Below, one piece after another: positions 1 to 63,391 of a stretch of DNA of 63,391 nucleotides (its first letter is position 1; every line of letters begins with the position of its first letter). This stretch comes from Methanolobus sp. (GTDB taxonomy: Archaea; Halobacteriota; Methanosarcinia; Methanosarcinales; Methanosarcinaceae), in assembly GCA_030154025.1 (NCBI GenBank), contig JASKKT010000006.1, forward strand, positions 1 to 63,391. Reading direction: 5' to 3'. Under the pieces are notes generated by a model that was not told the origin of the DNA, made no database searches, and worked only from the letters and a program-made list of their open reading frames with translations. A program made the position numbers and the translations under genes.

Positions 1-994
1 CGGCACCGAAGTTACATTTGAGGCCGATTACGCTGTCACCAAGATAAGAAAGGTGCCCGATCTTGGTACCATCCATGATGATGCTGTTCTTGACCTCCAC
101 CGCAGTACCTATGTGAACATTATTGCCGATCGCAGTGGATGCCCTGATGAAGCAGTTGGGCCCGATATCGCAGTCCTCGCCGATGACCACCGGGCCGATA
201 ATGTAGGACCCGTTACGGATTATAGTACCCCTGCCCACAGTGACCTCCCCGTGCAGGGTGGCGTAGGGTTCCACAGTGCCCTCACACATGCCTTTCATAT
301 TCTCCAGCAGGACCCTGTTGGCATCAAGCAGGTCCCAGGGCCGGCCGATATCTATCCAGTCGGAATTCAGCACCGCGTATCCGACATTGTAGCCGGCATC
401 TATCATCATCTGCAGCGAGTCCGTGATCTCCAGCTCTCCTCTGGGTGATAACTGTGTCTTCGATATGAAATCGAAAATGGCTTCCGTGAAAAGATATATG
501 CCTGCGTTGGCAAGCTTGCTTGGCGGATGCTGGGGTTTTTCTATTATCCTTATAACCCTGTCACCTGTTGTCTCTATGACCCCGAAATGGGAAGGGTCCT
601 CAACTTCTTTGACCGTGATGACGGCATCCTTATCTGCAGATATCAGGTGCCTTATATGCTCGGAGCTTATCAGCATGTCCCCGTTGAGCACCACGAAGCT
701 GCCATCGACATGCCCTTTTGCATATCCTATGGCGTTGGCAGTACCAAGCTGTGAGTCCTGATGCACATATTCGATGCTGATCCCTTTCTCGCTGCCGTCC
801 CCAAAATAGTCCTTTATGGAATCCTCACGGTAGCCGGTGATTATAACAAAATCCCTGATTCCGGCTTCTATGGCAGCATCCACGGAATGTTCCATCATTG
901 GCCTGTTGGCTATGGGCAGCATCACCTTGGGTCGGGCTGCCGTGAGCGGGCGCATCCTTGTACCTTCGCCCGCAGCAAGGATCACAGCTTTCAT
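1..994 (-). CDS. glmU: GlmU-type sugar-phosphate nucleotidyltransferase/acetyltransferase (first copy, 3' end outside window)
   Basis: The visible part begins [18 protein letters not shown], the nucleotide-binding signature of NDP-sugar pyrophosphorylases, and continues with [15 protein letters not shown] and a substrate-binding region (LNGDMLIS). From about residue 250 it turns into hexapeptide left-handed beta-helix repeats ([15 protein letters not shown]), as in archaeal bifunctional GlmU, which makes UDP-GlcNAc from glucosamine-1-phosphate. The gene is cut by the window start, so the acetyltransferase C-terminus cannot be judged. Its ATG overlaps the stop of glmM by the shared ATGA, so translation is probably coupled. 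It is the distal gene of a glmU2-glmS-glmM-glmU1 operon. Which of the two GlmU copies is the acetylating enzyme, or whether this one handles another sugar, is not clear. Confidence 0.88.
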
Positions 995-2292
995 TGAATG
1001 CTCTCCTTCACGATGCCCCCTGCCATTGCATACAGTCCTTCCACATTCTCCCTTGCCTGGGCAGTGACACGTATCTTGGGTTCCGTTCCCGAGGGTCTGA
1101 CAAGCACCCAGCCGTTATCCATCTCGACCCTGATGCCGTCAATATCGGATACACTACCCATTGACTGCAGCTTTGACCTCACGGTTTCCATGACCTTTTC
1201 CTTATCGCAGTCCGCACAGGGGATAGTGCCCCTGAGGGTCGGGTATTGAGGAAGCGCTTCCCTGAGCTGTGAAAGCTTTGTTTCCTGCACTATCTCGACC
1301 AGCCTTGCAGCGGCATAGATACCGTCGGGGCAATAGGATATCCTGGGGAAGATCCAGCTTCCTGAAGGCTCTCCGCCGAACTCTGTGATGTGCTTTTTCA
1401 TTTCCTCGGCAACATATACGTCACCTACCCGTGTCCTTACGATCTCGGAGCCTTCAAGGGCATCATCGACAACAAGGGATGTGTCTACGGGCACACAGAC
1501 CTTTGTCCCACTTTTGCATTCATAATGCCCGAAAATGGCGAGCAGTTCATCACCTGATACGAAATTTCCCTTTTCGTCAACAGCCATCATCCTGTCGGCA
1601 TCGCCGTCGTGTGCGATCCCCAGCCGGGCGCCGAACTCGACCACTGCCTTTCTCAGCAGTTCCAGGTTCTTCTCATTGGGTTCAGGGTTGCGTGCAGGGA
1701 AGTGTCCGTCAAGCTGGCTGTTGAGGGTGATCACCTCACATCCCATTTCCCGCAGGAGGAAGGGAGTGATCGTGCCCCCTGCTCCGCAGCCACAATCTAT
1801 GATCACTTTCATGGACACTTTTCCTGCGTTCTTCAGGATCATGTCCATGTGGTCCCTGACGGCATTACTGTACGATGTGATGATGCCTGCCTGGTCCCAT
1901 CTGACTCTCACGAAGTCTTCTTCCTCTATAATGGACTCGATCTCCTCCTGCTGTTTCGAGTCAAAAGCCATGCCGTCTGGGTTCCATAGCTTGATCCCTA
2001 CGTACTCCGCAGGGTTATGGGAAGCCGTTATCATGACGCCGCAGTCATAGTCCCTTGCCGCATATGCAAGCGTGGGGGTTGTAACAAGCCCTACGCGGAC
2101 GACCCTGCACCCGGAGCTGGCAAGCCCGCTGATGACCGCGTGCTCTATCATCTCGCCTGCGACCCTGGGGTCCCTGCCAATCACTGCACTCTTTTTCGAT
2201 CTTCCCAGCGCCATGCCCACTTTCAGGGCCAGGTCAACTGTAATATCCTTGTTTGTAACTCCCCTGATACCTGAAGAACCGAACAGTTTCAT
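991..2292 (-). CDS. glmM: Phosphoglucosamine mutase GlmM
   Basis: Alpha-D-phosphohexomutase family enzyme of 433 residues that interconverts glucosamine-6-phosphate and glucosamine-1-phosphate. It starts [12 protein letters not shown]. The phosphoserine loop [11 protein letters not shown] is at residues 89-99 with Ser91 as the catalytic residue, the metal-binding loop DGDADR is at 229-234, and the C-terminal phosphate-binding motif [12 protein letters not shown] is present. The reading frame is open further upstream to 2373, but the ATG at 2292 is chosen because GGAGG lies 7 nt before it and the family begins at this point. It lies 19 nt downstream of glmS. The pathway context (GlmS before, GlmU after) supports glucosamine rather than mannose or glucose as substrate; a pure phosphomannomutase role cannot be excluded from sequence alone. 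Confidence 0.92.
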
Positions 2293-2311
2293 TAAATGCC
2301 TCCAATTATTA

Positions 2312-4144
2312 TCATTCCACAGTAACGCTCTTTGCAAGGTTCCTCGGCTTATCGATGGAACAGTCCTTTGCAAGTGCAGTGTAGTATGCGAGCAGCTGGA
2401 GCACCACAGAAGACAGCACAGGAGACGTCATCTCATGTGAGGCCGGGATGCGTAATACCATATCCGCATACTTTTCTATCTCCTTGTCATCCTCATTGGC
2501 AACAGCTATCACAACAGCATTGCGGGCCTTCACTTCCTTGATATTGCTCAGTATCTTGTCATAGGTATGGCCCTTGGTGGCAATAGCAACAACAGGTGTT
2601 TCCTCTGTGATCAGCGCAAGAGGCCCGTGCTTCAGTTCCCCGGCAGCATAGCCTTCAGCATGGATATAGGATATCTCCTTGAGCTTCAGCGCTCCTTCCA
2701 GGGCCACCGGGTAATTGAGATAGCGTCCGATAAAGAAATAGTCCCTCTTGTCAGCAAACTGCTGGGCGCACTCCTTTATCTTCTCCTTCCTGCTGAGTAT
2801 CCTCTGGATCTGGCCGGGAAGGCGCTTGAGGTTCACAATGAGGTCCTTTGCTTCATCTGCCGTGATGACACCCCTTATCCTTCCCATGTGGATTGCCAGC
2901 ATGTAGAGTGTGATGAGCTGTGCCGTGAACGTCTTTGTTGCAGCGACCCCTATCTCGGGACCGGCGCGCGTGTACACAATACTGTCGGATTCCCTTGTGA
3001 TGGTGCTTCCCACGACATTGGTAATGGCAACTGTCCTGCATCCATAGGACTTGGAACTCCTGACGGCTGCAAGGGTGTCTGCAGTCTCGCCGGACTGTGT
3101 GATCGCGATAGTAAGCTCCTCCCCGCACAGGACGGGATTGCCGTACCTGAACTCAGAGGCCGTTTCTATGTCGGTGTGTATCCCTGCAAGCTTCTCGAAG
3201 AGATATTTTCCCAGTATCCCTGCGTTCCATGAGGTCCCGCAGGCAACTATCGTGGCCCTGCGCAGGTGCTTTATCTGCTCCGGAATGAGGTATAGCTCGT
3301 TCATCCTGACAGTACCCTCAAGTTCCATGAGCTTGCCTGCAAAGGTGTTCTGTATGGATGTGGGCTGCTCGTGTATCTCCTTGAGCATGAAATGATCGTA
3401 TCCGGACTTCTCCGCAGCTTCCATGTCCCACTCAATGGTCTCCGGGGATCTTTCCAGCAACTTTCCTTCCGGGTCGTATATCCTGATGGCGTTGGGAAGG
3501 ATGTAGCCTACCTCATGGTCACTCACAAAGACCACTTTCTTGGTATGTTTCAGGAAGGCTGTGACATCAGACGCTGCATAGTTCCCGGCCTCGCCAAGTC
3601 CTATCACAAGAGGGCTGTCCTTGCGTGCAAAGACAACCCGGTCGGGCTCGTTGCAGCACAGGGCTGCTATTGCATAGGAACCCTCGAGCTCACTGATCGT
3701 CATACGCATTGCTGTGAACAGATCGCAGTTGGGTGTGTCATTGTTCATATTGTGGTGAAGGAGATGGGCTATGACTTCGGTATCAGTATCGGATTCGAAT
3801 ACGTATCCGCGCTCAGTGAGCTTCTCCTTGAGCTCAAGGTAGTTCTCAATGATGCCGTTATGCACCACCGAGACACCGGAAGAAATGTGCGGGTGTGCAT
3901 TCCTTGTTTCCGGTTTCCCGTGAGTTGCCCATCTGGTATGGCCTATCCCTATGTTAGCTTTTATTTCGGTGGGGAGGATCGACTCCAGATCTGCGATCTT
4001 CCCTACGGTCTTATATGTTTCAAGTGTGCTGTTAAGAACAGTGATCCCGGCAGAATCGTATCCCCTGTACTCGAGCCTTTTCAGGGACTCTAATAAGATC
4101 GGTGCAGCTGGTTCCTGACCAACGTACCCTATTATACCACACAT
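2312..4144 (-). CDS. glmS: Glutamine--fructose-6-phosphate aminotransferase GlmS
   Basis: 610 residues, the normal length. It begins [10 protein letters not shown], so Cys2 becomes the N-terminal nucleophile of the class II glutamine amidotransferase domain after Met removal. Two SIS sugar-isomerase domains follow ([17 protein letters not shown] and [22 protein letters not shown] regions), and it ends LAKSVTVE, a typical GlmS tail. It catalyses the first committed step, fructose-6-phosphate plus glutamine to glucosamine-6-phosphate. It sits between the second glmU and glmM on the same strand with 12 and 19 nt spacers, so the four genes form one UDP-GlcNAc operon. UDP-GlcNAc feeds protein N-glycosylation and surface glycans in these archaea. 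Confidence 0.95.
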
Positions 4145-4156
4145 TTTACCCCACCC

Positions 4157-5374
4157 TCAGATGACAATCGAATTTTGCGCCAATGCTTCTGTTATTAGTT
4201 TACCCGAATTTACCCTGCAATTCGGATATATCATAATCCCTGCTCTTACAAGTACGTTACTGCCTATTTCCGTGTCATCACCTATTATCGTACCCAGTTT
4301 GTCCGCAGGGAGCAGGCTGCCTTCTATCTCTATCAGGAGCTTTTCCTTATCTTCGGTAACGAAATGGGAACCTGCACTCACATTGCTTCCGATGACGGAA
4401 TTTGATATGTATGAGTGGGTTCCCACACGGACATCGTTCATTATTATGCTGTTCTGTATCTGGGTGAACGATGCAATGGAAACATTGTTCCCTATGCTTG
4501 TTGAGGGCAGTATGACCGCATTGGGGCCGATATCGCAGTTATCCCCTATGACCGCCGGGCCCACAATGTAGCATCCTGAACGGATCGTTGTATTATATCC
4601 TATGGAAACGCTTCCCTTGACAACAGCACCTTCCTCGACTGTGCCTTTCTGCAGGTCCTGCTCGAATTCCCCGAGCACTATCGGATTTGCTTTCAGCAGG
4701 TCCCAGGAGTAAAGGGCGTCAAGCCAGTCCGAGAATGTGTTTGCCATTATTACCTTCATACCCTCATCTATCATTATCTGGAGGGTGTCTGTGATGGCAT
4801 ACTCGCCTGTATGTGTAAGCGGCGTCCTTTCTATTAGCTCGAATATCTGGGGCCTGAAAAGGTATATTCCGGTATTGATCAGGTGGCTTACTACATGTTG
4901 GGGCTTCTCCACTATCTTTTTTATGCGCTGCCCCTCGACAACCAGTACTCCGTATCCGGTAGCGTTCTCCTTCTTGCATGCAAGCACCGTGGCATCTCCA
5001 CCTGCACTCCTTAGAAGGTCGCGGATAGTGTCGGGTTCTATGATATTGTCTCCGTTAACGACCAGGAAAGCCTCATCTTCAGGCTCTATCATGTCGCGGG
5101 CCTTGAGTATGGCGTGCGCCGTTCCTATCTGTGCCTTCTGCTCTATATAGCGTATTTTAACCCCGAGATCGCCACCATCTCCAAAATAATCCATGACGCG
5201 CTCTTTTTCATACCCCACTACGAGAATGATGTCCTGAACATCGTTCTTGGACAATGCGTTTATGACGTGTTCCAGTATTGGCTTGTTTGCTACAGGCAAC
5301 ATTACCTTTGATCTTGTAAGTGTGAGCGGACGGCATCTTCGACCCTCCCCGGCCGCGAGAACAACAGCTTTCAT
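4157..5374 (-). CDS. glmU: GlmU-type bifunctional sugar-1-phosphate uridylyltransferase/acetyltransferase (second copy)
   Basis: 405 residues. The N-terminal nucleotidyltransferase starts MKAVVLAAGEGRRCRPLTLT and carries the lysine of PVANKPILEH and LVVNGDNIIEPD. From about residue 245 there are hexapeptide beta-helix repeats (GPAVIGDNCDIGPNAVI, IGNNVSIASFTQIQNS). This is the organisation of archaeal GlmU (uridylyltransferase plus glucosamine-1-phosphate acetyltransferase). It is the first gene of the operon, with a TATA box 25-35 nt before the ATG, so the transcript would have almost no leader. It is clearly a paralogue of the copy at the other end of the operon, not a recent duplicate, because the two differ through most of their length. 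Confidence 0.88.
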   Translation of the reverse strand: MKAVVLAAGEGRRCRPLTLTRSKVMLPVANKPILEHVINALSKNDVQDIILVVGYEKERVMDYFGDGGDLGVKIRYIEQKAQIGTAHAILKARDMIEPEDEAFLVVNGDNIIEPDTIRDLLRSAGGDATVLACKKENATGYGVLVVEGQRIKKIVEKPQHVVSHLINTGIYLFRPQIFELIERTPLTHTGEYAITDTLQIMIDEGMKVIMANTFSDWLDALYSWDLLKANPIVLGEFEQDLQKGTVEEGAVVKGSVSIGYNTTIRSGCYIVGPAVIGDNCDIGPNAVILPSTSIGNNVSIASFTQIQNSIIMNDVRVGTHSYISNSVIGSNVSAGSHFVTEDKEKLLIEIEGSLLPADKLGTIIGDDTEIGSNVLVRAGIMIYPNCRVNSGKLITEALAQNSIVI

Positions 5375-5399
5375 GGAGTACTATTGCTCTTTAAATCAA

Positions 5400-5409
5400 T
5401 TTATATCTT
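5400..5409 (-). promoter_or_regulatory. TATA box (box A) of the glmU2-glmS-glmM-glmU1 operon
   Basis: On the minus strand this reads AAGATATAAA, 26 nt upstream of the ATG at 5374. With the usual archaeal distance of about 25 nt from box A to the transcription start, the mRNA would begin only a few bases before the start codon, close to a leaderless message. No strong Shine-Dalgarno sequence is seen before this ATG, which fits. Confidence 0.55.
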
Positions 5410-5490
5410 GCCTTGAACAGGGGACCATTAAGTGTGGAATCATGTCACTTTATACAGTGATTTCTCTCTGCAGGAATAAAGCAATGCCGT

Positions 5491-5524
5491 AAAAAAAAGC
5501 TCAGGTCTGGCCGGGCGACCAGAC
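5491..5524 (-). terminator. Hairpin plus T-run terminator after the S15 gene
   Basis: An inverted repeat GTCTGG/CCAGAC (5505-5510 and 5519-5524) with an 8-nt GC-rich loop is followed on the minus strand by eight T residues (complement of the A-run 5491-5498). It sits 35 nt downstream of the S15 stop and looks like an intrinsic terminator for that transcript. Confidence 0.6.
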
Positions 5525-5558
5525 TTCAGTTGAATCTAATTAAAGGATGACACCTGGT

Positions 5559-6017
5559 TTATCTGGTGATCATCATCTCTGCAGTCTCAGGCTTGTACTT
5601 CCAGTCAGCAGGAAGGACCTTTGTGGACTGGTAGTACTTGACCAGCCTTCTGATCTTGGACTCAGTGTTCTGGAGGGAGCGCTTGTTGTGTACGTCCTTG
5701 TGGTTGGACACAATGTGTTTCCTGATTCCTATTGCCTTTACTATGAGGTTGTACAGGTCTTCCGGAACGGTTGACTGCTCTCCTTTCTCCTTGATGATCT
5801 GGCCGATCTTCTTGCTGGTCACGATCTTGACATCGGGTACGCCGTACTTGTCCCTGAGTGTCATTCCGATAACGCTTGTGCTCATTCCCTGCTTCCAGAG
5901 GTCCATTATGACCTTAGTGATCTCTTCCTCGTTCATTGTGGACCAGGCTGGCGGTTCAGTGCGAAGCGGTCTTGTGGATCCGGACTGTCCTTTCTTCCGG
6001 GTGTGCATCTTTGCCAT
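5559..6017 (-). CDS. rps15: 30S ribosomal protein S15 (uS15)
   Basis: 152 residues beginning [17 protein letters not shown], the conserved archaeal/eukaryotic S15 start, followed by the helical domain with GVPDVK near residue 64 and the SDS-like basic region [19 protein letters not shown]. Archaeal uS15 is longer than the bacterial protein because of the N-terminal extension seen here. It binds the central domain of 16S rRNA. It is monocistronic, with its own TATA box (6055-6064), the Shine-Dalgarno CAGGAGG eight bases before ATG, and a hairpin terminator downstream. Confidence 0.97.
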
Positions 6018-6054
6018 GCAATTCCTCCTGATAATTATAATTCCTTATTGAATC

Positions 6055-6064
6055 CTTATTTAAG
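6055..6064 (-). promoter_or_regulatory. TATA box of the S15 gene
   Basis: The minus strand reads CTTAAATAAG, 38 nt before the S15 start codon. The predicted transcript would begin around 6030 with a short leader carrying the CAGGAGG ribosome binding site. Confidence 0.5.
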
Positions 6065-6199
6065 ATATGATTTGTTCGTATGGTTACCGCAGTCCTCAGG
6101 CATGTCGAACGAACAGGAGAACCTGATTGTACGGATGTCAATGTAATGGGCGAAGTGTTCATAAAAAAGCATTATCAAATATATATGTTGTGATTGCGT

Positions 6200-7075
6200 T
6201 CACTGCCACATATAGAGGATTATGTCCGCTCCTCCTCTGTTCGCCTTGCTGTATATGGAACGCATCTGCCTTTCATGCATCTCTAGCTGCGTTTCGGTAT
6301 CCGTGGAGTTAAGGATCCCCGATACCGTTGCATCGATCTCCGGCTGCATCTCTGCCTGCATGCATGATGAGATCCTTGCACTGTTGACCTGCATGAGGGT
6401 ACTGTTGATGTGATCTATCAGGTTCATGTCGATATTGCCATCCTCCGTCGGAACCGTTGTATTCAGGCCGAACATCCTGTTGGCGGTGTGGTCGATGCTG
6501 TAGAGTACCAGCTGGTATTCGGGATTTGCCAACTCTGTGTTTCCCGGGCCTGCTATGAGAGACAGCTGTTCACTGTTGAGGCTTATCCCGGTCGAACTGA
6601 GCGACAGAAGGTAATCCGCAGGAAATATGACCGAAGTGATGGTCTTTGCAGCCGACAGGGATACCCTTTCAATGCTTTTATTGTATTCTTCATGCAGGGT
6701 GGCTGAGGGATCGGGCGCGTCAAGAGCATCAAGGAAGGCACTTTTGTTCATCGATCCAAGGAACTCTTCCTGGGAAGGTGAGGATACAGTGGGCAGGGAG
6801 ATCCTGGACGACTGCCGGAACGCATCTGCGGGAGCAATAGCCCCTATCTCGATATCACTGCCTGTATCATAAACGCTCACAGGGTACCAGTGAGCCTCAA
6901 ACCTGTACTGGTAACGGCCACCCATGCGTGCATCAAGATAGCTCCGGATCGCATCCTCTGTCATCGGCCGATGCATCTTTGCCATGGGATTCAGGTATTC
7001 CTTACTTCCGTTAACATTCAATGCCATTCCCAGCACAAGATCCTCGGCCACAAGGTCTGCAAAAGTACGGTGCTT
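6200..7075 (-). pseudogene. C-terminal part of a frameshifted pilin-like membrane protein
   Basis: This frame encodes about 290 residues that continue the protein begun at 7395. At the A4 run 7074-7077 the upstream frame (reading NKST) gives way to a frame reading KHRTFADLVAEDLVLGMA; one extra A would join the two into a smooth protein. An independent start inside it (ATG at 7051) would leave a secreted-looking domain without its membrane anchor, which argues against a separate gene. The body is Ser/Thr/Asn rich with no catalytic motif I recognise and ends RGGADIILYMWQ. Either a sequencing error in a homopolymer or a real inactivating indel; the protein downstream shows no other damage. It is the last gene of the hisS-pilin-like series. 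Confidence 0.6.
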
Positions 7076-7395
7076 TTGTTGTCTTCCATAAAGTGTCTCT
7101 TCTGCATCCTGAGCATGGAGTCCTGGGGCAGGGAGATGTTAAGGCCGACGAGTTCCCCTGGTTTGTAAGTGTATCCAACTTCATCAATCCTGCTGTTCAG
7201 CATGGAACTGAGGACCAGGGTATCGGTATCCTGCAGGGATACATATCCTGCGGACCTGTACTGGTACTCGGCCATGACCGCAGGCATGAGTATCACGGCA
7301 GATATGGATATCAGCAGCAGGAATATCAGGGAATCCATATTTGAAGAGAATGCCTTTTCGTTGCCTGAGAGAGTTTCCTTGTTCTTCATTTCCAC
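7018..7395 (-). pseudogene. N-terminal part of the frameshifted pilin-like membrane protein
   Basis: Residues 1-105 look genuine. A short polar lead with the motif GNEKA (residues 11-15) is followed by a hydrophobic segment SLIFLLLISISAVILMPAVM (about 22-41) and an extracellular-type region. The last 20 codons (after NKST) read out of frame and end in a Trp-rich tail, which is the frameshift product. The GNEKA-plus-hydrophobic pattern matches the three proteins encoded just upstream (DEKA, DERA, DERA). It may be a class III (prepilin-type) signal with cleavage after Ala, but that is an inference. It lies 10 nt downstream of its neighbour. Confidence 0.6.
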
Positions 7396-7405
7396 GACAG
7401 CTCCC

Positions 7406-7933
7406 TTATATCCATCTATTCTTTCTCAGTCTGACAGTGACTGTACCCGGAACACACAGGGCATTGTTGCCAAGTTCGATAACAACCGGTACTGAGGCTG
7501 CAATGATATCATTGTCAGAAGAAGGTGTTTCGTGCCTGTCGATCATCCACATGTGACTTCCGTCATCCGTGCGGATCTCCACCGTGAAGTCAAGGTTTGC
7601 AGAGAACCTCCGGAAGAACTCGGTGTGCATTTCCCTGTCAGCAGCAGGTATGGAAATTGCGTCCAGGGCATCAGCCGATATCAGGTCCTGCCGGCTTCCC
7701 TGAATAGGGGGATAGGCGGCAATGTCACTGGCGATGAGGGCTGCCTGCCTATAGTTCTCCAGAGCAAGGGAGTTATCATCATAGGCAAAGTATGTCTTTG
7801 AGATCAATGCGGCAAAAATGACAAAACCTATCACAACCATGGCAGTCGATATGATATCGTTATGCGGCTCCATGAAAGCTTTTTCATCACTGGTAAACGA
7901 GGATGTACTCAAGTTCTTTGACCCCAGTCCCAT
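7406..7933 (-). CDS. Pilin-like membrane-anchored protein with DEKA motif
   Basis: 175 residues. The polar N-terminus carries SDEKA at residues 15-19, followed by IISTAMVVIGFVIFAALISK as the single membrane segment (about 27-46), then an outside domain of about 125 residues that ends with a basic C-terminus. No enzyme motif is visible. The ATG at 7933 overlaps the upstream gene by 47 nt; a TTG at 7912 would shorten the overlap and still include the motif, so the start is uncertain. Size, single N-terminal helix and the Ala before it suit an archaeal type IV pilin-like protein. Function unknown; it is probably made together with its neighbours. Confidence 0.7.
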   Translation of the reverse strand: MGLGSKNLSTSSFTSDEKAFMEPHNDIISTAMVVIGFVIFAALISKTYFAYDDNSLALENYRQAALIASDIAAYPPIQGSRQDLISADALDAISIPAADREMHTEFFRRFSANLDFTVEIRTDDGSHMWMIDRHETPSSDNDIIAASVPVVIELGNNALCVPGTVTVRLRKNRWI

Positions 7934-8555
7934 TTAAATTGTATGTGTATATCAAGGTCTTTTCAATGTGAACTGGGATACTTATATTTAAATTTTTTTC
8001 TTTTGTTCCGAGGGTTGCCAGGAACTCCATAAGATTTTCAGGCCCAATCGGTGCCGGAATCGGCTGACCCTGGGTGCCAGCCGCTGAGAAAGCATCCATG
8101 AGTTCCTTACGTACCTCTGTTTCCGAAAATGGGAGCGTCTTGTATGTGAGTGGCTTTACCGATGTGTACCTTCTTCCTTTCTCATCGAAGGATGCAGTCA
8201 CATATTCCCCTGAAACGGAGACATTGAGCCCGGAACCAAAGCGACCGTGATACTCATACGGGTCAAAAGAGTAGTTCTTACCGCCTGCTCCGTAGCTGTC
8301 CCGGCCTGCACTGTCAATAGCAGACCGGAAGTCCTGGGCTATGACCTCAAGTTGCCTATCCTGGTTCATGCGCCCGGCATCCACAGCCAGGTGACAGAGG
8401 GCTGCCAGGATGATAACGCCTGCAAGAATGAGGGCGACCTTCGAAAGCAGCAGATCGACCCAGGCCCTTTCGTCCGTGCAAATATGTGTGGTGTGGTCTC
8501 GCGGGATAACAGGTCTTCGAGAAGGAACCTTTTCAGCAACCGGCTTAACTTTCAT
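7887..8555 (-). CDS. Pilin-like membrane-anchored protein with DERA motif (222 aa)
   Basis: A basic/proline-rich N-terminus of about 27 residues leads to TDERA (27-31), then a membrane helix VALILAGVIILAALCHLAV and an extracytoplasmic domain rich in Tyr, Gly, Ser and Asn with several N-x-S/T sites (NYS, NVS, NIS, NGT), which are potential N-glycosylation sites in a methanogen. It overlaps the upstream gene by 11 nt and the downstream one by 47 nt, consistent with translational coupling. No known domain recognised. The longer cytoplasmic lead is unlike the short lead of classical prepilins, so a plain signal anchor remains possible. Confidence 0.7.
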   Translation of the reverse strand: MKVKPVAEKVPSRRPVIPRDHTTHICTDERAWVDLLLSKVALILAGVIILAALCHLAVDAGRMNQDRQLEVIAQDFRSAIDSAGRDSYGAGGKNYSFDPYEYHGRFGSGLNVSVSGEYVTASFDEKGRRYTSVKPLTYKTLPFSETEVRKELMDAFSAAGTQGQPIPAPIGPENLMEFLATLGTKEKNLNISIPVHIEKTLIYTYNLNGTGVKELEYILVYQ

Positions 8556-9030
8556 ACACCTTCACGAAAATCCTATTGTCAGACCTCCTTTTAACACTTT
8601 CCAGTGTTATCCTGTGCTTACCCGGGCCAAGTATGGAAGTACCATTCAGGTCGCCGTTTGAGTAAAATGCAGTGGACTCCCCTACAATATGCCTGCTGCC
8701 GGCTACGATATAATGATTGCGTGCGTCCTCAGGCCATCTGTCCTCGCTGCCTGGAAGCCCTCCGAGCACTATAGTCATCTTTGCAGGGACATCGATGTCC
8801 AGGGTAACCCTGCTGCCTTCTCCCTGTGCCGACATCATCCTGGCATGGGAATCCACCTGCGAGAGAACGATACCTGCATCCCGGATGCGCTCATTCTCCA
8901 GCATGTCGGAAACGGCTGTAGCTGACAGCAGGACAATGGCAAGGAGGACTATGGATGCGGCTGTGAAGCGCATGGGCAGGGCATCAGCAGCCCTTTCGTC
9001 GGTAAAGATATCCATGCGCTGCAGAGCCAT
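8545..9030 (-). CDS. Pilin-like membrane-anchored protein with DERA motif (161 aa)
   Basis: It starts MALQRMDIFTDERA, then a hydrophobic segment FTAASIVLLAIVLLSATAV (about 22-40), then an outside domain of about 120 residues with beta-rich character and no catalytic motif. It is the first of the four DE[KR]A proteins and lies 10 nt after the hisS stop on the same strand, so it may share the hisS transcript. Among the four its layout is closest to a classical type IV prepilin: a short charged leader, Arg-Ala at the putative cleavage point, then a hydrophobic helix. The assembly ATPase and prepilin peptidase expected for such a system are not in the window. Confidence 0.7.
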   Translation of the reverse strand: MALQRMDIFTDERAADALPMRFTAASIVLLAIVLLSATAVSDMLENERIRDAGIVLSQVDSHARMMSAQGEGSRVTLDIDVPAKMTIVLGGLPGSEDRWPEDARNHYIVAGSRHIVGESTAFYSNGDLNGTSILGPGKHRITLESVKRRSDNRIFVKVYES

Positions 9031-9040
9031 TTCCGGGACC

Positions 9041-10273
9041 TTAGACCCTAAGCTTGCGGATGACTTCCTCGACCGTGAGGAGTTCCTGCTCCCCGCTCTG
9101 CATATCCTTGAGCATTACCTTACCTGCAGCTGCCTCTTTATCCCCTATGATGACAGCATATCCCGCTTCCAGATAGTTGGCATAGGATAACTGGGCCTTG
9201 AAATTGCGTTTCATAAGGTCTATGTGGACCGGCACGTGGGGGCGAAGCTGCATGGCGGTCTTAACGGCTTCAAGCCTTGTTGATTCCATGGCGATGATAA
9301 CCACAGGTTTTGCTTCTTCAGGCTCGATGGTGCACACTTCCATTATCCTGTCAAAGCCGAGTCCGAAGCCTGTGGAGGGAACGTCACCGCCGCCGAAGAG
9401 CTTGATGAGCTGGTAGGACCCGCCGCCGCATACCTGCTTCTGGGCTCCCAGGCCCTCTGCGTATACTTCAAAGACCATGCCGGTATAGTAGTCCAGCCCC
9501 CTGGCGATACCGAAGTCTATGGTGTACTCGACCCTGTAGGTGTCCAGCAGCGTGAGAAGTTCCTGGTAGGCAGCAAGCTCAGGTATGTCGCCGACTAGCA
9601 TCCGTGCCTTTTCGATGGCATCATTGCCTGTGAGGTCGATAAGCTCAATCAGTTTCATACGCAGGTCGGAGGGTGCGTTCATCTCCGCAAGATAGTCTTC
9701 AAGTGCCTGGTACTCTTTCTTGTCCACCAGCCTCATGATCCTGCTCTGCTGTTCGGTCTCAAGCACGCTGAGCAGATGCCTGATAACACCCAGGTGGTTC
9801 ACATGCAGGTCTCCCCTGATCCCCACAGCCTTCAGCATCTCACTGGCAAGCGCGATTACCTCGGCATCGGCGTCAGCCTTGTCACTTCCAATAAGTTCCA
9901 CACCGAACTGCCAGAACTCCCTGAAGCGTCCCTTCTGAGGGCGCTCGTACCTGAAGCAGTTCTCGAAGTAGAACAGCTTGAGGGGTCGCTGGCGCGCCTG
10001 CATCTCATTCACATACATCCTCATGACCGGGGCGGTGAGCTCCGGGCGCAGGGTCATCTCCCTGTCCCCCTTGTCGGTGAAATTGTACAGTTCCCCGACT
10101 ATGCCCTCTCCGGATTTCATGGTGAAGAGCTCAAGGGACTCGAAGGTGGGCGTGATTATCTCCTGGAATCCCCAGTTCCTGACCACCCTGCGTAAGATGT
10201 TCTCTACATTCCTTCTGCACCTGGTATCCTCCGGGAGGAAGTCCCTGGTCCCTCTTGGTCTGCTAATTGTCAT
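9041..10273 (-). CDS. hisS: Histidyl-tRNA synthetase
   Basis: 410 residues, class II aminoacyl-tRNA synthetase. It begins [16 protein letters not shown], the conserved HisRS start. Motif 2 ([20 protein letters not shown]) is near residue 105-125, the histidine-specific signature [15 protein letters not shown] is near 260, and a C-terminal anticodon-binding domain is present (from about 320). It charges tRNA-His in the cytoplasm. The ATG at 10273 overlaps nothing; the 199-nt gap to trpB2 holds the divergent promoters. Downstream genes are pilin-like proteins with no functional link to HisRS, so any operon is probably incidental. Confidence 0.96.
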
Positions 10274-10407
10274 TTTTGATCAACCTGATAAAAGCGATTA
10301 TAGGATTGCAATAATTTGCCTGTTATGCTGCGATACTATAAAGGTAGCCTATTTTAGATTTTCGATTAGTTTCCTGTGAAGTGCGTTCTTTCTTAAATCA
10401 CAACCAT

Positions 10408-10442
10408 TAAATACTCGCTTAATGTACTAAAAGATACATTAA
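10408..10442 (+). promoter_or_regulatory. trpB2 promoter with perfect inverted repeat (candidate operator)
   Basis: A box A-like TTAAATA (10408-10414) is followed by a perfect 8-bp inverted repeat, TTAATGTA (10419-10426) and TACATTAA (10435-10442), with an 8-nt spacer. The repeat would overlap the predicted start of transcription (about 10438) and lies 30 nt before the trpB2 ATG. The half-sites include TGTA/TACA, reminiscent of the TGTACA boxes bound by TrpY in Methanothermobacter, but identity of the regulator here is only a guess. Confidence 0.5.
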
Positions 10443-10472
10443 TGATTTTGTTCTTACTAACGAGGCATAACC

Positions 10473-11771
10473 ATGGACCACACAAAAATACTGCTCGACG
10501 AAAACGACATGCCAAAGCAATGGTATAACATCCTTGCGGACCTGCCGGTAGAGCCACCTCTCAACCCTGCAACCAGGGAGCCCATGAACCCGAAGGACCT
10601 TGAGCCCATATTTGCAAAGGAACTTATTAAGCAGGAGATAAGCTCTGAGAGATATATCACCATCCCGGAGGAAGTCCGCGAGATATACAAGCTCTGGAGG
10701 CCTTCACCTCTGTACAGGGCGCACAGGCTTGAAAAGGCCCTGGGCACTCCTGCAAAGATATACTACAAGAACGAAGGCGTGAGCCCCGCAGGCAGCCATA
10801 AGCCAAACACTGCCATTGCACAGGCCTACTATAACATGAAGGAAGGCACCGAAAGGATCAGTACCGAGACCGGCGCCGGACAGTGGGGCAGTGCATTATC
10901 CCTCTCATGTAATTATTTCGGCATCGAGTGCAAGGTTTACATGGTGCGCTCCAGTTTCTACCAGAAGCCATACAGGAAATCCCTTATTAACCTATGGGGA
11001 GCCAATGTGGTGCCGTCCCCGAGCCCGGACACCCAGTTCGGACGCAAGATCCTTGAGATGTACCCGGACACCACCGGCAGCCTGGGCATAGCCATCAGTG
11101 AAGCCATAGAGGATGCAGCCCTCAACGACAATACCAAGTACGCTCTCGGAAGCGTCCTGAACCACACCTGCCTGCACCAGACGGTGGTGGGCCTGGAGAC
11201 CCAGAAGCAGTTCGAGATGACCGAGGACTATCCGGATATCGTCATCGGATGCTGTGGCGGAGGAAGCAACCTCGCAGGTGTGAGCCTGCCATACATAAGG
11301 GATAACATTGCAGGCAAGACCAGCACAAGGATCATAGCCGTCGAGCCTTCGGCATGTCCAAGCCTCACAGGAGGCAAATTCGAGTACGACTTCGGTGACA
11401 TGGCGCAGATGACACCCCTGCTCAAGATGTATACGCTGGGTTCAGGTTTCATACCCCCGGCCATCCACGCAGGCGGCTTAAGATACCACGGTGCTTCCCC
11501 GATCGTCAGCAAACTCGTGGCAGACAAGTTCATGGAAGCCAGGGCCTACCACCAGGTAGAGGTATTCGATGCGGCAGTCACCTTCGCCCGCAGCGAGGGA
11601 ATAGCGCCCGCTCCGGAATCCTCTCATGCAATAAAAGCCGCCATCGATGAAGCTATCAAGTGCAAGCAGACCGGGCAGGAGAAGACCATCCTCTTCAATC
11701 TCAGCGGTCACGGCCACTTTGACATGGGTTCATACGACAAGTATTTCACAGGCGACCTGACCAACGAGTAA
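10473..11771 (+). CDS. trpB: Tryptophan synthase beta chain, TrpB2 type
   Basis: 432 residues, PLP-dependent fold type II enzyme that joins indole and serine to tryptophan. The PLP lysine is Lys110 in [11 protein letters not shown], the glycine-rich phosphate loop is [10 protein letters not shown], and [12 protein letters not shown] is the conserved substrate-carboxylate loop. The long N-terminus (about 60 extra residues with [10 protein letters not shown]) marks the TrpB2 class, which usually acts without TrpA. No other trp gene is adjacent, so it probably works as a stand-alone indole scavenger or in serine metabolism, as proposed for other TrpB2 proteins. The upstream palindrome suggests regulated transcription. 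A T6 run about 65 nt after the stop could end the transcript. Confidence 0.93.
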
Positions 11772-11858
11772 AGAGTACCGTAAAAGAATACAGTATCATG
11801 GATGCATGGTATCGGAATGTGCCATGCTTCCCATATCTTTTTTGCATCCGGCGATTAT

Positions 11859-13088
11859 TCAGGCGGAGTGGAACTTTCCCATGTATTTCCGGTAGGATAT
11901 GATGTACTCAGCATGCGGCCATATGAGCGGTATGGTGACATACGCAAGCCCGTCCTGCCATCTGGGGTGTGCCCTTATGTCATCTATCAGCTTTACCTTA
12001 CTATCCCTGAGTATTCTGGCATTGGTGTAATCCTCAAGCCAGAGCTCGAACCTTTCTATTGTGGAGATATGCTCCGGGAGGGTGTAATCATGTGCCATGT
12101 TGACCACCCAGTCCAGGTAAAGCTCTGCCATGTCCTGATTATTGGTTTCAGTATGATGGTTGGCAAGCTGGCAGGTGAAATGGCACCAGGGGCCGTAACC
12201 GCCGTTATTGCGTCCCCAGTACTCGGGATACCTGTTAAGCCCGCCGATCTCACTGTCCCATAACTCCTGGTGTATCCTGCGGACGGTGGACATTGTCTTG
12301 ATATCGTAATCGCTTATCAGTTCAAAATATGCCGGCGCATATTCCACGGCATCGATATCGTGGACCATGGACGCAAACGAGTCGTATCCGATGGGCTTGC
12401 TGTTCTTGTCCTTCACACGGATACATTTGACAAAGGACCTTCTCCTGGGACTGTAGAGCCTCGTCAGTATCGCCCGCTTGATAATATCCGCCTGCTCCTC
12501 CCATGCCGAGACATCTTTTTCGAGTGCCTTTCCCATATCTATGGCTGCATATATGCCGGCACAGCAGGCACAGTTAGCATATATCTCAAAACCGTGCTCG
12601 TAGGCAGGGTACTCATGGATGCTGTTTATCGTGTGGATCAGGTCCACCTCTTCGTTCTTGTTCATCAGGATGAACTGCACCGCCTTCTCAATTGTTTCCC
12701 AGTATTTTGAGATGAACGCCTTGTCAGCCATCTCCTCAAAGAATGAACCGCCTGTAGCCTTGAAGTATTTCCCCAGCACGAATAGCACAAGCCCGTTGCC
12801 GTCTATCTGCAGCTCCTTATAGCTTGCATCATTGCCGTCCACGTCGTACCTCTGGGAGAACTCCCCAAGAGGTTTCTGGGAACTGAGTATGAATTCCAGC
12901 CCCTTCCTTGCCTCGTTCATCAGTCCTGCCTCCACGGCCCCATAGATGCATATTGAGTGGTCCCTGGGATAAATGAAAGGGTAGCGGGTACCAGGCGGGC
13001 TGGCATAGAAGCCTCCGTTCTCATGCTGGTTCCTCTTGAGTATTCGGACACTGTTCTCATACAGTCTTTCTGCTTCGATCAGGTTCAA
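11859..13088 (-). CDS. Glycoside hydrolase family 15-like (glucoamylase-type) protein
   Basis: About 409 residues with an (alpha/alpha)6-barrel look. FIYPRDHSICIYGAVEAGL is the GH15-type region with substrate-binding Arg-Asp, then ELQIDGNGLVLFVLGKYF, and a late IGGLNRYPEYWGRNNGGYGPW loop. Members of the family remove glucose from the non-reducing ends of alpha-glucans. The frame is also open from a GTG at 13097, but that codon overlaps the ribosome binding site AGGAG; the TTG at 13088 lies 8 nt after it and is the better start. It follows an unknown gene and gpgP on the same strand, so a role in turning over glucosyl compounds (glycogen or glucosylglycerate-derived) is plausible but unproven. 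No signal peptide, so cytoplasmic. Confidence 0.75.
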   Translation of the reverse strand: MNLIEAERLYENSVRILKRNQHENGGFYASPPGTRYPFIYPRDHSICIYGAVEAGLMNEARKGLEFILSSQKPLGEFSQRYDVDGNDASYKELQIDGNGLVLFVLGKYFKATGGSFFEEMADKAFISKYWETIEKAVQFILMNKNEEVDLIHTINSIHEYPAYEHGFEIYANCACCAGIYAAIDMGKALEKDVSAWEEQADIIKRAILTRLYSPRRRSFVKCIRVKDKNSKPIGYDSFASMVHDIDAVEYAPAYFELISDYDIKTMSTVRRIHQELWDSEIGGLNRYPEYWGRNNGGYGPWCHFTCQLANHHTETNNQDMAELYLDWVVNMAHDYTLPEHISTIERFELWLEDYTNARILRDSKVKLIDDIRAHPRWQDGLAYVTIPLIWPHAEYIISYRKYMGKFHSA

Positions 13089-13093
13089 GCACT

Positions 13094-13627
13094 TCACTCC
13101 TTTTCCGGGTGTTCTATAAAATAGACAAAAAATGCCTTTTCGAGCATCACTGCCACATCCTGCTTCGTCAGGCCTGCTCTCTCAATGGCTTCGTCATTGT
13201 ACTGTATCACATCACCAAGAGGTGACTTGGAGCCGAGATTGTAGAGCCTGGTGCCTGCAAGTTCAGCCCTTTTCTGGTTGTAGCTGTGTTGCAGCACATC
13301 TAATACATGCGACATGGCAGGAAACTCCCATGGAGCATCAGACTCGCCCTTAAGCTTTGACATGGTGCTGATGACACTATTGAACTGGGCAGGATTTTCC
13401 TCATATATCTTTGAGAATTCAACCACTTCGTTACCAAATGGGGATATGGGCAGGTAGACTATGTCCGAATCCGCTCTTGCACCTTCAAATCCAGGACCCT
13501 CGATATCTGCAAGCTCCTTGCCAATGGACTGCATCCAGTATATTGTCTCCAGTGATCCTGCCATGTCAACCATCTTCATTATCCCTGTCAGAAATGCTCT
13601 GGGAAGCAAATTTTCAAGCCTTATCAT
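13094..13627 (-). CDS. Uncharacterised protein between gpgP and the GH15 gene
   Basis: 177 residues, soluble, no signal peptide or membrane segment. I do not recognise a domain. The C-terminal third (VIQYNDEAIERAGLTKQDVAVMLEKAFFVYFIE) looks like a small helical module; the middle carries an acidic/aromatic stretch. Its stop overlaps the open frame of the GH15 gene and the two are surely co-translated. It lies 142 nt downstream of gpgP. Its consistent placement in such a locus elsewhere would make it a candidate regulator or partner of the hydrolase; this needs comparison with other genomes. Confidence 0.7.
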   Translation of the reverse strand: MIRLENLLPRAFLTGIMKMVDMAGSLETIYWMQSIGKELADIEGPGFEGARADSDIVYLPISPFGNEVVEFSKIYEENPAQFNSVISTMSKLKGESDAPWEFPAMSHVLDVLQHSYNQKRAELAGTRLYNLGSKSPLGDVIQYNDEAIERAGLTKQDVAVMLEKAFFVYFIEHPEKE

Positions 13628-13769
13628 CTGAAATACCCCTTCTGCCCCGGTGAAGCTAAGATCTCAGTAGCATCATAGCAGATGCACACTGAACTGTTAA
13701 ACATTAGACTTTTATCATTAATACAATATTCGTTTTTGCAGGCAATGACCAGATCCGATCCTGCATATT

Positions 13770-14582
13770 TCAGGGCACTTCTTTCAGGACACCCAGAATG
13801 GCCCTGTTCCACCCCACAGGCCCGATTCCCTCGACCCTGTTCACCCCGGTGTCCCCTATCTTCGGGTCATGCTTTCCGTTGTGCTTCTGTACAAGGAAGG
13901 GTATATCCACCGCACGGAGCATTGGAAGGTCGTTGAGGCTGTCCCCCAGGCCGATGGTCCTGACCTCTCCCAGGTCCTTCCTGTACAGGTTTGTGAGAAT
14001 GGTTACGGCTTTTCCTTTGTCATTATCTCCCAGGATATGCCAGTATCGCCCTCCTCTTGTGTAATTGAGGCCACGGGAGTTTATGCTCTCCATCAGTTTT
14101 TCAGCTTCCTTCTCATCCCCTTCCAGCTTGAAGGCCTCGTCGTACTCACGCATCTTTGCCAGGGTCGCGGACCCGATATCAAGCCCCGTATCCTCGCTTA
14201 CCTCGCGGGCATCCATATCGCCGAATCCTATGATCCGCATCTCCTCATGGCTGCGGATGTCTGCAAGGACATGCCTGAGCGTTTCATAGGCTGTCCCCAG
14301 CTCGATCACGTTGTAGGTGCCCTGCGTCCTTGAGACCGGATAGTCCGCCTCAAAATATCCCTGAGGGATGAATATACCTCCCCCGTTCTCTGATATGAAT
14401 GGATGGGACAGGTCCAGTTCCCTCACATACACCCCGATCTCGGCCCGGGTCTTGCTGGTGCAGAATATCAGAGGTATGTCTCGCTTTTTAAGCTCATCAA
14501 TTGCGGGTTTTGCAGCTTCGTAGGAGTATGTGTCATGGTCTATCAAAGTCCCGTCAAGGTCGGTGAACACTATGTATCTCAT
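13770..14582 (-). CDS. gpgP: Glucosyl-3-phosphoglycerate phosphatase (GpgP; mannosyl-3-phosphoglycerate phosphatase family)
   Basis: 270 residues, HAD superfamily IIB (Cof/MPGP) phosphatase. Motif I is FTDLDGTLID (Asp8 nucleophile, Asp10), motif II is FCTSKTRAE, motif III is the lysine of NDKGKAV, and motif IV is GLGDSLNDLPML. The family removes the phosphate from mannosyl- or glucosyl-3-phosphoglycerate. The glucosyl assignment comes from the glucosylglycerate synthase gene 4.5 kb away and from the characterised GpgS/GpgP pair of Methanococcoides burtonii. Product: glucosylglycerate, a compatible solute under salt or nitrogen stress. A mannosyl specificity is not excluded; no mannosyl-3-phosphoglycerate synthase is visible. 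Confidence 0.85.
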   Translation of the reverse strand: MRYIVFTDLDGTLIDHDTYSYEAAKPAIDELKKRDIPLIFCTSKTRAEIGVYVRELDLSHPFISENGGGIFIPQGYFEADYPVSRTQGTYNVIELGTAYETLRHVLADIRSHEEMRIIGFGDMDAREVSEDTGLDIGSATLAKMREYDEAFKLEGDEKEAEKLMESINSRGLNYTRGGRYWHILGDNDKGKAVTILTNLYRKDLGEVRTIGLGDSLNDLPMLRAVDIPFLVQKHNGKHDPKIGDTGVNRVEGIGPVGWNRAILGVLKEVP

Positions 14583-14874
14583 TCATTCCTCTCCCGAATG
14601 GAACACGGACAACGACAGCTTACGCGGTCCATAAACAAGTTCTTGAATTCACACTGCCTGGTGTGCCCTGTCCCGAATATCTTGAATCCCTGATAATATG
14701 CTATTTTGCTTATCTCATATAATCATATTCAGTGAACTACCTCCTGTTTAAACCGGGGTATTCTTGCTTGACGCTGATAAAATAGCGATGTGTACCAATA
14801 AATGCAGGGCAGGAGAATACATTCACTCCCCACAGGGTAGTTTTATTAGATATCATCACTTTTTACCACACATC

Positions 14875-17103
14875 ATGGAAATAAGGTCCCTTGATATTCC
14901 GGCAGAGGTGCGGGATTTTTACCTCAGTTCCGGTATTGAAAATCTATATCCTCCACAGGCAGAAGCCATCAGCAAAGGATTGCTTGAGGGTAAGAATGTT
15001 CTTGCAGCGATCCCCACGGCATCGGGAAAGACCCTGCTTGCGGAGCTTGCCATGCTGAAGTCCATAGCCGGTGGAGGCAAGGCACTGTATATAGTTCCCC
15101 TGAGGGCGCTTGCCAGCGAGAAATTCGACCGCTTCAGGGAGTTCTCCGGGATAGCACTGAAAGAGGGGGGCGTGAAGGTTGGTATCTCAACAGGCGATTT
15201 CGAATCAAGGGATGAGTGGCTGGGCTCCAATGACATTATCGTGGCAACCTCGGAGAAGACCGATTCCCTGTTGCGTAACGGCACCTCGTGGATGGAGGAC
15301 ATCACGACCATAGTCGTGGACGAAGTGCACCTGCTTGACTCTGCCAACAGGGGCCCTACCCTGGAGGTCACCCTGACCAAGCTCATGAAGCTCAATCCCG
15401 GATGCCAGATCATTGCATTGTCTGCAACTGTAGGAAACGCCTACGAGGTTGCTAACTGGCTGAATGCCGGGCTCGTGCTTAGCGAGTGGAGGCCGACAGA
15501 CCTGATGGAGGGTGTTTTCTATGGGGGGAGTATCAATTACAGGACCTCCCAGAAGCAGGTGTATGATGCTTCCGGTGACGATGCCATCAATCTGGTCCTG
15601 GATACCCTCGAGGGTGGCGGGCAGTGCCTTGTCTTTGAGAGCAGCCGCAAGAACAGTGTCGGCTTTGCACGCAGGGCCGGGGTGAAGGTTGCAGGGCTGC
15701 TGGACAAGAGGACCCGCGCAGCACTTGATGAGATTGTCGAGCAGGTCATCGAGGCTGGAGAATCGGACACTGCAAAGGTGCTGGCACAGTGTATCAGGAA
15801 CGGTACCGCTTTCCATCATGCAGGCCTGAACTCGGCTCACCGCAGGCTGGTGGAGGACGGCTTCCGCGCCAACCTGATCAAGATGGTTGCCAGCACTCCG
15901 ACGCTTGCCGCTGGTCTTAACCTGCCTGCGAGGCGTGTGATCGTGAGAAGCTACAAGCGCTATGATCCTAACTTCGGCATGCAGCCCATCCCGGTGCTCG
16001 AGTACAAGCAGATGGCAGGCCGCGCAGGACGTCCGCATCTTGACCCTTACGGTGAGGCAGTGCTCATAGCTAAGTCCTATAATGAGATGGAACTGCTCTT
16101 TGAGAACTACATCGAGGCAAATGCAGAGGATATCTGGTCCAAGCTCGGTACGGAGAACGCTCTCAGGACGCATATCCTGTCCACGATAGTCAACGGTTTT
16201 GCCACCAGCAGGGACGGCATCATGGAATTCATCGAAGCTACTTTCTTCGCTCACCAGAACGATACCTGGGGCATTGTTTCGGTTGTGGATGAATGCCTGG
16301 ATTTCCTCAGGGAAAAGGGCATGCTTCAGGGCGAGACCCACCTGGCGGCCACATCACTGGGAAAGCTCGTATCCATGCTTTATATCGATCCCCTGTCTGC
16401 TGCTATCATTATTGAAGGACTGGGCAAGGCAGGGCATGTGACCGAACTGACACTGATGCATCTCATATGCAAGACGCCTGACATGCGCCAGCTCTACCTA
16501 AGGGCGGGGGACTACGAACTCATCAATGATCTCGTCCTTTCCCGCAAAGAGGAATTCTGTGAGGTGCCGGCTCCTTCCAGGGCCACGGATTACGAATGGT
16601 TCCTGGGTGAGGTAAAAACTGCTCTTCTGCTCCTGGACTGGATCAATGAACGCTCTATGGATGACATCAGTAAGGTGTTCAATGTGGGAGATGGCGACAT
16701 CCATGCATTTGCTGACCTTGCTGAATGGCTCATGCATTCCCTCTCAAGACTGGCAGCTGTCACGGGACACGACAAAGCTGGTATGGCAGGAGCTATCGAG
16801 AAGAGGATACACTACGGCGCTCGCCAGGAACTTATGGAGCTTGTGGGCATAAGAGGCATTGGGCGTGTGCGTGCGCGAAAGTTATATGACAATGGCCTTC
16901 GCAGCATTGAGGATATCAGGAAGGCCGACCCAGCAGTCCTTGGAGGACTGCTCGGCACAAAGACTGCTGAGAAGCTTCTCCGGGAGATTGGTGCCAGGCC
17001 TGGGATCAGGCCCGGGGGCAGTGCAAGCGAAAACCCGGACCCAAGGACAATGGACTCCTTGATAGAAAGCGAGCAGAGCACTTTCAGTGATTTTGAGCGA
17101 TAA
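14875..17103 (+). CDS. hel308: ATP-dependent DNA helicase Hel308
   Basis: 742 residues, superfamily 2 Ski2-like helicase acting on stalled replication forks. The Q residue is in LYPPQAEAI, Walker A is PTASGKT (47-53), motif II is DEVH (in VVDEVHLLD), motif III is SATVGN, and motif VI is [16 protein letters not shown] winged helix and ratchet domain follow, and near the C-terminus a helix-hairpin-helix ([18 protein letters not shown]). The frame is open 111 nt further upstream, but the ATG at 14875 (MEIRSLDIP) fits the family start and sits close behind a possible TATA-like stretch. The C-terminal tail after the HhH is polar and acidic, with no PCNA-binding motif I can name with confidence. 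Confidence 0.95.
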
Positions 17104-17181
17104 TATCTTTTGAACAATCTATATATAATGAAAATCCATTCCTTTCAGAAACGGAAATGCCGGTTATAACAGGGAATCATC

Positions 17182-18462
17182 ATGCTTTACAAAAGACTAT
17201 CTGAAATGAGCAGGGAAGAGAAGGACAGGCTGATCAGGCGCGGCGGGGAACTTGCTGATGTCAGGGACACTGTCGCATCAATACTGCAGGATGTGAGACA
17301 TAACGGCGATGCTGCTCTTCGTCTATATACCAGGAAGTTTGATGGTGCAGAGCTGGGTGCCATCGAGGTGTCCGAACAGGAGATGGATGAAGCTATGCAG
17401 AGCATAGATGCCTCCCTGCTTAAACATCTTGAGTTTGCAGCCGGCAACATAAGGAAGTTCCACCAGGCTCAGATGCCTGAAAAGGTATGGTTCATGGAAC
17501 TGTCCCCCGGCATAGAGCTTGGGCAGAAGTTCACACCCCTGGAAAGCGTGGGTGCGTATGTTCCGGGGGGGCGGGCTTCCTATCCGTCCACGGCCCTTAT
17601 GACCATCATTCCTGCCAAGGTCGCAGGCGTTAGGAATGTGGTGATGTGCACGCCACCTGGAGCCGATGGCAGGATAAATCCCCTGACCCTTGCGGCAGCC
17701 AGGATAGCAGGCGCAGACCATGTATACAAGGTGGGCGGCGTGCAGGCTATCGGAGCCATGGCATACGGCACAGAGACTGTACGCAGTGTGTGCAAGATCG
17801 TCGGGCCGGGTAACGTATATGTGACTGCTGCCAAGATGCAGGTCCGTGACAAGGCCGAGATAGACTTCCCCGCCGGCCCCAGTGAAGTACTGATTATAGC
17901 TGATGACTCGGCGGACGCCCGGATGGCTGCCTCGGATATCATTGCACAGGCTGAGCATGATCCTAACGCGGTCTCCGTCCTCGTGACCACTTCAGCGCAA
18001 CTTGCGGAAGAGGTACATGCAGAGGTGCTCGCGCAAGCCTCACAGACTGCAAGGGCTGATATCGTCAGAAGCTCCCTTGCCAATGCCGCGGTCATCCTGG
18101 CCGGGTCCCTTGAGGAATGTATTGAGTTTTCCAATGATTTTGCCCCTGAACACCTGGAGATAATGGTCTTGGAGCCGGACTACGTGCTTGAGAGGATAGA
18201 GAACGCAGGCTCTATATTCGTGGGCAACTACGCGCCGGTGCCTGTGGGTGACTATGCTTCGGGCACCAACCATGTGCTGCCAACGGCAGGCTATGCAAAA
18301 ATCTATTCAGGGCTCAATATATCCCATTTCATGAAATCCGCAAGTATCCAGAGGATAAGCAAGCAGGGGCTTGAAACACTGAAGGATGCTGTGATCTCTA
18401 TTGCTGAGAAGGAAGGTCTTAAAGGTCATGCAGATTCCATAAGAACTAGGTTCAGTAACTAA
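17182..18462 (+). CDS. hisD: Histidinol dehydrogenase
   Basis: 426 residues, normal length. It catalyses the last two oxidations of histidine biosynthesis with NAD and zinc. Visible signatures are [14 protein letters not shown] (Rossmann-type start), [34 protein letters not shown] (zinc/acid-base His) and [18 protein letters not shown] box (TATATATAA near 17117-17126) lies about 60 nt before the ATG and a T11 run follows the stop, so it is probably monocistronic. Other his genes except hisS are not in the window, in line with the scattered his genes of archaea. Confidence 0.96.
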
Positions 18463-18467
18463 CAATC

Positions 18468-18478
18468 TTTTTTTTTTT
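18468..18478 (+). terminator. Poly-T terminator after hisD
   Basis: Eleven consecutive T residues beginning 6 nt after the hisD stop codon. Archaeal RNA polymerase terminates at such runs without needing a hairpin. Confidence 0.6.
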
Positions 18479-18568
18479 GTGTTGTAAATCGATAATTATT
18501 TAATAGGTAAGCACATAGACTAATTTAGTAAGTTCTAATGCTTGTAGAACTTAATGTGAGGGAGTTCC

Positions 18569-18967
18569 ATGAAGATCAGAGTTGTAAGTTCGCGAGAGGA
18601 GATACCACACCTAAACCCAAACGAGAAGGTAATTCATCTGGCATTCAGACCATCTAACAAAGACATCTTTTCCTTGGTGCAGACCTGCCCTAAGGTGGAA
18701 GTGATACAGATACCCAGTTCTTACAGGCGCACGGTTTCCAAATCAATAGAGATGTTCCTTGAAATGCAGAACATAAAATTGATCGAAGGGGATGTATGGG
18801 GGCACAGGAAGGATATCAATGAGTACTACAGTGTATCTCCGGCGCTGCTTGATAAGGTCAAGGAGCTCAAGTCCGAGGGTATGTCTGATGAAGAGATTGT
18901 GAACAAGCTGGAACGCGAGGGCAAACTGAACCGTGATATGCTCTACTATATATTGAGCAAGAAATAA
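18569..18967 (+). CDS. DUF1699 family protein
   Basis: 132 residues beginning MKIRVVSSREEIPHLNPNEK. The first 85 residues form an alpha/beta region (VIHLAFRPSNKDIFSLVQTCPKVEVIQIPSSY), and the last 50 look like a small helical DNA- or protein-binding module (MSDEEIVNKLEREGKLNRDMLYYIL). This is the DUF1699 family found in methanogens; function unknown. A TATA box (TTATTTAATA near 18495-18504) and a GAGGGAG ribosome binding site 6 nt before the ATG indicate a separate, well translated gene. The C-terminal part resembles helix-turn-helix segments, but that is only an impression. Confidence 0.85.
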   Translation: MKIRVVSSREEIPHLNPNEKVIHLAFRPSNKDIFSLVQTCPKVEVIQIPSSYRRTVSKSIEMFLEMQNIKLIEGDVWGHRKDINEYYSVSPALLDKVKELKSEGMSDEEIVNKLEREGKLNRDMLYYILSKK

Positions 18968-19090
18968 GTCCCTCAGCAACAGCAGTTGGCGTGCATTGAC
19001 GAAGACTGCACACAACCCTATTTTATCCCATTTGTTGTCATTGCCAGTTTTTCGCCATCAGTTTTTCAGCATTGGTACTTCCGAGCCTGT

Positions 19091-20314
19091 CTATGCGCGT
19101 TCCCGTATGATCTCTTCAAGGTCTGCATGTGCCGCGTCCCTCAACTGCTCCCGGAGATCAGGTATTGCAGACAGGGCACGTGCCCAGTCCGGAAGAAGGG
19201 CGCCTGAAGGATTTTTAAGGTATTGCGTCCCGGCACACATCAGCGTCCCGGCAAACATCTCTACATATCTTTCCTCCTGGTGCCTGCTGTATTCAAGCCC
19301 GTTACAGACGGCATCGGCATGGTACTGCCTGATCAGGTCCTGTGCCGAACGCCTGTATTTTACCTGTATCCCTCTTAGGAACGATGTGGATACCTGGGTG
19401 CTTGTGGTCTCGTTCACAATCCGCAGGAAGGTGATCATGATGTCGTTCACCATTTTTGACAGGCCTTCACTTGGGTCCGTGCCAAGCTCCTTATGCTTGT
19501 GATCATAGAAGCCAAGGTCGGTCTGGCATACTCTTTTAAGGGATGTGTTCCTGTAGATCTCGGCCAGTAGCCCTACCTCCAGTCCCCAGTCAGAAGGCAC
19601 CCTTATGTTAAGTGCAAGGTCCCTTGTGAATGCAAATTCACCCGAAAGGGTGTACCTGAATGCCTGCATGTACTCGAGGATGTCGGATTCGTACTTTACA
19701 TCCCTCATGAGCGTATCCAGCAGGGGACGTACAAAGAGCCTGTACACACGCCCATGCATGGTCTTTTTCTCAAGGTTGATCCTTGCATAGTATCCCTTGT
19801 TGAAATAGAAGTTGAGCTGCGGATGGACAATAGGATAGAGCAGTTTGGCGACGAATTCCTTATTGTAGTTGATGATATCTGCATCATGGAGCACGATGGC
19901 ATATGAATAGAGGCTTGCTATGCCCAGGGATATCCAGGCATCCTTACCTTTTCCTGAGAATCCCGTAATGTCAAGTTCGTTCTCCTTCATCTCCTCTGTT
20001 ACAGAGCTTATCCGCGGGCCGTTACACCAGACAATCAGATGGTCCATCTCAAGCCGCTCAAAGAAATCGACTACTGTACGATACTGCTCCCTGTTATCAG
20101 CTGCAAGTGCAATTACCACCTTTTTCAGGAAAGTGCACTTGTTCAGCTCGTCAATTATCCGGGACAGGGGAGGATTCTCGATCTCACTGTACAGCATTGG
20201 CAATACTACAACAGCAGGGCGGACAAAGGATAGTTCCTGCAGGTGCTGCAGCATTCTGTCGGTATCGCTATAGAAATTATGGATTGTTGTTATCTTTTCC
20301 TGAAAAAAGTCCAT
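19091..20314 (-). CDS. gpgS: Glucosyl-3-phosphoglycerate synthase (GpgS)
   Basis: 407 residues, GT-A fold glycosyltransferase. The N-terminus has a long alpha/beta region, then YSYAIVLHDADIINY with the DxD metal-binding motif (DAD) and the GpgS-typical VPSDWGLEVGLLAEIYRN segment that holds the acceptor site. It transfers glucose from NDP-glucose to 3-phosphoglycerate, giving the substrate of GpgP. Closest described relative by memory is the Methanococcoides burtonii enzyme. The frame is open to 20362, but the ATG at 20314 is preceded by AAAAGGAG and gives the usual start. Transcribed divergently from cobA; a small inverted repeat lies in the shared intergenic region. Confidence 0.85.
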   Translation of the reverse strand: MDFFQEKITTIHNFYSDTDRMLQHLQELSFVRPAVVVLPMLYSEIENPPLSRIIDELNKCTFLKKVVIALAADNREQYRTVVDFFERLEMDHLIVWCNGPRISSVTEEMKENELDITGFSGKGKDAWISLGIASLYSYAIVLHDADIINYNKEFVAKLLYPIVHPQLNFYFNKGYYARINLEKKTMHGRVYRLFVRPLLDTLMRDVKYESDILEYMQAFRYTLSGEFAFTRDLALNIRVPSDWGLEVGLLAEIYRNTSLKRVCQTDLGFYDHKHKELGTDPSEGLSKMVNDIMITFLRIVNETTSTQVSTSFLRGIQVKYRRSAQDLIRQYHADAVCNGLEYSRHQEERYVEMFAGTLMCAGTQYLKNPSGALLPDWARALSAIPDLREQLRDAAHADLEEIIRERA

Positions 20315-20347
20315 TTGACCCACTCCTTTTAAAATAAAAGTAAATTC

Positions 20348-20364
20348 AATTGTAAATAACAATT
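20348..20364. promoter_or_regulatory. Inverted repeat upstream of gpgS
   Basis: AATTGT (20348-20353) and ACAATT (20359-20364) separated by AAATA, 34-50 nt before the gpgS ATG. It could be an operator for osmotic control of gpgS, but AT-rich short palindromes also arise by chance. Confidence 0.3.
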
Positions 20365-20475
20365 ACGATTTAAACAAGATAAAATGTGCCTTTTGTCTCC
20401 ATGTGCCGGGACAATGAATATATAACTTGGAACGATTCATTAGAATCAAAGTAAGACAGACAGGATTCCGCTAAC

Positions 20476-21237
20476 ATGACACAATATGGAAAAGTGTATC
20501 TGGTGGGCTCGGGGCCCGGCGACCCGGAGCTTCTGACCCTCAAAGCCCGAAGGCTGATAGATTCTGCCGATGTCGTGGTCTATGACCAGCTTCCCGGAAA
20601 GATGATCCTTGATTCCATCCCGGCAGGCACGGAAAAGATAGATGCCGGAAAATATGCAGGTGACCACACCCTTAAGCAGGATGAGATCAATACGGTTATT
20701 ATTGAAAAGGCAAAGGAAGGCAAGAATGTCGTTCGTCTGAAGGGCGGAGATCCTTATATGTTCGGGCGGGGTGGCGAGGAAGCCCAGGAACTCGTTGAAG
20801 CCGGAATCGAATTCGAGATCGTGCCAGGGATAACTTCTGCGATAGCTGTGCCTGCTTATGCCGGCATACCCGTGACCCACAGGGACCATGCATCCATGGT
20901 GACCTTCATCACCGGCCACGAGGATCCCACAAAGGACGAGAGTGCCCTTGACTGGGAGACCCTTGCGAAGTTCGATGGCACTATTGTGATATTCATGGGT
21001 GTCAAGATGCTTGGGAGAAACGTGGGTGAGCTCATTAGGAATGGCAAGGATCCGCAGACCCCGGTTGCGCTGATCGAAAGGGGAACCCGCCCGGACCAGC
21101 GCGTGACAGTCGGTGTCCTCGAGAACATCGCATCACTTGCTGAGGAGCGAAAGGTCAGGGCTCCTGCTATCACTGTTATTGGCAATGTGGTAAAACTGCA
21201 TGATGAGCTTGGCGAGCAGATCCTTGCAGATCGTTAG
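20476..21237 (+). CDS. cobA: Uroporphyrinogen-III C-methyltransferase
   Basis: 253 residues, SUMT family. The N-terminal P-loop-like VYLVGSGPGDPELLTLKA, the VVRLKGGDPYMFGRGGEEAQEL motif and the VPGITSAIAVPAYAGIPVTHRD segment are all present. It uses SAM to make precorrin-2, the branch point to siroheme, haem, cobalamin and coenzyme F430. A TATA box (GAATATATAAC near 20414-20424) lies about 55 nt before the ATG. The downstream hemD starts 13 nt after its stop, so the two form an operon that commits uroporphyrinogen III synthesis and methylation together. Confidence 0.95.
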   Translation: MTQYGKVYLVGSGPGDPELLTLKARRLIDSADVVVYDQLPGKMILDSIPAGTEKIDAGKYAGDHTLKQDEINTVIIEKAKEGKNVVRLKGGDPYMFGRGGEEAQELVEAGIEFEIVPGITSAIAVPAYAGIPVTHRDHASMVTFITGHEDPTKDESALDWETLAKFDGTIVIFMGVKMLGRNVGELIRNGKDPQTPVALIERGTRPDQRVTVGVLENIASLAEERKVRAPAITVIGNVVKLHDELGEQILADR

Positions 21238-21250
21238 AGGAGGAATATCA

Positions 21251-22063
21251 ATGGCTGAAAATGTAATGGCTGAGGGTGCTAAAAAACCGGTGATAGCCAT
21301 CATGCGCCCTGAGAGGTACATCCGGGAATCCGTGGAGCTGGCCCGGTCCATGGGCTTTGAACCTGTCACTGTGCCCATGGTCGAGATAACCGATATGAAA
21401 GACGAGTACTTTGACGGCTTTGTGGAAAGGGTGCTCGACGGCAGGGCTGATTATGTCATATTCACAAGTGCCAACGGGATAGATTTCACCCTGCGCAAGA
21501 TCCCTGAAGGTTCAAGGAAAGCCTTTATCGACGCACTCAACAGGACAAAGGTCATCGCCATCGGCCCGACCACGCGCAAGGCACTTGAGAAGACAGGCAT
21601 CAATGTGATGGGTATGCCCGGGGTCTATAGCTCGGAGGGTCTTGTGGATTACCTGCGTGACGATGTGACAGGCAGGACAGTTGACACCGCCAGGAGCTTC
21701 TATGGTTCCAGGCAGCTTGTTGAAGGCCTGCAGAGCTGCGGTGCCGTTGTCAACCAGACCCTGGTATATACGCTGGCAAAGCCTGAGGGGGACGAGCAGG
21801 ACGGGCTTATCGATGCAGCCCTTAATGGGGAAATATCTGCCTTTGCTTTCACAAGTTCCATGATGGTGCACAATTTCTTCGAACACGCCCGCTCAAGGGC
21901 TTCCGAGGAGCAGGTTGTCAATGCACTGAACAGCTCCATTGTTGCAGCCATTGGAGGCCCCACGGCGCAGACCCTTGGAGGATATGGGGTCAAGGTGTCC
22001 GCAATACCTGATAAATTCACGTTCGAGGAAGTGCTCAGGTCCATCGGGGAGCAGCTATCCTGA
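21251..22063 (+). CDS. hemD: Uroporphyrinogen-III synthase
   Basis: 270 residues. It closes hydroxymethylbilane to uroporphyrinogen III with inversion of ring D. HemD sequences vary a lot; recognisable here are AIMRPERYIRESVELARSMG, the SANGID segment (FTSANGIDFTLRKI), AIGPTTRKALEKTGI and the late AFTSSMMVHNFFEHA and AIGGPTAQTL motifs. The start ATG at 21251 follows GAGGAGG by 6 nt; the frame is open 51 nt further upstream within cobA but without a better site. Second gene of the cobA-hemD pair. A T7 run about 35 nt after the stop is a likely terminator. Confidence 0.93.
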   Translation: MAENVMAEGAKKPVIAIMRPERYIRESVELARSMGFEPVTVPMVEITDMKDEYFDGFVERVLDGRADYVIFTSANGIDFTLRKIPEGSRKAFIDALNRTKVIAIGPTTRKALEKTGINVMGMPGVYSSEGLVDYLRDDVTGRTVDTARSFYGSRQLVEGLQSCGAVVNQTLVYTLAKPEGDEQDGLIDAALNGEISAFAFTSSMMVHNFFEHARSRASEEQVVNALNSSIVAAIGGPTAQTLGGYGVKVSAIPDKFTFEEVLRSIGEQLS

Positions 22064-22141
22064 AAAGGAGCAGATCAGTAACTTTACCTTGAACTATTCT
22101 TTTTTTCCTTTACTGCTCCTGTGTATTCTGTCGTGGTCCCC

Positions 22142-22165
22142 GGTTCCTTAGTATATATACGAACC
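22142..22165 (+). promoter_or_regulatory. ahbC promoter: TATA box flanked by a GGTTC/GAACC inverted repeat
   Basis: GGTTC (22142-22146) and GAACC (22161-22165) bracket GTATATATAC (22151-22160), a strong TATA-like sequence. A factor bound to the repeat would cover the TATA box. The predicted leader of about 70 nt also contains a TACAGG/CCTGTA hairpin (about 22209-22225). Candidate regulation of haem synthesis; not proven. Confidence 0.4.
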
Positions 22166-22254
22166 ACAGGTGTAATATACTATTATTCTGTAGTCTGCTC
22201 AATCAAGGATACAGGTCTCTCCTGTACTTGTCCTTTTATTGCGGAGCATTCATC

Positions 22255-23457
22255 ATGATAGGCATCTCAAAGTTATACTGCAGGACCGTAGAGCCCTCTG
22301 ACGCGCTGCGTTACGGGCGTGATTCAAAGAAACTTCCATCTCACCTGCTCCAGTTCTCAAAGGACAAGAAGCCGGTTGTTGTCTGGAACGTTACCCAGCG
22401 CTGCAACCTTCGCTGTGTTCACTGCTATGCCCACTCAAAGGATATTGATTACAGTAACGAGCTTACCACAGAGCAGGGTAAGGAACTGATAGACGACCTC
22501 GCAGAGTTCGGCTGTCCTGTCATACTGTTCTCGGGAGGGGAGCCGCTGATGAGAAAGGACCTGCCGGAACTGGCAGCCTACGCAACCTCAAAAGGCATCC
22601 GTGCTGTTATATCCACAAACGGTACTCTCATAACTGAAAAGGTGGCAAAGACCCTCAAGGACATCGGACTGTCATACGTCGGCATATCACTTGACGGTAT
22701 AAGGGAGACCAATGACAGGTTCAGAGGTGTCGAAGGAGCCTTTGACAGGGCCTTGCAGGCAGTTCGCAACTGCCAGAAAGAGGGTATAAAGGTCGGACTG
22801 CGCTTTACTATCAATAAGCATAATGTGAAGGATATCCCTGCCATTTTCGACCTGCTGGAAGAAGAGAATATTCCTCGTATCTGTTTCTACCATCTTGTGT
22901 ATTCCGGAAGGGGTTCGTCGATGATAGGTGAAGACTTGTCCCTGGAAGAGACCCGGCAGACCGTGGACCTGTTAATTGACAGGACAAGGGAGCTTCATAA
23001 GAAAGGCAGGATCGTGGAGGTGCTCACGGTTGATAATCACTGTGACGGTCCCTATATCTACCTGCGCCTGCTCAAGGAGGACCCGGAGCGTGCAGCAGAG
23101 GTGCTTGAGCTTCTTCAGATGAACCAGGGAAATTCCACGGGAATAGGCTTTGGATGTGTTTCCTGGGATGGCTCCGTCCACCCTGACCAGTTCTGGAGAC
23201 ATTACAGCTTTGGCAATGTAAGGGAGCGCAGGTTCAGTGACATCTGGAGGGATACCTCGGATGCTCTTATGGCAGGCCTCAAGGACCGTAAGCCCCTCCT
23301 CCGAGAGAACGCTGACAGATGCGCCAGTTGTAAGTGGCTTGACGTGTGCAACGGCAACTTCCGTGTGCGTGCGGAAGCAGTGTTCGGTAATGTGTGGGCT
23401 GATGACCCGGCATGTTACCTGACAAAAGAGGAAATAGGGTATGGCAAAGAGATCTGA
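22255..23457 (+). CDS. ahbC: 12,18-didecarboxysiroheme deacetylase AhbC (radical SAM)
   Basis: 400 residues. The radical SAM cluster motif CNLRCVHC is at residues 50-57 (Cys50, Cys54, Cys57), preceded by VVVWNVTQR. Further motifs are LFSGGEPLMRKDL and VISTNGTL; the C-terminus has a cysteine-rich SPASM-like region (CASCKWLDVCNGNFRVRAE) for an additional FeS cluster. The start MIGISKLYC and overall sequence match the AhbC enzymes of Methanosarcina, which convert 12,18-didecarboxysiroheme to Fe-coproporphyrin in the siroheme-dependent haem pathway. It lies after cobA-hemD, which supply siroheme precursors. GGAG precedes the ATG at 22255. AhbA, AhbB and AhbD are not in the window. Haem synthesis implies cytochromes, as in methylotrophic Methanosarcinales. 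Confidence 0.92.
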   Translation: MIGISKLYCRTVEPSDALRYGRDSKKLPSHLLQFSKDKKPVVVWNVTQRCNLRCVHCYAHSKDIDYSNELTTEQGKELIDDLAEFGCPVILFSGGEPLMRKDLPELAAYATSKGIRAVISTNGTLITEKVAKTLKDIGLSYVGISLDGIRETNDRFRGVEGAFDRALQAVRNCQKEGIKVGLRFTINKHNVKDIPAIFDLLEEENIPRICFYHLVYSGRGSSMIGEDLSLEETRQTVDLLIDRTRELHKKGRIVEVLTVDNHCDGPYIYLRLLKEDPERAAEVLELLQMNQGNSTGIGFGCVSWDGSVHPDQFWRHYSFGNVRERRFSDIWRDTSDALMAGLKDRKPLLRENADRCASCKWLDVCNGNFRVRAEAVFGNVWADDPACYLTKEEIGYGKEI

Positions 23458-23484
23458 TGCCGTTTTCCCTTTCACACTTTCATG

Positions 23485-23580
23485 TTACATATGAGGTGCC
23501 ATGTAACTCACGTAGACATATGCGAGCAGGGCTGCAGTCATAGCAAGTAAAGCCATTTTTGCTGCAAGAGCTACGAACAT
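23485..23580 (-). CDS. 31-residue single-span membrane peptide
   Basis: A short reading frame on the minus strand encodes MFVALAAKMALLAMTAALLA followed by 11 more residues ending SYMAPHM. Nearly the whole peptide is a hydrophobic helix. It has an AGGAAGG ribosome binding site 8 nt before the ATG and its own TATA-like sequence TTTATATAAA (complement of 23646-23655), so it has a promoter, a leader of about 45 nt and a start site. It lies downstream of and on the same strand as superoxide reductase. I do not recognise a family. It could be a small subunit of a membrane complex or a stress-induced membrane peptide. Supported by signals only, so moderate confidence. Confidence 0.5.
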   Translation of the reverse strand: MFVALAAKMALLAMTAALLAYVYVSYMAPHM

Positions 23581-23694
23581 TTATATCGCCTTCCTGTTGT
23601 ATGGATTGGTTTGTATCCATCCCCAAGGATAAGCTTCCCTGCCCATTTATATAAAAGATGTGGCGGTGCACTGGCACAATATGGATGTCTGTGT

Positions 23695-24045
23695 TCATAC
23701 TTCGATGCAGTTCTGCCATAATCCATGTATGTTACAGTATTCCAGTGCGCAGAAGGCCTTGAAATTGTCAATCCCTTTTACGTGGAAAGTGGCTACCGGA
23801 TTGGTATATACCGGTTCGAAGTCCATGCGTCCGAAGTTGATGGTTCGCCCCTCTTTTGTGATACCGTAAAGTTCCACCCACTCAATGTGGTGTTCTGCAG
23901 TATTGGGGTGCGGTACTTCTTTCCCTACTGTTACCCTCACAAAGTCGTTCTTATCTTTACCGTGCCCTCTGATGATGTCTATCTCTGGCACATGCTTTTC
24001 TTTTCCTTCAGCTTCCCTGCCTTTAAGTATGTCTCCGAAATTCAT
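23695..24045 (-). CDS. Superoxide reductase (neelaredoxin/class II type)
   Basis: 116 residues. Reduces superoxide to peroxide at a mononuclear Fe(His)4Cys centre. Ligand motifs are EKHVPEI (with Glu and Lys near the active site), VPHPNTAEHHIEWVELY (three His) and CNIHGLWQN (Cys and His). There is no N-terminal desulforedoxin domain, hence the one-iron class. The frame is open to 24093; the ATG at 24045 (MNFGDILKGRE) is preceded by AAGAGG and fits the family. A TATA box is at 24124-24133 (CCTATATAAT on the minus strand). Strict anaerobes use it instead of superoxide dismutase. A peroxiredoxin that would remove the product is encoded 5 kb away. Confidence 0.93.
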   Translation of the reverse strand: MNFGDILKGREAEGKEKHVPEIDIIRGHGKDKNDFVRVTVGKEVPHPNTAEHHIEWVELYGITKEGRTINFGRMDFEPVYTNPVATFHVKGIDNFKAFCALEYCNIHGLWQNCIEV

Positions 24046-24384
24046 ATTTTTGCCTCTTCTTCCCCCACCTTCATTCTGTGATCCTGCTCTCAAGGATCAG
24101 AATGTGGAACACCCCATCATTTTATTATATAGGTATCTATAAAGTAGTTACGCTAAGTCAGTATGACAAAGCCTGTTCCTATGTTATGTTTTCTCCCGGT
24201 GTGCCTTGGCCGGTACCCGACTGTTTCCGACCGGTTAGTATATCACATAAAGCCCTCTTTACTACCTGACATCTGTAGTCTGCCCGCAATAAAGGGGCGC
24301 ATGCAACCAGATATGTTTAAATAATCTTAGACCACTCTAAGATAAAAAATACAATCACTATATAACGTTTATCGGAGAGTTAGA
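24046..24384. other. 339-nt intergenic region between superoxide reductase and valS
   Basis: It holds the superoxide reductase promoter on the minus strand (TATA box 24124-24133) and the valS promoter on the plus strand (24314-24322). The middle part, 24140-24300, has no open frame with a ribosome binding site and no hairpin that I could find. Confidence 0.6.
24314..24343 (+). promoter_or_regulatory. valS promoter with 8-bp perfect inverted repeat
   Basis: Box A GTTTAAATA (24314-24322) is followed at once by ATCTTAGA (24324-24331), spacer CCAC, TCTAAGAT (24336-24343). The repeat lies across the predicted transcription start about 45 nt before the valS ATG. It may be an operator, or if transcription starts a little earlier, a hairpin at the 5' end of the mRNA. 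Confidence 0.45.
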
Positions 24385-26976
24385 ATGACGGTCCCAAAAG
24401 AATACATCCCGCATGAAGTTGAACCCAAGTGGAAATCAAGCTGGGATATGTCCATGTACCATTTCGACTGGAAAGACAATACAAGACCACAGTATATTAT
24501 CGATACTCCTCCTCCTTATCCTACCGGTAACTTCCACATTGGTAACTCTCTCAACTGGTGCTATATCGACTTCGTGGCACGCTACAAGAGAATGTGCGGT
24601 TACAACGTCATGTTCCCCCAGGGATGGGACTGTCATGGCCTGCCTACCGAGGTAAAGGTAGAAGAGATCCATGGCATCACGAAGAACGAGGTCCCGAGGG
24701 AGCAGTTCAGGCAGATGTGCCGCGATCTCACTCTGGGGAACATCGAGAAGATGCGTGCCACCCTGATGAACCTGGGCTTTTCCGTGGACTGGAGCAATGA
24801 GTTCGTGACAATGGAGCCTGAATATTACTCCAAGACCCAGCGCTCCTTCAGGAAGATGTATGATATGGGACGCGTCTACCAGTCAGAGCACCCTGTGAAC
24901 TGGTGCCCCCGATGTGAGACAGCCATCGCTTTCGCTGAAGTCGAATATGAGGCAAGGGACACAAAGCTCAATTTCCTCAACTTTGACAAACTGAAGATCG
25001 CAACAACCAGGCCTGAGCTGCTCGCAGCCTGTGTGGCGGTCGCCATCAATCCTGACGATGAGCGCTACAATGTCCATGTGGGCTCCAATGTGAAGGTTCC
25101 CCTCTTCGGCCACGAGGTTCCTGTGATCGGAGACATGCAGGTTGACCCGTCATTCGGTACAGGTGTTGTCATGATATGTACCTTCGGTGACAAGCAGGAC
25201 GTACGCTGGTGGGTGGAACACCAGCTTCCCCTACGCAAGGCGATAGACAAGAACGGTCGCATGACAGCTATCGCAGGCAAGTATGAGGGAATGGGTATCC
25301 CTGAATGCAAGGCTGCAATAATCGAAGATCTCAAAGCGCAGGGCCACCTTTACGAACAGAAGACCCTGGACCAGAATGTGGGCATGTGCTGGCGCTGTGA
25401 CACTCCTATCGAAATACTTTCCGAGAGGCAGTGGTTCGTGAAAATAGACACAGACGCAGTGGCAAAGGCAGCCGACGAGATCAAATGGCTGCCCGAGTAC
25501 ATGAAGGTCAGGCTTGACAACTGGATCAGTACCATGGAATGGGACTGGTGCATCTCACGCCAGAGACTCTTCGCAACCCCGATACCGGTATGGTACTGTA
25601 AGGACTGCGGCGAGGTCATGGTCGCAAAGGAGGAATGGATGCCCATAGACCCCACAAGGCAGCAGCCACCTGAGGCATGTCGCTGCGGCTGCACAGAGTT
25701 CGAACCCGAGGAGGACGTGCTGGATACCTGGATGGACTCTTCCATCACAGTGCTGAATGTGACAGGCTGGCTCTCCGACCATGAGATGAGACTCCCGGCA
25801 CAACTGCGTCCACAGGGTCACGATATTATTCGTACCTGGGCCTTCTACAGCATACTGAGGTCCATGGCCCTTGCAGGCAAGAAACCATGGGATTCCATAC
25901 TTGTCAACGGCATGGTCCTTGGTGAGGATGGCCACAAGATGAGCAAGTCCCTGGGCAATGTGATCTCGCCGGAAGAGGTCATCAAGGAGTACAGCGCAGA
26001 CGCATTCCGGCAGTGGGCGGCTGTTGGCGGCTCTGTGGGTTCTGATGTAATGTTCCGCTGGAAGGATGTGGTAGCTGCTTCCAGGTTCTTTACCAAGGTA
26101 TGGAGCATATACAGGTTCTCCATGTCCCACCTTGGGGAGTATGAACATGAGGAGAGGGATGTGTCAGAACTGGAGGTCGTGGACAAGTGGTTGCTGAGCC
26201 ATCTTAACAGGCTCATTGTGTCTGTGACGGACAGCATGGAAGCATACCAGTTCGACGAGGCTTTCAAGGCTATACGCGGCTTTTCATGGGAAATGCTAGC
26301 CGACAACTATCTTGAACTGATCAAGTCCCGCCTTTATGGTGAGGACGGTACAGGCAAGCAGGCCGCAAAATATACCCTGTATGTGACAATGGACACTCTC
26401 ATAAGGCTGCTCGCACCCTTTGCTCCCTTCTTTGCGGAGGAGATGTTCTCCTATCTGGGCGAGGGAAGCATACACGTTCAGTCCTGGCCAAAGGCAAGGG
26501 AAGATCTCATTGACGAGGAAGCAGAGAAGGCTGGTGAGTTCATCAAGGACGTTGCAAGTGCTGTCAGGAGGTACAAGTCCGAGAAGGGCATGGCACTCAA
26601 CGCAAGTCTTGCAAAGATCGAACTCTATGGTGTAAGCCTTGATGTGTCAGACCTTGCAGGAGTGACGAATTCACCAGTGGAGGTCATACCAGGCAAGCCA
26701 GACTTCGAGCACGTGCCTGTGAACGTTAAGCCCAACATGGGTAAGATCGGCCCCAGGTTCAGGGGACAGGCGAAGGCCATAATCGATGCTCTGCTTGAGG
26801 AGAATCCGAAGAAGATAGCCGATGAGATCTCCAGAGGCAGGATATCCATATCCGTTAATGGCGAGGTCATAGAGCTTGAACCTGAGTTCGTTGATGTGGA
26901 AAAGGAAGTGGTTTCAGCAGGCAGGTCCGTGGACGTGCTGGACGTAAGTGGAATGCCGGTTGTCATTGTCAGGTAA
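24385..26976 (+). CDS. valS: Valyl-tRNA synthetase
   Basis: 863 residues, class I synthetase. The HIGH motif is [13 protein letters not shown] (HIGN), the CP1 editing domain follows, and the KMSKS loop is [40 protein letters not shown] and the zinc-binding cysteines CGEVM/CRCGCTE are typical. ValRS rather than IleRS is indicated by the archaeal ValRS start ([19 protein letters not shown]) and length below 1000. It charges tRNA-Val and edits threonine. It is monocistronic with its own promoter carrying an inverted repeat. Length is normal for archaeal ValRS, which lacks the C-terminal coiled coil of bacteria. Confidence 0.94.
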
Positions 26977-27092
26977 AAGGTCTCTGAATCGGTGTGACAT
27001 GAAGCTCTGAGCATGGTTTTCGCAAGGCTTAAGGCTCCGTCAAACCTAGTCTTTACATATCTCTACTCGCATATGCAGAATCAAAGCAGGAC

Positions 27093-27602
27093 ATGCTAGT
27101 CTATGTTGCTGGTGATCAATTGAAGGTCAGATCCAGGGTACAAATAAGGAAATCGGATAAGGCAAAGTTGCTTAAGGAGTTGAAGGATTCCTTTGGCGAT
27201 GTGGTGTACAGCTTTTCAGAAAGGAAGTTCGAAACAGCTACTGCGGATGACCTGCCTATAGTCATCATCGAGGGCAAAGTACTACTTTTCCAGGTAGGGG
27301 ACGCTTATTTCCCAACTGTGAGGGGAGTGCTTGAACTTGGCCTGAGGAGGAACATAGTCAAAGTCGATGCCGGAGCAGTCCGTTTCGTTGTCAACGGTGC
27401 TGATGTGATGTGCCCTGGCATAGTTTCCGCAGACCCTGATATCAAGGCAGGGGACCCGGTGATCATTGTGGAGGAGACACATAACAAGCCGCTTGCCATA
27501 GGTACTGCCATTATCTCCGGGGCTGATATGAAAGCAAGTTCCGGCAAGGCTATCAAGTCCGTGCATTATGTGGGTGACAAGCTTTGGAACCTTGACATCT
27601 GA
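27093..27602 (+). CDS. PUA domain RNA-binding protein (MCT-1-like)
   Basis: About 160-169 residues. The N-terminal half (KVRSRVQIRKSDKAKLLKEL) matches the pre-PUA domain of MCT-1/archaeal homologues, and the C-terminal half is a PUA domain (YFPTVRGVLELGLRRNIVKVDAGAVRFVVNGADVMCPGI). Such proteins bind RNA and are linked to ribosome recycling or translation reinitiation in eukaryotes. Two starts are possible: ATG at 27093 and TTG at 27120. The second begins at the conserved LKVRSRV and has GGTGAT just before it, so the shorter form is quite likely. Confidence 0.85.
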   Translation: MLVYVAGDQLKVRSRVQIRKSDKAKLLKELKDSFGDVVYSFSERKFETATADDLPIVIIEGKVLLFQVGDAYFPTVRGVLELGLRRNIVKVDAGAVRFVVNGADVMCPGIVSADPDIKAGDPVIIVEETHNKPLAIGTAIISGADMKASSGKAIKSVHYVGDKLWNLDI

Positions 27603-27792
27603 AAGAAATGATTAATATATCATGAAATGGTTTATAAATATACGCATAATTATAGTTAATCATAAGCGAACGTGAATGGCACATGGATCCGGGCCTGCCC
27701 GGCTCTGGGTGCTGGCATTACTCGGTAATAATTTAAGTAGTATCGATATTATTAATATAGCAGCAATGTTATTCAATACATGAGGGCTCATT

Positions 27793-28173
27793 ATGGCAAA
27801 GATCATGAACAAGTTGTTTGGTGGCACTAGCAAAACCACAACAGTTGAAGATGAATACACCGAACTTGACCTTACCAAGTACGAAGAAGTGCTGGATGAG
27901 GAACCTGCAGAGACATACATAAGGGTTGCCGAGCTGACCAACCTTAACGAACTGACTGCCCTTAAAAGGGAGATCTATGGAGGAAATATTGTGATGATCG
28001 ATATCTCGAACATAAAGGCCGACAAGCTCATGCTTGACCGTGCATTGAAGGATCTCAAGGATGTTGTTCTGGATGTGCATGGTGATATAGCGGGAATAAA
28101 GGATGACCAGGTGCTTGTAACGCCCACCGGCATCAAGATAGACAGGTCTAAGATCCTTGGTGGAAGGTATTGA
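27793..28173 (+). CDS. sepF: Cell division protein SepF (archaeal type)
   Basis: 126 residues. A short N-terminal segment MAKIMNKLFGG could be the membrane-targeting amphipathic helix, then an acidic linker, then the SepF/DUF552 alpha-beta core (YIRVAELTNLNELTALKREI, GNIVMIDISNI, LDVHGDIAGIKDDQVLVTPTGI). Archaeal SepF anchors FtsZ to the membrane at the division site. A TATA-like ATAATTTAAG lies about 60 nt upstream. Its stop overlaps the start of the ZPR1 gene (TTGA), so the two are co-translated, an arrangement that may link division and translation control. Confidence 0.93.
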   Translation: MAKIMNKLFGGTSKTTTVEDEYTELDLTKYEEVLDEEPAETYIRVAELTNLNELTALKREIYGGNIVMIDISNIKADKLMLDRALKDLKDVVLDVHGDIAGIKDDQVLVTPTGIKIDRSKILGGRY

Positions 28174-28808
28174 GTGAAGAAGCCCCCTGCCAAAGTTTTG
28201 TAACCCGGACTTCCTGTCCTCTCTGTCATGAGGAACTTATCATCAACTGGCAGGGTGATGATATTCCTTATTTTGGCGAGGTCATGCATATAAGCTCCAG
28301 ATGCGAGTGCGGTTTCAAGTTCTCGGACACGCTGATACTTACACAGCGCGATCCTGTCAGATATGAATTGAAACTGGAAAGTCAGGAGGACCTGAACAGC
28401 AGGGTAGTACGCTCGACCTCCGGAACCATACGCATACCCGAACTTGGAATTGATGTGGAGCCGGGCTCTATCTCCGAGTCCTATGTGACCAATGTGGAAG
28501 GTGTGCTTGACAGGATACTTAGCGTTGTCATTACAGCAACAAACTGGAGTGCCGAAGAGCCTGAGAAATATTCCCTGGGTCTTGATATCCAGCAGGCTTT
28601 AAGGGATGCCATAGACTGCAAAAAGGAACTCACGCTGATCATAGAGGACCCTATGGGGAACAGTGTTATCATATCTGACAGGGCAAAGTCCAGGCAGCTT
28701 ACTCAGGAAGAAGCGGGACACCTCAAAACAGGGATGATCGTGTTCGATACCTCCTCCTCAGAAATGGAGATCGATGCCTGCGATGCGGATCATTCCATCA
28801 CAGACTGA
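28170..28808 (+). CDS. ZPR1 zinc finger domain protein
   Basis: 212 residues beginning at a TTG that overlaps the sepF stop codon. A zinc ribbon is formed by CPLCHEEL and, about 32 residues later, CECGFKF. This is followed by the ZPR1 beta-sandwich region (TLILTQRDPVRYELKLESQEDLNSRVVRS, GTIRIPELGIDVEPGSIS, VTNVEGVLDRI). Eukaryotic ZPR1 is an EF1A chaperone; archaeal proteins carry one copy of the module and their role is assumed to be similar. C-terminus is acidic and variable. Probably an operon with sepF. Confidence 0.88.
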   Translation: MSEEAPCQSFVTRTSCPLCHEELIINWQGDDIPYFGEVMHISSRCECGFKFSDTLILTQRDPVRYELKLESQEDLNSRVVRSTSGTIRIPELGIDVEPGSISESYVTNVEGVLDRILSVVITATNWSAEEPEKYSLGLDIQQALRDAIDCKKELTLIIEDPMGNSVIISDRAKSRQLTQEEAGHLKTGMIVFDTSSSEMEIDACDADHSITD

Positions 28809-28971
28809 TTCATTTTCAGCCCCACTTTTTATATTGGGTTCTTGCTTTCCTTTTTACATTATTTGTAATTGCTATCTTCCCTCAAAAGTTTCCTGTGGCT
28901 TCCTAAACCTTATATATATTGGAATCTGATATTAACTATCACATATTTAAGAAACTGTGGGAGGACACAAG

Positions 28972-29727
28972 TTGCCAGAGGAATGCTGCCAGAATGCCGC
29001 CATGCCCCTAATAGGGGACGATGCACCGTCCTTTACTGCCAAAACGACTTTGGGTGTTGTAAATTTCCCTGACGATTACAGAGGGAAATGGGTGGTGTTC
29101 TTCAGCCATCCAGGAGATTTCACACCTGTCTGTACCACAGAGTTCATGCGTTTTGCCTCCATGCAGCAGGAGTTCAGGAAACTTAACACCGAACTGATCG
29201 GCCTTTCAGTTGACAGTAACAGTTCCCATATCGCATGGCTTGAGGCCATCAGGGAAAAGATCGAATACAAGGGTATGAAGAATGTCGATGTCATGTTCCC
29301 TGTGATCGAAGATCTGAGTATGGATATTGCCCGCAAGTATGGCATGATACACCCTCATGCACGTTACTCTCCGGAGGAGATCCTTGAGAAGTTTGAACGC
29401 ACGGGGGGTAAGCTCAAACTGCAGGAGTTCAGCACTGAAACCGTACGCGCAACCTTTATCATCGACCCGCAGGCAAAGATTCGTGCCATGTTGCACTATC
29501 CGTTTTCTACCGGGCGTAACATGGATGAGATCAAAAGGATGGTCCTCGCTCTCCAGAAATCTGACAGTGAGCATGTGTGCACTCCCGAGGGCTGGCATCC
29601 TGGTGATGATGTCATAGTCCCGAACCCTACAACATGGTCAGCTGCAAAGGATAGGCTGACGGATGAGGACAGTGATCTGAAGTGCAGCGGTTGGTTCCTG
29701 TGCATGAGAAAGGACCGCAAGAAGTAA
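28972..29727 (+). CDS. Peroxiredoxin (Prx6-type, thioredoxin peroxidase)
   Basis: 251 residues if started at the TTG at 28972, which has GGGAGG 7 nt upstream; the frame is also open from a GTG at 28957 that overlaps the site. The peroxidatic cysteine lies in FTPVCTTEFMRF, after FFSHPGD, with Arg in the conserved TGRNMDEIKR. The long C-terminal domain with CTPEGWHPGDDVIVPNP and a late pair of cysteines (LKCSGWFLCMRK) is the archaeal Prx6 arrangement, as in the Aeropyrum enzyme. It reduces hydrogen and alkyl peroxides. An extra Cys-Cys at the N-terminus (EECCQN) is unusual. TATA box TTATATATATT lies at 28909-28919. Confidence 0.93.
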   Translation: MPEECCQNAAMPLIGDDAPSFTAKTTLGVVNFPDDYRGKWVVFFSHPGDFTPVCTTEFMRFASMQQEFRKLNTELIGLSVDSNSSHIAWLEAIREKIEYKGMKNVDVMFPVIEDLSMDIARKYGMIHPHARYSPEEILEKFERTGGKLKLQEFSTETVRATFIIDPQAKIRAMLHYPFSTGRNMDEIKRMVLALQKSDSEHVCTPEGWHPGDDVIVPNPTTWSAAKDRLTDEDSDLKCSGWFLCMRKDRKK

Positions 29728-29862
29728 TTTCCTTTTTATCTGTTTGATTCAACATCGAATGTTTCACAGTCAGAGTGCTTGCTTTCCTCTTGTAAATGTG
29801 CAGTTAAGATTAAATAATATCTGAAATATGGGGTATGCGCATTACGATTATGAGGAATTTAG

Positions 29863-30660
29863 ATGGAAATCGACGAAATAAAGGTTACTCGGAAGATTGT
29901 TGAGCGATACGCAGAAGAATTTCTGGAAAATATTGATGTGGACGTTGTCATTGCTGGCGCAGGTCCGGCATCACTGACTGCTGCCAGATACTTGGCCAAA
30001 GCCGGTCTTAAGGTAGTTATCTTTGAAAGGAAGTTAACTCCCGGGGGAGGTATGTGGGGAGGCGGCATGACATATCCTGTCATCGTGGTGCAGGAACAAT
30101 CCAAGCTACTTCTGGAAGAGATAGACGTCCGCCTGAGGGATGCCGGTGAAGGGTATTATACTGCCGATTCGGTGGAATCCTCTGCTAAACTAATTGCTGC
30201 TGCAGTGAGTGCCGGGGCAAGGCTCTACAACACCATCTCTGTTGAAGATGTTATAATTCGCCAAAACAAGGTATGCGGTGTTGTTATCAATTCCAGTGCA
30301 GTGGAAGTTGCAGGGTTGCATGTTGATCCTCTGGCTATCAGGGCTAAGTATGTCATCGATGGCACCGGTCATCCGGCTGAAGTAGCTAATGTTGTGCAGA
30401 GAAAGGTAGGAAAGCTGAATACTCCAACAGGTGTAGTAGAGGGTGAGAAGAGTATGTGGGCCGAGGTAGGGGAACGTATGACTGTGGAAAATACTATTGA
30501 AGTCTACTCTAATCTCTATGTGACGGGCATGGCATGTAACGCGGTGATGGGCTCGCCGAGAATGGGGCCGATATTCGGAGGAATGCTGCTTTCAGGTAAG
30601 AAGGTAGCGGAAATGATTATTTCCCGTGAGGCCACTGGCAGGAGCCCTGAAGCCGTATAA
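29863..30660 (+). CDS. thi4: Thiamine thiazole synthase Thi4 (sulfide-dependent type)
   Basis: 265 residues, flavoprotein-like Rossmann fold with VVIAGAGPASLTAARYLA near residue 28-45, FERKLTPGGGMWGGG, and the C-terminal GSPRMGPIFGGMLLSGKK. It makes the thiazole moiety of thiamine from NAD and glycine. At the position of the sulfur-donating cysteine of yeast Thi4 this protein has His153 (in AGLHVDPLAI), as in Methanocaldococcus, so it should use free sulfide with iron catalytically instead of sacrificing its own cysteine. I see no TPP riboswitch in the 135-nt upstream gap. A hairpin terminator follows. Confidence 0.93.
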   Translation: MEIDEIKVTRKIVERYAEEFLENIDVDVVIAGAGPASLTAARYLAKAGLKVVIFERKLTPGGGMWGGGMTYPVIVVQEQSKLLLEEIDVRLRDAGEGYYTADSVESSAKLIAAAVSAGARLYNTISVEDVIIRQNKVCGVVINSSAVEVAGLHVDPLAIRAKYVIDGTGHPAEVANVVQRKVGKLNTPTGVVEGEKSMWAEVGERMTVENTIEVYSNLYVTGMACNAVMGSPRMGPIFGGMLLSGKKVAEMIISREATGRSPEAV

Positions 30661-30664
30661 CAAG

Positions 30665-30681
30665 GAGGGCTATTAGCCCTC
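30665..30681 (+). terminator. Hairpin after thi4
   Basis: GAGGGCT (30665-30671), loop ATT, AGCCCTC (30675-30681), starting 5 nt after the thi4 stop and followed by the AT-rich TAATTTATT and then pyrimidine-rich sequence. Likely ends the thi4 transcript. Confidence 0.55.
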
Positions 30682-30842
30682 TAATTTATTCATCTTTATC
30701 TTCCTGTTCTTTTCTCCCGTATTTCTCCAAGCAAGTGTTAAGAAACTCCTGAAGGAAATGCCTTATAAGCAATGTCTTTATTAATTTAGCCAAAATCAAG
30801 CAGAAATAGTGACACATTACAATCATAATTACAGGTGACAAT

Positions 30843-32276
30843 ATGGCAGAACAAGAGAAAGAGGCTGCACTTCCACAAAAAGAGAATTTCAGCGAATGGT
30901 ATAATGACCTCCTCCAGAAAGGCGAGATCATGGACGTACGTTACCCTGTTAAGGGCTTATATGTGTGGTATCCATTTGGTTTCAACATCCGGAGAAATGT
31001 CTACAATATAATGCGTGAGCTGCTTGACAAGGACCACCAGGAAACTCTCTTCCCTCTGCTGATCCCGGAGAACGAGTTCATGAAAGAGGCGGAGCACATC
31101 AAGGGTTTTGAGGACGAGGTCTACTGGGTCACACATGGTGGCACATCACCTCTGGATGTGAAGCTTGCGCTGCGTCCGACCAGTGAGACTGCTATTTATC
31201 CCATGTACAAGCTCTGGGTCCGCTCCCACGCCGATCTTCCTCTTAAGCTGTACCAGATAGTGAACACCTTCAGGTACGAGACCAAGCACACGCGCCCTCT
31301 TATCCGGCTGCGTGAAATCACATCCTTTAAGGAGGCACACACAGTGCATGCCACCTGGGAAGAGGCAGCGGCACAGGTGGACGAGGCCATAAGGATATAT
31401 ACGGAATTCTACCGCAGGCTTGCTATTCCGGTACTGCCCTCCAAGAGACCTGACTGGGACAAATTCCCCGGGGCTGACTACACTATCGCGACAGACGCGC
31501 TCATGCCGGACGGCAAAACCCTTCAGGTTGGTACGGCACATCATCTTGGGGCTAACTTTGCAAAGACCTTCGACATCACTTATGAGGATGTGAACGGCGA
31601 GCAGGTGTATGCCCACCAGACCTGCTATGGCGTTTCCGAACGCTCGATAGCCGCGCTGATATCCATACACGGTGATGATAAAGGGCTTGTCATTCCGCCG
31701 GAGATCGCTCCGGTGCAGGTTGTCATTATTCCTATCATCTTCAAGGAATCCACGGATGTGCTCCACGCATGTGAGAATGTCAAGAAGGAACTTGAGGATG
31801 CAGGTGTCCGGGTGAAGATCGATGCAAGCGAGGATCGTCCGGGGGCCAAATACTACAAATGGGAAATGAAGGGCGTTCCTGTAAGGCTTGAGCTTGGTCC
31901 CAGGGATCTGAAGAACAACGCTGCGATGCTGGTACGCCGTGATACCGGGGAGAAGAGGCAGGTCTCTCTTGAGAATATCTCTGGCGAGGTTCTTTCCATG
32001 TTCAAGGCTGTCCAGACCTCGTTGTACGAGAAGGCAAAAAGGGAAGTCGAAGAGCGCATATTCGATTGCAGCACTCACGATGAGATAAGGCAGAATATTA
32101 CAAAAGGTATCGCAAAGGTCTTCTGGTGCGGTAGGAAGGAATGCGGCCTGAAGCTTGAGGATGAGGTCGGCGCCGGCATCCTCGGTATCCCCACAGGACA
32201 GGAGCCATGCGAAGGCAAATGCATCACCTGCGGAGCTGATGCAGATACACAGGTATATGTGGCAAGGACCTACTAA
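30843..32276 (+). CDS. proS: Prolyl-tRNA synthetase (archaeal/eukaryotic type)
   Basis: 477 residues, class II synthetase without the bacterial editing insertion. Motif 1 region is [18 protein letters not shown], motif 2 is [17 protein letters not shown], motif 3 is [15 protein letters not shown]. Anticodon-binding domain and the zinc-binding C-terminus ([21 protein letters not shown]) characterise the archaeal form. Charges tRNA-Pro. The ATG at 30843 follows a GGTGAC site. Upstream gap of 160 nt contains TATA-like sequences but nothing else I can name. Confidence 0.95.
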
Positions 32277-32382
32277 GCATTCGGTGCCGGGTTCCTGGCA
32301 GGGGACTCCGGCACTGTGCATATGATCGGTCTATGACAGGAAAAGATGATATATACCCTCTAAAATAAGTGAGGTGATAACT

Positions 32383-33453
32383 ATGGATGCTCTATCACCC
32401 GAGAATGTCAGTTTGCCTGAGAGGCCCCTGTTCGTATGTGTGCTTGGAAACACTGAGACCGCCTATATTGAAGGTCTCTCTGCCGCCGGGAAGACTGCAA
32501 AGCTGACGGATTACACGCCTGCAGGAGATGCGGAGGTCCTGCACAAGGGTACTATCATCGACATACCTATCCTCCCTATGACGCCTCCCTATGATACTCC
32601 CACTCCTGCCCTGATAACAAGAGTGGCCCTGACCCTTACCGGGGTACCCTTGCTGATCGTGAATGCCGGCCTGAGGGTGTTCCCTGCAAAAGAGGTTCCC
32701 CTTGTGGAACTGGGGGGTATGCCGGGTTCTGATATAAGGGGCCCTGTGGCAGTGCATAAGGTTGATGAGGTCTTCATTAATGCATTCAAACTGGGGCAGG
32801 AGCTTGCCGGGAAGCATGACCTTGTGGTCATTGGTGAGAGCATTCCTGCAGGGACCACCACTGCCAACGCGGTGCTGCAATCCCTGGGATACAACGGGGA
32901 TGTGAGCAGCAGCTCGAGTTCCAATCCCCTGTCCCTTAAAAGGGAAGTTGTTGCAGCCGCCCTTAGGTCATCGGGCATCACACCAGGCTCCCTGCGGGAT
33001 GAGCCGCTGAAGGCTGTAGCTTGTGTGGGTGACCCTATGATGGTTGCAGTCGCAGGTCTTGCTGCAGGTCTTGGAAGCACGCCCGTGATACTTGCAGGCG
33101 GCACTCAGATGGAATCCATCTATGCGGTAATAAAGCACCTGGGCTACCCGACGGATGGCATCACTATAGTCACGACCAGCTATGTTGTCAATGACGGGTC
33201 TGCCAATTTCAGGGAGATCGCAGGGCGGCTCGGTGCCAGATACTACGGTGTTGATCCCGAGTTTGGCAAGTCAGCCTCCCAGGGCCTGAGGCAATATGAG
33301 CTTGGCTTTGTCAAGGAGGGCGTGGGCGCAGGCGGTGCCATGTACCTCGCGCTCATGTATGGTCATTCCAGGGAAGAGGTCCGCTCAGAGATAGAGAAGC
33401 TGTGCACAGAGCTGTGCCGGCTTGGCAGTCTTGACCGGGTCGGATGCCAGTAA
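32383..33453 (+). CDS. cobT: Archaeal CobT-like nicotinate mononucleotide-dependent phosphoribosyltransferase
   Basis: 356 residues, family TIGR00303, related to CobT. It starts after GAGGTGAT (32371-32378), which decides the ATG at 32383. Glycine-rich segments VVIGESIPAGTTTANAVLQ and CVGDPMMVAVAGLAAGLGSTPVILAGGTQM and the late YELGFVKEGVGAGGAMYLA are typical. CobT activates the lower-axial base of cobamides; methanogens use 5-hydroxybenzimidazole in their corrinoids, needed by methyltransferases of methanogenesis. The exact base used is an inference. TATA box GATATATACC is about 32 nt before the start. Confidence 0.88.
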   Translation: MDALSPENVSLPERPLFVCVLGNTETAYIEGLSAAGKTAKLTDYTPAGDAEVLHKGTIIDIPILPMTPPYDTPTPALITRVALTLTGVPLLIVNAGLRVFPAKEVPLVELGGMPGSDIRGPVAVHKVDEVFINAFKLGQELAGKHDLVVIGESIPAGTTTANAVLQSLGYNGDVSSSSSSNPLSLKREVVAAALRSSGITPGSLRDEPLKAVACVGDPMMVAVAGLAAGLGSTPVILAGGTQMESIYAVIKHLGYPTDGITIVTTSYVVNDGSANFREIAGRLGARYYGVDPEFGKSASQGLRQYELGFVKEGVGAGGAMYLALMYGHSREEVRSEIEKLCTELCRLGSLDRVGCQ

Positions 33454-33508
33454 ATATGGCCTTGGCCTTCCAGGTGACCTTTCAGGTTTGTCGCTACAGA
33501 TTGTACCG

Positions 33509-33518
33509 CTAAATATAT
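33509..33518 (+). promoter_or_regulatory. TATA box of tRNA-Trp
   Basis: CTAAATATAT, 38 nt before the first base of the mature tRNA; predicted 5' leader of about 12 nt. Confidence 0.5.
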
Positions 33519-33555
33519 CTCCCATAAGGCATATTCAGGGGTACAGTCATATCAT

Positions 33556-33750
33556 GGGGCTGTGGCCTAGCCCGGCATGGCGATGGGCTCCAGCGGATAA
33601 ATGATGAACAACGGGTCTACTGAGGCTTAACCCGACGGGGTTGGCCGGTGAGGAACCGTTGGAGCACTGATGTTGCTCGTACCTTAATGCTGTGTAATGC
33701 AGCAGTTCGGAGAGACCCGTCGATCGTGAGTTCAAATCTCACCAGCCCCA
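33556..33750 (+). tRNA. tRNA-Trp(CCA) with a 121-nt intron
   Basis: Exon 1 is 33556-33593 and exon 2 is 33715-33750. The acceptor stem is GGGGCTG/CAGCCCC, the anticodon stem ATGGG (33583-33587)/CCCGT (33716-33720), the T arm GTGAG-TTCAAAT-CTCAC, the anticodon CCA is at 33590-33592 and the discriminator is A. No CCA is encoded. The intron lies at the canonical 37/38 site. Its bulge-helix-bulge is clear: CTCC (33588-33591) pairs with GGAG (33709-33712), flanked by the 3-nt bulges AGC (33592-33594) and AGA (33713-33715), with GGAT/GTTC as the inner helix. The intron carries a box C/D guide RNA. A T-rich stretch follows the gene. Confidence 0.97.
33601..33670 (+). ncRNA. Box C/D guide RNA inside the tRNA-Trp intron
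   Basis: Boxes in order: C ATGATGA (33601-33607), D' CTGA (33620-33623), C' GTGAGGA (33648-33654), D CTGA (33667-33670). The guide before D' (33611-33618) is fully complementary to 33713-33720; the fifth base upstream of D' pairs with C33716, tRNA position 39. The guide before D (33656-33665) pairs with 33587-33596 with one G-U; its fifth base pairs with C33590, wobble position 34. Both targets cross exon-intron junctions and exist only in the unspliced RNA. The equivalent intron RNA of Haloferax and Pyrococcus directs methylation of C34 and U39. Confidence 0.93.
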
Positions 33751-33813
33751 TTTGTTTCTTTTGTTTGCTTCGCGGAAGTTATTTTTGTTCTGTTTTACGC
33801 ATTCATGTGCCTA

Positions 33814-33847
33814 AAATTATATATGCAGAGAGAGTATAATACTCTCT
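33814..33847 (+). promoter_or_regulatory. Promoter-like region with a 9-bp palindrome before the response regulator gene
   Basis: A TATA-like AATTATATAT (33815-33824) is followed by AGAGAGTAT (33829-33837), A, ATACTCTCT (33839-33847), a nearly gapless perfect inverted repeat. It lies 130 nt before the ATG. A second TATA-like CATATATTAAAG (33918-33929) is closer to the gene, so the palindrome could belong to an upstream promoter, act as an operator, or mark the end of the tRNA transcript. Confidence 0.4.
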
Positions 33848-33979
33848 AGAATCCCGCTGTTATTTTCATGAACCGTGAAAGTACAGGGTGTGATTACCAT
33901 CATATTTATATTGACACACATATATTAAAGTTAGGTGTGCGATCATAATTAATGTACTTGAAAATGGAGTAAAAAGTGG

Positions 33980-34750
33980 ATGCAGGATAGGGACAAAGTA
34001 CTCATAGTTGATGATGAACAGGCAATTGTTGAACTGATGGGGCTTTACCTGAGGTCTGAGTACGATGTGATCAGTGCATACAATGGCCAGGAAGCTCTTG
34101 AGAAGATCAGGAGCGACAAGCCAGATATAGTTCTTCTGGACGTGATGATGCCTGACATGAATGGGTACGAGGTCTGCAGGAGGCTGAAAACTTCCGTGGA
34201 GACGCAATTCCTTCCGGTGATCATGGTCACGGCTCTGTCCGGTAAGGATGATCGCATCAAGGGTATTGAGGTAGGCGCCGATGAGTTCCTTGGCAAGCCT
34301 GTGAACCGGCTGGAGCTGGTCACCCGTGTGAGGTCTCTGTTGCGCATCAAGCACCTGCAGGATAAAATACTTGCCGAAAGGAACGATGCCCTTGGTTATC
34401 TTGATGCTGCAGGCTTCATTGTAGTGGTCGTGGACCCGGATCTGAGGATCAATCTCATCAACAGGAAGGGCAACGAGGCACTCGGATATGAGGAATTCGA
34501 GCTTATCGGACAGGATTTCGTGAAGGCTGTCGTCCGGGAGGACATGGGTGATGAGGTGAGAGCATCCCTGGTGGCTGCACTGGCAGGCAATTCAAAGCTG
34601 CCGGACTACTGGGAGATTCCGGTTGTACGCAAGGATGGCCGGTATATCACTATCCGCTGGTATGATACCCTTTTGGGCGGTAATGGTAGCGAAGTTACGG
34701 GTCTGATCTGCTCTGGTGAAGATCTCAGTATCTTCAGCAAGGATATCTGA
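33980..34750 (+). CDS. Response regulator with receiver and PAS domains
   Basis: 256 residues. An N-terminal receiver domain (VLIVDDEQAIVEL, acidic pocket Asp11-Asp12; phospho-acceptor Asp54 in VLLDVMMPDMNGYE; Thr in VTALSG; Lys in FLGKPV) is followed by a short linker and a PAS domain (about 130-250; LDAAGFIVVVVDPDLRINLINRKGNEALGYEEFELIGQD). There is no DNA-binding or histidine kinase domain, the usual form in methanogens where such proteins relay signals to kinases. No partner kinase is nearby. The ATG is preceded by GGAG. Ligand of the PAS domain unknown. Confidence 0.93.
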   Translation: MQDRDKVLIVDDEQAIVELMGLYLRSEYDVISAYNGQEALEKIRSDKPDIVLLDVMMPDMNGYEVCRRLKTSVETQFLPVIMVTALSGKDDRIKGIEVGADEFLGKPVNRLELVTRVRSLLRIKHLQDKILAERNDALGYLDAAGFIVVVVDPDLRINLINRKGNEALGYEEFELIGQDFVKAVVREDMGDEVRASLVAALAGNSKLPDYWEIPVVRKDGRYITIRWYDTLLGGNGSEVTGLICSGEDLSIFSKDI

Positions 34751-34840
34751 TAGCAATATTTTAAATCACTGAGCACTTTTTCTGTATTTTCTTTTGTCAG
34801 CGCGATTTCTGAAACTGTTCTAGATCATTTTCCGGTAAAA

Positions 34841-34930
34841 AAGTTTAAATCCTATCAGCGGGTAGTAGCCCTGTTTCATTGTCGGGATGTGTCCCGTGGG
34901 AATGTGGCTTTTGAAGCTGAACCGTGAAAC
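34841..34930 (+). promoter_or_regulatory. Promoter and folded 5' leader of the rpl15e-exosome operon
   Basis: Box A AGTTTAAATC is at about 34841-34850, which puts the transcript start near 34870. The leader can then fold as a three-way junction: outer stem GTTTCA (34873-34878)/TGAAAC (34925-34930), hairpin CGGGA/TCCCG (34883-34896) with loop TGTG, and hairpin GCTT/AAGC (34907-34917). The ribosome binding site GGTGA (34947-34951) follows 16 nt later. The structure may control this ribosomal protein operon, for example by feedback; that is an inference. Confidence 0.45.
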
Positions 34931-34957
34931 AAGTAAATGAAACAAAGGTGAACGTAT

Positions 34958-35548
34958 TTGTCCAGATCATTTTACAGCTATATAAGAGACGCATGGAAGG
35001 ACCCTGACACCACATATGTCAGCGAACTCAGATGGGAAAGGCTCCAGGAATGGAGAAAAGAGGGCTCAGTTACAAAGATAAGGCGCCCGACCCGTATAGA
35101 CCGTGCACGCTCTCTTGGCTACAAGGCAAAGCAGGGCATAGTGGTTGCCCGTGTACAGGTGCGCAGGGGAAGTCTCAGGAGATCCAGGTATGTGCGCGGC
35201 AGACGTACCCACAACATGGGTAAGAACAAGATCACTGCCGGAAAGAGCATCCAGAGGATCGCTGAAGAGCGCGCAGGCAGGAAGTTCCCGAACATGGAAG
35301 TACTGAACTCCTACTGGGTAGGCGAAGATGGTAAGCTCAAGTGGTACGAGGTTATCCTTGTAGACCCAAGCCACCCTGTCATCCAGAGTGACAGCAACCT
35401 CAACTGGATCTGCAGCAGCAGCCACAAGGGACGTGTCCAGCGCGGCAAGACCAGTGCAGGCCGCAAGGGCAGGGGTATGATGACACGCGGCAATGGTACC
35501 GAGAAGACCAGGCCGAGCATCAGGTCACACCAGAACAGGGGCAAGTGA
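34958..35548 (+). CDS. rpl15e: 50S ribosomal protein L15e (eL15)
   Basis: 196 residues, highly basic, beginning at a TTG with GGTGA 6 nt upstream ([17 protein letters not shown]). Conserved segments [38 protein letters not shown] and [17 protein letters not shown] identify eL15, found only in archaea and eukaryotes. First gene of the long operon for RNA processing and ribosome assembly. Its stop overlaps the GTG start of the next gene. Confidence 0.97.
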
Positions 35549-35997
35549 TCCATTATATTGACTTGCGTGCGATAGCGCATTCCACTGAAGACCCGGCCAG
35601 GGTCCGCAAGGCCCTGGACTTCTTTTTACTACATTCCCCGGAAGGGGAAGGCCGCAATACAGATGATATTGTGGAAGTGATCGATGCTGAAGGCCATTAT
35701 GGCAATCGCATGACAATCTTCAGTGCGCATGTCCCGCGCAAACAGGACCTGAAAGCACTGGCCGCTTTTATAAGGCAGCACATGTTGCCTGAGGATGTTG
35801 AACTCCTGAGGGAGGAGATGCCGGATCGTCTTGATGACGACCAGGTATTCCACCTCCGGCTCGACAAGCAGGCAGCTTTCGGGGAACAGGTAAAACTCAC
35901 GTCCTCATCGGATGCCATTACTGTCAGGGTCAAGATAGAGACGTATCCGAAGAACCGGCAGAAGGCTGGCCTGATCGTGGAGGAGTTGTTTGGTTAG
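35545..35997 (+). CDS. RNA-binding protein, predicted exosome subunit (COG1325)
   Basis: 150 residues starting with GTG inside the eL15 stop. The sequence ([33 protein letters not shown]-like [37 protein letters not shown]) belongs to the small RNA-binding family always found with archaeal RNase P and exosome genes; it folds like ribosomal protein L5-type RNA binders. Role in RNA processing is predicted from this association, not shown here. Overlaps the next gene by 8 nt. Confidence 0.85.
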
Positions 35998-36727
35998 CTC
36001 CGGCTTCTATGATCTGAATGTCTGCTGTATCCCTGAAAGCGCTAATGTGGTCCGGGAATTCGTTACAGTGGCAAAGCGCCTGGGCTATAGTGGCATTGCC
36101 ATTACAAACCCGGACACTGTTAAACAGCAGGTATCCTGCGGCAGGATCGACGGGCTGGAAGTACTGAGCGGAGTCGAGATAAGGACCGACAATCCTTCGA
36201 AACTTCATGGCATGATCAGCAAGTACCGGGATAAGGTTGACGTCGTTGCGGTTTCTGGAGGCAGTGAGGGCATCAACAGGGCTGCAGTGGAGAATCCCGG
36301 CGTGGATGTGCTGGTGAACCTGGGCATCGGCCAGGATAACGGATTCAATCAGGTACTTGCAAAAGAAGCAAGCGAGAACCATGTGGCTATTTCCTTTGAC
36401 CTTGGCATCCTGATCCATTCAAGAGGAGGCAGCCGGGTCCAGGCACTGGCCAACAGCAGGAAGAACCTGCAGCTGGTGAGGAAGTATGATGTTCCTTTTA
36501 TCCTGACAGGCAATGCCAGGTCCTGTTTTGACATGCGCGCTCCCAGGGAGCTGGCAGCTCTTGCCACGCTGTTCGGGATGTCTGCAGAAGAGGCAATGGC
36601 AGGACTCACAGCAACGCCTTTGTCCATAATCACGAAGAACCGTCCTCCTGCGGGATATATAAGTGAGGGTGTACAACTGGTATACGATGATACAGATACC
36701 GGAAGCATGGATGAGGGTGACTGCTGA
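35990..36727 (+). CDS. rnp3: Ribonuclease P protein component 3 (Rpp30/Rnp3)
   Basis: 245 residues with a PHP-like TIM barrel. FYDLNVCCIPESANVVREFVTVAKRLGYSGIAITN opens the barrel; LSGVEI, VVAVSGGSEGINRAAVENPGVDVLVNL and LTGNARSCFDMRAPRELAAL follow. It works with Pop5 and the RNase P RNA in 5' maturation of tRNA. The start is a TTG at 35990, 6 nt after GGAGG and within the previous gene, which suits tight coupling. Its stop shares bases with the rnp2 ATG. Confidence 0.93.
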   Translation: MVSSGFYDLNVCCIPESANVVREFVTVAKRLGYSGIAITNPDTVKQQVSCGRIDGLEVLSGVEIRTDNPSKLHGMISKYRDKVDVVAVSGGSEGINRAAVENPGVDVLVNLGIGQDNGFNQVLAKEASENHVAISFDLGILIHSRGGSRVQALANSRKNLQLVRKYDVPFILTGNARSCFDMRAPRELAALATLFGMSAEEAMAGLTATPLSIITKNRPPAGYISEGVQLVYDDTDTGSMDEGDC

Positions 36728-37101
36728 TGAAGATACTCCCTCCAACACAGCGTGCAAGGAACCGGTACCTGGCATTTGAGGTAATATCGGAGGAACCAGT
36801 AAAGAGGGAGGACCTGATAAGGGAGATCTTCTCGTCCTCCGGCTCCCTTCTGGGTGACCTTGGCTCAAGCGAGTGTGCCATAAGGCTGCTTGCCTTCGAG
36901 GACTCAAAAGGAGTGGTGCGCTGTGCGTATGACAGAACTGTCAGTACGCGTGCAGTGCTTGCATGCATTACGGCCGTCAAAGGCAGGAAGGTCATCGTTC
37001 ACATACTCGGTATATCGGGGACTGTCCAGGGAGCGACAAAAAAGTATTTAGCGGGTGTGGATGTATTTAATCCGAAGGAACAGTCACATATAAATGAGTA
37101 G
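36727..37101 (+). CDS. rnp2: Ribonuclease P protein component 2 (Pop5/Rnp2)
   Basis: 124 residues. LPPTQRARNRYLAFEVISEEPVKREDLIREI and CAYDRTVSTRAVLACITAV with GISGTVQGATKKYL are the conserved Pop5 regions. Partner of Rpp30 in archaeal RNase P, boosting RNA catalysis. ATG overlaps the rnp3 stop (TGATG). The 69-nt gap to psmA may hold an internal promoter. Confidence 0.95.
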   Translation: MKILPPTQRARNRYLAFEVISEEPVKREDLIREIFSSSGSLLGDLGSSECAIRLLAFEDSKGVVRCAYDRTVSTRAVLACITAVKGRKVIVHILGISGTVQGATKKYLAGVDVFNPKEQSHINE

Positions 37102-37170
37102 AATACATATTTCAAGTAGAAGCTAGATTTAGTGTTACTATTTTAAGTTAATAGAGGAGATGAGATTAAG

Positions 37171-37959
37171 ATGCAAATGACACCACAGATGGGCTACGAT
37201 CGTGCCATCACTGTTTTTAGTCCTGACGGGCGCCTTTTCCAGGTAGAGTATGCAAGGGAGGCCGTCAAGAGAGGCACGACTGCAGCCGGTGTAAAAGCAA
37301 TTGACGGGGTAGTGCTGCTCGTTGACAAGAGGATCACAAGCAGGCTGATAGAAGCTGAATCCATCGAGAAGATATTCCAGATCGATAATCATATAGGGGC
37401 CGCTACCTCTGGTCTGGTTGCAGATGCCCGTGCCCTCGTGGACAGGGCAAGGGTCGAGGCCCAGATAAACCGTGTTTCCTACGACGAGCCAATAGGTGTG
37501 GAAGTACTTTCCAAGAAGATATGTGATCATAAGCAATCCTACACCCAGTATGGCGGTGCACGTCCTTACGGTACAGCTCTCCTTATAGCAGGTGTCGATG
37601 ATTCCAGGCCGAGACTGTTCGAAACCGATCCAAGCGGTGCCCTGCTTGAGTACATGGCCACAGCAATAGGTGCCGGCAGGAGTGCATTTATGGAGATATT
37701 CGAGGCCGATTACAGGGACGACATGGATATGGATGCTGCCATAATGCTCGGAATGAAGGCTATCTACAGGTCCACAGAAGGAAAAGTGGATGCTGCAACT
37801 CTTGAAGTTGGCCTTGTCACCCTGCTGGATAAGCAGTTCAGGAAGCTTTCGGAGGATGAGGTCGAAACCTACGTACAGCGCATTCGCGACGAACTGAAAG
37901 ACGAATCCGGGGGAGAAGGCGAAAAAACCCAAGGCCAGGAAGAAGGATCAACAGAGTGA
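37171..37959 (+). CDS. psmA: Proteasome subunit alpha
   Basis: 262 residues. The alpha-subunit signature [21 protein letters not shown] is at residues 8-28, and the rest matches the Ntn-hydrolase fold without the catalytic N-terminal Thr, as expected for alpha. The N-terminal residues gate the 20S pore. The C-terminal tail is a short charged stretch ([19 protein letters not shown]), variable in the family. GAGGAGATGAG precedes the ATG. The beta subunit is not in the window. Its place in the exosome operon is conserved in many euryarchaea. Confidence 0.97.
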
Positions 37960-37993
37960 TCAAGTAAGTTCAAAAGTTATCGGAGTGAATAAT

Positions 37994-38686
37994 ATGGTAT
38001 CTCTTGACGAATCTGTGATAGCAAGGCTCAAGAAAGGCAAGCACCAGTTCGAGGTGTATGTGGATCCTGACGGGGCATTTGCATTTAGAAGGGGCGAAAA
38101 GATCAATATTGAGGATATAATTGCTGTTGAGTCTGTTTTCTCTGATGCAGGTCAAGGGGACCATATTTCCGAATCCGAGCTCGAGAGCGCTTTTGGCACT
38201 ACCGATATCATGGAAGCTGCCAAAAATATCATACTGCACGGAGAGCTTCAGCTTACTAAGGAACAGAGGAAGCACATACTTGAGGAGAAGACCCGGCAGA
38301 TAATCACAGTTATTGCGCAGAACGCCATCAATCCCCAGACAATGACCCCTCACCCCCCGGCCAGGATCGAAAAGGCCATGGAAGAGGCAAAGGTCCACAT
38401 CGATCTTTACAAGAGCGTGGAGGAGCAGGTCAATATAGTAATGAAGGCGATTCGCCCCATCATCCCCATCAGGTTCGAAGAGATCAATATCGCAGTGAAA
38501 GTCCCAGGGGAGTATGCCGCCAAATCCTATGGTGAGATATCCAAGTTTGCAACCCTGGTCAGGAACGAATGGCAGGGTGATGGGTCCTGGGTGGCTGTTG
38601 TAAGAATGCCTGCAGGGATGCAGAATGACTTCTACAGCCTGGTAAACCACCTGACAAAAGGGGATGCTGAAACAAAGATTTTATGA
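37994..38686 (+). CDS. sdo1: Ribosome maturation protein Sdo1 (SBDS homologue)
   Basis: 230 residues in three domains. The N-terminal FYSH domain has VARLKKGKHQFEVY-like residues and FRRGEKINIEDIIAVESVFSD; the helical middle includes LTKEQRKHILEEKTRQII and PHPPARIEKAMEEAKVHIDLYKS; the C-terminal ferredoxin-like domain ends at KGDAETKIL. SBDS releases the anti-association factor aIF6 from the large subunit. The ATG at 37994 is chosen because GGAGTGA lies just before it; a GTG at 37985 would also be open. Confidence 0.95.
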   Translation: MVSLDESVIARLKKGKHQFEVYVDPDGAFAFRRGEKINIEDIIAVESVFSDAGQGDHISESELESAFGTTDIMEAAKNIILHGELQLTKEQRKHILEEKTRQIITVIAQNAINPQTMTPHPPARIEKAMEEAKVHIDLYKSVEEQVNIVMKAIRPIIPIRFEEINIAVKVPGEYAAKSYGEISKFATLVRNEWQGDGSWVAVVRMPAGMQNDFYSLVNHLTKGDAETKIL

Positions 38687-38695
38687 GGATGTACA

Positions 38696-39487
38696 ATGGA
38701 ACGTGAAATTGTATTGCCGGGACAGCTTTTATCCGAGAATCCAAACGATGCCGGTTCCGGTACTTATGTAAGAGATGGGAAGGTATATTCTCTTCTGTAC
38801 GGTGTTAAAAATGCTAAGAATAAGATATCGGTCATTCCCTTCTCTGGAAAGTACATCCCTGCAGCCAAGGACTTTGTCATTGGCACTGTTATCGATGTAA
38901 CTCCTTCGAACTGGATATTCAGCATCGGTTCTCCATATGATGGCCTGCTGCATGTTTCTGAATACCCGAGACGTGTGGATTCATCCCAGATGGCCGGAAT
39001 AATGGATGTCGGTGATTCCGCATTGCTGCGCGTAAAGGACGTGAGTCCGGCCATGAAGGTAGAACTTTCCATGAGGGACAGGGGATTACGTCCTCTTAAG
39101 GTAGGGCGCATAATAGAGGTCGTCCCCGCAAAGGTCCCAAGGGTCATAGGACATGGCGGCTCGATGGTTTCCATGCTCAAGAAGGAAACCGATTGTGAGA
39201 TCTTTGTAGGCCAGAACGGAAGGATATGGATCAACGGGAAAGACAAGGAGATGGATCTTCTTGATGACGCCATCAGGATGATCATGCAGCAGTCGCACAT
39301 GGATGGGCTGACTGACAGGATATATCAGTTCCTGAAGAACGAAAAAGAAAAAGACAATGGCACAGTTCCCGAGGAAAAGGATGCTGTTACGGTTGACTCC
39401 GCCGAGGAGTCAACAGAGGATCCACGCGACATTTCCGAGGATACTTACAGAAAAGTAGATGCGCTTCTTGAAGAGACGGATGAATGA
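38696..39487 (+). CDS. rrp4: Exosome complex RNA-binding protein Rrp4
   Basis: 263 residues: N-terminal domain (VLPGQLLSENPNDAGSGTYVRDGKVYS), S1 domain (about 60-140, VIGTVIDVTPSNWIFSIGSPYDGLLHVSE) and KH domain (KVPRVIGHGGSMVSMLKKETDCEIFVGQNGRIW; GxxG is GHGG). It caps the exosome ring, binds substrates and prefers poly(A). A Glu/Asp-rich tail of about 45 residues follows the KH domain and is matched by an even longer acidic tail on Rrp41. Shine-Dalgarno GAGGATG. Confidence 0.96.
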   Translation: MEREIVLPGQLLSENPNDAGSGTYVRDGKVYSLLYGVKNAKNKISVIPFSGKYIPAAKDFVIGTVIDVTPSNWIFSIGSPYDGLLHVSEYPRRVDSSQMAGIMDVGDSALLRVKDVSPAMKVELSMRDRGLRPLKVGRIIEVVPAKVPRVIGHGGSMVSMLKKETDCEIFVGQNGRIWINGKDKEMDLLDDAIRMIMQQSHMDGLTDRIYQFLKNEKEKDNGTVPEEKDAVTVDSAEESTEDPRDISEDTYRKVDALLEETDE

Positions 39488-39545
39488 TCCAGGCAGTCTT
39501 CTGTAAAATGTGACCGGCCTATAGCGTGAATATTGGAGAATTAGT

Positions 39546-40610
39546 ATGAGTGATAAACCTGAAAAGTTCATTGATGAGAACGGTTTACGCCTCGATGGCA
39601 GGCAGATCAATGAGATAAGGCAGATGAAAATAAAGATCGGCGTGCTTTCCAGAGCAGATGGTTCATGTTATCTGGAATGGGGCAACAATAAGATACTTGT
39701 GGCAGTTTATGGTCCCAGGGAACTTCATCCCAGGAGACTGCAGAAGGCTGATTCAGCCCTTATCAGATACAGATACAACATGGCAGCTTTCTCGGTGGAG
39801 GAGCGCATACGTCCGGGCCCCAGCAGGAGGAGCATTGAGATATCAAAGGTAAGCCGTGAGGCTTTTGAGCCTGTTGTTATGACACATCTCTACCCTGGCG
39901 CAGTGATCGATGTTTTCGCAGAGGTGCTCCAGGCTGATGCCGGTACAAGGACTGCTGCGATCAACGCTGCTTCTGTGGCTCTCGCAGATGCAGGAATTCC
40001 CATGAAAGGCCTTGTGTCCGCATGTGCGGTAGGTAAAGTGGACGGCCAGCTTGTACTTGATCTTAACAAGGCGGAAGACAACTATGGCCAGGCAGATCTC
40101 CCTGTGGCAATGACACAGGATGGCGAGATAACCCTGCTCCAGATGGATGGGGACATGACCCAGGAGGAGTTCAGAAAGGCCCTGGAGATGTGCAAGGAAG
40201 GCTGCAGGCAGATCCTGGAGATGCAGAAGGAAGCCTTAAAAGCCAAGTTTGCAGATGATACGGCCCTGCCGGTTCCTGATGAAGCAGAGGAGACAGTAGA
40301 TGTGGCAACTGCCCTCGAGGATGTTGTAGAGGACTCTGAAGAAGAGACCGGTGCAGTAGAACCGGAAGCTGAGGAGACTGAAGAGGCGGATGAATCCGCA
40401 GAAGACATCATTGAAGAAGACCTTGAACCAGTTCCCGAAGACACAGAAGCAGAGGATGTGGAAGAAGAGATCGCTGCTGAAGAGACGGATGAAGAGGATG
40501 CTGATGAGGAGATCCTCGATGTGGAGGAAGAGTTCATTGAGCTTATCGATGAAGATACGGAAGATGAGGAAAAGGTAGCTACCGAGGGAAGTGAGACTCG
40601 TGAGCAATGA
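39546..40610 (+). CDS. rrp41: Exosome complex exonuclease Rrp41 with long acidic C-terminal tail
   Basis: 354 residues; the usual archaeal length is near 245. Residues 1-237 are the RNase PH fold ([20 protein letters not shown], Arg-rich substrate loop [17 protein letters not shown], phosphate site [19 protein letters not shown], catalytic region [11 protein letters not shown] with the conserved Asp184). Residues from about 245 to 354 are strongly acidic (for example [20 protein letters not shown]), with about half Glu or Asp. It is the catalytic subunit for 3'-5' phosphorolysis and tailing, active only when paired with Rrp42. Methanosarcina Rrp41 proteins are known to be long in the same way. 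Role of the tail unknown. Overlaps rrp42. Confidence 0.95.
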
Positions 40611-41382
40611 AATAATGTCTGTGTTGAAAAAGGATTATATCTACAATCTGATGCTTAAGGGTAAACGTGTCGATGACCGTTCCTTCGATCAGATCAGGGA
40701 TATCGCACTGGAGACAAATGTCATAGATAAGGCGGAAGGTTCCGCCTGGGTGAAATATGGTGAGACCGAGGTCCTCGTAGGTGTAAAGCTGCAGGCTGGA
40801 GCTCCATTCCCTGACTCTCCGGATGAAGGTGTCATTATAACCAGTCTCGAGCTGAATCCGCTTGCATCCCCTGAGTTTGAGGCAGGCCCTCCAAAAGAGG
40901 GTGCTATTGAGATGGCCCGTGTGACAGACAGGGGTATCCGTGAATCAGGCGCAATTGATTTAAATAAGTTATGTATTACGAAGGGAGAAGAGGTATGGAT
41001 TGTCTTTATTGATATCCATGTTCTCAATTACGCTGGCAATATCCAGGACGCTTCCTCCCTTGGTGCAATTGCAGCTCTCATGACAACGACCATCCCTGCC
41101 GAGCGCGACGGGAAAGGAGAGGACATGGCGATGCCTATGAGAGATATGCCTCTGGCGGTCACGCTGGTTAATATTGGCGGCTCTCTGATGGTTGACCCGG
41201 GTCTCGATGAGGAAACTGTATGCGATACAAGGATCACGATAGTTTCAAATCAGGACGGTTCCATATCCGGCATGCAAAAGAGCGGTAATGGGGCGTTAAC
41301 AGAGGAACAGGCGATCAAAGCCGTAGAAATGGCATGTGAGAAAGCAGCGGAGCTACGCAAGGCTCATCTGTCGAGTATCTGA
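40600..41382 (+). CDS. rrp42: Exosome complex component Rrp42
   Basis: 260 residues with the RNase PH fold; the non-catalytic ring subunit. [44 protein letters not shown] is the typical start; [19 protein letters not shown] and [22 protein letters not shown] are also diagnostic. The frame opens with GTG at 40591; the GTG at 40600 ([13 protein letters not shown]) matches the family better and overlaps the rrp41 stop by 11 nt. Together Rrp41 and Rrp42 form the hexameric ring. Confidence 0.95.
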
Positions 41383-41432
41383 TACATTCACACTTCAACT
41401 GAACTCATATTTAACTCAAGGAGATTTAACTC

Positions 41433-41720
41433 ATGGCAAAAAAATATACGAAGAAAGGGCGTGTAACCAGATCAGCAGGCAGGTTTGGTGTACGATATGG
41501 TAGGAAAGACCGTAAACTGGTTGCGGATCTTGAAGAGAAGATGCGCATGCCTCATGTTTGTGCAAAGTGTGCACGTCCGACAGTAAGCAGGGTAGGAACT
41601 GGCATATGGAAATGCGCAAAATGTGATTACACATTTGCAGGCGGCACATACATACCACAGACCAGCGTTGGTAAAACCGTTACTCGTCTTGTCAGGAAAG
41701 CCACTGAACAGATAGCTTAA
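41433..41720 (+). CDS. rpl37ae: 50S ribosomal protein L37Ae (eL43)
   Basis: 95 residues with the zinc ribbon [22 protein letters not shown] (Cys at about 43, 46, 58, 61) and the conserved start [23 protein letters not shown]. Bound to 23S rRNA. CAAGGAG precedes the ATG. The next gene, rpoP, begins 7 nt after its stop. Confidence 0.97.
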
Positions 41721-41727
41721 GGTGAAC

Positions 41728-41865
41728 ATGGATTACAAGTGCACAAGATGCAAACGGAACGTTGAGATCGACTATGAGTATACAGGTATCCGCTGCCCTT
41801 ACTGCGGGCACAGGATTCTTGTGAAAGAGCGACCGACAACTATCAAGCGCATCAAAGCAGAGTAG
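41728..41865 (+). CDS. rpoP: DNA-directed RNA polymerase subunit P (Rpb12)
   Basis: 45 residues: [20 protein letters not shown] and then [16 protein letters not shown] with a C-terminal basic tail. Zinc is bound by Cys5, Cys8, Cys23 and Cys26. Archaeal RpoP corresponds to eukaryotic Rpb12 and stabilises the open complex. GGTGA lies 2-6 nt before the ATG. The position between rpl37ae and the Brix gene is conserved in euryarchaea. Confidence 0.96.
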
Positions 41866-41871
41866 AAGTAG

Positions 41872-42339
41872 ATGCTTATCACTTCTTCTCGCAAACCTTC
41901 CGCCAGTACGCGTACTTTATGTAAGCTTCTGGCGTCCTTTTTTGACAGTGAGTATATCAACCGTGGTAAGATGGGCATGGGTGAGGTCCTTGCCAGCTCT
42001 CATGGTTCTCCGCTTCTTATAGTGGGAGAGTATCACGGCAATCCCGGCAATATCAGCATATATGATCCGGAAGGGTTTTGCGCATTATCCGCTAATGTTA
42101 TTCTGGTGCCATCAGCGAGCCCTTATCCCCGCTCCAGGGGTGCGGTGCCTGTTGTGGCAGGTGAGAGTGACCTTTCACAGGCTTTGTCAGGCATGCTTCT
42201 GCTGGAAAATGTAAAAGCACCTCAGGGTTCCCGGGTCCTCGCAGTCGGAGAGGACAGGATGGATTTCATTGAAGGCGATAATACTCTTTTCACCCTGAAG
42301 GTCAAGAGTTACCGGATATACGAGGGTGATTCTCCCTGA
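41872..42339 (+). CDS. Brix domain ribosome biogenesis protein
   Basis: 155 residues beginning LITSSRKPSASTRTLCKLLASFF, the first conserved Brix stretch; GDPLLIVGEYHGNPGNISIYD-like and ILVPSASPYPRSRGAVPVV follow. Eukaryotic relatives (Imp4, Rpf1, Brx1, Ssf1) act in early rRNA processing; the archaeal protein is a single-domain form. Six nt separate it from rpoP. Confidence 0.88.
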   Translation: MLITSSRKPSASTRTLCKLLASFFDSEYINRGKMGMGEVLASSHGSPLLIVGEYHGNPGNISIYDPEGFCALSANVILVPSASPYPRSRGAVPVVAGESDLSQALSGMLLLENVKAPQGSRVLAVGEDRMDFIEGDNTLFTLKVKSYRIYEGDSP

Positions 42340-42347
42340 AGCTGCGC

Positions 42348-42584
42348 ATGGAATCCGTGTTTGAGACCGTCCATGCAGATGCTGTTCTCAGATCCCTTGA
42401 GCCGGAGATTGAGACCCCGGTCACTGAACGGTCCAGGATGGAAGTGAGGGCTGACGGATCCAGCCTGCACCTTGTTATAACTGCTGACGACATCATCTCC
42501 ATGCGTTCATCACTGAACACCTGGCTGCGCCTGGTACAGGTGGCCTGTGAAGTTGCTTCCCTGAAGGAAGAGCTTGCTAATTGA
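42348..42584 (+). CDS. pcc1: KEOPS complex subunit Pcc1
   Basis: 78 residues: ESVFETVHADAVLRSLEPEIETPVTERSRMEVRADGSSLHLVITADDIISMRSSLNTWLRL. The layout (two strands, helix, Asp-rich middle, SMRSSLNTWLRLV) is Pcc1, the dimerisation subunit of KEOPS that makes t6A37 in tRNA. It follows the Brix gene directly and precedes pfdB, as in related methanogens. The ATG at 42348 has a weak ribosome binding site; translational coupling is likely. Confidence 0.83.
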   Translation: MESVFETVHADAVLRSLEPEIETPVTERSRMEVRADGSSLHLVITADDIISMRSSLNTWLRLVQVACEVASLKEELAN

Positions 42585-42698
42585 CTTTTTTCATTCCCTC
42601 TATTTAGAAAACGGATTAAAGTGGCTGTTTTCAGCGGCTCATACACTATAGAAACATTAAAATCACTTTAGGTTTATTGGTATGCCAGGTGAAACCAA

Positions 42699-43052
42699 AT
42701 GAGTACGCAAATACCCCCACAGATACAGAACCAGCTGGCACAGTTGCAGCAGGTTCAGCAGCAGGCGCAATCACTTGCAATGCAGAAGGCACAGATGGAG
42801 TCTCTGCAGAACGAGTCCCGGATGGCGCTTGAAGAGCTTGAGAAGCTTTCAGATGATGCAGTGATCTACAGGACTGTCGGGGAACTCCATGTAAAGGCTG
42901 GCAAGGAAGAGACAATTGCCCAGCTTAAGGAAAAAGTGGAAACACTATCATTGAGGCTGCAGTCCATATCCAGGCAGGAAGAACGTATCTCCAAGCGCTT
43001 TACGCAACTTCAGGAACAACTTGAGCAGTCCATGGGGAAGCAGGCACAGTAA
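42699..43052 (+). CDS. pfdB: Prefoldin subunit beta
   Basis: 117 residues, two long coiled-coil helices (residues about 5-45 and 75-115) separated by the beta hairpin (VIYRTVGELHVKAGKEE), the classical beta-prefoldin form. Glutamine-rich at the N-terminus. Holds unfolded proteins and hands them to the group II chaperonin. AGGTGA is 5 nt before the ATG; a T6 run in the 114-nt gap upstream suggests partial termination before it. Confidence 0.95.
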   Translation: MSTQIPPQIQNQLAQLQQVQQQAQSLAMQKAQMESLQNESRMALEELEKLSDDAVIYRTVGELHVKAGKEETIAQLKEKVETLSLRLQSISRQEERISKRFTQLQEQLEQSMGKQAQ

Positions 43053-43114
43053 GCCCTCTTCCCTTTAAATGACGTAACTCGGGTCAATCTGTTTAGTGAT
43101 GATCAGAGGTGTTC

Positions 43115-44107
43115 ATGCAAGTTGAAGAACTGGAGTTTTACAACCGGCTTCTGGACTATAAGAATATTCTTTATTTGTGCCACCGCAATGCCGATCCGGA
43201 TGCAGTGAGCAGTGCTTTTGCCCTGTCAGAGGCTATTGGCGGGACCATCGGGCTTGTTGATGGCTGCAACAGGGTGGCTTCTCTTTTGATAGACAAACTA
43301 AAGATAAAGGTAGTGGAAAAACCAGATCCTTCTGAGTATGATATCGCGCTGGTTGTGGACACGTCCACCATTTCCCAGCTGAACGATATCAAACTGGGGA
43401 AGTACTGTGTCATAGATCATCATGCCACTACTGCTCTTATAGAGAATGCCGATTTCTACCTGCACCGTCATGCAACATCCACCGCAGAGATGGTCTTTGG
43501 CATCCTCAAGATAATGGGAGCTCCCATCATGCGCAGGACTGCCCTGGGGCTCATGACCGGCATAATCACCGATACAGGCCACTTCAAGCATGCTACTGCC
43601 GAGACCTTCAGGACGGTATCTGAAATAGTGGATGCAAGCGGAGTGGAATACGCAGAGGTCCTTGAGATGATGGCCACTACGCCGCAGGACATATCCATGC
43701 GCATAGCCATGCTCAAGTGCGCTACAAGAGCTAACATAGAGCGTGTGGAGGACTGGCTGATAGTAGATTCGCATGTGAACTCTTTCGGAGGGGCGGCTTC
43801 CTCTATGTTCCTTAACATAGGTGCCGATATAGCCCTCATAGGTACATCAAGGGATAACAACGCAAGAGTCAGCGGCAGGGCCAAGCGTGAGGCTGTCAGC
43901 GCCGGTGTCAATCTCGGGAAGATAATGGAGGACATAAGCTCCAATTATACCGGGACAGGAGGCGGCCATGCCGGTGCCGCCGGGATAGATGTTGTGGCTG
44001 ATATGGATGTCATTGTTGAAGAATGCAAGGGCAGGATACGGGAGGTCTTGAAAGGGAAACCCAATCCTTCAATATGTCCCGCAGTCCTGCAGGAAGATCC
44101 TGAATAA
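43115..44107 (+). CDS. DHH-family phosphoesterase (NrnA/RecJ-like)
   Basis: 330 residues. Motif I ILYLCHRNADPDAVSSAFAL (His-x-Asp-x-Asp type), motif II ALVVDTS, motif III VIDHHATT (DHH), a fourth Asp in GIITDTGHF, and C-terminal DHHA1 with TGGGHAGAAG. Such enzymes are Mn-dependent and degrade nanoRNA, pAp or cyclic dinucleotides; no transmembrane or CBS domain is present. Substrate is undetermined. The ATG at 43115 has GAGGTG before it. Last gene of the exosome series or first of the next group: 62 nt separate it from pfdB. Confidence 0.85.
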   Translation: MQVEELEFYNRLLDYKNILYLCHRNADPDAVSSAFALSEAIGGTIGLVDGCNRVASLLIDKLKIKVVEKPDPSEYDIALVVDTSTISQLNDIKLGKYCVIDHHATTALIENADFYLHRHATSTAEMVFGILKIMGAPIMRRTALGLMTGIITDTGHFKHATAETFRTVSEIVDASGVEYAEVLEMMATTPQDISMRIAMLKCATRANIERVEDWLIVDSHVNSFGGAASSMFLNIGADIALIGTSRDNNARVSGRAKREAVSAGVNLGKIMEDISSNYTGTGGGHAGAAGIDVVADMDVIVEECKGRIREVLKGKPNPSICPAVLQEDPE

Positions 44108-44126
44108 AAAATGAAATGGCGATAGA

Positions 44127-45431
44127 ATGAGAGAGTACTGGAACCCATGGATAGAAAGAATGCCTGTTTGCGAACTGGAAAAGATACAGGAGAAAAAGTT
44201 AAGTGACCTGGTGAACTATGTTTACCGTCATTCGGGCTTTTACAGGAAACGATTTGACGAAGCGGGTGTAAATCCCGGGGAAATAAAGACCCTTGCGGAC
44301 CTGAAGAAGCTCCCGTTCACATACAAGAGCGACCTGCGGGACACCTATCCCACAGGCATGTTCTGCGTACCTAACGAACAGCTGGTACGTTTCCACGTAT
44401 CTTCCGGAACCACAGGAAAGCCTACCGTTGTAGGTTATACCCAGAACGACATCGATGTATGGACCACATCCCTTGCACGGGCCATGACCTCCATCGGTGT
44501 AGGACGGGGCGATATCGTCCAGGTAGGTTATGGGTACGGACTTTTCACAGGCGGCCTAGGCGCTCACTACGGTGCCGAGGAGGTTGGTGCCACCGTCCTC
44601 CCGGTCAGCTCAGGCAATACCGAAAGGCAGATCGAGCTGATGCAGGATCTGGGCTCAACAGTAATTGCATGCACTCCCTCGTATTTCCTGTTCATGAACG
44701 AGGTCGCTAACAATCTGGGTATCAGCATAAAGGATAATACCCAGATGCGGGTGGGTATCTTCGGTGCGGAACCCTGGACAGAAGAAATGAGGAAGAGGAT
44801 CGAGGAGTCCACAGGAATAAAGGCCTACGATATCTATGGCACTTCAGAATTGAGCGGCCCTCTCTTCACAGAGTGCATGTACCAGGACGGGATACATGTG
44901 TGGGCAGACCAGTTTCTCATCGAGATCATCGACCCGGTGACCGGTGAGCAGTTACCCGACGGCGAGCGCGGGGAACTTGTCATCACGACCCTTGCAAAGG
45001 AAGCCCTGCCTCTTATAAGGTACAGGATAGGCGACATCACTGTGATCAACAGGGATGAGTGCAGGTGCGGAAGGACCCACCCGCGTATAATGCGCGTGCT
45101 GGGCCGTGTGGATGACATGCTTATCATCAGGGGTATCAATGTGTTCCCCGGACAGATCGAGGCCGTGCTGATGAAAATGCCCGAAGTTGGGGGGCACTTC
45201 ATGATCGTTGTTGACAGGGTAAATGAGCTTGATGTCATGAAAGTCCAGATAGAGATGACTGATGAAGCTTTCAGTGACAAGGTCAATGATATAATGGCTC
45301 TTGAGGCCAAGGTAGCATCCGCCATGAAGCACGTGCTCAACCTTGCCGTAAAGGTGGAACTTGTTGAAAAGGGCAGCCTGCCACGCTCTATGGGCAAAGC
45401 CAAGAGAGTCATAGACAACAGGAAATTATAA
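44127..45431 (+). CDS. paaK: Phenylacetate-CoA ligase family protein (PaaK-like)
   Basis: 434 residues, ANL adenylating family. P-loop VSSGTTGKPTVVGYT (91-105), A5-type motif DIYGTSELSGP, A7 GELVITTLAKEALPLIRYRIGDI, and the C-terminal lid with RVDDMLIIRGINVFPGQIE and Lys near the end (SMGKAKRV). In methanogens this enzyme is thought to work with indolepyruvate oxidoreductase in aryl acid use and aromatic amino acid synthesis. The neighbour ACT protein is a typical companion; an IorA-like protein is encoded 2 kb away. Which aryl acid is used is unknown. Confidence 0.87.
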   Translation: MREYWNPWIERMPVCELEKIQEKKLSDLVNYVYRHSGFYRKRFDEAGVNPGEIKTLADLKKLPFTYKSDLRDTYPTGMFCVPNEQLVRFHVSSGTTGKPTVVGYTQNDIDVWTTSLARAMTSIGVGRGDIVQVGYGYGLFTGGLGAHYGAEEVGATVLPVSSGNTERQIELMQDLGSTVIACTPSYFLFMNEVANNLGISIKDNTQMRVGIFGAEPWTEEMRKRIEESTGIKAYDIYGTSELSGPLFTECMYQDGIHVWADQFLIEIIDPVTGEQLPDGERGELVITTLAKEALPLIRYRIGDITVINRDECRCGRTHPRIMRVLGRVDDMLIIRGINVFPGQIEAVLMKMPEVGGHFMIVVDRVNELDVMKVQIEMTDEAFSDKVNDIMALEAKVASAMKHVLNLAVKVELVEKGSLPRSMGKAKRVIDNRKL

Positions 45432-45471
45432 TATCTGTCATTACATAATCTTGATATGTAAAGGTGGTTCA

Positions 45472-45909
45472 ATGGAAGATAAGATCATAAAGCAAATTTC
45501 CCTGTTCGCTGAGAACAAGCCGGGCCGTCTTGCCAATATTGCCAGCAACTTCCGCAAGTCCGGCATCAATATAAGGGCTTTCACAATAGCCGAAGCCGGA
45601 GACTTCGGGATCATCAGGATGGTCGTTGACAGGCCTGACGATGCACATGAATTGCTGCACAATGCAGGTTTCACTGTGTCTGAGACCAACGTCCTTGGTG
45701 TGGAGATGGAAGACGTGCCGGGAGGCCTTGGGAAGATAGCTGACGTACTGGGTGAGAGGAGCATCAACATTGATTATGCATATGCTTTTGTCACAAAGAC
45801 CGAGAAGGCACTGCTCATATTGAGGGTCAATGATATTGAGGGAGCCATACTTGTCCTGCAGGGAGCGGGCATCAGGCTGGTAGACATGGCGGATGTACAG
45901 CAGATATGA
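45472..45909 (+). CDS. ACT domain protein (two tandem ACT repeats)
   Basis: 145 residues; IIKQISLFAENKPGRLANIASNFRKSGINIRAFTIAEAGDFGIIRMV is the first ACT unit and ETNVLGVEMEDVPGGLGKIADVLGERSINIDYAYAFV the second. Such proteins bind amino acids. It is placed 40 nt after the aryl-CoA ligase gene, so it may sense an aromatic amino acid and control that enzyme; this is inference from context. GGTGG precedes the ATG at 45472. Confidence 0.88.
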   Translation: MEDKIIKQISLFAENKPGRLANIASNFRKSGINIRAFTIAEAGDFGIIRMVVDRPDDAHELLHNAGFTVSETNVLGVEMEDVPGGLGKIADVLGERSINIDYAYAFVTKTEKALLILRVNDIEGAILVLQGAGIRLVDMADVQQI

Positions 45910-45982
45910 TCTGCTTATATCCCTAATTCCTTAATCATCACGACCATTACTAATTTATATTCCTTACATTTATTTCCATCAA

Positions 45983-46330
45983 ATGAATGCCGGTATACCT
46001 GCAGGTCCAACAGACAAGCCAAAAAGCAAACTTGGCGGTTCTCATACCACTATAATCGGGGAGCGACAGGGAAAAAAGATAGTCGCTTTGATAAGCCAGC
46101 ACCCTGAAGTGAAGAAAATAATTCCCTCAGTTATCACTGTAAGGGCCAAGGGAGCTTCAGGCGGCATTATTACCGGCAAGATCCAGCGTCCCGACGAACG
46201 GGGAAATCTCCGTCTGCTCATATCATACGGCACATCCTCCCAGGAACTGCGTATCGTCACTACAGTAGGCGATGTCCTTGAAGGTGAGCGTATAATGAAC
46301 GAGCTGAACGCAATGCTTAAGGATGACTAA
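45983..46330 (+). CDS. DUF2103-like protein
   Basis: 115 residues: KLGGSHTTIIGERQGKKIVALISQHPEVKKIIPSVITVRAKGASGGIITGKIQRPDERGNLRLLISYGTSSQELRIVTT. It resembles the DUF2103 group of methanogen proteins, function unknown. A TATA-like AATTTATATT ends about 20 nt before the ATG and no ribosome binding site is seen, so the message may be leaderless. Marker 12 begins 16 nt after its stop, so the two may be co-transcribed. Confidence 0.7.
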   Translation: MNAGIPAGPTDKPKSKLGGSHTTIIGERQGKKIVALISQHPEVKKIIPSVITVRAKGASGGIITGKIQRPDERGNLRLLISYGTSSQELRIVTTVGDVLEGERIMNELNAMLKDD

Positions 46331-46346
46331 TCTTAAGGTGCTTATC

Positions 46347-47324
46347 ATGTTTATCGGAGTAGATCATGGCACGACTGCAATGCGTTTTGCATCAGCCGGC
46401 AGGGATGATACCGGCGTGATCAGGCTGGAAGTCCCTCGACAGGACATTGCTCCCATGAGCGAGCCGGAAGTCATATCCCTGATAGAGGAAGGTTTTGGTG
46501 TAAAGAGCAATGAGATCGAAATGATCGCTGTCACCTATTCCATGGGGGACAGCATAACATCCATTGAGAACATCGGTCACGTCCGGAACCGTGGAGTAAG
46601 GAGCATCGAAGGTGCAGGCAAGAAAACAGGTGGTGGAAGCCGCGTATTCGATGCTGTGAAGAACTCCGGTATTCCTGCGGTAGTCATTCCGGGAATACAT
46701 GACAAAAGCCGTACAGATCCCCGGCTCAATGTGTTCTCCCACTCCACAAGCCCCGAGAAGATAGGTATCGCCTATCATGCTTTCTGCATGGGACTTGCGG
46801 ATTTCGTGCTATCGGATATAAGCTCCAATACCGTTACGCTCGGGGTTGCAAATGGCAAGGTCATCGGTGCTATCGATGCCTGCATATTTGCCCCCGGCCT
46901 GGTCCACGGTCCTCTGGATGTGCAGGCGCTGAGGGACGTGGATGCCGGAAAGATCAGCGCCAACGAGGCATTCACCAAGGCGGGTGTGCTCAAGCACACA
47001 CCTTTCTCAGACAGGCATGAGCTATTAAAAGCCGTACTCAATGGCGATTCCGAAGCACTTCTCGCACTGGATACCATTGCTCTCTTCGCAGCTATGGAGA
47101 TCTCCTGCATGCAGATACTCCTAAAGGACTATGGTTCCAGAGGGGAAGTGGTCCTGGAAGGTTCCGTAGGTGAGATCCCACGGGTGGTGGAAAAAATAAA
47201 CGTTCATCTGGGCACCAAGTGCCATGTTCTTGACAGGTGGAGCGCTGCGATCGGATGCGCCGAGATCGCGCGGGACATTGCCGGCGGCCGCAGGGAAATA
47301 CTGGGCATACCTGTGAATTTCTGA
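46347..47324 (+). CDS. Methanogenesis marker protein 12
   Basis: 325 residues in the actin/Hsp70/ASKHA fold. MFIGVDHGTTAMRFA is the phosphate 1 loop and SNTVTLGVANGKVIGAIDACI the second. The family (methanogenesis marker 12) occurs in methanogens; the fold suggests an ATPase or kinase, but the reaction is unknown. Starts at 46347, with AAGGTG 6 nt before; the frame is open 24 nt further upstream. It is convergent with the IorA-like gene. Confidence 0.88.
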   Translation: MFIGVDHGTTAMRFASAGRDDTGVIRLEVPRQDIAPMSEPEVISLIEEGFGVKSNEIEMIAVTYSMGDSITSIENIGHVRNRGVRSIEGAGKKTGGGSRVFDAVKNSGIPAVVIPGIHDKSRTDPRLNVFSHSTSPEKIGIAYHAFCMGLADFVLSDISSNTVTLGVANGKVIGAIDACIFAPGLVHGPLDVQALRDVDAGKISANEAFTKAGVLKHTPFSDRHELLKAVLNGDSEALLALDTIALFAAMEISCMQILLKDYGSRGEVVLEGSVGEIPRVVEKINVHLGTKCHVLDRWSAAIGCAEIARDIAGGRREILGIPVNF

Positions 47325-47390
47325 AGCAGGACCTATCGTCCATGTAAGGCATTTGAAACGGCAAACAGCAGTTTTACCGGGAACTGCAGC

Positions 47391-48920
47391 TCAGTACATC
47401 ACGCACTTGCATTTGACATAGATCACTGAAACGCCTTTTTGAGCCAGTTTCTCTTGTATCACCCTTTCCAGTTCCTCTGCGGCTGCATCTCCCATGTTCC
47501 TGACACTTGCATCCAGATCGAATGTTTCAAGGTCCGGGACAAGTGCACGGACAGCTTCCTTCACATCAGGGCTTGGCTGCCCTCCTGTCATGGCAGCGAC
47601 ATCATTCTGCAGCACGATAACAAGTACATCCGATCCGTGGTCAACTGCATTTATGAGCCCTACTATGCCTGAGTGGGCAAGTCCGAAATCACCGATGACC
47701 GCAATTCCCTTTTTATTGAAACCGCAGGCTGTGGATATTGCTCCTCCAAGTGAGAATCCGGTGTCTACAGCTCCAAGGGGTTCGGGTGCCGTGCGTATGG
47801 AGCATCCCATATCCCCCGCGATCATCACATCGAGCCTGCGCAGTATATGGTAGAGGGGCATGTAGGGGCAATCGCTGCATATTGGCCGTGGGCCTCTTTC
47901 AGCTATTGTCTGGATGGACGTATACTCACCGGGATGCGCCTTATCCAGGTTCTCCAGTGCGAACACTATATGTCCCTTATCCAGGATTCCGTAGGGAAGA
48001 TGTCCTGTTTCCTTCCCGGACACATTTCCAAATACCCTGACGTGGGATTCTATGAAAGGCTCACTTTCTTCAGCAACAAGGATACTCTCATGACGTTTCA
48101 AGAAGTCTGCCACAAGGCCGTAGGGGAAGGGTGATACTATGTCAAGGGCAAGATGGGAGACATCAGCCCATCTGTTGTCAGCAGAAAGCGTACTATCAAC
48201 AATGGCCGAGACAACTCCTGAGGATATCATTCCCACAGTCCCTTTCAGGGATACTCTATTCAAAGGGCTAGCTTCCGCTTCCCTGATAAGGATCGGCTGT
48301 GATCTCAGGTGGAACCGCTGGTGCTTGCCATGCATCGTGAGCTTCCACACGGACGGTTCAAAGTGTTTTCCCTGGACGCCTGTACGGGGAGTGGTCCTCA
48401 GGACGCAGCCCTCGCTTTTCTCAAGCCTGTCTGTGATCCTGATAATCACGGGTGCACTTGCCTCCTCAGATATCTCGAAGGCCCTGGTGAGGCACGAATA
48501 GGCACTTTGAGAGCCCGATGGATCGAAAACCATGACCTCGGCTATCTTCCCATACCATCTGGAGTCCTGTTCGTTCTGGGAGCCGAAGGCTGCGGGATCG
48601 TCCCCTGCAAGGATGACCACTCCGGCACCAATAGTATGCGTGACCGAGGTTATCAGGGGATCTGCCAGAAGGTTCATCCCTACATGCTTGACAAGCACGA
48701 GTGACCTGCATCCGCACACCGATGCCCCCAGTGCGGTTTCCATCGCAGACTTCTCGCTGGTGAACCAGTGAAGATCGTAGGTGTTATCATTATCCCGTAT
48801 GAATTTCTCAGCAACGGCAGTGATTGGAAAACCGGCAACAGCTGTTATTCTCTTTACACCGCTGTCAATTGATGCAAGGTACAGTGCATCGAGCCCGGTA
48901 GTATGTATTGTATTCTGCAT
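47391..48920 (-). CDS. IorA-like TPP-dependent 2-oxoacid:ferredoxin oxidoreductase, alpha type without ferredoxin domain
   Basis: 509 residues. The N-terminal pyrimidine-binding domain (GVKRITAVAGFPITAVAEKF, SEKSAMETALGASVCGCRSL, MNLLADPLITS) matches indolepyruvate ferredoxin oxidoreductase alpha. The C-terminal part carries the TPP-binding region (AGDMGCSIRTAPEP, AVIGDFGLAHSGIVGLINAV, DNDAAMTGGQ-like QNDVAAMTGGQPSP). The C-terminal 2[4Fe-4S] domain of IorA is absent; it ends YVKCKCVMY. No beta subunit is nearby. It may have a different electron partner or substrate. The ATG at 48920 (AGGA 5 nt before) is favoured over 48944, which would overlap the marker 11 stop. Lies between markers 12 and 11. 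Confidence 0.8.
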   Translation of the reverse strand: MQNTIHTTGLDALYLASIDSGVKRITAVAGFPITAVAEKFIRDNDNTYDLHWFTSEKSAMETALGASVCGCRSLVLVKHVGMNLLADPLITSVTHTIGAGVVILAGDDPAAFGSQNEQDSRWYGKIAEVMVFDPSGSQSAYSCLTRAFEISEEASAPVIIRITDRLEKSEGCVLRTTPRTGVQGKHFEPSVWKLTMHGKHQRFHLRSQPILIREAEASPLNRVSLKGTVGMISSGVVSAIVDSTLSADNRWADVSHLALDIVSPFPYGLVADFLKRHESILVAEESEPFIESHVRVFGNVSGKETGHLPYGILDKGHIVFALENLDKAHPGEYTSIQTIAERGPRPICSDCPYMPLYHILRRLDVMIAGDMGCSIRTAPEPLGAVDTGFSLGGAISTACGFNKKGIAVIGDFGLAHSGIVGLINAVDHGSDVLVIVLQNDVAAMTGGQPSPDVKEAVRALVPDLETFDLDASVRNMGDAAAEELERVIQEKLAQKGVSVIYVKCKCVMY

Positions 48921-48933
48921 GCTGTTCCTGGTG

Positions 48934-49851
48934 TCAGTTATCATCGATCATGGCGTCAGGCCGGACAGAATCATCGGGACGGGCAAACCATGCCAGTGCA
49001 GCAAGTGCACCGATAATGCCGTTGCCGTCTATCCATATCTCAACACCATGCTCCTGTGCATACCGGAGGGCATATTCCCTGCTAAGCTCTCCTGAACGGC
49101 ATTTAATGCTGTACTCCTGCACTCCTGCAGCATCGAAATCCGAAAGCACGACCATGCCTGTATCTTTTGAGACGCTGTATTTTATAAGTGCTGCCCTGAT
49201 GCTCTGGAGCAGCTCCTCCTTCGCAGCCGCGCTGGTACAGGCAAATTCCAGCACAGTGGAAACGCAGTTCTGGGTCCTGGCAGCCACCGGGAAGAGTTGT
49301 ACAAGGGAATGTGATAAGTAGACTGATTCCGGGCAGTCGAGTTCCTTAGCTATATTATGGGTTAGGGTCCAGGTAGCTCCCTTTTCCTTGGTGTCGGTGT
49401 CATCGATACCTATAATTACCCTTTCTCTCCTCGGGACCACGATAGTGCCCTTCGCTGCACGGCCCCCTCCTGATTCGGTGCACTCGTAGCGCAGCACTCC
49501 GTTAGCAAGGGCCCTGCATTTGGTGGCACCGACCCCGCCCCCTCCAAGGCCTGCATATGTTATGGATACCTCATCACCGCTGACAATCACTGATTCGATA
49601 CCTGCCGCGAAGCGGGAGGGCTTCAGTTCAAGCTGCGATGTGCCTGTCCTCACAAGGTAGCGTATCACATTGCCAATAGACCTTGCCTTAAGCACAAGCG
49701 GTGAATGTGAATAATGAAACTTTACCCATGCAGCGCCACCATAGCAGCTAGTATGCTCGATGATCTCCGCATACTCGTTGTTTTTATCGCATACAGCATA
49801 TATGCCTCTATAAGGAATGGTGTATGGATCCTCAAGTACTATCTCTTTCAT
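48934..49851 (-). CDS. Methanogenesis marker protein 11
   Basis: 305 residues. The N-terminal half starts MKEIVLEDPYTIPYRGIYAVCDKNNEYAEIIEH and the C-terminal half holds VIIGIDDTDTKEKGATWTLTHNIAKEL, similar to the IGIDDTD motif of TiaS (agmatidine synthase). The order of parts, with the motif in mid-protein, is that of marker 11, not TiaS. Known only in methanogens; function unresolved, possibly a nucleotide-dependent modification enzyme. Its stop is next to the start of the IorA-like gene, so the two are co-transcribed. Confidence 0.85.
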   Translation of the reverse strand: MKEIVLEDPYTIPYRGIYAVCDKNNEYAEIIEHTSCYGGAAWVKFHYSHSPLVLKARSIGNVIRYLVRTGTSQLELKPSRFAAGIESVIVSGDEVSITYAGLGGGGVGATKCRALANGVLRYECTESGGGRAAKGTIVVPRRERVIIGIDDTDTKEKGATWTLTHNIAKELDCPESVYLSHSLVQLFPVAARTQNCVSTVLEFACTSAAAKEELLQSIRAALIKYSVSKDTGMVVLSDFDAAGVQEYSIKCRSGELSREYALRYAQEHGVEIWIDGNGIIGALAALAWFARPDDSVRPDAMIDDN

Positions 49852-49969
49852 CTGAGTGCCTAATAGCAGGATAATACTTTAAATGTTTTGTTTGTACCGA
49901 GATTTGCAAAAAACCTGCACATTGGCCACGCCATCAACAGAGGACAGACGTGAGAAGGAGACACCTTTC

Positions 49970-51679
49970 TCACTTGTGCGTATAGTAAGCCAATATCTCG
50001 GTGCCTACCGAATCGATACGGCAGAACCCGAACCTCTCGAACTGGACAACTTTGTCCAGCTCAGTGGCAATCTGTTTCTCACCAATGCCTGTGAACTCGC
50101 CGTCCGGGGAGAGTACCTTTACAGGGACACCGTTGACAGGAGCCCAGTGGATGATCTTCATTTTCTCCTTCTTTGCGGACTCGATGGTATCGTCAAGATA
50201 GCGTGCCTGGAAAGGCTCCATGGAAGTGATCTCCACGTTGTAGAGATCCTTGAGCCTGACCTTGGAACCGGCTGTAAACCTCTGAGCATCTTCCCTGCAG
50301 ACCAGGACCCTCTTACTCACATCGATCTCACGGCAGCCGCGGTCTTCTGTGGGATGCATCGGCGGGTTTGCAGTACATGGTTCTGCGTCCGTGATCTCAA
50401 GCTCCACGGGGTCCCATACGAAGAAATACCTGTTGGCCTTTGGCTCCACAAGTTTCCTGTTCTCGGCGTACAGGGTATCCAGGCTGATACTGATATCAGT
50501 CTCACCGACACCCATATCGAGCATGAACTTGCGGACAGCTTCGGGCTGGATGCCACGCCTCCTTATGGCGCGCACCGTGGGCAGGCGCGGGTCGTCCCAT
50601 CCATTATACTCGCCTTCCTCTATGGCACGGCGAAGACCACTGGTACTGAACTTACCGAACTCATGCATCTTCACGCGGCCCCAGTGTGTCGTTATGGGGT
50701 AGTCCCAGCCAAGATACTTGTATATATAGGTCTGACGTTTCTCACTGTCCATCAGGTCCTTACCCCTGATGATATGCGTCGTGCCCAGCACATGATCCTC
50801 GATGGCGCCTTCAAAGTCAAGGAGAGGCCAGACTATATACCTGTCCCCTACTTCCGGGCGGGGATGTGGCATCCTCAATATCCTGAAAGCCCCAAAATCA
50901 CGCAGAGCCGGGTCCTTGTGCCTGATATCGGTCTTGATGCGCAGCACTGCGGATTTCTCAGGATACTCTCCTGAAAGCATCTTCTCCCAGTGCTCCAGGT
51001 TCTCCTGCACGGATGTGTCCCTGTGGGGGCATGCTTCCTTTGCATCCTTCAGGTTCTTGAAGGTCTCACTTTCACAGAAGCACACATAGGCATGCCCGCC
51101 CTCAATGAGCTTTCTCGCATGTTCGTAATAGATGGGGATCCTGTCGGAAGCAATGATGATCTCATCCGGTCTGGCACCGAGCCAGTTGCAGTCCTCTATA
51201 TACCAGTCATAGGCTTCCAGCATAGGACGCTTGGTCTGCGTATCAGTATCATCGAAACGGAGTATCAGCTTGCCGTTATACTTCTTCACGTACTCGGAGT
51301 TCACCACTATGCCCCTGGTACTTCCAAGGGTGGGAGGACCATTCGGATTTGGCGCAAAGCGCATAACGACCTTTCCGCACTCAGCCTTTTCCAGAGGCTT
51401 GAGCCCCTTCTCAGGCTCCTTTTTGGTACAGAGCTCCTCTATAAGCTCCGGAGCTATCTGCTCAAGGCGGGCCTGCCACTGTTCAGGACTGCCTTTTGTG
51501 ACCTCTCCAAGTATCTCCTGGATGAAAGGGGTCACTTCCTTTGCCTTGCTGCGCAGGTGAGGGCACTCGCCCATAACACGGCCCATAACGGCAGCTATCT
51601 GTGGAGCCTGGCCGTATTTCACAGCGTTCTGAAGGGCATACTTCTCAACGGTCTTTTTGTCGTCCTCGGTTAGTGTCAT
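49970..51679 (-). CDS. gltX: Glutamyl-tRNA synthetase (archaeal type)
   Basis: 569 residues. About 100 N-terminal helical residues precede the class I catalytic domain. The segment at the HIGH position reads APNPNGPPTLGSTRG (TLGS at 117-120), so the usual His residues are missing; the KMSKS equivalent is GKFSTSGLRRAIEEGEY. LILRFDDTDTQTKRP and the archaeal beta-barrel anticodon-binding domain follow. It attaches Glu to tRNA-Glu and, since archaea use amidation, probably to tRNA-Gln as well. From memory, Methanosarcina GltX also has the altered motif. Monocistronic; 118 nt separate it from marker 11. Confidence 0.94.
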   Translation of the reverse strand: MTLTEDDKKTVEKYALQNAVKYGQAPQIAAVMGRVMGECPHLRSKAKEVTPFIQEILGEVTKGSPEQWQARLEQIAPELIEELCTKKEPEKGLKPLEKAECGKVVMRFAPNPNGPPTLGSTRGIVVNSEYVKKYNGKLILRFDDTDTQTKRPMLEAYDWYIEDCNWLGARPDEIIIASDRIPIYYEHARKLIEGGHAYVCFCESETFKNLKDAKEACPHRDTSVQENLEHWEKMLSGEYPEKSAVLRIKTDIRHKDPALRDFGAFRILRMPHPRPEVGDRYIVWPLLDFEGAIEDHVLGTTHIIRGKDLMDSEKRQTYIYKYLGWDYPITTHWGRVKMHEFGKFSTSGLRRAIEEGEYNGWDDPRLPTVRAIRRRGIQPEAVRKFMLDMGVGETDISISLDTLYAENRKLVEPKANRYFFVWDPVELEITDAEPCTANPPMHPTEDRGCREIDVSKRVLVCREDAQRFTAGSKVRLKDLYNVEITSMEPFQARYLDDTIESAKKEKMKIIHWAPVNGVPVKVLSPDGEFTGIGEKQIATELDKVVQFERFGFCRIDSVGTEILAYYTHK

Positions 51680-51814
51680 CGCTATTCTCCGAAAGGATAC
51701 GGATCAAGGGTGATCCAAGATAAGTGTTTACTTTCTGACAGTATATCAGGAATATGAATTTGTGTTTTTTGAAAGAACAGGCTTGAATTGTTATAACCTG
51801 ATTTAAATGTGCGC

Positions 51815-52114
51815 TTACTGGGGTTTGCCCATGTCCCTTATACGCGTGGCCTTAGCCACCACGTCGGAGATATCAGCCTCAAAGGACGAAAGGAACTCTT
51901 CCACTGAATCTCCTGCTACCGCTCCATGGGTGGAAGGCTTTATGAGCCTCTCCTGTTCAAGGATGCGCAGCGAGTAACGCACTTTATGGGTAGGCATGCC
52001 TGTCTCCTCGGCCAGTTTCAGGATACCGATAGGGCCGCGTTCCACAACTGCCCTGAGAACCATCAAATGGCGCTCCGCAAGCTCCAGTTCCCTGATTATC
52101 TGGTCGAACAGCAT
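51815..52114 (-). CDS. Small winged-helix transcription regulator
   Basis: 99 residues. A helix-turn-helix is evident in RHLMVLRAVVERGPIGILKLAEETGMPTHKVRYSLRILEQERLIKPS (about 15-60), followed by an acidic helix (VEEFLSSFEADISDVVAKATRI) that may dimerise. The last base of the upstream FAH-family gene is shared with its start, so the two are co-translated. Targets unknown; one possibility is control of its own operon. Confidence 0.83.
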   Translation of the reverse strand: MLFDQIIRELELAERHLMVLRAVVERGPIGILKLAEETGMPTHKVRYSLRILEQERLIKPSTHGAVAGDSVEEFLSSFEADISDVVAKATRIRDMGKPQ

Positions 52115-52845
52115 TATACAACCTCGTTCCTTAACGTTCCTATTCCTTCTATCTCGATCTCCACAGTGTCACCCGGGTGAAGCTCGCCTACCCCCGGCGG
52201 AGTGCCGGTGGCTATGATATCCCCTACCTCAAGGGTCATAATGCCCGATATGAACTCTATCAGGTAGGGCACATCGAAAATGAGATTGGAAGTATTTGAA
52301 TCCTGCCTTGTCTGGCCATTGACCCTGGCTTTAATGGAGGCATTATCCGGGTCGAATTTATCTGCAGGTATGATGAAGGGACCTACCGGAGCAAATGTAT
52401 CAAAGCTCTTGGCCCTTGTCCACTGGCCATCCTTTCTCTGGAGGTCACGTGCGGTCACGTCATTGAAGCATGTGAAACCCGCGATCACATCATAAGCCCT
52501 GTCGTATTTAATGCTCTTGCACTTCTTGCCGATTATCACTGCAAGCTCTGCTTCGTAATCCACTCTCTGGCTGCTCCTGGGATACAGGATCCTGCCTCCG
52601 TGTCCCAGGATGGACGAGGGTGGTTTTATGAAAAGTATAGGTTCATCCGGAACCTGCAGGCCGAACTCAGCGGCATGGTCGTGATAGTTCAATCCTATGC
52701 ACACGATCTTGGTAGGACTGCTGGGCGGAAGGGTTTCCAGTTCCTCCAGTTCATAGGTCTTCCCGTCACCATCGTGGGAAGTGACAATTCCGTTATTTAC
52801 CTCTCCGTAGAAGATGTCGTCAAGATATCTAAAGCGTCCAAACAT
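52114..52845 (-). CDS. Fumarylacetoacetate hydrolase family protein
   Basis: 243 residues. VCIGLNYHDHAAEFG, PILFIKPPSSILGHGG, DYEAELAVIIGKKCKSI and GFTCFNDVTARDLQ are the FAH family motifs; the acidic residues in DYEAELAV and nearby bind the metal. The C-terminal stretch is IIATGTPPGVGELHPGDTVEIEIEGIGTLRN. Members act as acylpyruvases, hydratases or decarboxylases; the substrate here is not clear. Operon with the winged-helix protein downstream. Confidence 0.9.
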   Translation of the reverse strand: MFGRFRYLDDIFYGEVNNGIVTSHDGDGKTYELEELETLPPSSPTKIVCIGLNYHDHAAEFGLQVPDEPILFIKPPSSILGHGGRILYPRSSQRVDYEAELAVIIGKKCKSIKYDRAYDVIAGFTCFNDVTARDLQRKDGQWTRAKSFDTFAPVGPFIIPADKFDPDNASIKARVNGQTRQDSNTSNLIFDVPYLIEFISGIMTLEVGDIIATGTPPGVGELHPGDTVEIEIEGIGTLRNEVV

Positions 52846-53347
52846 TAGTCAAACTCTTTGCTTTCATTCTAGATAAGTATAGATGCTTTCGCTGAATGAA
52901 GGGGCTTTCCAGCTACTATAAGCATCATCTTCTGTCCAGTCAATGGACATGAATTCAATTATAATTATTCAGCATTTAAAATATTTATTTACATTTATAT
53001 GTATATGCTCTGTGTGGAGATTACAATATGGGATCTCCGGAAGTGCCCTGCTCAACAAGGAAAGTCACTTCCGTAACAACGCGAGGATTAAAATGGAATA
53101 TACAAAAGAACACCACGAGAACCTTTAAGGCTTCTGCGAACGTGACAAGTTCGATTATTCCGTAGACATAGTTTTCGGGGAGTTTGACGAAACCCGAGTG
53201 CTTTTGGACTAAACAATACTCCATGAGACTGCTGGGAAATAACTGCAGTCCCATGCAGCATTTATCCATCTCTGCGGCTTTGCAGCCTTGCAGAGAGGAA
53301 CATATTTAAACATGGTTCCTGTATCGCTTGACCATGCAGTGCCAAGG
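52846..53347. other. Intergenic stretch with decayed coding sequence
   Basis: About 500 nt without an intact gene. It holds the promoter of the FAH-family gene (minus), a strongly AT-rich block (about 52960-53010) with TATA-like motifs on the plus strand, and an interrupted short reading frame (53093-53212). It leads into the permease remnant. Confidence 0.55.
53093..53212 (+). pseudogene. Short gene remnant interrupted by TAA
   Basis: ATG at 53093 after GAGG gives MEYTKEHHENL, then TAA (53126), then the same frame continues for 27 sense codons (GFCERDKFDYSVDIVFGEFD and on) to TAA at 53210. The sequence after the stop is protein-like in composition. No frame change is needed, only the loss of the stop. 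It may be a decayed gene; a chance open frame is possible. Confidence 0.3.
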
Positions 53348-53850
53348 ATCACTGACCACAGGCTTGCCAGATTGTCATGCATATCACTTTGCCTTGTTGT
53401 CACATCGGCAGGCCTTCCCTTCGATTTCAGGCTGACCCGCATTGCGCTCATTTCCGCCATGCCTATGCTTTGCTTTTGTTCAGCAAGCGGAGGAAGGAGA
53501 TACTGCAAAAGATGGGCTGGCACACACTTGTATTCTTTGCTGCCATGTTCATACTGATGGTGAGTGTCCTCCTGAGCCAGTTCATCTCCAATGTTCCTCC
53601 CGTGGCCCTTTACCTGCCTGTCCTGTCACAGGCAGATATGACTGCCCTGCAGATGATGGCGCAGGCAGCCGGAAGTACTATCGCGGGCAATCTTTCCATC
53701 CTTGGGGCAGCGAGCAATGTCATCATTATCCAGAACGCAGAGAAAAAAGGTGGCATCAGCCTGAAATTCTCGGAGTTCGCACTGATAGGCGTACCCCTTA
53801 CAATCTTACAGATATGCGTGTACTGGCTCTTCCTGTCAGGCCTGCGGTGA
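53348..53850 (+). pseudogene. Remnant of an ArsB/SLC13-type anion permease (C-terminal half, frameshifted)
   Basis: The downstream frame reads YALLLFSKRRKEILQ, then GWHTLVFFAAMFILMVSVLL, QFISNVPPVALYLPVL and AAGSTIAGNLSILGAASNVI, which is the conserved C-terminal half of this permease family. The upstream piece (ITDHRLARLSCISL, FDFRLTRIALISA) is in another frame; one added base near 53460 would restore ALISA-x-AYALLL. The whole N-terminal half of the transporter (about 250 residues) is missing. So the gene is dead or the recent deletion is an assembly problem. The end of the reading frame at 53850 is the normal C-terminus. Confidence 0.75.
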
Positions 53851-53929
53851 GACTAAAAAGAAGTAAAGGAGGCCTTCCTTAAAGGCCTGTTCCGGGGTGC
53901 TCATATCATGACCAGGCCCCGGTTGCGGA

Positions 53930-54967
53930 TCATATATAGGTCGCGAGCTTCAAAGCTATTGTCACTGCCACAATACCGACCGCCCAGAACTTGAGCGTTT
54001 CGCTCATAGGTATCCTGACATCCATGATCTGCATATCCTCTTTAGTGACTGATGCAACTGATTGTGTTTCCCTGAACTGGCCCTGCGGTCTTGTTTCTTC
54101 AGGACCTTTTGCTGGCTGTTTCACTGACTGTTTTTTCTTTTCGGCGGGGCCTGTCTTAAGGGATCCCTCACCCGCATTAACAGACCCGGGTTGCGCTTCC
54201 TTTCCACTGTCTGCGTCGCCCTCTTTCCAGAAGTCCGTTCCATGTGAACCAGGTTGTACGATTTCAGCCACTTCCGCCTCTGCTCCTGTCCCGGGCCCCG
54301 CATCTGCCTGCAGGGTGCTTTCGTATGCATCTTCCTCACGTGGAGTAGTCTCTGTCTCTTGTACCACCTGCATATCACCGGAAGTAGGATCGGAACGGAT
54401 CATCTCTGAATCCCGGACTGCTTCCTCATTCTCACGCCTGCCAAGATTACTGAATATGGACTCCTCGCCAACCGGGGGTTTATAGTCTGAACCGCTCCAG
54501 TTGTCTTCCTCTGCCCCCCATTCCTTTACAGCCTGTTCCTGTGCTTCTCCTTCGAAGATCTCTCCGGGCTCTTCCATGAACTCTTCAACTGCCTCTCCTG
54601 CCAGCTCCTCTTCCAGCTCGCTTTCAATGAAAGCATCATCTTCAGTTTGGTTTTCAGGAAATACGGAACTTTCCGGGTAGTCTGCAGCAGGCTCTGCACT
54701 GTACTGTTTCTTTCCGATAAGCCCCTGGTAATCAGGATCTATCTCTGTTGCGAGGTCAAAGCATCTCTGGGCTTCTTCGAAGTTCCCCATTCTCTCAAGG
54801 ACCCTGCCTTTCCTGAACCATGCTTCCGCATTGTATGGATTGGCATCCAGTGCCTTTGTATAGTATTCAACCTGCTTTTCAGGGGTTTTGGCATTTTCAG
54901 CCAGCTTAAGCCAGTTCTGGGCGGCTTTTATTTTGTTCTTGGATTTTACTTCGTTAAGCATTCCCAT
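53930..54967 (-). CDS. TPR protein with acidic linker and C-terminal membrane anchor
   Basis: 345 residues. The N-terminal 80 residues contain two TPR-like repeats (KQVEYYTKALDANPYNAEAWFRKGRVLERMGNFEEAQRCFDLATEIDPDY). A long disordered region rich in Glu, Asp, Gly and Ser follows (about 90-300). One hydrophobic segment at the very end, FWAVGIVAVTIALKLATYI, makes it a tail-anchored membrane protein with the TPR part in the cytoplasm. It would offer a protein-docking site at the membrane. The ATG at 54967 has AGGTG before it; the frame is open to 55033. Monocistronic. Confidence 0.82.
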   Translation of the reverse strand: MGMLNEVKSKNKIKAAQNWLKLAENAKTPEKQVEYYTKALDANPYNAEAWFRKGRVLERMGNFEEAQRCFDLATEIDPDYQGLIGKKQYSAEPAADYPESSVFPENQTEDDAFIESELEEELAGEAVEEFMEEPGEIFEGEAQEQAVKEWGAEEDNWSGSDYKPPVGEESIFSNLGRRENEEAVRDSEMIRSDPTSGDMQVVQETETTPREEDAYESTLQADAGPGTGAEAEVAEIVQPGSHGTDFWKEGDADSGKEAQPGSVNAGEGSLKTGPAEKKKQSVKQPAKGPEETRPQGQFRETQSVASVTKEDMQIMDVRIPMSETLKFWAVGIVAVTIALKLATYI

Positions 54968-55178
54968 GATAACACCTATATTGACCAGAGGAGACCATAC
55001 TCTGCAGGATACCTTGTACTGGGACTTGTACATATTTATATAAATAATTATTTTAATCTCTTTTAGTTCCTTTACTTATTAATAGTTGCTTATCACGTGT
55101 TCATTTACAATATCTCGCGCACTTGAAGCTTCGAAACGTATTTGTGCCATACAGGCAGAACTCATGAAGGGGAGAGAT

Positions 55179-55640
55179 ATGAGCGGAGAACCTGAAGACG
55201 ATCTCATTACGGAACAGGAAAGAAAGCAGCTCCTTGCTGCACTGCACACACGCCTGTTCTGGGTAGGCAAGGAAATACCTTACAACTGTGACATACGGGG
55301 AAAGATGTGCAACCTGCATAACATTGTGTGGGAATTGCTCCAGAATGAGAAACTGGATAAGGAAGACAGGGAACTCATTAATAAGTGTATCCTCTACATC
55401 GATGAAAAAGCAAAAGAAGATGAACTGGAGCTTGCAACAGGACAGATCACCCGGGAAGAGGCAGACAGGCTCTTCGATGAGACAGCCGGCCTTATGAGGA
55501 CTCTCATGAACCTCAGGGATATTGAAGAAGGAAAGTCCAAAGAAAAAGAGAGGCAGTTCCATGAAACATACTCACGTGAAAGAGTGGCCGAGGCCAGGCG
55601 ATGGCTTAATTTCCTAAAGGATACAGGAGAACTAAAATAG
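55179..55640 (+). CDS. Conserved hypothetical helical protein
   Basis: 153 residues from the ATG at 55179, which has GGGGAG a few bases before; the frame is open from 55086 without a better site. Mostly charged helices (ERKQLLAALHTRLFWVGKEIPYNCDIRGKMCNLHNIVWELLQNEKLDKEDRELINKCILY), no cofactor motif beyond two isolated Cys. It somewhat resembles the archaeal DUF5788 family; not certain. Transcribed away from the TPR gene. Confidence 0.68.
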   Translation: MSGEPEDDLITEQERKQLLAALHTRLFWVGKEIPYNCDIRGKMCNLHNIVWELLQNEKLDKEDRELINKCILYIDEKAKEDELELATGQITREEADRLFDETAGLMRTLMNLRDIEEGKSKEKERQFHETYSRERVAEARRWLNFLKDTGELK

Positions 55641-55651
55641 GGTAGGGCTTT

Positions 55652-56197
55652 TCAATCAGAGTCACTTGTTCCTGCGAGCTCATACTTAAAAGACCACATC
55701 GGAAGCCCGTCGATCTCAACATGCTCCAGGTGTTCCATCTCATGTGCTGCATAGAAGGCTGAAGGGCCTGTGAATGCCACAACCTTCTCCACGGCCTCGC
55801 GCACCGTGATAGTTCTTTTCTCTGTGCTGATACGCGCCACGATTATTTTCTCCGCCTTCAGGGTTATGGAGTAGGGGCGTGTGAGCAGTACCCGCTCTTC
55901 CCTGTTGCCGCATTTTTCCAGCCGGTTGACCAGTCCTTCCCGTGCGACGGTCTCAGGATTGACCAGCAGGTATATTTCCTCCAGGGTATTGCCGGCCTTT
56001 GTACTTTCGTTATAATCGGTATGGACCCTCATTACTGAAATGCTCCTGAGATGCTCGGCTGAATAGCTCCATGCCCCTCCTATCTTCAGCGAAAGCAGCA
56101 TAGGATAGAAGGCATCCCTTGGAAGGTCGAAGCTCCCGAAAATTGCTTCTTCCCTTGCGCTCATCACAAGCATGGATCTCAGGTCACTTACTTTCAT
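55652..56197 (-). CDS. Hypothetical protein with HEMEH motif
   Basis: 181 residues, soluble. Near the C-terminus there is FYAAHEMEHLEHVEIDG, which contains a HExxH sequence like zinc metallohydrolases and faintly recalls the peptide deformylase motif 3 (QHEIDHL). The first deformylase motif (GxGxAAxQ) is absent and I cannot assign an activity. N-terminal region MKVSDLRSMLVMSAREEAIFGSF may include a small helical DNA-binding-like segment. Start at 56197 with GGAAGG upstream. It converges with the gene before it. Confidence 0.7.
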   Translation of the reverse strand: MKVSDLRSMLVMSAREEAIFGSFDLPRDAFYPMLLSLKIGGAWSYSAEHLRSISVMRVHTDYNESTKAGNTLEEIYLLVNPETVAREGLVNRLEKCGNREERVLLTRPYSITLKAEKIIVARISTEKRTITVREAVEKVVAFTGPSAFYAAHEMEHLEHVEIDGLPMWSFKYELAGTSDSD

Positions 56198-56349
56198 GAT
56201 CATCCCTTCCTTGATATTCGGAAGAGGGGCTTATATATCTTGGTCCGGTCCCAGATACTACACGGACTGGTCAAAAAACCTAGGTTTATATCCTTCGGCC
56301 TCCATTCATTTTAAACCTGAACCTTAAACCATGAATGAGGAGTCACTTT

Positions 56350-56577
56350 ATGAAGATAAGGCTTGTGAAATGCAGAGACATAGGAATTGCTAACTGCAAC
56401 TATATGGCGATTGGCAACAATCTGGATGATGTTGAGAAGAACATGTACGAACACATAGAGGCCGAACATAAGGATCTGCTTGAAGGGATGACCGATGACG
56501 AGATCCACCAGCTGAAGCACAGGGTCTCGACATTCCTTGGAAGAAGCTGCGGGTGCGGCCACCTGCCAAAACCATGA
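56350..56577 (+). CDS. DUF1059 family protein
   Basis: 75 residues. MKIRLVKCRDIGIANCNYMAIGNNLDDVEKNMYEHIEAEHKDLLEGMTDDEIHQLKHRV matches the small DUF1059 family (Cys-Gly-x-x-Cys-type pattern near the start, His-x-x-x-x-His helix). The GAGGAG site 7 nt before the ATG at 56350 decides the start. A second cysteine pair (SCGCGH) near the C-terminus may bind metal. Function unknown. A long hairpin element lies downstream. Confidence 0.82.
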   Translation: MKIRLVKCRDIGIANCNYMAIGNNLDDVEKNMYEHIEAEHKDLLEGMTDDEIHQLKHRVSTFLGRSCGCGHLPKP

Positions 56578-56659
56578 AGCTTTGAGTTATCAGGTCGAAG
56601 CATGTTACTGATAAAGCGTGCCAGAGATGGTAAAACATGCCGGCCAGGCATAAGAAGCA

Positions 56660-56737
56660 GATACCTCCCGGTTCACGCATGCTATGTGTAAATTACACCA
56701 TCAAACGGGAGGTATCCACGGAAGGGGGGTGTTTTTT
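56660..56737 (+). terminator. Long nested hairpin followed by T6: terminator or small structured RNA
   Basis: The outer stem is GATACCTCCCG (56660-56670) with CGGGAGGTATC (56706-56716), 11 perfect pairs. Inside the 35-nt loop a second hairpin GTGTAA (56686-56691)/TTACAC (56693-56698) forms. Sixteen nt after the outer stem come six T residues (56732-56737). It may terminate the DUF1059 transcript; the size and nested form also suit a small structured RNA. Stem identity is exact, so chance is unlikely. Confidence 0.55.
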
Positions 56738-56762
56738 CTTTAAAGCACAGCTGTACACTTTA

Positions 56763-56795
56763 ACTTAGGAACTATCGATATAAATAAACCTAAGT
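56763..56795 (+). promoter_or_regulatory. Inverted repeat flanking a TATA box upstream of pfpI
   Basis: ACTTAGG (56763-56769) and CCTAAGT (56789-56795) bracket the TATA-like ATATAAATAA (56779-56788). The distance to the pfpI start is about 130 nt. A dimeric regulator could block the TATA box here. Confidence 0.4.
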
Positions 56796-56923
56796 ATTAC
56801 AAATACCGAACATTGTTACACCACATCCGGCAGTTTCGGGCTTGAGAGCAGATGTTCTCTGTTGCCATAAAATTCATATAATCCGCGCCCAGAGTACTAT
56901 GCATCAATCTGGGAGTAGGTGTT

Positions 56924-57433
56924 TTGAAAGCTTTAGTATTCGGAGCAGACGGATTTGAGGATGTGGAACTGATCTACCCTTACCACAGACTCAGGGAAGA
57001 GGGAGTAGAGACCCATATCGTATCCATGGAGAAAGGAAAGATCACAGGCAAGCACGGATACTCTGTGGAGGCCGACGCAGCCTTTAAGGACATCGATCCT
57101 TCTGAATATGGCCTGATGGTGATTTCTGGAGGGAAGGGACCTGAGAAGATGAGACTTGACAAAAGCGCACTGGATATCACCCGGCACTTCTTCATAGAGA
57201 ATAAACCGGTGGCTGCCATCTGTCACGGTCCCCAGGTGCTCATATCAGCAGGCGTCGTCAAAGGAAGGAAAGCCACGGCATGGCCCGGGGTCATCGATGA
57301 CCTGACAGCTGCAGGCGCCCGGACAGAGGACAAGGAAGTCGTTGTCGACGGCAACCTTATAACATCCCGTGGTCCTAAGGACCTGTACGCTTTTGGCAGG
57401 GAAATCATAAAAAAAGTAAAAGAAGTAACCTGA
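56924..57433 (+). CDS. pfpI: PfpI/DJ-1 family protein (class I glutamine amidotransferase-like)
   Basis: 169 residues from a TTG at 56924 preceded by GGGAGTAGGTG. Nucleophile elbow AAICHGPQVLISAG (Cys-His), Glu near residue 13 (FEDVELIYPYHRL), and the C-terminal NLITSRGPKDLYAFGREII. Members are intracellular proteases, chaperones or deglycases/glyoxalases. In an anaerobe it may serve in stress protection. Own promoter with an inverted repeat. Confidence 0.92.
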   Translation: MKALVFGADGFEDVELIYPYHRLREEGVETHIVSMEKGKITGKHGYSVEADAAFKDIDPSEYGLMVISGGKGPEKMRLDKSALDITRHFFIENKPVAAICHGPQVLISAGVVKGRKATAWPGVIDDLTAAGARTEDKEVVVDGNLITSRGPKDLYAFGREIIKKVKEVT

Positions 57434-57508
57434 GCCCGTATCGGCTCAAAAGTTCTCTTCAGGGGCCTGCCTGTCTCATTTATATGTAAGTCCCATATCT
57501 GCGGACTT

Positions 57509-57810
57509 TCACCCCAGTTCGAAGGTCGTGACCCCGAAAACCTTTTTCAGGTCAATATCGGGTGCCTTACCTTATACATGCGTATCGTCCTGAAGCAGAC
57601 CGACATCCCATACTTCTCTGCCAGCATAAGGGCATCTTCGTTAGGCTGCGGGATATCGAGGAAGACAGGCTCGCTCTCATGCACAGTGCTCTTCAGGGCA
57701 AGGAAGATCCTTTCGGCTATTGACAGGTCATCTGCAAAAAGAGGACCTATCTTGTGACCCGAGACGCACTTCCTTATTACCCCGTATATCCAAAATAATA
57801 TTGTACTCAA
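57509..57810 (-). pseudogene. GNAT acetyltransferase remnant (C-terminal part with frameshift)
   Basis: The frame 57810-57575 reads YGVIRKCVSGHKIGPLFADD, then PVFLDIPQPNEDALMLAEKYG and RTIRMYK, typical of the C-terminal domain of a two-part GNAT family acetyltransferase. After RMYK the matching end (KAPDIDLKKVFGVTTFELG, stop at 57509-57511) is in another frame; one additional G near 57572 would give MYKGKAPDIDL. The catalytic N-terminal GNAT domain is missing, and a stop lies upstream of the ATG. A dead copy from deletion and frameshift. Confidence 0.75.
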
Positions 57811-57939
57811 ATACTTTCACCACGCTTTCCTGAAGTTTATATGCATGAACCTGCGTTTACACAACGGAGGCGTTTATCTCCTGAACATCTTCAGCACGAT
57901 AAACGCCCGCCAATAATAAGATAGCTAGGAGAGCTTTCA

Positions 57940-58161
57940 ATGGATAGTACAACACATACCGGATTCAATGCCATCTTAAAAACCGCGGGCAGATGTCAGC
58001 CCCTCTACACGGAAGAGACTGGAGCTTTATCCGCCACTGAAAAGATAAGGCACCTGACTGCGCGGATGCATGGGATCATTAACATGCAGGCCGGAAAAGA
58101 GAACTGTAGATATATTGAGCACCGTAATCTTAGCTCTTACCAGGGTATGGAATATGTCTGA
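57940..58161 (+). CDS. Small protein of unknown function (73 aa)
   Basis: 73 residues starting MDSTTHTGFNAILKTAG. An AGGAGAG ribosome binding site lies 7 nt before the ATG and a TATA-like GTTTATATGC about 105 nt upstream, which support expression. Composition is mixed with four or five cysteines and histidines scattered; no family recognised. The last codons merge into the ATGTCTGATA repeat array. Confidence 0.5.
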   Translation: MDSTTHTGFNAILKTAGRCQPLYTEETGALSATEKIRHLTARMHGIINMQAGKENCRYIEHRNLSSYQGMEYV

Positions 58162-58258
58162 TAATATTCCTGGCATTATGTCTGATATGACATCCGGATA
58201 CCATGTCGCCTGATATGATGTCTGGATACTATGTCTGATATATCTTATAGTATGTCTG
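58154..58258. repeat. Irregular array of ATGTCTGATA-like repeats
   Basis: Copies at 58154 (ATGTCTGATA), 58178 (ATGTCTGATA), 58203 (ATGTCGCCTGATA), 58218 (ATGTCTGGATA), 58231 (ATGTCTGATA) and 58252 (ATGTCTG). Spacing varies from 13 to 25 nt. It is not a CRISPR array: units are short and spacers irregular. Located between the 73-aa gene (partly within its last codons) and the regulator gene that converges on it. Confidence 0.6.
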
Positions 58259-58294
58259 CAACTCAGCGAACCCATCCGGGGTGCACTAAATGCT

Positions 58295-58783
58295 TTACTT
58301 CTCCTGCTTTTCCATCTGCTCCACTTTCCTGTAGATGAAGCTTATCAGCTCCTCAAAACTTGTGATCTGCTGCTGGTAATTCTCAAAAATGGCAAGCCTT
58401 TTCTTTTCTTCTTCCGTAGAAGCTTCTTTCCTGTACCTGTCAATGAGGGGGGCTATCTTCTTTCTGGCAATGTTGAGCTCTGCTTCGTATCCGCTTTTTA
58501 TCTGGAGGGTGAACGCATCAAGGAGGTTCTTTTCCATCCGGAAGTACACTTTGCGGGATCCGGGCTTCTGTATCCTCTTTATGCCCCAGAAAGCCTCTAT
58601 GTTCTTCATCTTCAGGCTGATGGACGCCAGGCTATAGTCGGTCCTTCCGGCAATCTCTTCCATGCTTATGTCATCAGGCTCGAAGTTGAGTGTCGACAAG
58701 ATCCTGGCTGTAAGCTCATCAACCCCATATCCCCTGAATATCTCGATACCTGTCTCATATATCTGTGATTCTATGTCGTTCAT
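58295..58783 (-). CDS. GbsR/MarR-type transcriptional regulator
   Basis: 162 residues. Winged helix-turn-helix in DELTARILSTLNFEPDDISMEEIAGRTDYSLASISLKMKNIEAFWGIKRIQKPGSRKVYF (about 25-80), then a long helical dimerisation region (KKIAPLIDRYRKEASTEEEKKRLAIFENYQQQI). GbsR-type proteins of archaea and bacteria respond to osmolytes such as choline. The open frame extends upstream, but the ATG at 58783 has GTGAG before it and matches the family start. It follows the SMR exporter gene by 59 nt; it probably regulates that gene through the nearby palindrome. Confidence 0.88.
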   Translation of the reverse strand: MNDIESQIYETGIEIFRGYGVDELTARILSTLNFEPDDISMEEIAGRTDYSLASISLKMKNIEAFWGIKRIQKPGSRKVYFRMEKNLLDAFTLQIKSGYEAELNIARKKIAPLIDRYRKEASTEEEKKRLAIFENYQQQITSFEELISFIYRKVEQMEKQEK

Positions 58784-58842
58784 GTTCTCACTGTTATGTA
58801 TTAATCTCCTGGCAGTTCTGCCGGCGGTCCCAGGATGAGGGC

Positions 58843-59163
58843 TCAGTTGACTGAGAGCACCTTCAGTCCTATGATCCCTGCAGCTATCATAATGATGCAC
58901 AGGATGCGCAGTACGTTCGCAGACTCATTGAAGAGCAGTATCCCGAGTATGGTCGTGCCCATTATGCCAATCCCGGTCCAGACAGCGTATCCGGTGCCTA
59001 TGGGGAGCACCCTCAGTGATCTTTCCAGCAGGAGCATGCTGATGACCAGGCATGTGAGCATAAAGGCGGTCGGGTAGAGTTTGCTCATCCCCTCGCTGTA
59101 CTTCATGCCAACCGCCCAGCCTGTCTCAAACATGCCGGCGATTATAAGATATATCCATTCCAT
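58843..59163 (-). CDS. sugE: SMR family exporter, SugE/Gdx type
   Basis: 106 residues, four membrane helices, with the conserved Glu13 in GMFETGWAVGMKYSEG, and the TGYAVWTGIGIMGTTILGI segment. The Trp-Ala-Val-Gly pattern and KYSEG after Glu13 fit the SugE/Gdx branch, which exports guanidinium ion rather than bulky drugs. No guanidine riboswitch is apparent in the short upstream region. The ATG is preceded by AGGAG. Operon with a GbsR-like regulator, which is unusual for Gdx. Confidence 0.9.
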   Translation of the reverse strand: MEWIYLIIAGMFETGWAVGMKYSEGMSKLYPTAFMLTCLVISMLLLERSLRVLPIGTGYAVWTGIGIMGTTILGILLFNESANVLRILCIIMIAAGIIGLKVLSVN

Positions 59164-59185
59164 TGTATGCTCCTGGTTTTACTAT

Positions 59186-59203
59186 TTTTAATGAATATTA
59201 AAA
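59186..59203 (-). promoter_or_regulatory. Inverted repeat before sugE (candidate operator)
   Basis: TTTTAAT (59186-59192), spacer GAAT, ATTAAAA (59197-59203), 23-40 nt upstream of the sugE ATG and just downstream of a TATA-like AAATATAAG (about 59219-59227 on the minus strand). Suitable position for repression by the co-encoded regulator. Confidence 0.4.
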
Positions 59204-59275
59204 GCTAAAAACAAGAACTTATATTTATTCCTTGCGCTCATGACAGTGGATAAGATGGAGCAAAGTCGAGGGTGT

Positions 59276-60652
59276 TTATTCCTTATCTTTAAGGTCACCC
59301 AGGAACACTTCGGGCTGCCTTTGCTCCTCAATGACTTCACTTATATCGGAGGCATCCCCCCGGGACGAGGTCTCCCCGAATCTGTCGGCAAGCCGGTAGG
59401 ATATGTCGGAAAGATAAGCGGTTCCCCATGTAGCTGTAAAGACAGCTCCCAGCAGGTTGAAGGACAGGTCTCTCATCGTATCATTGATACCATGTTGCGC
59501 AAGGACAGCCTTGTACCCGAACTCTGCTGTGAGCTCGTCTGTCAGGAATTCCAGTATCTCCCACAGGACGCCGGTGGCAAGCACGAAGAGAAGGATTAAA
59601 ATGAACATCACTCTTGGAGGAATGTATATCTCTTCCGTATGGATGTCGATTGCCCTGATAAGCACATATCCCGCTGCCGCTATAACGCTTGCAGAAAGGG
59701 TATGGGTGAGATTGTCCCAGCGTGCCACATTGTCATAGAACGCAAATGTCCCCAGCGCATCCATGAAAATGGCAAGGGTGATCCACACGGTAAGTCCCGC
59801 ATCAAGAACGATGTTATACTTACGCGTGATCAGGGATGGCACGAATGTTATCGCCAGGCCTGCTATTGCATTCAGTGCTGTGTGCAGGTCCCTCATCAGG
59901 ATACTCACGATAAGCAGCAGGAATAGTCCGCCCTGCATTATCCTTGTTGCAAGCATCTGCTTCTCCATGGAAATACCCAGCAGTTTGCGGATAGGCATGG
60001 GTCGTTCGGGCAGTGTTTCCTCATGGGTCCCATCGGATGAACGGGAGGACGGAGCTACACTTTTGAATGGCTCTGCTGAGCTGAAATACCACCCGAATAT
60101 CACACCTGCTGCAACACCCGCAAGGGTAGCATACATGAATTCATGCATAACGGCGGCGTTGACAGTCTCCTGCGACCGGCCATCAAGAAGGAAAGCAGTG
60201 CCAAAATTGACATCAAGGAGCCAGTGCAGCAGGTGCCAGAGGCCTGACATTGCAAGCGTTGTTATCACAACAAGAAGTACAGCGAACTTGGAATTCATGC
60301 GCACTGAAGTGAACCAGTTGATCTCTGCCGCCAGCAGCAGTGCAATGGTGGCCACAGAGAAGTAGATCGGTATGCCCGTAAAAAAGAAATGATGCGCTGT
60401 AGTGTTCCCTATGATCGGCATTATCGCTAATATGATAAAGTACCATGAAGGCATGACAGACAGCTTGCGCATTAACAGCGCCGGAGCTACTATAATTACT
60501 ATGAGGACCGCTATAAGTATGGACCATGTGAGCCTGCCGTCCATCAGGTTCAGCACACACAGCACCAGGAGCAATGTTACCATTGCCCAGCTGATGAATG
60601 CATTAAAGGGAGTATCTTTAAGGATCTTACTGAGCCTGTCTGTCCGTTGCAT
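59276..60652 (-). CDS. Polytopic membrane protein with two YjdF-like halves
   Basis: 458 residues, about 11 membrane helices, with a charged loop in the middle (SSRSSDGTHEETLPERPMPIRK) that separates two similar halves. Half one carries WHLLHWLLDVNF and later MHEFMYATLAGVAAG; half two carries DNLTHTLSASVIAAAGY, WEILEFLTDEL and NDTMRDLSFNLLGA. This His/Trp/Glu-Asp pattern resembles the DUF2238/YjdF membrane family. No function known. The ATG at 60652 has no strong ribosome binding site. The acidic C-terminal tail is cytoplasmic by the positive-inside pattern. Confidence 0.7.
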   Translation of the reverse strand: MQRTDRLSKILKDTPFNAFISWAMVTLLLVLCVLNLMDGRLTWSILIAVLIVIIVAPALLMRKLSVMPSWYFIILAIMPIIGNTTAHHFFFTGIPIYFSVATIALLLAAEINWFTSVRMNSKFAVLLVVITTLAMSGLWHLLHWLLDVNFGTAFLLDGRSQETVNAAVMHEFMYATLAGVAAGVIFGWYFSSAEPFKSVAPSSRSSDGTHEETLPERPMPIRKLLGISMEKQMLATRIMQGGLFLLLIVSILMRDLHTALNAIAGLAITFVPSLITRKYNIVLDAGLTVWITLAIFMDALGTFAFYDNVARWDNLTHTLSASVIAAAGYVLIRAIDIHTEEIYIPPRVMFILILLFVLATGVLWEILEFLTDELTAEFGYKAVLAQHGINDTMRDLSFNLLGAVFTATWGTAYLSDISYRLADRFGETSSRGDASDISEVIEEQRQPEVFLGDLKDKE

Positions 60653-60731
60653 AGTACCTCATTATAGTGCGTTTCACATCATTAAGCATTCTGCAACATG
60701 AAGGAACCCCTCAAAAACATTCCGGCCCACA

Positions 60732-62768
60732 TCATTCGATGCCAAAGTATTCCAGGTCATCCACTCTTTCTTCTGTGGACAGGTAGGCTATGAGCAGATT
60801 GCCTTTAAAGAAAGCAGAGATGCGTTTTGGAAGGGTCTGAAGCACGGGATGCCAGCCGGGAGTATCCCTCCGGGCGTTGGCGCTTATTATCAGGTCATTC
60901 CGGGACCAGTCCCATGAATGCAGCATGTTGATAAGATCGCTCCAGCTGTCCTTGCTTTCAAACCTTATCGGAAGGTCCGGGACTATTTTCTTGAATATTG
61001 CCTTATATATATCGGGGTCACCCCCTACCACCAGTGCTCTTACCTGCGCGGAAGTGCCTTCGGATATGCTTCCCGCCAGCTCCACAAACGGGTACAGGCC
61101 CCTGTTGTGATCGATACCGGGGGGTATTATAAGGGTGATCTCTTTTGTATTGCACAAAGGATTCCTTATCATCGAGACCAGTACAAGCTTCTCTGTCCCT
61201 CTGAGGAGCTGGTCTATGATGGAACCTATTACGCTCTCCCTGGGTGAATGAACACCGTCCCAGCCTATGACAATAGTGGATATCCTGTTATCGAGGACAG
61301 CCTTCATTATGCCGGAAGCGATGTTATAGTTGAGCCGCACGTGTGTGTCCACTGGCACCTCGGCACATGCAGCGTAGGCTGTCATCTCACTAAGCATCTT
61401 CTCTGCCTCTGCAACTTTCTTCTCAGAATCAGCGCCATCGCGCTTGACAACGGAGAGTACGTGCAGGGGCTCATCGGATTTACTGTCCCTTATCATAAGG
61501 GCCAGGTCAAGCAGGAACTGCTTATAGGCAGAATGGATCGAGAATGACACCAGTACACGGGGCGATCTCTCGACCGGGCTGTAACTTGCCTGTTCTGCAA
61601 GGGACACTCTTTTCCCGTAGTGTTCAACGATCTGTGGACTTACTATCCCTATAACAAGTATCATCATCACGACGGCATTGATCATGCTCTGCTCAAAGAG
61701 ACCGGCTTCATAGCCGATGAGTACAATTGCAAGGGCTGCGGCTGCCTGGCCCACTGACAGGCCGAGCATGCTCATGACCTGGTCTTTCCCATAACCGTAT
61801 ACCCAGCCGGTCATCCATGAAGCTGCCAGTTTTGTGACAAGCACAAGGATCACAATCAAGAGCGCCAGTGCAAGCTGGTAGCCGCCTTCTGTGAATGCGC
61901 GAATATTGACCAGCATGCCTACTGACAGCATGAAGAAAGGTATGAACAGTGCATTCCCTGCAAACTCTATCCTGTTCATGAGGGGGCTGCTGTTCGGTAT
62001 CAGGCGATTAAGAAGAAGCCCCGCAAGGAATGCACCTATGATGGGCTCCACTCCTGCAACTTCAGCAAAATAGGCTGTTACAAAGGCAACGGCCAGTACG
62101 AAAATGAATTCGAAATAGCTTTCCTCGGTAAGCTTGCTGAAGAACCACCTGGAGATGCGTGGTACAATGAGCCAGGCACCTGCAAAGAATAGAAAAAGCC
62201 CGACACCCAGCCTTACCCAGAAGAATATGTCCAGGCTGCCTTCCATGGAAGAAAGCACCACAGCAAGGACCATGAGGGCCAGGGTGTCAGTAAGTATCGT
62301 GCCACCAACAGCAGCGGTAATTGCTTCGTTGTTGACTATTCCAAGTCTCTTTATCACTGGATAGGCAAGCAGGGTATGGGATGCAAAGATGGAGGCAAAG
62401 AGCAGGGCAGCAGGCAATGAGAGGCCCAGAAAGTAATATCCAATAGCAGTGCCTGTTATCTGCGGTATGATAAAGGATATGACTCCGAATACCAGGCTTC
62501 TGTCTATCTTCTCGATGAACTTGTTGATATTGATCTCAAGCCCGGCTATGAACATCAGGTAAACGAGACCTATCTCCCCGAGGAGTATAATAGTATCATT
62601 GCGGTCAAGTATATGCAGTGCATTGGGCCCTATAAACGCGCCCACTATGATAATACCTATAAGCCCGGGAAGCCTGCAAAGCTTCAGCAGCAAAGGAGCT
62701 ATGAGGAAGATAAGCATCGACAGCGCGAATATCAGTATAGGGTCATTTACAGGTATTTCCGGGAACAT
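60732..62768 (-). CDS. CPA2 family cation/proton antiporter with C-terminal USP-like domain
   Basis: 678 residues. About 12 membrane helices in residues 1-400 (LPGLIGIIIVGAFIGPNAL; GLVYLMFIAGLEI; ASHTLLAYPVIKRLG; AGVEPIIGAFLAGLLLNRL, the region of the unwound ion-binding helices), followed by a soluble part of about 270 residues with a universal-stress-like or nucleotide-binding fold (RVLVSFSIHSAYKQFLLDLALM; ISTIVIGWDG; GSIIDQLLRG). It exports Na+ or K+ against protons. In a likely moderate halophile this helps salt balance, as do the glucosylglycerate genes. Stop at 60732; promoter TATA-like TTTTTAAATACGC just upstream of the ATG suggests a short leader. Confidence 0.9.
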   Translation of the reverse strand: MFPEIPVNDPILIFALSMLIFLIAPLLLKLCRLPGLIGIIIVGAFIGPNALHILDRNDTIILLGEIGLVYLMFIAGLEININKFIEKIDRSLVFGVISFIIPQITGTAIGYYFLGLSLPAALLFASIFASHTLLAYPVIKRLGIVNNEAITAAVGGTILTDTLALMVLAVVLSSMEGSLDIFFWVRLGVGLFLFFAGAWLIVPRISRWFFSKLTEESYFEFIFVLAVAFVTAYFAEVAGVEPIIGAFLAGLLLNRLIPNSSPLMNRIEFAGNALFIPFFMLSVGMLVNIRAFTEGGYQLALALLIVILVLVTKLAASWMTGWVYGYGKDQVMSMLGLSVGQAAAALAIVLIGYEAGLFEQSMINAVVMMILVIGIVSPQIVEHYGKRVSLAEQASYSPVERSPRVLVSFSIHSAYKQFLLDLALMIRDSKSDEPLHVLSVVKRDGADSEKKVAEAEKMLSEMTAYAACAEVPVDTHVRLNYNIASGIMKAVLDNRISTIVIGWDGVHSPRESVIGSIIDQLLRGTEKLVLVSMIRNPLCNTKEITLIIPPGIDHNRGLYPFVELAGSISEGTSAQVRALVVGGDPDIYKAIFKKIVPDLPIRFESKDSWSDLINMLHSWDWSRNDLIISANARRDTPGWHPVLQTLPKRISAFFKGNLLIAYLSTEERVDDLEYFGIE

Positions 62769-63162
62769 ATCTATCTGGTAGTGTTTGATGAGCCACAGGG
62801 ATGAATGAAGTTTTTAAATACGCGTAATTTTCATGCAGAAACGCATATAGAAATGTGCGGGATTAGAATGTCCCCTATCTCGATACGGTTCCAGTGTAAT
62901 ACATCTTATAAAAGAGTACTGATTATATCTTGTTGCCTTGTGCCTTTATCTATGTGGCAGGGTTTCCCGGTCACTGTCTCATGAGATCATCAGGCTTTTG
63001 CATGGTGACTTATCAGTTCCAGAGCCCTTTTCTATCAGTCGCATGGCTGTCTGTTCCCGAAGATGTTACCGCAAAGGCTTTAAATTAATACGGACATAAA
63101 ACTCTTAACGGCGTTAACACGTCTTTGGGTCGGGGTTTCTAAACTATATTCTTAATGTGGGT
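62769..63162. other. 394-nt intergenic region
   Basis: Divergent promoters. On the plus side there is a TATA-like CTTTAAATTAATAC (63078-63091) and a 13-bp palindrome TTAACG-G-CGTTAA (63105-63117). Between 62820 and 63060 I see no open frame with a ribosome binding site and no repeat. Confidence 0.5.
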
Positions 63163-63391
63163 ATGGCAATATCGGCAATTGTGAAAAGTCTCATATGGAA
63201 AATCCATATGTTTAAAAGGCAATCACTGACAGCTTCAAAGCTAATGGTTGGCAGTATTATCACCCAGCGTTGGGTCAGGATAACAGACAAAAATGTCACC
63301 AACGTCAGTGGGGAAATGTTAAACGAAGTTCTGAGACTTTATAACGAGAATTTCACGGAGATCAACGAGGAAAGATTCACAAAATACGCCC
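63163..63391 (+). CDS. Unknown protein, 3' end outside window
   Basis: Open from ATG at 63163 (MAISAIVKSLIWKIHMFKRQ) to the window end, 76 codons visible; a second ATG at 63208 (MFKRQSLTASKLM) is the last base set of a perfect 7-bp inverted repeat CATATGG-AAAAT-CCATATG (63192-63210). Downstream residues GSIITQRWVRITDKNVTNVSGEMLNEVLRLYNENF show normal protein composition. I cannot assign a family from this fragment. Upstream TATA-like sequences and a TTAACG palindrome suggest a regulated promoter. Confidence 0.5.
   Translation, partial: MAISAIVKSLIWKIHMFKRQSLTASKLMVGSIITQRWVRITDKNVTNVSGEMLNEVLRLYNENFTEINEERFTKYA

Follow-up and report, generated by a model that had tools for sequence, protein, structure and literature searches.

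Four pilin-like genes beside hisS in a Methanolobus genome as probable parts of a dispersed archaeal type IV pilus-like machine

We found four consecutive genes in Methanolobus sp., here termed A to D, whose products are probably pilin-like components of a type IV pilus-like machine of the clade 4F/haloarchaeal PilB2-C2 type; in its Methanosarcinales branch, this machine appears to be dispersed over at least three loci. This reading draws on the homology of C and D, and more weakly of A, to a haloarchaeal cluster that includes its own PilB and PilC, on the common descent of the PilB ATPases, and on the co-occurrence and co-loss of the components. On these grounds, the set is best classed with a known type of machine, here in a form that is dispersed in Methanosarcinales. 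It would thereby join three scattered methanogen loci (hisS-ABCD, DUF7286 with its partner gene and an orphan PilB-PilC pair) into one testable machine, and it names likely components for a class of archaeal pili that the literature searched catalogues without an assigned role. The genes lie on the minus strand of the window, i.e., the whole stretch of 63,391 nucleotides analyzed here (contig JASKKT010000006.1), in the following arrangement, with E used below for the DUF7286 protein encoded elsewhere in the genome.

9041 to 10273, minus strand: hisS, the upstream neighbor of A-D, given as context and not as a part of the machine.
8545 to 9030, minus strand: gene A, a DUF7311-like single-pass protein of 161 aa with the motif DERA at 8989-9000; it has a profile match to haloarchaeal A.
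7887 to 8555, minus strand: gene B, a single-pass protein of 222 aa with DERA at 8463-8474; its haloarchaeal counterpart is assigned by position only.
7406 to 7933, minus strand: gene C, a DUF7285-like single-pass protein of 175 aa with DEKA at 7877-7888.
6200 to 7395, minus strand: gene D, of the DUF7284 family, with NEKA at 7351-7362 and a frame broken near 7110.
5559 to 6017, minus strand: rpsO (uS15), the downstream neighbor of A-D, likewise context and not a part of the machine.

The end of hisS and the start of A are separated by 10 bases, and A overlaps B as B overlaps C; given this spacing, hisS and A-D are probably carried on one transcript. Gene D is present in the window as two ORFs, 7395-7018 (125 aa) and 7051-6200 (283 aa), and is unsplit, at ~390-430 aa, in nearly all relatives examined. 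An Rfam search found no element.

When the window proteins alone were searched against Pfam and NCBIfam, nothing rose above the cut-offs, the sub-threshold Pfam matches being DUF7311 for A, DUF7285 for C and DUF7284 for the D fragment; homology was reached only via intact relatives, intermediate lineages and profiles. With the curated cut-off at 27 bits for each of these families (PF23993, PF23956 and PF23955, respectively), D belongs to DUF7284, as its intact ortholog in locus L039 scores 34.9 bits and the broken window copy 16 bits. C scores 14.4 bits against DUF7285 in the window, below the cut-off, and its orthologs in what we call the Methanocella-like family (a guessed identity) score 36-39 bits; C is a distant relative of DUF7285 rather than a filed member. 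A likewise stays below the cut-off, at 14.2 bits against DUF7311. Comparison of profiles with the haloarchaeal counterparts gave a probability of 98 and an E-value of 1e-14 for D, 96 and 4e-9 for C, and 57 and 1e-4 for A, the last being colinear over nearly the full length, with crossed controls at E-values of 0.5-0.7. B reached only an E-value of 0.036, not a significant match, and its counterpart is therefore assigned by position. The results for D, above the cut-off in its intact ortholog, and for C, matched to DUF7285 by profile comparison, support the description of the set as pilin-like that had been given from the letters of the DNA. In the literature searched, these DUFs are not mentioned by name.

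In the AlphaFold model of C (pLDDT 80), a helix of 51 residues begins directly behind the motif and is accompanied by a four-strand head; in that of D (pLDDT 75), made from the intact copy of a relative, the same long helix is combined with strands and a large helical domain. Neither model matches a solved structure (Foldseek with C gave no significant match and the fold search with D matched nothing in the PDB), so that a pilin fold is no more than plausible for the two modeled proteins. The inserted helical domain of the D model had prompted us to consider a GspK-like layout, which was dropped when the fold search came back empty.

In Halobacteria, the DUF7285 locus has the order coiled coil-A-PilB-PilC-B-C(DUF7285)-D(DUF7284)-E(DUF7286), in which PilB and PilC were identified by tblastn and the remaining genes by position and profile. 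The PilB-PilC pair was recovered by tblastn in eight of the 10 haloarchaeal loci, two being without it; the coiled-coil protein that precedes A is DUF7310-like, and a tubulin-family (cetZ-like) gene lies beside the cluster in five of the 10 (L152, L155, L157, L158 and L159), with L159 displaying two such genes. In the Methanocella-like family, A-D are followed directly by a giant DUF7286 gene, whose product of 984-1061 aa has an N-terminus of the D-D-x-A-R-V-P-F type, and in one genome of this family DUF7287, DUF7288 and DUF7289 and other pilin-like genes adjoin A-D-E. A tatC-like gene also lies divergently beside A-D-E in this family (L112 6653-7387, L115 6853-7575).

The sequence-only reading had drawn attention to a [DN]E[KR]A motif ahead of the membrane helix in four consecutive proteins, and all four motifs are indeed present at the positions listed above, with the first hydrophobic helix (Kyte-Doolittle window) following after 7-8 residues in each of A-D. 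The motif occurs five times in the 18,430 residues of the window ORFs, four of these being the A-D sites; its chance expectation is ~0.001 per 15-residue pre-helix segment and ~1e-12 for all four. Across 111 A-D sequences, the putative -1 site is A or G in 110, in keeping with the G/A/S expected at -1 of class III signals, and the putative -4 site is D, N or E in 105. The -2 site is K or R in 58, carries any charge in 66 and is uncharged in 45, with K or R found there in all four window proteins. Thus, the conserved part of the motif is the final A/G and, three to four positions before it, an acidic residue or Asn, and not the Lys/Arg. The archaeal prepilin rule combines G/A/S at -1 with a charged -2 residue, and the sites of Haloferax volcanii PilA include DA/VS (PMC4371748; the slash marks the cut). 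The pilins beside PilB33 and PilB86 of the same genome display NEDA/VSPV, NDKA/VSPV, NTSA/VAEV and DTSA/VSEL; as some of these carry Ser at -2, this residue seems to be tolerated there in this lineage. The examined stretches of the genome encode 25 proteins that have a helix at the N-terminus, and in nine of these the helix is preceded by [DN]..[AG]: A-D, four conventional pilins from other pil loci and the DUF7286 protein.

The D-x-x-A pattern recurs in conventional pilins encoded by this genome, and A-D thus likely carry a prepilin-peptidase site. The genome has one Peptidase_A24 gene (contig C16), which, together with the near-invariant -1 Ala/Gly of the methanogen orthologs and the similar pilins of this genome, supports the earlier suggestion of a shared prepilin-peptidase-type signal. 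The EppA route, also raised in that suggestion, found no support: EppA/DUF361 (Epd) pilins were rejected, as no protein of the genome matches the class III/DUF361 domain (PF04021, Class_IIIsignal) and Gln is never found at +1 in the A-D alignments. Loss of the motif in orthologs had been named as what would speak against the signal, and this holds in part: the conserved positions of the motif are kept in methanogens, but haloarchaeal A and B begin directly at the helix, with neither leader nor motif. These leaderless forms favor a somewhat unlikely alternative, in which A and B would stay uncleaved in the membrane as stator or alignment subunits comparable to ArlF/ArlG of the archaellum, processing would be confined to C, D and E as pilin-like subunits, and the motif of A and B would be a topology or sorting feature. 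The archaellum locus of the same genome likewise has a 143-aa ArlF-like protein (a tentative identity) that starts at the helix without the motif. However, the -1 A/G is kept in 28 of 29 methanogen A and all 28 methanogen B sequences, and the spacing and acidic residues of A and B are as in C and D, which argues against this alternative.

The order hisS-A-B-C-D-rpsO is kept in the relatives of Methanolobus, and in other Methanosarcinaceae A-D are contiguous, with hisS either adjoining or a few kb away. No hisS neighbor accompanies A-D in two further lineages of this order or in the Methanocella-like family; the order A-B-C-D itself is shared across Methanosarcinales, the Methanocella-like family and others. 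In genome G006, whose hisS is 96% identical to that of the window, hisS and rpsO are adjacent and A-D (~6197-8920 of the window) are gone, along with PilB24, the ATPase discussed below. The deletion (L248 7433-7811) is near-clean, with ~80 bases left at the site. In genome G242, only a D fragment is left and the PilB24 frame is shortened to 569 aa. Elsewhere, D of G289 (L117 5153-7527) is interrupted by a probable insertion element, an oppositely oriented ORF of 314 aa, and B of G002 (L056 7892-8746) is frame-broken. From these frames and that of D in the window, members of the set appear to have been inactivated repeatedly. Moreover, the set-negative genomes are spread over six genera; hence, the set has likely been lost several times independently. 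The frameshifted D of the window, the split D, the broken B, the D fragment and the G006 deletion would also fit a system that is decaying in the lineage and non-functional in this genome. We regard this as unlikely, as intact frames are found for A, B and C, whose sites are conserved, and for PilB24, its PilC and E, and the lone frame change in D could be an assembly error in a genome of 86 contigs.

None of the Methanosarcinales loci examined links A-D to pilB or pilC. The observation, made from the window, that no assembly ATPase is nearby is literally true but misleading, and the independent fiber deduced from it is unsupported, as the haloarchaeal and Methanocella-like clusters, the PilB tree and the co-occurrence of genes point to a likely PilB/PilC pair and a DUF7286 protein on other contigs. 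The genomic link to PilB/PilC that the sequence-only reading had proposed to look for emerged from the haloarchaeal homologs, which cluster with their own PilB-PilC and whose PilB groups with one ATPase of this genome. This is PilB24 (contig C24), the best match in the genome for all eight PilBs of the haloarchaeal loci, which has its own adjacent PilC (PilC24) and no adjoining pilin genes. A maximum-likelihood tree of PilB, made without reference 4F sequences, has a branch of 100/100 support that separates the haloarchaeal locus PilBs and all PilB24 orthologs from the archaellum ATPase and every other PilB. The N-terminus of PilB24 is rich in Cys, with 14 in the first 250 residues (7-14 in the methanogen orthologs), and four other PilBs have 0-2 in their first 200 residues. 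PilB24 is present in all 13 genomes with the set and in two of 11 without it (Fisher 4e-5, with relatedness ignored), these two being G004 and G242, which lack an intact set.

The DUF7286 protein, E, shows a similar distribution (10 of 10 set-positive genomes versus none of four set-negative ones); here, it is a protein of 1344 aa encoded on contig C37 in an intact frame. Methanosarcina acetivorans has hits to both DUF7285 and DUF7286. The Tad-type PilB49 (contig C49), used as a control, was rejected as a partner of A-D, as it is found in every genome tested (24 of 24), with or without the set. Its locus (L032 7145-12013), itself seen in 24 of 24 genomes, encodes a MinD/TadZ-like ATPase, the PilB and two TadB/TadC-like proteins, with no adjoining pilin gene. 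Service of the set by a different, promiscuous PilB-PilC pair or by several is quite improbable: the genome does have five other secretion ATPases with PilC-type partners, PilB3-C3 can substitute for PilB1-C1 in H. volcanii (PMC6491452) and G004 and G242 retain PilB24 without an intact set, but PilB24 is the one ATPase of the genome that groups with that of the homologous haloarchaeal cluster, and, of the two ATPases followed across the genomes, PilB24 tracks the set and PilB49 does not.

We accordingly return to the dispersed machine with PilB24/PilC24 as its candidate motor, for which we propose the following course. After insertion by Sec, A-D would be cleaved behind the A/G by the PibD-type peptidase of the genome (contig C16), not by an EppA-like one; the processed proteins would then be assembled by PilB24/PilC24 together with E. 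A-D might act as minor pilins or form a complex that initiates assembly or sits at the tip, and E might be located at the tip or make contact with surfaces. Most likely, A-D are minor or initiating subunits. We tentatively entertain, as a doubtful extension, that the methanosarcinal machine is a distinct one with four mutually dissimilar pilin-like proteins, a pilin-signal protein of 1,350 residues and, in A and B, cleavable leaders that are missing from the haloarchaeal forms, but perhaps with no dedicated shaft pilin; it would then build a short pseudopilus or contact organelle instead of a classical pilus.

Among known systems, subclade 4F is described as having ATPases that are often Cys-rich at the N-terminus, a haloarchaeal coiled-coil component, an FtsZ-family neighbor and a major pilin that is usually stand-alone, and as occurring in methanomicrobia (Makarova, Koonin and Albers 2016, PMC4858521). 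The set resembles it in the Cys-rich N-terminus of its ATPase, in the PilC-type partner and in the several pilin-like genes. The coiled coil and FtsZ-family neighbor are shared by the haloarchaeal loci only, neither a coiled coil nor an FtsZ/CetZ-family gene being found beside the methanosarcinal A-D. It differs from 4F in having its parts over at least three loci in Methanosarcinales and in that the parts located here do not include a dedicated major pilin of the PilA family (arCOG02981). With the cetZ2-linked pilB2/C2 regulon of Halobacteria (PMC9856176), it shares homologous C, D and E, a related PilB-PilC and, in half of the haloarchaeal loci, the cetZ-like gene, whereas that regulon is one contiguous cluster with leaderless A and B. 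As PilB2 has been assigned to clade 4C (PMC6491452), the clade label is somewhat doubtful and the exact equivalence to this regulon is presumed; the putative equivalence of PilB24 to the 4F ATPase is based on the coiled-coil, cetZ and Cys features.

Other likenesses are more distant. The PilA/PilB3-C3 adhesion pili of H. volcanii (clade 2) also feature D-x-x-A class III signals and pilins encoded apart from pilB-pilC, but they use an ATPase of another clade, and PilA has a VSPVIG-type start of the helix, which A-D do not. The Epd pili of Methanococcus, which are EppA-dependent and of the DUF361 type, are another case of minor pilins that carry class III signals in a methanogen, whereas A-D lack both the DUF361 match and Gln at +1. 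The pseudopilins of type II secretion (GspH-K) are comparable in set-up only, i.e., several distinct small single-helix subunits along with larger ones, as A-D have no match to them in sequence or fold. The present case illustrates how motor phylogeny and co-loss can link an orphan PilB-PilC pair to pilins encoded at a distance. Surface appendages are relevant to how cells of Methanosarcinales aggregate and to the contacts that they make with surfaces and partner cells.

The DUF7286 gene is always followed by one for a protein of ~200 aa with an N-terminal and often also a C-terminal helix (L145 1477-2073; also L041, L112, L113 and L146-L150). This small protein is likely a further component of the machine and would join the assembly with E. 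In the lineage of genome G025, E may be split or duplicated, as the matches to DUF7286 on contigs C40 and C5 of this genome are spread over several separate short frames of 235-311 aa.
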